Source of the DNA: a virus
Strand: one strand, 5' to 3'
IMG/VR virus record: IMGVR_UViG_3300002835_000007
Location: 1-25,747 of that record
Length of the DNA: 25,747 nt
Positions 1 through 25,747 of this stretch are shown piece by piece (within the stretch, counting starts at the first letter, position 1; each line of letters begins with the position of its first letter). Under the pieces are notes generated by a model. The model searched no databases, was not told the DNA's origin, and worked only from the letters and a program-made list of their open reading frames with translations. Both the position numbers and the translations under genes were made by a program.

Positions 1-282
1 GAAACTGGAAGAGAGGTAGTTTTCTACCCAGAAACTGGAAAAAAATATTACATTGAGTACATCGAACCAAGAAGTTGGAGAACATCTTGGGGTGACATCG
101 ACCCAGCATCAAAAACTGTTACTGGTAGCTATGGTGATAAGTACAGAGGTGCAGTAAAAGCGGAAGAGTCTGTAATAACAAAAGAAAATGGATTTGAAGA
201 AATTGTTGAAGGTGGGGGAAGTCCTTACCACACTATTAATCAAATGCATGATAAATGGAAAAAAGAAAATGGTTATGCTTAA
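1..282 (+). CDS. Hypothetical protein, C-terminal part only
   Basis: An open frame runs in from the left edge and ends at TAA 280-282, giving 93 visible residues. The visible part is polar and rich in Lys, Glu, Gly and aromatic residues, with no membrane segment and no motif I recognise. It begins with two similar short segments (ETGREVVFYP and ETGKKYYIEY), a small internal repeat. The next gene's start codon overlaps its last codons, so the two are probably translationally coupled. The missing N-terminus prevents a family assignment. Confidence 0.8.
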   Translation, partial: ETGREVVFYPETGKKYYIEYIEPRSWRTSWGDIDPASKTVTGSYGDKYRGAVKAEESVITKENGFEEIVEGGGSPYHTINQMHDKWKKENGYA

Positions 283-556
283 TGAAACACAAGTAAAGAA
301 AGACTTATTCAAGTCTAAAGCAATGGCTGTATTCAGTCATTATATGGGTGGTAATTTATATTATCAAGTTGATTTAGCAGATGGTGTATATCAATTTCCT
401 ATTGCAACTATTGAATCAGCTAATGATGGACAATTAAATATTCAATTATCATCAGATTTGGGTACAACAACATTCCCAGCTGAAATAAGAGGTTCTGAAT
501 TAGCAAGATGGATAAGCAAAGCCATAAAGAATGAAACATTTATAAAGCTAGGGTAA
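275..556 (+). CDS. Hypothetical protein, 93 aa
   Basis: I start it at ATG 275, eight bases before the end of the upstream gene; ATG 269 in the same frame is the alternative. A longer upstream extension of the frame would lie inside the upstream gene and is unlikely. The product is a small soluble protein with alternating hydrophobic residues (for example GGNLYYQVDLADGVYQF), suggesting a beta-rich fold, and a basic helical C-terminus. I do not recognise the family. It ends 13 bases before a tRNA-Val, so mRNA and tRNA probably share a transcript. Confidence 0.75.
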   Translation: MLNETQVKKDLFKSKAMAVFSHYMGGNLYYQVDLADGVYQFPIATIESANDGQLNIQLSSDLGTTTFPAEIRGSELARWISKAIKNETFIKLG

Positions 557-569
557 AACCTAGCATATT

Positions 570-639
570 GGACTGTAACTCAGAGGCAGAGTGCTGATTT
601 TACATGTCAGAAGTCGGGATTTCGAAATTCCCCAGTCCA
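570..639 (+). tRNA. tRNA-Val (TAC)
   Basis: The cloverleaf has acceptor GGACTG/CAGTCC, anticodon stem CTGAT/GTCAG with loop TTTACAT (T33, anticodon TAC), T arm with loop TTCGAAA, and A73. No CCA is encoded. The region between acceptor and D stem is one base shorter than usual, and pair 53-61 of the T stem is T-T. It is one of two Val(TAC) genes here; a long frame running across it (from ATG 604) is a shadow. Confidence 0.85.
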
Positions 640-654
640 ACAAAAATTAAGAAC

Positions 655-834
655 ATGGAAAACTTAGGTCATTCAATATCAGACAATATTGAACATATGA
701 AAAACATACGTGAAGAAATAATTCAGAAATGGATTGATAGTGGGTTACTGGATAATCTAAATGTAACTGGAAAGAAAAACATAGCAGAACTATATGAGGG
801 TTGTGCAACAAGTATGATTAAAGATAAAAAATAG
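655..834 (+). CDS. Hypothetical protein, 59 aa
   Basis: The start is ATG 655. The in-frame ATG at 604 lies inside the anticodon loop of the preceding tRNA-Val and is rejected. The product is a helical, charged small protein (MENLGHSISDNIEHMKNIRE...) with no membrane segment or known motif. The G of its TAG stop codon (834) is also the first base of the following tRNA-Val, so processing of that tRNA would trim the mRNA at its stop codon. Function unknown. Confidence 0.7.
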   Translation: MENLGHSISDNIEHMKNIREEIIQKWIDSGLLDNLNVTGKKNIAELYEGCATSMIKDKK

Positions 835-904
835 GGGTATAGCTCAGCGGTAGCAGCAATTGCCTTACATGCAATAGGTCGGGGGTTCGAATCCCTCTAC
901 CCCT
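834..904 (+). tRNA. tRNA-Val (TAC), second copy
   Basis: Acceptor GGGGTA/TACCCC, D stem GCTC/CAGC with loop AGCGGTAG (C13-C22 unpaired), anticodon stem ATTGC/GCAAT with loop CTTACAT (TAC), T stem GGGGG/CCCTC with loop TTCGAAT. It is clearly different in sequence from the Val gene at 570, so it is not a recent duplicate. It overlaps the upstream gene's stop codon by one base. Confidence 0.85.
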
Positions 905-1034
905 ACAGCAGACACACATACCTCTCGAAGAAGTACAAATTGTGTTAATTAAGAATTGATTGACGAATGCATGAACTAGTCAATGATTAATTACGGTGAC
1001 GGGATAGACCACACGGTCAAATGTCTATCCAAAT
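905..1034 (+). other. Structured spacer between tRNAs
   Basis: No gene is visible in these 130 bases, but the sequence folds. A perfect 8-bp stem joins GGATAGAC (1002-1009) and GTCTATCC (1023-1030), and weaker hairpins lie at about 915-945 (ACACA/TGTGT) and 955-995 (around ATTGAC/GTCAAT). None has a U tract, so they are more likely RNA-processing or unknown stable-RNA structures than terminators. Confidence 0.5.
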
Positions 1035-1116
1035 GCCGAGGTGGTGGAATGGTAGACACGAGGGACTTAAAATCCCTTGCCCGTAGGGCGTGAGGGTTCG
1101 AGTCCCTCTCTCGGTA
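1035..1116 (+). tRNA. tRNA-Leu (TAA)
   Basis: Class II tRNA: acceptor GCCGAGG/TCTCGGT (including G1-T72), a 3-bp D stem with the TGGTAGA loop typical of Leu, anticodon stem AGGGA/TCCCT with loop CTTAAAA (TAA), a long variable arm with stem GCCC/GGGC, a T arm with loop TTCGAGT, and A73. Confidence 0.93.
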
Positions 1117-1124
1117 CAACATAT

Positions 1125-1207
1125 GCGGATATGGGGGAATGGTAGACCCGTTGGTCTTAGAAACCAATGCTGAAATATGCGTGTCAGTTCGAGTCTGACT
1201 ATCCGTA
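1125..1207 (+). tRNA. tRNA-Leu (TAG)
   Basis: Class II tRNA: acceptor GCGGATA/TATCCGT, anticodon stem TTGGT/ACCAA with loop CTTAGAA (TAG), a long variable arm, T stem GTCAG/CTGAC and A73. It shares the unusual G1-T72 pair with the Leu(TAA) gene just upstream. Confidence 0.93.
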
Positions 1208-1246
1208 CAAAAAAGTTTTTTTAATAGTGTTACTATATTTATAAGT

Positions 1247-1750
1247 ATGAAAAAACGTATAAAACAATTATTAAGAGAAAATCTAGATAATATTAATGAA
1301 ATTGGTGATTTAAGTTATTATCCACCTTATATTAAAGAAGGAGGTTTTAATATAATAAAGTATGGTGATGATTATGAGATTTCATTTGATGAAGAATCTG
1401 GATATGACGTTAAAATAGATTTTATTGACTTAGTATCAAATAAAAAAACTTATGTTTTAGCGTTTTCTGTTGGTAATAATATGATTCAAAAATTTAAAAC
1501 AACACCTAAAGCGTATTTTAAAATTTTATCTACTGTTGGTGAAGCTTTATTACAATTTTTATCAGAATACGAACCTTTCTTAATTATCATTAATGGTCAA
1601 GATAAGGAAGGTTCAAAAGGTCAAAAAGATTTTATATATAAAAACATTGTAGAAAATAATAAATCTAGACTTAATGAAAAAGGTTACGCATTTGAGGTAG
1701 GGCCTACAAGTGTTAAAATATTTAAAGAAGAAAAAAACGATAATTTATAA
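1247..1750 (+). CDS. Hypothetical protein with N-terminal 'LLRE' segment, 167 aa
   Basis: ATG 1247 is the only good start; it lies three bases after the element TATTTATA (1236-1243). The N-terminus MKKRIKQLLRENLDN is a basic amphipathic helix resembling the start of the Gp88-like protein at 17264 (MIKKLLREG). The rest is a mixed alpha/beta soluble protein with no motif I recognise. The shared N-terminal segment might be a targeting or packaging tag, but that is inference from two examples. A Bacteroidetes-type promoter for the next transcript starts 18 bases after the stop codon. Confidence 0.85.
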   Translation: MKKRIKQLLRENLDNINEIGDLSYYPPYIKEGGFNIIKYGDDYEISFDEESGYDVKIDFIDLVSNKKTYVLAFSVGNNMIQKFKTTPKAYFKILSTVGEALLQFLSEYEPFLIIINGQDKEGSKGQKDFIYKNIVENNKSRLNEKGYAFEVGPTSVKIFKEEKNDNL

Positions 1751-1767
1751 AAAAAAAATAAAAAAAC

Positions 1768-1798
1768 TTGACAATTAAACGAACTTTTAGTATATTAG
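1768..1798 (+). promoter_or_regulatory. Bacteroidetes-type promoter (variant -7 box)
   Basis: TTG at 1768-1770, exactly 20 nt, then TATATTAG at 1791-1798. Drives the short structured unit that follows. Confidence 0.75.
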
Positions 1799-1801
1799 TG
1801 T

Positions 1802-1970
1802 ATATTTAATTAATAAAGATAAAAAATGAGAACAATTAATAACATATTTGAGTTTGACTTCTTCGCAGCCGAGGCCGATTTTAGCCTAGGGAGGTCAACC
1901 TATGTATGTAGTTAATTGTAAGTAACTATACTATATTTGAAAGGTTGACCTAAACAGTCAACCTTTTTTT
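1802..1970 (+). ncRNA. Short self-contained transcription unit with 29-codon ORF and own terminator (copy 1)
   Basis: The transcript is bounded by its own promoter and an intrinsic terminator. The leader contains TATATTTAATTAATA, shared with the unit at 15327. A short frame, 1826-1915, encodes MRTINNIFEFDFFAAEADFS followed by LGRSTYVCS. Inside it, AGGC/GCCT (1872-1875, 1884-1887) forms a small hairpin followed by AG. The segment AGGTCAACCT (1892-1901) is perfectly complementary to the terminator 5' arm AGGTTGACCT (1942-1951) and could block terminator formation. A middle hairpin TAGTTA/TAACTA (1909-1914, 1923-1928) covers the stop codon. It could be a leader-peptide attenuator, a micropeptide gene or a small RNA. 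Downstream genes have their own promoters, which favours the last two. Confidence 0.65.
1941..1970 (+). terminator. Intrinsic terminator of short unit 1
   Basis: A 9-bp stem joins AAGGTTGAC (1941-1949) and GTCAACCTT (1957-1965) with a 7-nt loop and runs into a T tract ending at 1970. Confidence 0.9.
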
Positions 1971-2009
1971 GTTTATATAGGTTTGAAAAAAAAAAATATT
2001 ACAAAAAGT

Positions 2010-2040
2010 TTGGAAGTTTAAAAAATAGTTCATACATTTG
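2010..2040 (+). promoter_or_regulatory. Bacteroidetes-type promoter, followed by boxA-like site
   Basis: TTG 2010-2012, 20-nt spacer, TACATTTG 2033-2040. The transcript soon contains the boxA-like sequence at 2062. It reads toward a second promoter and tRNA-Phe. Confidence 0.8.
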
Positions 2041-2061
2041 TAAAACAAAATTAAAGAAAAC

Positions 2062-2073
2062 GTTCTTTGAAAG
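2062..2073 (+). promoter_or_regulatory. boxA-like antitermination site
   Basis: GTTCTTTGAAAG resembles the boxA of Bacteroidetes rRNA leaders (GTTCTTTGA-type). It lies 22 nt downstream of a promoter and ahead of tRNA genes, where antitermination would help an untranslated transcript. A near-identical site is at 6283. Confidence 0.5.
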
Positions 2074-2097
2074 ATTAAAAAAAAAAATAAAAAACAT

Positions 2098-2128
2098 TTG
2101 CAAATTAAAAATATTATTTATACATTTG
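2098..2128 (+). promoter_or_regulatory. Bacteroidetes-type promoter before tRNA-Phe
   Basis: TTG 2098-2100, 20-nt spacer, TACATTTG 2121-2128. The tRNA-Phe begins 14 nt after the -7 box. Confidence 0.8.
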
Positions 2129-2142
2129 TAATATCAAAATAA

Positions 2143-2215
2143 GGACAGATAGCTCAGTTGGTAGAGCATCGCACTGAAGATGCGAGTGTCGGGGGTTCGA
2201 TTCCCTCTCTGTCCA
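2143..2215 (+). tRNA. tRNA-Phe (GAA)
   Basis: Canonical cloverleaf: acceptor GGACAGA/TCTGTCC, D stem GCTC/GAGC, anticodon stem TCGCA/TGCGA with loop CTGAAGA (GAA), T stem GGGGG/CCCTC with loop TTCGATT, and A73. Confidence 0.95.
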
Positions 2216-2223
2216 CAAAACAA

Positions 2224-2297
2224 CGCCCGTTGGACAAGCGGTTTAAGTCGTCTCCCTTTCACGGAGAAGAGCATGGGTTCGAATCCCATACGGGTGA
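2224..2297 (+). tRNA. tRNA-Glu (TTC)
   Basis: Acceptor CGCCCGT/ACGGGTG (starting with C1-G72, uncommon for Glu), anticodon stem TCTCC/GGAGA with loop CTTTCAC (TTC), T stem ATGGG/CCCAT with loop TTCGAAT. The exact 5' end could be one base later. Confidence 0.9.
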
Positions 2298-2299
2298 CC

Positions 2300-2329
2300 T
2301 TGACTTTTTTGTACCTTGTCGTATATTTA
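2300..2329 (+). promoter_or_regulatory. Probable promoter of the GIY-YIG gene
   Basis: TTG 2300-2302 and TATATTTA 2322-2329, with a spacer one base shorter (19 nt) than the other promoters. It lies 17 nt upstream of ATG 2347. Confidence 0.5.
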
Positions 2330-2346
2330 TTGTAAAAGATAGATAT

Positions 2347-2988
2347 ATGGCAAGAGCAGAAAAGAAAATACATTACCTATATAAAACTACTTGTTTCATA
2401 ACTGGTAGATGGTATATAGGAATGCACAGCACACATAACTTAGAAGATGGTTATATGGGTAGTGGAAAACGATTAAGGTATTCTATACGTAAGTATGGAG
2501 TTGATAATCATAAAAAAGAGATTTTAGAGTTCTTTGAGAGTAGGGAATTATTAATTGAAGCTGAAATAAAAGCAATCACTGAAGATATGGTTACAGATAA
2601 AAACTGTATGAATCTTAAATTAGGTGGCCAAGGAGGTTTTATTAATGAAGAACATAAACAAAAATTCATAAATTCAGATGGACCTAAAAATTTTGCTAAA
2701 AGGTTGATTGAGGATGAAGAATTTAGATTAAAACATTTTGCGATTATATCTGAAAGGATGAAGAAAACACATGCAAATGGTAAAATTAAATATGATACAT
2801 TCAAAGGTAAACAACATTCAGATGAAACTAAACAAAAAATGAGTGAATCATCTAAAGGTAAAGGTATTGGTGAATCAAATAGTCAATACGGTACTTGTTG
2901 GATAACCAAAGAGAGTGTTAATAAAAAAATTAAAAAAGAAGACCTTGACACATACCTAATTGAAGGATGGGTTAAAGGTAGAAGATAA
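2347..2988 (+). CDS. GIY-YIG homing endonuclease, 213 aa
   Basis: The start is ATG 2347; the upstream extension of the frame runs through two tRNA genes. The N-terminal domain has the GIY-YIG signature as HYLYKTTC (about residues 9-16) and RWYIGMHST (21-29), followed by the usual YMGSGKRLRYSIRKYG and a catalytic-type glutamate within LLIEAE. The C-terminal part (about 150-185) has the NUMOD3-like DNA-binding pattern HSDETKQKMSESSKGK. Family knowledge: such enzymes make site-specific breaks and spread themselves. This is a free-standing copy inserted between tRNA-Glu and tRNA-Asp, so the tRNA array may be its home site. No self-splicing group I or II intron is visible around it. Confidence 0.92.
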   Translation: MARAEKKIHYLYKTTCFITGRWYIGMHSTHNLEDGYMGSGKRLRYSIRKYGVDNHKKEILEFFESRELLIEAEIKAITEDMVTDKNCMNLKLGGQGGFINEEHKQKFINSDGPKNFAKRLIEDEEFRLKHFAIISERMKKTHANGKIKYDTFKGKQHSDETKQKMSESSKGKGIGESNSQYGTCWITKESVNKKIKKEDLDTYLIEGWVKGRR

Positions 2989-3056
2989 ACGCTCGCACTG
3001 ATAGTTACGTATCGGTGGAGAGGATGAGTATGACAATCTGGAAAGACAGATATTAC
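2989..3056 (+). other. Structured spacer between endonuclease gene and tRNA-Asp
   Basis: Two hairpins: CACTGAT/ATCGGTG (2996-3002, 3011-3017; 7 bp with one G-T) and ATCTG/CAGAT (3036-3040, 3047-3051). No gene is seen. Confidence 0.45.
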
Positions 3057-3128
3057 GGTCTATTGGTCCAATGGCTAGGATACGGCACTGTCTATGCTGT
3101 GGTGAGAGTTCAATTCTCTCATAGACCG
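3057..3128 (+). tRNA. tRNA-Asp (GTC)
   Basis: Acceptor GGTCTAT/ATAGACC, anticodon stem CGGCA/TGCTG with loop CTGTCTA (GTC), T stem GAGAG/CTCTC with loop TTCAATT, and G73 as expected for Asp. Bases 3129-3131 read CCA, so this gene may encode its 3' CCA, unlike the other clear tRNAs here. Confidence 0.94.
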
Positions 3129-3131
3129 CCA

Positions 3132-3216
3132 ATTGTAAATACCCAGTGGTTTGGTGGGTATGGATACTAAAAGCTATTAAGAGGTTCGAAACTTGAAAAT
3201 AGTTACCAAACCATAT
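3132..3216 (+). ncRNA. Possible three-way-junction RNA between tRNA-Asp and tRNA-Ala
   Basis: A perfect 8-bp outer stem joins GGTTTGGT (3147-3154) and ACCAAACC (3206-3213). It encloses GTAT/ATAC and a longer arm AGCTATT/AATAGTT whose loop region carries a T-loop-like TTCGAAA. It is about the size of a tRNA (67 nt) but lacks a normal anticodon or T arm next to the closing stem. It may be a degenerate tRNA or a separate stable RNA. Confidence 0.4.
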
Positions 3217-3290
3217 GGGGCAGCATGTACCAAGGCTGGCGTTTCTCCCTTGCAAGGAGAGAGTGGAGAGTTCGATTCTCTTCTGCTCCA
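3217..3290 (+). tRNA. tRNA-Ala (TGC) with unusual D arm
   Basis: Acceptor GGGGCAG/CTGCTCC (one G-T), anticodon stem TCTCC/GGAGA with loop CTTGCAA (TGC), T stem GAGAG/CTCTT with loop TTCGATT, and A73. The D arm is abnormal: only CCA/TGG pairs, with loop AGGC, and there is no regular GG-containing loop. G3-T70, the Ala identity pair, is present. Functional status is uncertain. Confidence 0.8.
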
Positions 3291-3291
3291 C

Positions 3292-3480
3292 ATGGAAAAA
3301 TTTAGTTTTGAGGAAGGTATAGATTATTACCTAGAAAAAGGGAAGATAGTTTATACTGAACGCTATCTAAAAAAAAGAGGGACTTGCTGCGGCTCTGGTT
3401 GCAGACATTGTGTTTTCGACCCACCTTATACGAAAGGTAACAAAGTTTTAAAAGAAAACACAAACAAAAATTTGGATTAA
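3292..3480 (+). CDS. Small cysteine-rich protein, DUF5522-like, 62 aa
   Basis: The start is ATG 3292, two bases after the tRNA-Ala; the longer frame from 3193 reads through the tRNA. The core KRGTCCGSGCRHCVFDPPY (about residues 27-45) matches the CCGxGCRxC pattern of the small Bacteroidetes family DUF5522 as I remember it, related to the oxidoreductase-like N-terminal motif. Three or four cysteines could bind a metal. Such genes are common in the hosts, so this may be host-derived. Function unknown. Confidence 0.8.
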   Translation: MEKFSFEEGIDYYLEKGKIVYTERYLKKRGTCCGSGCRHCVFDPPYTKGNKVLKENTNKNLD

Positions 3481-3502
3481 TCAATAATTTAATGTACATT
3501 TG
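3472..3502 (+). promoter_or_regulatory. Bacteroidetes-type promoter giving a leaderless transcript
   Basis: TTG 3472-3474, 20-nt spacer, TACATTTG 3495-3502. Only four bases separate the -7 box from ATG 3507, so transcription should start at or next to the start codon. Confidence 0.75.
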
Positions 3503-3506
3503 TAAT

Positions 3507-3668
3507 ATGAAAAAAGAAACTAAAATAAAAGTGTTACAGTTAATCGCTAACTATATAGTTAGCATGTTAGAAAATTCACGTAGTGAAGGTATGTTCTATT
3601 ATTATTTTGAAATTGGTGCAATGGTTAATGCATATGCAATTGAATACCACGACATTTATTTAGATTAA
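3507..3668 (+). CDS. Small protein, 53 aa
   Basis: A short frame beginning at ATG 3507 immediately after a strong promoter; it ends with TAA 3666-3668. It encodes a helical protein (MKKETKIKVLQLIANYIVSM...) with hydrophobic and tyrosine-rich stretches and an acidic end. The promoter placement is the main reason to call it real. Another strong promoter follows within 20 bases of its stop, so it forms its own mini-transcript. No family recognised. Confidence 0.7.
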   Translation: MKKETKIKVLQLIANYIVSMLENSRSEGMFYYYFEIGAMVNAYAIEYHDIYLD

Positions 3669-3687
3669 AAAAAAAATTAAAAAACAT

Positions 3688-3718
3688 TTGGATTATTAAA
3701 ATATTATCCATACATTTG
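3688..3718 (+). promoter_or_regulatory. Promoter with palindromic spacer
   Basis: TTG 3688-3690, TACATTTG 3711-3718. The spacer holds an inverted repeat GGATTAT-6 nt-ATTATCC (3690-3709, 6 of 7 pairs), closely matching the spacer of the promoter at 10087. It could bind a dimeric regulator. Confidence 0.8.
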
Positions 3719-3744
3719 TAGTATAAATTTAAAAAGTAAATAAA

Positions 3745-4071
3745 ATGAGTAAGTTTGTAAAAACGTTATCAGCATCTAACGCTGAAATCAAAGAAGCAAG
3801 AGCTAAGATGTTAGCTGACACTACTGTATTAGAAGTAGAATCTTTCGTTCAAGCATTGAAGAAAGAAAAATTAGAGTTGCAAAACAAGTTGGCTAACCTA
3901 ACTGACTTAGCACCAGACAACACGTATAGCTTACGTCCAGGTTCAAAAGATTTTGACGCTAAATTATGGGTACGTGAATTACATTCAACTAGAATGGAAA
4001 TCACTCTTAAAGAAATGGAGTTGGAAGAAGCTCAATCAATCTTCAACGAGTGGTTTGGTGAAGAAAAGTAA
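3745..4071 (+). CDS. Hypothetical coiled-coil protein, 108 aa
   Basis: ATG 3745 follows a strong promoter with a 26-nt leader. The protein is mostly helical and charged, with a likely coiled coil from about residue 15 to 52 and another at 75-105, and no membrane segment. Codon choice looks richer in GC-ending codons than in neighbours such as 4075, often a sign of high expression. The next gene starts three bases after its stop. Family not recognised. Confidence 0.88.
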   Translation: MSKFVKTLSASNAEIKEARAKMLADTTVLEVESFVQALKKEKLELQNKLANLTDLAPDNTYSLRPGSKDFDAKLWVRELHSTRMEITLKEMELEEAQSIFNEWFGEEK

Positions 4072-4074
4072 TCA

Positions 4075-4710
4075 ATGTATTTTAAATTAGATAAATCTAA
4101 AAAAATGAAAAGAGTTTACATTGCAAAGTCCAATAAGGCGAACCCTAACTTAGTTTCAAGAGTTCGCCAAACTCTTTCCGTGTTTGATGTTCAAATCGTT
4201 GAGTTCACTGGTGGTACTTATTCACATGACTTATTATTATCGTGTGATGAGTTGTATGTCATCCCAGATTTAAGTGGTTCTTTTGATGATGATTATACTA
4301 ATATTTGGTCTGTGTCTATCGGTAAAGGTCTGTATGAACAGATACATGCGTTTCACAATAAAACATCAAATAATGATATTTTTATTGTGACCGATTTTGA
4401 TAACAATGTGGGTGTTGGTGGTTTTTATTATGAAGAAAATGATGATGATTTCTATTCAATTTATATAGAAAATGAAAATGACTATGTTGATTATGCGTAT
4501 CTAACAATTAATACAGAAAACGCAACAATAAATCCATGGGACTTATACCATTTTGTTTTAGAATCAAATGAACTTAAAGATGAATCATGGGTATCAAATG
4601 CATTGAATGAATCAATTGCTGAACATAAAACGTGGAAAGAAAAAGCAGCAAATAAAAAATTTTTATATATTGTTGCAAAAAAACTTGCAAAGTTAAAATA
4701 TAGTTTGTAA
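4075..4710 (+). CDS. Hypothetical protein, possible nucleoside 2-deoxyribosyltransferase-like N-terminus, 211 aa
   Basis: ATG 4075 is three bases after the previous stop; ATG 4105 (MKRVYIAKS) is an alternative. The N-terminal 90 residues follow the pattern VYIA...RVRQTL....V.IVEFTGG.Y..D.LL.CDELYVIP......SIGKGLYEQI. This resembles a Rossmann-like 2-deoxyribosyltransferase/TIR/SLOG-type fold, with an acidic D/E after the strand. The rest is very acidic and unfamiliar. The C-terminus is basic (KKLAKLKYSL). A promoter for the next gene overlaps its last codons. The functional hint is weak; the CDS is clear. Confidence 0.85.
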   Translation: MYFKLDKSKKMKRVYIAKSNKANPNLVSRVRQTLSVFDVQIVEFTGGTYSHDLLLSCDELYVIPDLSGSFDDDYTNIWSVSIGKGLYEQIHAFHNKTSNNDIFIVTDFDNNVGVGGFYYEENDDDFYSIYIENENDYVDYAYLTINTENATINPWDLYHFVLESNELKDESWVSNALNESIAEHKTWKEKAANKKFLYIVAKKLAKLKYSL

Positions 4711-4715
4711 ATTTG
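4685..4715 (+). promoter_or_regulatory. Bacteroidetes-type promoter inside the end of the upstream gene
   Basis: TTG 4685-4687, 20-nt spacer, TAAATTTG 4708-4715, ending 14 nt before ATG 4730. Confidence 0.7.
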
Positions 4716-4729
4716 TAAAAAAAGTAAAT

Positions 4730-5695
4730 ATGAATAATGAAAGTAAAACAGTCGATATCGATATCGACAAACAAAAATTTGAAGAGTTAATTGATTTGTT
4801 AGATGCGTACACAACTATCGGGTCAAAAGTTGGTCGTGATGTAATTGACGGTCATGAGTGTGAAGTAAGGTTTGTTTTAGTAACCCCAGATTTAGCGGCT
4901 GAAATACTAGAAAATTACAATAGCGAAAATAGACCTTTTTCACAAAGTAATGTTGCTAAATTAGTTAAAGAAATTAATTCTGGTAATTGGTCATTCAATG
5001 GAGAACCAATATCTTTCAACAGTAAAGCTAATGTGTCAAATGGTCAACACAGATTACAAGCAATTGTTTTAACTGGTATTGCATTGAGATTTTTAGTTAC
5101 AACTGGTCTTGACCCTAAAAGTTTTGCTACTATGGATAACGGTAGAAAAAGAACTGGTTCTGATGTTTTAGCTATTGCTGGTGTTGGTAATTATACAACT
5201 GCTGCATCTGTTTGTAAATTTGTTTACTCTTTTAAAAACGGAAATTTTGGTTCTGTTTATAGAGCATCAGAAAGTAGAACTTTGACAAATACTCAAATTG
5301 AAAGTTACTACACAACATTAACAAATGTTGATGAGAGCATTAAATTTGGTGCTGCTATGTCGAAAAAAAGTAATGGGTTATTGAAAGCAACTATTTTAGG
5401 TGGGTTTCATTATTTGTTATCTGAGATTGATGAAGTTTTAGCTGATGAGTTTTTAACTAAACTATCAACTGGTATCGATTTAAAACAAGGTTCACCAATT
5501 ATTTCATTAAGAAATAGATTACTTAAATCTACAACTGATGATAATTACAGAATCACTAGTGAAACTTTAATGAAATTAATCGCATATAGTTGGGAGAAAT
5601 TCGTTAAAAACGAAACTGTTAAGAATCTTAAATTACCAGAAAACTATGAAATTAATCTTTATGGTTCATCAAACCAAAAAACATTAAATTTCTAA
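4730..5695 (+). CDS. ParB/sulfiredoxin-fold phage protein, 321 aa
   Basis: The sequence contains NGQHRLQA (about residues 104-111), the hallmark DGQHR-type motif of ParB-like domains, preceded by a region setting target positions (RPFSQSNVAKLVKEI, 68-82). It is followed by the conserved TMDNGRKRTGSDVLA (134-148) seen in a family of phage and plasmid proteins of similar size. The C-terminal half is helical. Family knowledge suggests a nucleotide- or DNA-dependent role, but the biochemical activity of this subgroup is not settled. It has its own promoter at 4685. The gene ends just before a hairpin and a tRNA. Confidence 0.85.
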   Translation: MNNESKTVDIDIDKQKFEELIDLLDAYTTIGSKVGRDVIDGHECEVRFVLVTPDLAAEILENYNSENRPFSQSNVAKLVKEINSGNWSFNGEPISFNSKANVSNGQHRLQAIVLTGIALRFLVTTGLDPKSFATMDNGRKRTGSDVLAIAGVGNYTTAASVCKFVYSFKNGNFGSVYRASESRTLTNTQIESYYTTLTNVDESIKFGAAMSKKSNGLLKATILGGFHYLLSEIDEVLADEFLTKLSTGIDLKQGSPIISLRNRLLKSTTDDNYRITSETLMKLIAYSWEKFVKNETVKNLKLPENYEINLYGSSNQKTLNF

Positions 5696-5701
5696 AAAAA
5701 C

Positions 5702-5727
5702 GTAACCGAAGATAGTTTTTCGGTTAC
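5702..5727 (+). other. Hairpin between ParB-like gene and tRNA
   Basis: A perfect 9-bp stem joins GTAACCGAA (5702-5710) and TTCGGTTAC (5719-5727). No T tract follows; tRNA begins five bases later. More likely a processing or mRNA 3'-end stabilising structure than a strong terminator. Confidence 0.65.
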
Positions 5728-5731
5728 ACTT

Positions 5732-5805
5732 GGACCTCTAGCTCATTCGGTTAGAGCAACTGACTCATAATCAGTAGGTGCTTGGTTCGATTCCAAGGTG
5801 GTCCA
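5732..5805 (+). tRNA. tRNA with CAT anticodon (Met, or Ile2)
   Basis: Acceptor GGACCTC/GTGGTCC (T6-T67 mismatch), D stem GCTC/GAGC, anticodon stem ACTGA/TCAGT with loop CTCATAA, T stem CTTGG/CCAAG with loop TTCGATT, and A73. It does not start with the mismatched 1-72 pair of an initiator. Elongator Met and lysidine-modified Ile cannot be separated from sequence alone. Confidence 0.9.
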
Positions 5806-5932
5806 CATTTAGGTGATTCTCAGTAATGGAGATAGTAGAATCTTTAGAGTATTGAACATGAAAAGGCTGGCAAACCGTTAAATTATTTCTCAGTAGTGCC
5901 TCACATAACCACTATGATACTCACTAAATTAC
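5806..5932 (+). other. Structured spacer between tRNAs
   Basis: Hairpins GATTCT/AGAATC (5815-5820, 5837-5842) and a partial nested structure around AACCGT (5873-5878) that could pair into the start of the next tRNA. TCTCAGTA-like segments occur twice. No gene seen. Confidence 0.4.
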
Positions 5933-6006
5933 GGTTCCGTAGCTCAGCTGGATAGAGCCACGCACTTCTAATGCGTAGGTCACACGTTCGAATCGTGTCG
6001 GAATCA
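5933..6006 (+). tRNA. tRNA-Arg (TCT)
   Basis: Acceptor GGTTCCG/CGGAATC, D stem GCTC/GAGC, anticodon stem ACGCA/TGCGT with loop CTTCTAA (TCT), T stem ACACG/CGTGT with loop TTCGAAT, and A73. Confidence 0.95.
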
Positions 6007-6012
6007 CAATAA

Positions 6013-12964: not shown

Positions 12965-13786
12965 ATGAGTTATAGAGAATTAGATACAATATTATACGTT
13001 GATAAGATTAGCGTTGGGTATGAAGGAAAAACAATTCTTAAAGATATTTCAATCATTGAGAAAAATATAGTAAGAGATGGTCACGATTCCACTGGACAAA
13101 CAATTGCGGTGTTAGGTCGTTCTGGTAGAGGTAAATCTACATTGTTCAAAGCGTTGACTGGATTGGTTAAACCAATGTCTGGCCAGATTTTGATAAGTGA
13201 TATGGCTACAGAAGTTGCAGATGATGCAAAAATATTGGCTGAAGGTGATGTAGGGTTTGTTGACCAAAAATACACTTTGTTCAGACATAAAACAGTATAT
13301 CAGATTTGTCAATATGCATTAAGAAAAAGTAAAACGACAAAACAAGAGAAAGATAAGTTGATTACTGAGTTTTTAACTGAATGGGGTTTATTAGAACACA
13401 AAGATAAATACTCATGTGAGTTATCTGGTGGTCAAAGACAAAGAACTGCAATCATTGAGCAAATGTTATCATCTAAACATTTTATGATTTTGGATGAACC
13501 ATTCTCTGGATTGGACGTTGGAAACATTGAGAAAGTTAAAACATCTTTCCAAAAGATTTTGGATGCTGACGAATATAACACAATCATATTTTCAACACAC
13601 GATATCAGATTGGCTGCTGAATTGGCTGATAGTATTTATATTATTGGTAACCCAGAGGGTACAACTGAATATTCAACAGTCTTAAAACACTATGATTTAA
13701 AGAAAATGGGATTAGCTTGGACACCATATGGTGAGGGTCATAGAAAAGTGGTTGCTGACATAAAAGAAATATTATTAAAATCGTAA
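12965..13786 (+). CDS. ABC transporter ATP-binding protein, 273 aa
   Basis: All catalytic motifs are present: Walker A GRSGRGKST (51-59), Q-loop Q101, signature LSGGQRQR (153-160), Walker B FMILDEP (173-179), D-loop SGLD and switch histidine in FSTHD (H212). The N-terminus is longer than in a minimal NitT/TauT ATPase, and residues 230-273 form an extra C-terminal tail. With the permease it would form the inner-membrane ATPase complex. An intact active site in a phage implies real use of ATP. Confidence 0.95.
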   Translation: MSYRELDTILYVDKISVGYEGKTILKDISIIEKNIVRDGHDSTGQTIAVLGRSGRGKSTLFKALTGLVKPMSGQILISDMATEVADDAKILAEGDVGFVDQKYTLFRHKTVYQICQYALRKSKTTKQEKDKLITEFLTEWGLLEHKDKYSCELSGGQRQRTAIIEQMLSSKHFMILDEPFSGLDVGNIEKVKTSFQKILDADEYNTIIFSTHDIRLAAELADSIYIIGNPEGTTEYSTVLKHYDLKKMGLAWTPYGEGHRKVVADIKEILLKS

Positions 13787-13788
13787 CA

Positions 13789-14046
13789 ATGATAAATTTT
13801 TTTGGTAAATTAGGTCTAATTGCACATGGTCAATTAAGATTGTTTAAAAATCTCTTCTATGAGATACAGTTGTTTGGTCGTATTAGAGATTTTAAAGATG
13901 GTATTACATTCTTTGAGTTTAAATGTAATTTAGACAGATATAAGAGTGAACATTCACCATCTTTTCAATTAGAATTAACAATATTAAACTTATATAATCA
14001 TATATGGGTTTATCAAAACAATTTTGAAGATGATAATAGTAAGTGA
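13789..14046 (+). CDS. Hypothetical protein, 85 aa
   Basis: Starts two bases after the ATPase stop, so probably the same transcript. Aromatic and basic residues dominate (MINFFGKLGLIAHGQLRLFK...), with no clear membrane helix and no known motif. The next gene's ATG at 14030 overlaps its end by 17 bases. Function unknown. Confidence 0.8.
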   Translation: MINFFGKLGLIAHGQLRLFKNLFYEIQLFGRIRDFKDGITFFEFKCNLDRYKSEHSPSFQLELTILNLYNHIWVYQNNFEDDNSK

Positions 14047-14350
14047 TAGGTTTTTAAGGTTCTTGACATTCTTTTTAGGTGGTGGTCAATTACCAGCAGC
14101 TATGGCGTTCTACCCTTTTGTTATATTGAATAGCAAAGTGGTAGCAACGCCAGAGTTGATAAACCATGAAAGGATTCACCTAAGACAACAAATCGAAATG
14201 TTAATTATACCATTCTATATTTGGTATCTTATTGAGTATTATAGAAAGGGGTATTATAATGTTTCTTTTGAAAAAGAAGCGTATGCTAACGATAAAAACT
14301 TTAATTATCTTAAAAAAAGACGTATATTTAGTTTTATTAGATATTTATAA
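14030..14350 (+). CDS. Zincin-like protein with HExxH motif, 106 aa
   Basis: I use ATG 14030; a TTG six bases upstream is a possible but less likely start. The sequence NHERIHLRQQIEML (45-58) holds an HExxH zinc-protease motif. FEKEAYAND (80-88) supplies a candidate third ligand glutamate. The stretch after the motif (IIPFYIWYLIEY) is hydrophobic, so the active site may lie at the membrane. Proteins with HExxHxxQQxE and a later FExEAY pattern occur in Bacteroidetes, but I cannot name the family. It is short for a protease. It follows the ABC genes in the same direction. Confidence 0.8.
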   Translation: MIIVSDRFLRFLTFFLGGGQLPAAMAFYPFVILNSKVVATPELINHERIHLRQQIEMLIIPFYIWYLIEYYRKGYYNVSFEKEAYANDKNFNYLKKRRIFSFIRYL

Positions 14351-14423
14351 TAAAGACTTTGTTCATAAGAACAACTTTTAAGCAGAGTTAAGGTTGTTGT
14401 TTTTAATTAAAAAAAAATGGATA

Positions 14424-15272
14424 GTGAATGTAACAGTAAGCAGAAAAGTTGTGGGGACAGTTTGCCTCATGATAGCGACTTTTCTGAACCCTTTAGGGTT
14501 CGACATACTGGTTTTCAAACTGATGCAGTTAACCAACGATTATTGGAATACAATGTACATTCTATATGGATTGGCATTTGTGTTCTTATTGCTGTCGCAC
14601 TTATTTTTTAGATTAAAAAAAAGAGTTTTAGGAAACTTATTTGTAACAATAGCATTATTTGTTAATCCATTGGGTTATGATGTTGTTGTTTACTGTATTA
14701 CGTTATTAACAAAAAATTATTGGATGACTATGGCGATTATGTATGCGTTAGCATTTGTTTTTTTTGGATTTTTTATGTACCTTTACAAAATGAATCCAAT
14801 CAAACTCATTAAAGACAAGATTATTGGGTTACATGAAAAATTTTTAAAAAAAAAAGTAAAAATGAAAACATTTGATGAACTATTTGACGAATTCTTTAAT
14901 AAAAAGAATTCTGAAGAACCAAAAAAGAAATCTAAACCTTCAAGAGAAGAATTTAGTGACGGATTATCTAAATTAATAAACATTTTATCTAGTGCTAAGC
15001 AAATAGATGATGAAGATGAAAAATTTAAAATAGACAATGAATATGGTGAACCATCTAGAGTTGAGTATTTCAATGAGGATGAATTGTATTTTAAAAAAAC
15101 AATATGGGAAGTTGAAGATGGTGAAATTGTTAAATTAGAAGTGTCAGATGCACCATTTGATGAAGACGAACACAAATCTTTAGAAGAATTATTAGAAGAA
15201 GCTATTGCTGCTGAAGAGTACGAAAAAGCTGCTGAAATAAGAGATGAATTAAATAAAATTAAAAATAATTAA
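14424..15272 (+). CDS. Duplicated membrane protein with C-terminal UVR motif, about 282 aa
   Basis: The frame opens at TTG 14394, with GTG 14424 and ATG 14469 as other starts. I prefer 14424 because it aligns with the second repeat. Two tandem copies of a two-helix unit are visible: NPLGFDILVFKL...YGLAFVFLLL and NPLGYDVVVYCI...YALAFVFFGF, giving about four membrane helices. A charged cytoplasmic part follows. The C-terminus SLEELLEEAIAAEEYEKAAE and IRDELNKIK is a UVR (UvrB/UvrC) motif, a small protein-binding hairpin. ATG 14862 (MKTFDELFDE) could start a separate soluble product. Confidence 0.8.
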   Translation: MNVTVSRKVVGTVCLMIATFLNPLGFDILVFKLMQLTNDYWNTMYILYGLAFVFLLLSHLFFRLKKRVLGNLFVTIALFVNPLGYDVVVYCITLLTKNYWMTMAIMYALAFVFFGFFMYLYKMNPIKLIKDKIIGLHEKFLKKKVKMKTFDELFDEFFNKKNSEEPKKKSKPSREEFSDGLSKLINILSSAKQIDDEDEKFKIDNEYGEPSRVEYFNEDELYFKKTIWEVEDGEIVKLEVSDAPFDEDEHKSLEELLEEAIAAEEYEKAAEIRDELNKIKNN

Positions 15273-15291
15273 AAAAAAAATTACAAAAAAC

Positions 15292-15322
15292 TTGACAAAT
15301 GTAAAAAAAGTTCGTACATTTG
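15292..15322 (+). promoter_or_regulatory. Bacteroidetes-type promoter of short unit 2
   Basis: TTG 15292-15294, 20-nt spacer, TACATTTG 15315-15322. Confidence 0.82.
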
Positions 15323-15326
15323 TAGT

Positions 15327-15532
15327 ATAATTTTGAATTTTAAAAAAAAACGATATATTTAATTAATACAAAAGCGAAATGAAAACAACAGTTACTACAT
15401 ATCAACCGAAACAAACGCAAGGCGGAAAGCCTAGTGTATCGGGTATGTTATATCTGTTGAGTAACGAAGAATAAAGATTCTAAATTACAAGATATTCCAA
15501 ACCCGATTTCAGAAATGACATCGGGTTTTTTG
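15327..15532 (+). ncRNA. Short self-contained transcription unit with 31-codon ORF and own terminator (copy 2)
   Basis: Homologous in layout to the unit at 1802: leader TATATTTAATTAATA, then a start codon context AAATGAAAACAA. The short frame 15379-15474 encodes MKTTVTTYQPKQTQGGKPSV followed by SGMLYLLSNEE. A hairpin AGGC/GCCT (15420-15423, 15429-15432) is again followed by AG. ATCGGGT (15438-15444) can pair with terminator arm ACCCGAT (15501-15507). A middle hairpin AGAAT/ATTCT (15468-15472, 15477-15481) covers the stop codon. The pairing partners differ in sequence from copy 1 but keep the same geometry, which argues for a conserved RNA design. Confidence 0.65.
15499..15531 (+). terminator. 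Intrinsic terminator of short unit 2
   Basis: AAACCCGAT (15499-15507) pairs with ATCGGGTTT (15520-15528), 9 bp with a 12-nt loop, running into six T. Confidence 0.88.
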
Positions 15533-15627
15533 TTTTAGGTACCTATGCCTCTTAAAAAATAGGAACGTTATTTGACATGTTGGTTTATTTTGGGTTGTAC
15601 ATATACAATAGTAGGAATGTAAATTAT

Positions 15628-15701
15628 CGAGTAGTATAGGAGTGGTTTATCTAGCGGCATTTGGAATGCCGAGCACGTTGGTTCGAATCCAACCTATTCG
15701 A
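15628..15701 (+). tRNA. tRNA-Pro (TGG)
   Basis: Acceptor CGAGTAG/CTATTCG with the C1-G72 pair typical of Pro, anticodon stem CGGCA/TGCCG with loop TTTGGAA (TGG), T stem GTTGG/CCAAC with loop TTCGAAT, and A73. Confidence 0.92.
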
Positions 15702-15751
15702 CCCTAATGGTTTCCCATAAGCCATTAAAAAAACAAGTTATGGGAAGTTAT
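15702..15751 (+). other. Hairpin spacer between tRNA-Pro and tRNA-Gln
   Basis: TTCCCATAA (15712-15720) and TTATGGGAA (15738-15746) form a perfect 9-bp stem; AATGG/CCATT offers a competing smaller hairpin. No T tract. Confidence 0.6.
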
Positions 15752-15825
15752 TTTCCGATAGACAAACTGGCAAAGTCACTCGCCTTTGAAGTGAGAATTT
15801 GGGGGTTCGAAGCCCTCTCGGAAAT
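15752..15825 (+). tRNA. tRNA-Gln (TTG)
   Basis: Acceptor TTTCCGA/TCGGAAA with the T1-A72 pair typical of Gln, a 3-bp D stem GAC/GTC, anticodon stem CTCGC/GTGAG with loop CTTTGAA (TTG), and a T arm with loop TTCGAAG. Confidence 0.9.
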
Positions 15826-15843
15826 CAAAAAAAATAAAAAAAC

Positions 15844-15874
15844 TTGCATATGTTAAAAATAGTTCATACATTTG
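15844..15874 (+). promoter_or_regulatory. Bacteroidetes-type promoter of the third tRNA array
   Basis: TTG 15844-15846, 20-nt spacer, TACATTTG 15867-15874. Transcription should begin a few bases before the RNA element at 15889. Confidence 0.82.
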
Positions 15875-15888
15875 TAAAAGAAAAATAA

Positions 15889-15951
15889 AAGATAGCTTCA
15901 GCAATTTCACAACTATCAAACTTTTAATTTGAATCAGAAAATGCTATCTTG
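15889..15951 (+). ncRNA. Intron-like element enclosing a lone Lys-type anticodon arm (unit E)
   Basis: AAGATAGC (15889-15896) pairs perfectly with GCTATCTT (15943-15950). TTCAGCAA (15897-15904) follows the first strand, as in the other four copies. Between them is a complete 5-bp anticodon arm TCAAA-CTTTTAA-TTTGA (15916-15932) with T33 and TTT, but no D arm, T arm or acceptor. It is the first structure in the transcript that continues into tRNA-Tyr. It could be a remnant of a permuted tRNA-Lys or a functional cassette. Confidence 0.6.
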
Positions 15952-15958
15952 ATTTATT

Positions 15959-16039
15959 GGAGGGTGGCCGAGTGGTTAAAGGCGGCAGACTGTAAATCTG
16001 TTCTCGTAAGGGTACGGGGGTTCGAATCCCTCCCCTCCA
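15959..16039 (+). tRNA. tRNA-Tyr (GTA)
   Basis: Class II tRNA with anticodon stem CAGA/TCTG, loop CTGTAAA (GTA), long variable arm, T loop TTCGAAT and acceptor GGAGGG/CCCTCC. A T-A pair could extend the acceptor by one base on each side. Confidence 0.92.
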
Positions 16040-16051
16040 ACCAAAAATTAT

Positions 16052-16124
16052 GCCTTTGTAGCACAGCTGGTAGTGCACTTCACTTGTAATGAAGGGGTCG
16101 TAGGTTCGAATCCTATCAAAGGCT
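16052..16124 (+). tRNA. tRNA-Thr (TGT)
   Basis: Acceptor GCCTTTG/CAAAGGC, D stem GCAC/GTGC, anticodon stem CTTCA/TGAAG with loop CTTGTAA (TGT), T stem GTAGG/CCTAT with loop TTCGAAT. Confidence 0.95.
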
Positions 16125-16216
16125 CACGTGTTAACTAGGGTCGAGCCACATTTTGCCTCGGTTAACAATAGAAGAAAGAACCTAGAGGTGGCCGTGACTG
16201 TCTTTCTTCGAAATTT
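16125..16216 (+). other. Structured spacer between tRNA-Thr and tRNA-Gly
   Basis: Two strong hairpins: GTTAAC...CGAG/CTCG...GTTAAC (16130-16166) and GAAGAAAGA/TCTTTCTTC (16171-16179, 16201-16209, 9 bp). Their loops hold GCCAC and GTGGC and CTAGG and CCTAG, which could pair with each other as a kissing interaction. Confidence 0.5.
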
Positions 16217-16289
16217 GCAGATATCGTATAATGGTTTATTATATTAGCCTTCCAAGCCTAGGATTTCAGTTCGATTCTGAATATCTGCT
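16217..16289 (+). tRNA. tRNA-Gly (TCC)
   Basis: Acceptor GCAGATA/TATCTGC (7 bp), loop CTTCCAA (TCC), T stem TTCAG/CTGAA with loop TTCGATT, T73. The D arm is irregular and the anticodon stem needs a bulged C, so folding is weaker than for other tRNAs here. Confidence 0.75.
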
Positions 16290-16348
16290 CAAAAAGAGGA
16301 ATAACAAGTGTGGATGCCTCAAGGTACAGCTGACCTACCACACTCTAT
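16290..16348 (+). other. Hairpin spacer between tRNA-Gly genes
   Basis: AGTGTGG/CCACACT (16307-16313, 16338-16344, 7 bp) encloses a smaller AGGT/ACCT hairpin. No T tract. Confidence 0.55.
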
Positions 16349-16420
16349 GCGAGAGTAGCTCAGTGGTAGAGCATCTGGTTACCAACCAGAGGGTCGTGGG
16401 TTCGAATCCCATCTCTCGCT
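16349..16420 (+). tRNA. tRNA-Gly with anticodon ACC
   Basis: Well-formed cloverleaf: acceptor GCGAGAG/CTCTCGC, D stem GCTC/GAGC, anticodon stem TCTGG/CCAGA with loop TTACCAA, T stem GTGGG/CCCAT with loop TTCGAAT, T73. Position 34 is A, where bacterial Gly tRNAs normally have G, T or C. It would read GGU best. Confidence 0.9.
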
Positions 16421-16428
16421 CAAAATAT

Positions 16429-16555
16429 GGGGGTGTTGAAATGTTAGATAAATCACATTCTGCCTTTTAGATTAAAGAATGTTTGCAGCAAAATCAAAAT
16501 TATTCACGCAAACTGTAAATTTGATAAAACGTTGGTGCAATTCCAGCCGCCCCCA
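16429..16555 (+). tRNA. tRNA (GTA anticodon, Tyr-like) interrupted by about 55 nt
   Basis: Acceptor GGGGGTG/CGCCCCC, short D stem TTG/TAA, T stem GTTGG/CCAGC with a deviant loop TGCAATT, A73. The 5' half ends TC (27-28) at 16454. After the insert (16455-16509), AAA-CTGTAAA-TTTGA restores a 5-bp anticodon stem TCAAA/TTTGA with anticodon GTA. The insert starts with a hairpin ACATTCT/AGAATGT (16455-16461, 16476-16482) followed by TTGCAGCAA, a one-base variant of the shared motif. There is no long variable arm, unlike the Tyr gene at 15959, so charging identity is uncertain. Confidence 0.65.
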
Positions 16556-16678
16556 CTAAAATAAAATTATAAAAAACTTAAAAAATAAAAACTATGAAAA
16601 ATTCTATCAACATTAAGCGAAAGATAAAACGATAAGGCACTCGGCCAAGCTGGTTACGAGTGTCAATGGAAAAAACAC
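16556..16678 (+). other. Spacer with hairpin before the Lys tRNAs
   Basis: GGCACTCG/CGAGTGTC (16636-16643, 16657-16664, 8 bp with one G-T) with loop GCCAAGCTGGTTA, similar to the spacer at 6160. A 13-codon frame at 16594 is too weak to call. Confidence 0.45.
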
Positions 16679-16752
16679 GCCTTCGTAGCTCAGCTGGATA
16701 GAGCACTCCACTTTTAATGGAGGGGTCATGGGTTCGAGTCCCATCGGGGGTA
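16679..16752 (+). tRNA. tRNA-Lys (TTT)
   Basis: Acceptor GCCTTCG/CGGGGGT (three wobble pairs), D stem GCTC/GAGC, anticodon stem CTCCA/TGGAG with loop CTTTTAA (TTT), T stem ATGGG/CCCAT with loop TTCGAGT, and A73. Confidence 0.9.
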
Positions 16753-16757
16753 CATAT

Positions 16758-16830
16758 GTACTCGTAGCTTAGTTGGTAGAGCACTCCGCTTTTAACGGAG
16801 GGGTCAAGAGTTCGAATCTCTTCGGGTACA
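16758..16830 (+). tRNA. tRNA-Lys (TTT), second copy
   Basis: Acceptor GTACTCG/CGGGTAC, anticodon stem CTCCG/CGGAG with loop CTTTTAA (TTT), T stem AAGAG/CTCTT with loop TTCGAAT, A73. It is similar to the Lys gene six bases upstream, probably a tandem duplication. Confidence 0.93.
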
Positions 16831-16861
16831 CAACTATTAATAAACCAACATGTAACGTATT

Positions 16862-17230
16862 ATGAAACCAGAACAATATAATAAATTGACTGAACTTATT
16901 GGCAAAGATAAAGCTGATGAAGTAAGAGAAAATCTAATCAAGCATAAAGAGGAAAAGAAAGTTCAGAAACAAAAAGATGCTGCTGAATTAGAAGAAATGG
17001 TTGATAGGATGATACCAAAAACAGATTTAAAAGGTGGTGTTTATTACAATGGTCATAGATGGAGAGGAAAACATGTTGCCATGTGGGATGCTGAAAAGGA
17101 AACGTTTTTAACTATCAACTATACTATGGGTAATTTCTTCTTAGAAGAATTGCAGCATTACGAAGATGTTGCTGAAACAAGAATAGATGGTTTCATACCG
17201 TTTATTGAGATAGAAAAGTTTACTTTATAA
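16862..17230 (+). CDS. Hypothetical protein, 122 aa
   Basis: ATG 16862 follows the last tRNA by 31 bases, so the mRNA may be released by tRNA processing. The N-terminal half is a charged helix (residues 1-50, rich in Lys and Glu). The C-terminal half has aromatic and beta-type sequence (GGVYYNGHRWRGKHVAMWD, about 59-77). No enzyme motif is recognised. The element TATTTATA, upstream of the next gene, lies just past its stop. Confidence 0.85.
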   Translation: MKPEQYNKLTELIGKDKADEVRENLIKHKEEKKVQKQKDAAELEEMVDRMIPKTDLKGGVYYNGHRWRGKHVAMWDAEKETFLTINYTMGNFFLEELQHYEDVAETRIDGFIPFIEIEKFTL

Positions 17231-17263
17231 TGTTTTTTGATATTTATAACTAAAATAGATATC

Positions 17264-18271
17264 ATGATTAAAAAACTATTAAGAGAAGGTATAATAAAAA
17301 CAAATTTAACTGAAGACTCAATTAAATTATTTGAAACAGTTAAAGATTATTATGATTTTTCTGGTGACTTACAAGAAAATATTGACGCATTAAATGAATT
17401 GACAGTTTATTTAAAAGAAGAAGAGGATTTTGACCCATATGGTCATGGAGATAAACCATCAGAACCAACGACAGATGAAAATGTGTGTTTATTAAAGTTT
17501 TCAAAATCTAACACAAAATTAGACTGGCCTTCATTATCATTACCAGCTGGTTTTACATGTCCAGCAGCAACAGCGTGTAAAAATTTTCCAGCTAAAATGG
17601 GTAAAAGATTTTCAGATGGTTCAGCTGTTAAAAAAGCTAGTGAAAAAACTAAATTTCAATGTTATGCTGCTAGAGAACAAGGTCAATATCCTTCATTAAA
17701 TAAAAATGTTTTTAGTAACTTAAATTTATTGAAGGATGCTAATAAAACTGGTGGTGTTGATGGCATGGCTAACTTAATAATTGAATCATTAGAAAATGCT
17801 AATTTTACTTCTAAAATTTTTAGAATTCATGAAGGTGGTGATTTCTTTTCTAATTCTTATTTCCAAGCTTGGATTAAAGTTTGTCAAAAATTTCCAGAAA
17901 TAACATTTTATACACATACAACATCATTAACTTTTTGGATTAATAATAAATCATCTGTACCTAACAATATGAATTTAATTGCTTCTATGGATGAAGAAAA
18001 TTATAACACAATTGTAGATAATGGGTTAAGATATTCTAAAGTTGTGTTTAGTGAAGAAGAAGCAATTAATGAAAGATTACCTATTGATTATGATGATTCA
18101 TTAGCTTGTTGTACTAACAAAAATTTTGCATTATTATTACATGGACAACAACCAGCTGGTTCAGAAGCGTCAAAAGCAGTTTCAAAAACTAAAAAACAAG
18201 GTATTCCAGATAAATTAAAAGGTTTACATAAAGCAAACAAATCAAAAAGAAAAGAATTAATGAGAAAATAA
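17264..18271 (+). CDS. Gp88-family phage protein with N-terminal 'LLRE' segment, 335 aa
   Basis: The start is ATG 17264; a TTG 27 bases upstream is rejected. After an N-terminal basic helix (MIKKLLREG) and a variable region come the family blocks: LKFSKSNTKLDWPSLSLPAG (about 77-96), TCPAATAC (98-105), QCYAAREQ (132-139), RIHEGGDFFSNSYFQAWI (187-204) and FYTHTTSLTFW. These match the Gp88 family first seen in mycobacteriophages, whose function is unknown; conserved Cys and His residues suggest metal binding. A CC pair and a basic tail end the protein. It is preceded by TATTTATA (17241) and ends before a bidirectional terminator. Confidence 0.85.
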   Translation: MIKKLLREGIIKTNLTEDSIKLFETVKDYYDFSGDLQENIDALNELTVYLKEEEDFDPYGHGDKPSEPTTDENVCLLKFSKSNTKLDWPSLSLPAGFTCPAATACKNFPAKMGKRFSDGSAVKKASEKTKFQCYAAREQGQYPSLNKNVFSNLNLLKDANKTGGVDGMANLIIESLENANFTSKIFRIHEGGDFFSNSYFQAWIKVCQKFPEITFYTHTTSLTFWINNKSSVPNNMNLIASMDEENYNTIVDNGLRYSKVVFSEEEAINERLPIDYDDSLACCTNKNFALLLHGQQPAGSEASKAVSKTKKQGIPDKLKGLHKANKSKRKELMRK

Positions 18272-18297
18272 AAAAAGGAGCTATTAGCTCCTTTTTT
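18271..18297. terminator. Bidirectional intrinsic terminator
   Basis: GGAGCT-ATT-AGCTCC with A-rich 5' and T-rich 3' flanks (a symmetric 13-nt arm on each side), serving the Gp88-like gene on the plus strand and the small gene at 18302 on the minus strand. Confidence 0.9.
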
Positions 18298-18301
18298 GTT
18301 T

Positions 18302-18442
18302 TTAACCTTGTCCTACGCTTTTCTTTTTATAGTTTTTAGCGTTTTTAGATACTGAAGTTTTACATTTAGAATGAACTCCTGGTCTTTTCTTTTTACCTTT
18401 ACTAATTTTAGTAGAAGATACTGTTTTAACTGCTTTTGCCAT
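18302..18442 (-). CDS. Small basic protein, 46 aa, the only minus-strand gene
   Basis: On the complementary strand, ATG at 18442 to TAA at 18302 encodes MAKAVKTVSSTKISKGKKKR, then PGVHSKCKTSVSKNAKNYKK, then KSVGQG. It is extremely basic, with nearly a third of residues Lys or Arg. The RPGVHxKxKTS...KNYKK...GQG pattern feels familiar from small proteins of Bacteroidetes phages, though I cannot name a family. A nucleic-acid-binding role is plausible. It converges on the terminator at 18271. On its own strand TATTTATA lies 18 bases before the start. Confidence 0.8.
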   Translation of the reverse strand: MAKAVKTVSSTKISKGKKKRPGVHSKCKTSVSKNAKNYKKKSVGQG

Positions 18443-18469
18443 AATATTAAGTTTTACATATATAAATAC

Positions 18470-18500
18470 TTGATAAACCCATTTTTTATTTGTATATTTA
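18470..18500 (+). promoter_or_regulatory. Bacteroidetes-type promoter
   Basis: TTG 18470-18472, 20-nt spacer, TATATTTA 18493-18500, 13 nt before ATG 18514. It is divergent from the minus-strand gene at 18302 and starts a long co-oriented gene run. Confidence 0.7.
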
Positions 18501-18513
18501 GTAAAAAATTATT

Positions 18514-25747: not shown

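Follow-up and report, generated by a model that had tools for sequence, protein, structure and literature searches.

Anatomy and setting of the element at 15889-15951

The DNA analysed here (25,747 nt, hereafter the window) comes from a virus record of 205,931 bp. ARAGORN called 19 tRNA genes in the window, and all Rfam tRNA matches of the whole record fell within it. Its protein genes include an apparent ABC-type permease and ATPase (12191-13786), with a neighbour (10284-12122) that has an OmpA-like C-terminal domain. The features around the element at 15889-15951 are listed in Table 1 together with four related elements of the window. The sequence-only reading had described this element as an 8-bp stem, the motif TTCAGCAA and a canonical Lys TTT anticodon arm, starting about 15 nt past a -7 box. 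The description was confirmed: all eight pairs of the end-closing stem, termed H0, were Watson-Crick pairs, and 15 nt separated the TACATTTG box from the start of H0. This box and the TTG at 15844 form what we take to be a Bacteroidetes-type promoter. The arm consists of a 5-bp stem and a 7-nt loop with T33 and A37.

The element holds an anticodon arm only (we call such elements minis) and was called neither by ARAGORN nor by the Rfam tRNA model. Lacking acceptor, D- and T-arms, it is not a tRNA gene. An armless tRNA was considered and rejected, as no CCA follows the 3' arm (H0') even in phages with CCA-encoding tRNAs. Perfect 8-bp arm pairs at the same spacing occurred at 48 of 25,659 window positions, which makes the joint occurrence of stem, motif and arm unlikely. 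The main evidence for the element is its recurrence and not the rarity of its stem in the window. The MFE fold of the RNA alone (z -1.35) missed the arm, which is A/U-rich, so the call of the anticodon arm rests on covariation in the family.

Table 1. Coordinates of the element at 15889-15951, its surroundings and its sister elements in the window.
Feature	Position	Strand	Basis or remark
-7 box TACATTTG	15867-15874	+	sequence; TTG at 15844
H0 5' arm AAGATAGC, end-closing stem	15889-15896	+	sequence; covaries in relatives
Conserved motif TTCAGCAA, candidate Ro-like protein binding site	15897-15904	+	family consensus T[TAG]C[AC]GCAA
Anticodon arm TCAAA-CTTTTAA-TTTGA, exposed tRNA-mimic module (putative)	15916-15932	+	anticodon TTT, Lys-type
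H0 3' arm GCTATCTT	15943-15950	+	sequence; conserved G then at 15951
tRNA-Tyr (gta)	15958-16043	+	ARAGORN; downstream in the same transcript unit as the 15889 element
Sister element A: H0 AAGATTA, TTCAGCAA, permuted tRNA, H0'	7134-7263	+	7/7 acceptor pairs (G-U included)
Sister element B: H0 AAGATTG, TTCAGCAA, permuted tRNA, H0'	7307-7431	+	7/7 acceptor pairs (G-U included)
Sister element C: tRNA-Pro-like RNA	6013-6138	+	H0 hairpin and TTCAGCAA (6078-6085) interrupt the anticodon arm
Sister element D: tRNA-like RNA GGGGGTG/CGCCCCC	16429-16554	+	arm CAAA-CTGTAAA-TTTG, H0 hairpin ACATTCT/AGAATGT, variant TGCAGCAA

Sister elements on the same scaffold

Exact copies of TTCAGCAA were found elsewhere in the window at 6078, 7142 and 7315, and the variant TGCAGCAA at 16484. 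The tRNA bodies of sister elements A and B are ordered with the 3' half before the 5' half; one of the two is Asn-type with GTT and the other has the loop ATGGATA, and neither was called by ARAGORN. Their acceptor arms covary between phages (CAGACT/AGTCTG in L012 vs ACTGTCC/GGGCGGT in the window). The same order of halves is known from algal and archaeal circularly permuted tRNA genes, but no bulge-helix-bulge was seen in the sister elements, which as far as can be told are Y RNA-like rather than spliced. Counterparts of the tRNA-Pro-like sister element C carry AGG in L012, and CGG with C1-G72 in L140. Sister element D, with its GTA loop, was overlooked by both ARAGORN and Rfam. A BLAST search of cultured phages gave no close relatives of window positions 7080-7440. 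Between the two permuted elements lies a hairpin CTCTG...CAGAG (7264-7306) that is kept in L012, L024 and L072, and immediately 3' of them (7442-7520) is a tRNA whose anticodon loop is irregular (ARAGORN 'ttta').

Conservation and size of the RNA family

Phage loci were scanned for TTCAGCAA followed by the core of the arm. About 16 distinct phage loci were found to hold a Lys-type mini with the same arm; their H0 sequences are quite different, among them AAGATAGC, AGGGTGGT, AGGATCCT and AGAGTGAT, and the complement was present each time. In loci chosen by the arm alone, H0 reached at least 7 bp in 16 of 17, with about 11 different H0 sequences; L079, a locus beyond the roughly 16 with an intact stem, has a damaged H0. 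The loci thus do not show the random loop drift that the sequence-only reading had set beforehand as grounds for refutation. Nor did its suggestion of a decayed permuted tRNA survive. Such a remnant without function would share its scaffold with the permuted tRNAs of the same genome and lack acceptor, D- and T-arms, as the element does; the arm is nevertheless kept in independent loci of unrelated phages where H0 was replaced with compensating changes, and the minis of other phages have other, equally regular loops within one family of arms with T33 and R37. The conservation of the arm beside a compensated H0 refutes decay, to which we give next to no credence.

A scan with the arm left unspecified, together with elements found incidentally, gave 167 distinct scaffold elements. 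A hairpin with a 7-nt loop was present inside 119 of these (shuffled interiors: mean 39, maximum 52), and an arm with a 7-nt loop, T33 and R37 inside 88 (shuffles: mean 6.2, maximum 12). Stems of at least 5 bp were found in 97 elements for a loop size of 7 and in 10-33 for any other loop size. The pairs of the arm were Watson-Crick in 80-89% of cases vs 32-72% with shuffled partners, and at each of the five positions of the arm stem pairing exceeded that in 500 partner shuffles. The reversed pattern gave no match in 49 records vs about 78 for the forward pattern. A search of 257 Gb of genomes from bacteria and archaea gave three matches to the arm pattern, none of which had tRNA context or a real H0. 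The 15889 element is not a chance occurrence and belongs to a large family of phage RNAs, whose cultured-phage members include those of Vibrio phage KVP40 and E. coli K-12 phage garuso.

What the scaffold carries varies: a single anticodon arm, an anticodon arm with a T-arm, or a permuted tRNA body. The anticodons of the minis were TTT (33), TGT (14), GGA (8), GTT (6), TCT (5) and others including GTA; these frequencies are partly biased by the search patterns, and the TTT count is inflated by the scan that specified the arm. Distinct anticodons within a phage are no strict rule, as duplicates occur in two phages. In one set of near-identical phages the sole difference is the anticodon arm of a permuted tRNA, CTCCTAA (CCT) in L137 and L151 vs CTCTTAA (CTT) in L146. 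This modular arm swap, which may be ordinary recombination or selection, is what an anticodon-arm donor exchanging arms between RNAs might leave behind. No positive evidence for a donor was obtained in the analysis, and the arms of the minis are A/U-rich, unlike those of the tRNAs of the same phage; we consider a donor very improbable.

Two further arrangements were met in phage genomes. In Cronobacter phage S13 (L471, 12704-12946), CCA-ending tRNAs annotated as a 121-nt tRNA-Ser and a 113-nt tRNA-OTHER are interrupted by the hairpin CAAACTGAYAAGTTTG-TATTCAGCA. A permuted tmRNA (RF04321, 96 bits) lies at 7158-7351 of the phage contig L132.

Co-occurrence with a Ro60-like protein

The TROVE profile (Pfam PF05731) gave no match in 18 records, and the link to Ro was reached through DUF2828 instead. 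A DUF2828 protein is encoded in 20 of 24 large scaffold-carrying records vs none of 18 scaffold-free records, with one further record (G095) being ambiguous. The Fisher p value of 2e-8 is uncorrected for phylogeny and overstates the case because the records are not phylogenetically independent. Three records (G010, G016 and G038) carry the scaffold without a DUF2828 gene. The 205,931-bp record of the window also has no DUF2828 gene; it may be a fragment, and the gene is present in G077, a close relative of the window's phage.

Seven records have between one and four scaffold RNAs upstream of the DUF2828 start codon at a distance of under 250 bp, and scaffold RNAs are likewise upstream of DUF2828 in L178, L273, L125 and L279. 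Among cultured phages, the scaffold is near the DUF2828 gene in garuso, Los1, Archie, EF5, phiN3 and S13. KVP40 has a DUF2828 gene and, about 7 kb away, the mini GCAATC(T)TTCAGCAA...GGATTGCTG. In many Bacteroidota-type phages the scaffold RNAs are not adjacent to the Ro-like gene, and in the window no Ro gene adjoins the RNAs.

A sequence search of DUF2828 against PDB gave no significant match. An AlphaFold2 model of modest confidence (mean pLDDT 72) was compared with PDB structures, and the top ten matches were all Ro60/TROVE proteins. Along its length the model aligned to 9kop (Z 17.5, 402 aligned), 2nvo (14.8), 1yvp (14.4), 9l5y (Ro60 of Thermus phage phiLo) and human Ro60 (Z 12.4-17.5 for these structures); the next rows were vWA-only (Z at most 10.9). 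Foldseek alone gave vWA matches only (E at least 0.011). DUF2828 homologues were found in 681 phage records, and those of mycobacteriophages are annotated as 'Ro-like RNA binding protein'. The predicted fold thus suggests that phage DUF2828 is a Ro60-like protein. The phage Ro-like proteins, including those of mycobacteriophages and phiLo (9l5y), would belong to the same candidate family of protein partners, and the literature searched describes no anticodon-arm RNA partner for them.

Resemblance to YrlA and Dictyostelium class I RNA

Window positions 7153-7265, which take in most of sister element A, matched the YrlA model (RF02553) along its full length (positions 1-114) with 39.3 bits (E 2.2e-7 in a search space of 361 nt; Rfam cut-off 69 bits), and a related element in L439 scored 29 bits. 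Minis of other phages matched the Dictyostelium class I RNA model (RF01414) with at best 40.1 bits (E 1.4e-7; cut-off 41.5), the best E value of this model on scaffold-free records being 0.027. Every Rfam match of the scaffold RNAs was below the curated cut-off. The 15889 element scored with neither the YrlA nor the class I model, and its membership in the family therefore rests on the shared scaffold.

In YrlA, the partner of Rsr/Ro60, an end-closing stem bears a tRNA-like module whose acceptor is capped, and the RNA is encoded beside a Ro60-fold protein. Sister element A has such a module, and in other phages scaffold RNAs often lie by the gene for the DUF2828 protein with its predicted Ro60 fold. 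The 15889 mini differs in that it carries an anticodon arm only, a part outside the YrlA matches. It has the stem formed from the 5' and 3' ends that marks Y RNAs, in the shape of the covarying 8-bp H0. Class I RNAs are 42-65 nt long with an end-closing stem, the ends AAG...CUGU, a variable interior and a conserved 11-nt motif (consensus CCUUACAGCAA) adjoining the 5' arm (PMC7919456). The phage minis share this anatomy: in the 15889 element TTCAGCAA lies beside the 5' arm of H0, and other phage members have TACAGCAA. Class I RNAs differ in being amoebal and developmentally regulated and in having a known binder, Rnp1A/Cibp, and the text consulted mentions no anticodon arm (PMC7919456).

A further explanation is that H0 and TTCAGCAA form a splicing signal for joining the permuted tRNAs and tRNA-Pro across the junction, a mini then yielding a small circular arm or titrating the enzyme. 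The Asn-type permuted copies complete their anticodon stem only when the 3' half is ligated to CG (for example CG/AGG-CTGTTAA-CCTCG, the slash marking the junction), the anticodon stem of the tRNA-Pro copy is split by the hairpin, and ACCA is encoded in one permuted copy. However, the position of the junction within the tRNA varies, the capped and permuted shape is shared by YrlA, and the Ro link accounts for the scaffold without a splicing enzyme. We know of no splicing of YrlA. Overall, a splicing signal is improbable. RtcB-based splicing in particular was rejected, RtcB being absent from 17 of 17 records.

Proposed identity of the 15889 element

We consider that the 15889 element is probably a Ro60-associated Y-like RNA of the phage, with an exposed module that mimics a tRNA anticodon arm. 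This identity, missed by the sequence-only reading, draws on the covarying RNA family, on the co-occurrence and adjacency of the Ro-like gene, on the Ro60 fold of the predicted model and on the matches to YrlA and class I RNA. The element would be a small phage-encoded noncoding RNA of about 62 nt, in which a putative binding module for the phage Ro60-like DUF2828 protein is made up of H0, the neighbouring TTCAGCAA and the opposing A-rich strand. Physical binding to this protein is inferred. The remainder of the RNA would be an exchangeable effector module, here an anticodon arm of tRNA-Lys(UUU) type and in the sister RNAs other anticodon arms, an anticodon arm together with a T-arm, or a complete tRNA body in capped, permuted form, as in bacterial YrlA. 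The RNP would hold the tRNA mimic in reach of factors that bind anticodon arms, the likeliest being host anticodon nucleases, which would be competed off real tRNAs, or steps of repair and surveillance after cleavage.

Possible functions of the anticodon arm

A role of the minis as decoys for anticodon nucleases, as put forward by the sequence-only reading, is plausible as one function. It was retained because the tRNA-like domain of YrlA has been proposed as a competitive inhibitor of an anticodon nuclease (PMC7790460), and because minis with UUU and UGU, the two commonest mini anticodons, correspond to the best targets of AriB. The tRNAs that this PARIS nuclease cuts best are Lys(UUU) and Thr(UGU), depletion extends to Asn(GUU) and Thr(CGU), and viral tRNAs have been suggested to tie up immune effectors (PMC12409363). 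The overlap of the mini anticodons with AriB targets is a correlation; the mini anticodons GGA and UCU are outside the AriB target set, and AriB contacts reach beyond the anticodon arm (PMC12409363). A decoy for Lys only was rejected as the whole story, since minis of other phages have TGT, GGA, GTT, TCT, GTA and other loops. UUU and UGU are also prominent among phage tRNAs that evade cleavage by PARIS, retron and PrrC (PMC12409363, PMC11555353). Those tRNAs and the minis have in common anticodon-arm features that would be aimed at tRNA-cutting defences, but the former are full functional tRNAs and the minis cannot be charged. The literature searched contained nothing on permuted tRNAs in phages or on phage anticodon-arm decoys.

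The main rival to the decoy is a role of the RNP in surveillance or repair, in which the arm of a Ro-associated Y-like RNA would position damaged tRNAs, or a nuclease or ligase, or would control access to the Ro ring. In Deinococcus a Y RNA tethers PNPase to Rsr, and cut tRNAs trigger the rsr-yrlBA-rtcBA response (PMC7790460); a PF09414 RNA ligase is encoded in 12 of 17 carriers of the scaffold. On the other hand, RtcB was found in none of the 17 records, and the display of single anticodon arms of many identities is not readily explained by such a role. We regard it as rather unlikely, though less so than the other alternatives weighed here.

More tentatively, the family could be seen in a wider context, although we hold this view to be less likely than not. 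Ro60-type RNPs of large phages, with a set of small RNAs that each show one anticodon arm, or else a capped tRNA body, might be a counter-defence against tRNA-cutting immunity, and the Dictyostelium class I RNAs might belong to the same RNA family, with one scaffold serving phage, bacterial and amoebal Ro-type RNPs.

Implications

If the proposed identity is correct, it would provide a concrete RNA partner and a candidate binding motif for the Ro-like proteins of hundreds of cultured phages, whose function is so far not known. The published idea of anticodon nuclease inhibition by tRNA-like Y RNAs would become directly testable, and could be tested now because members of the family occur in the cultured phages KVP40 and garuso. 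It would also suggest an evolutionary identity for the long-puzzling class I RNAs of Dictyostelium.
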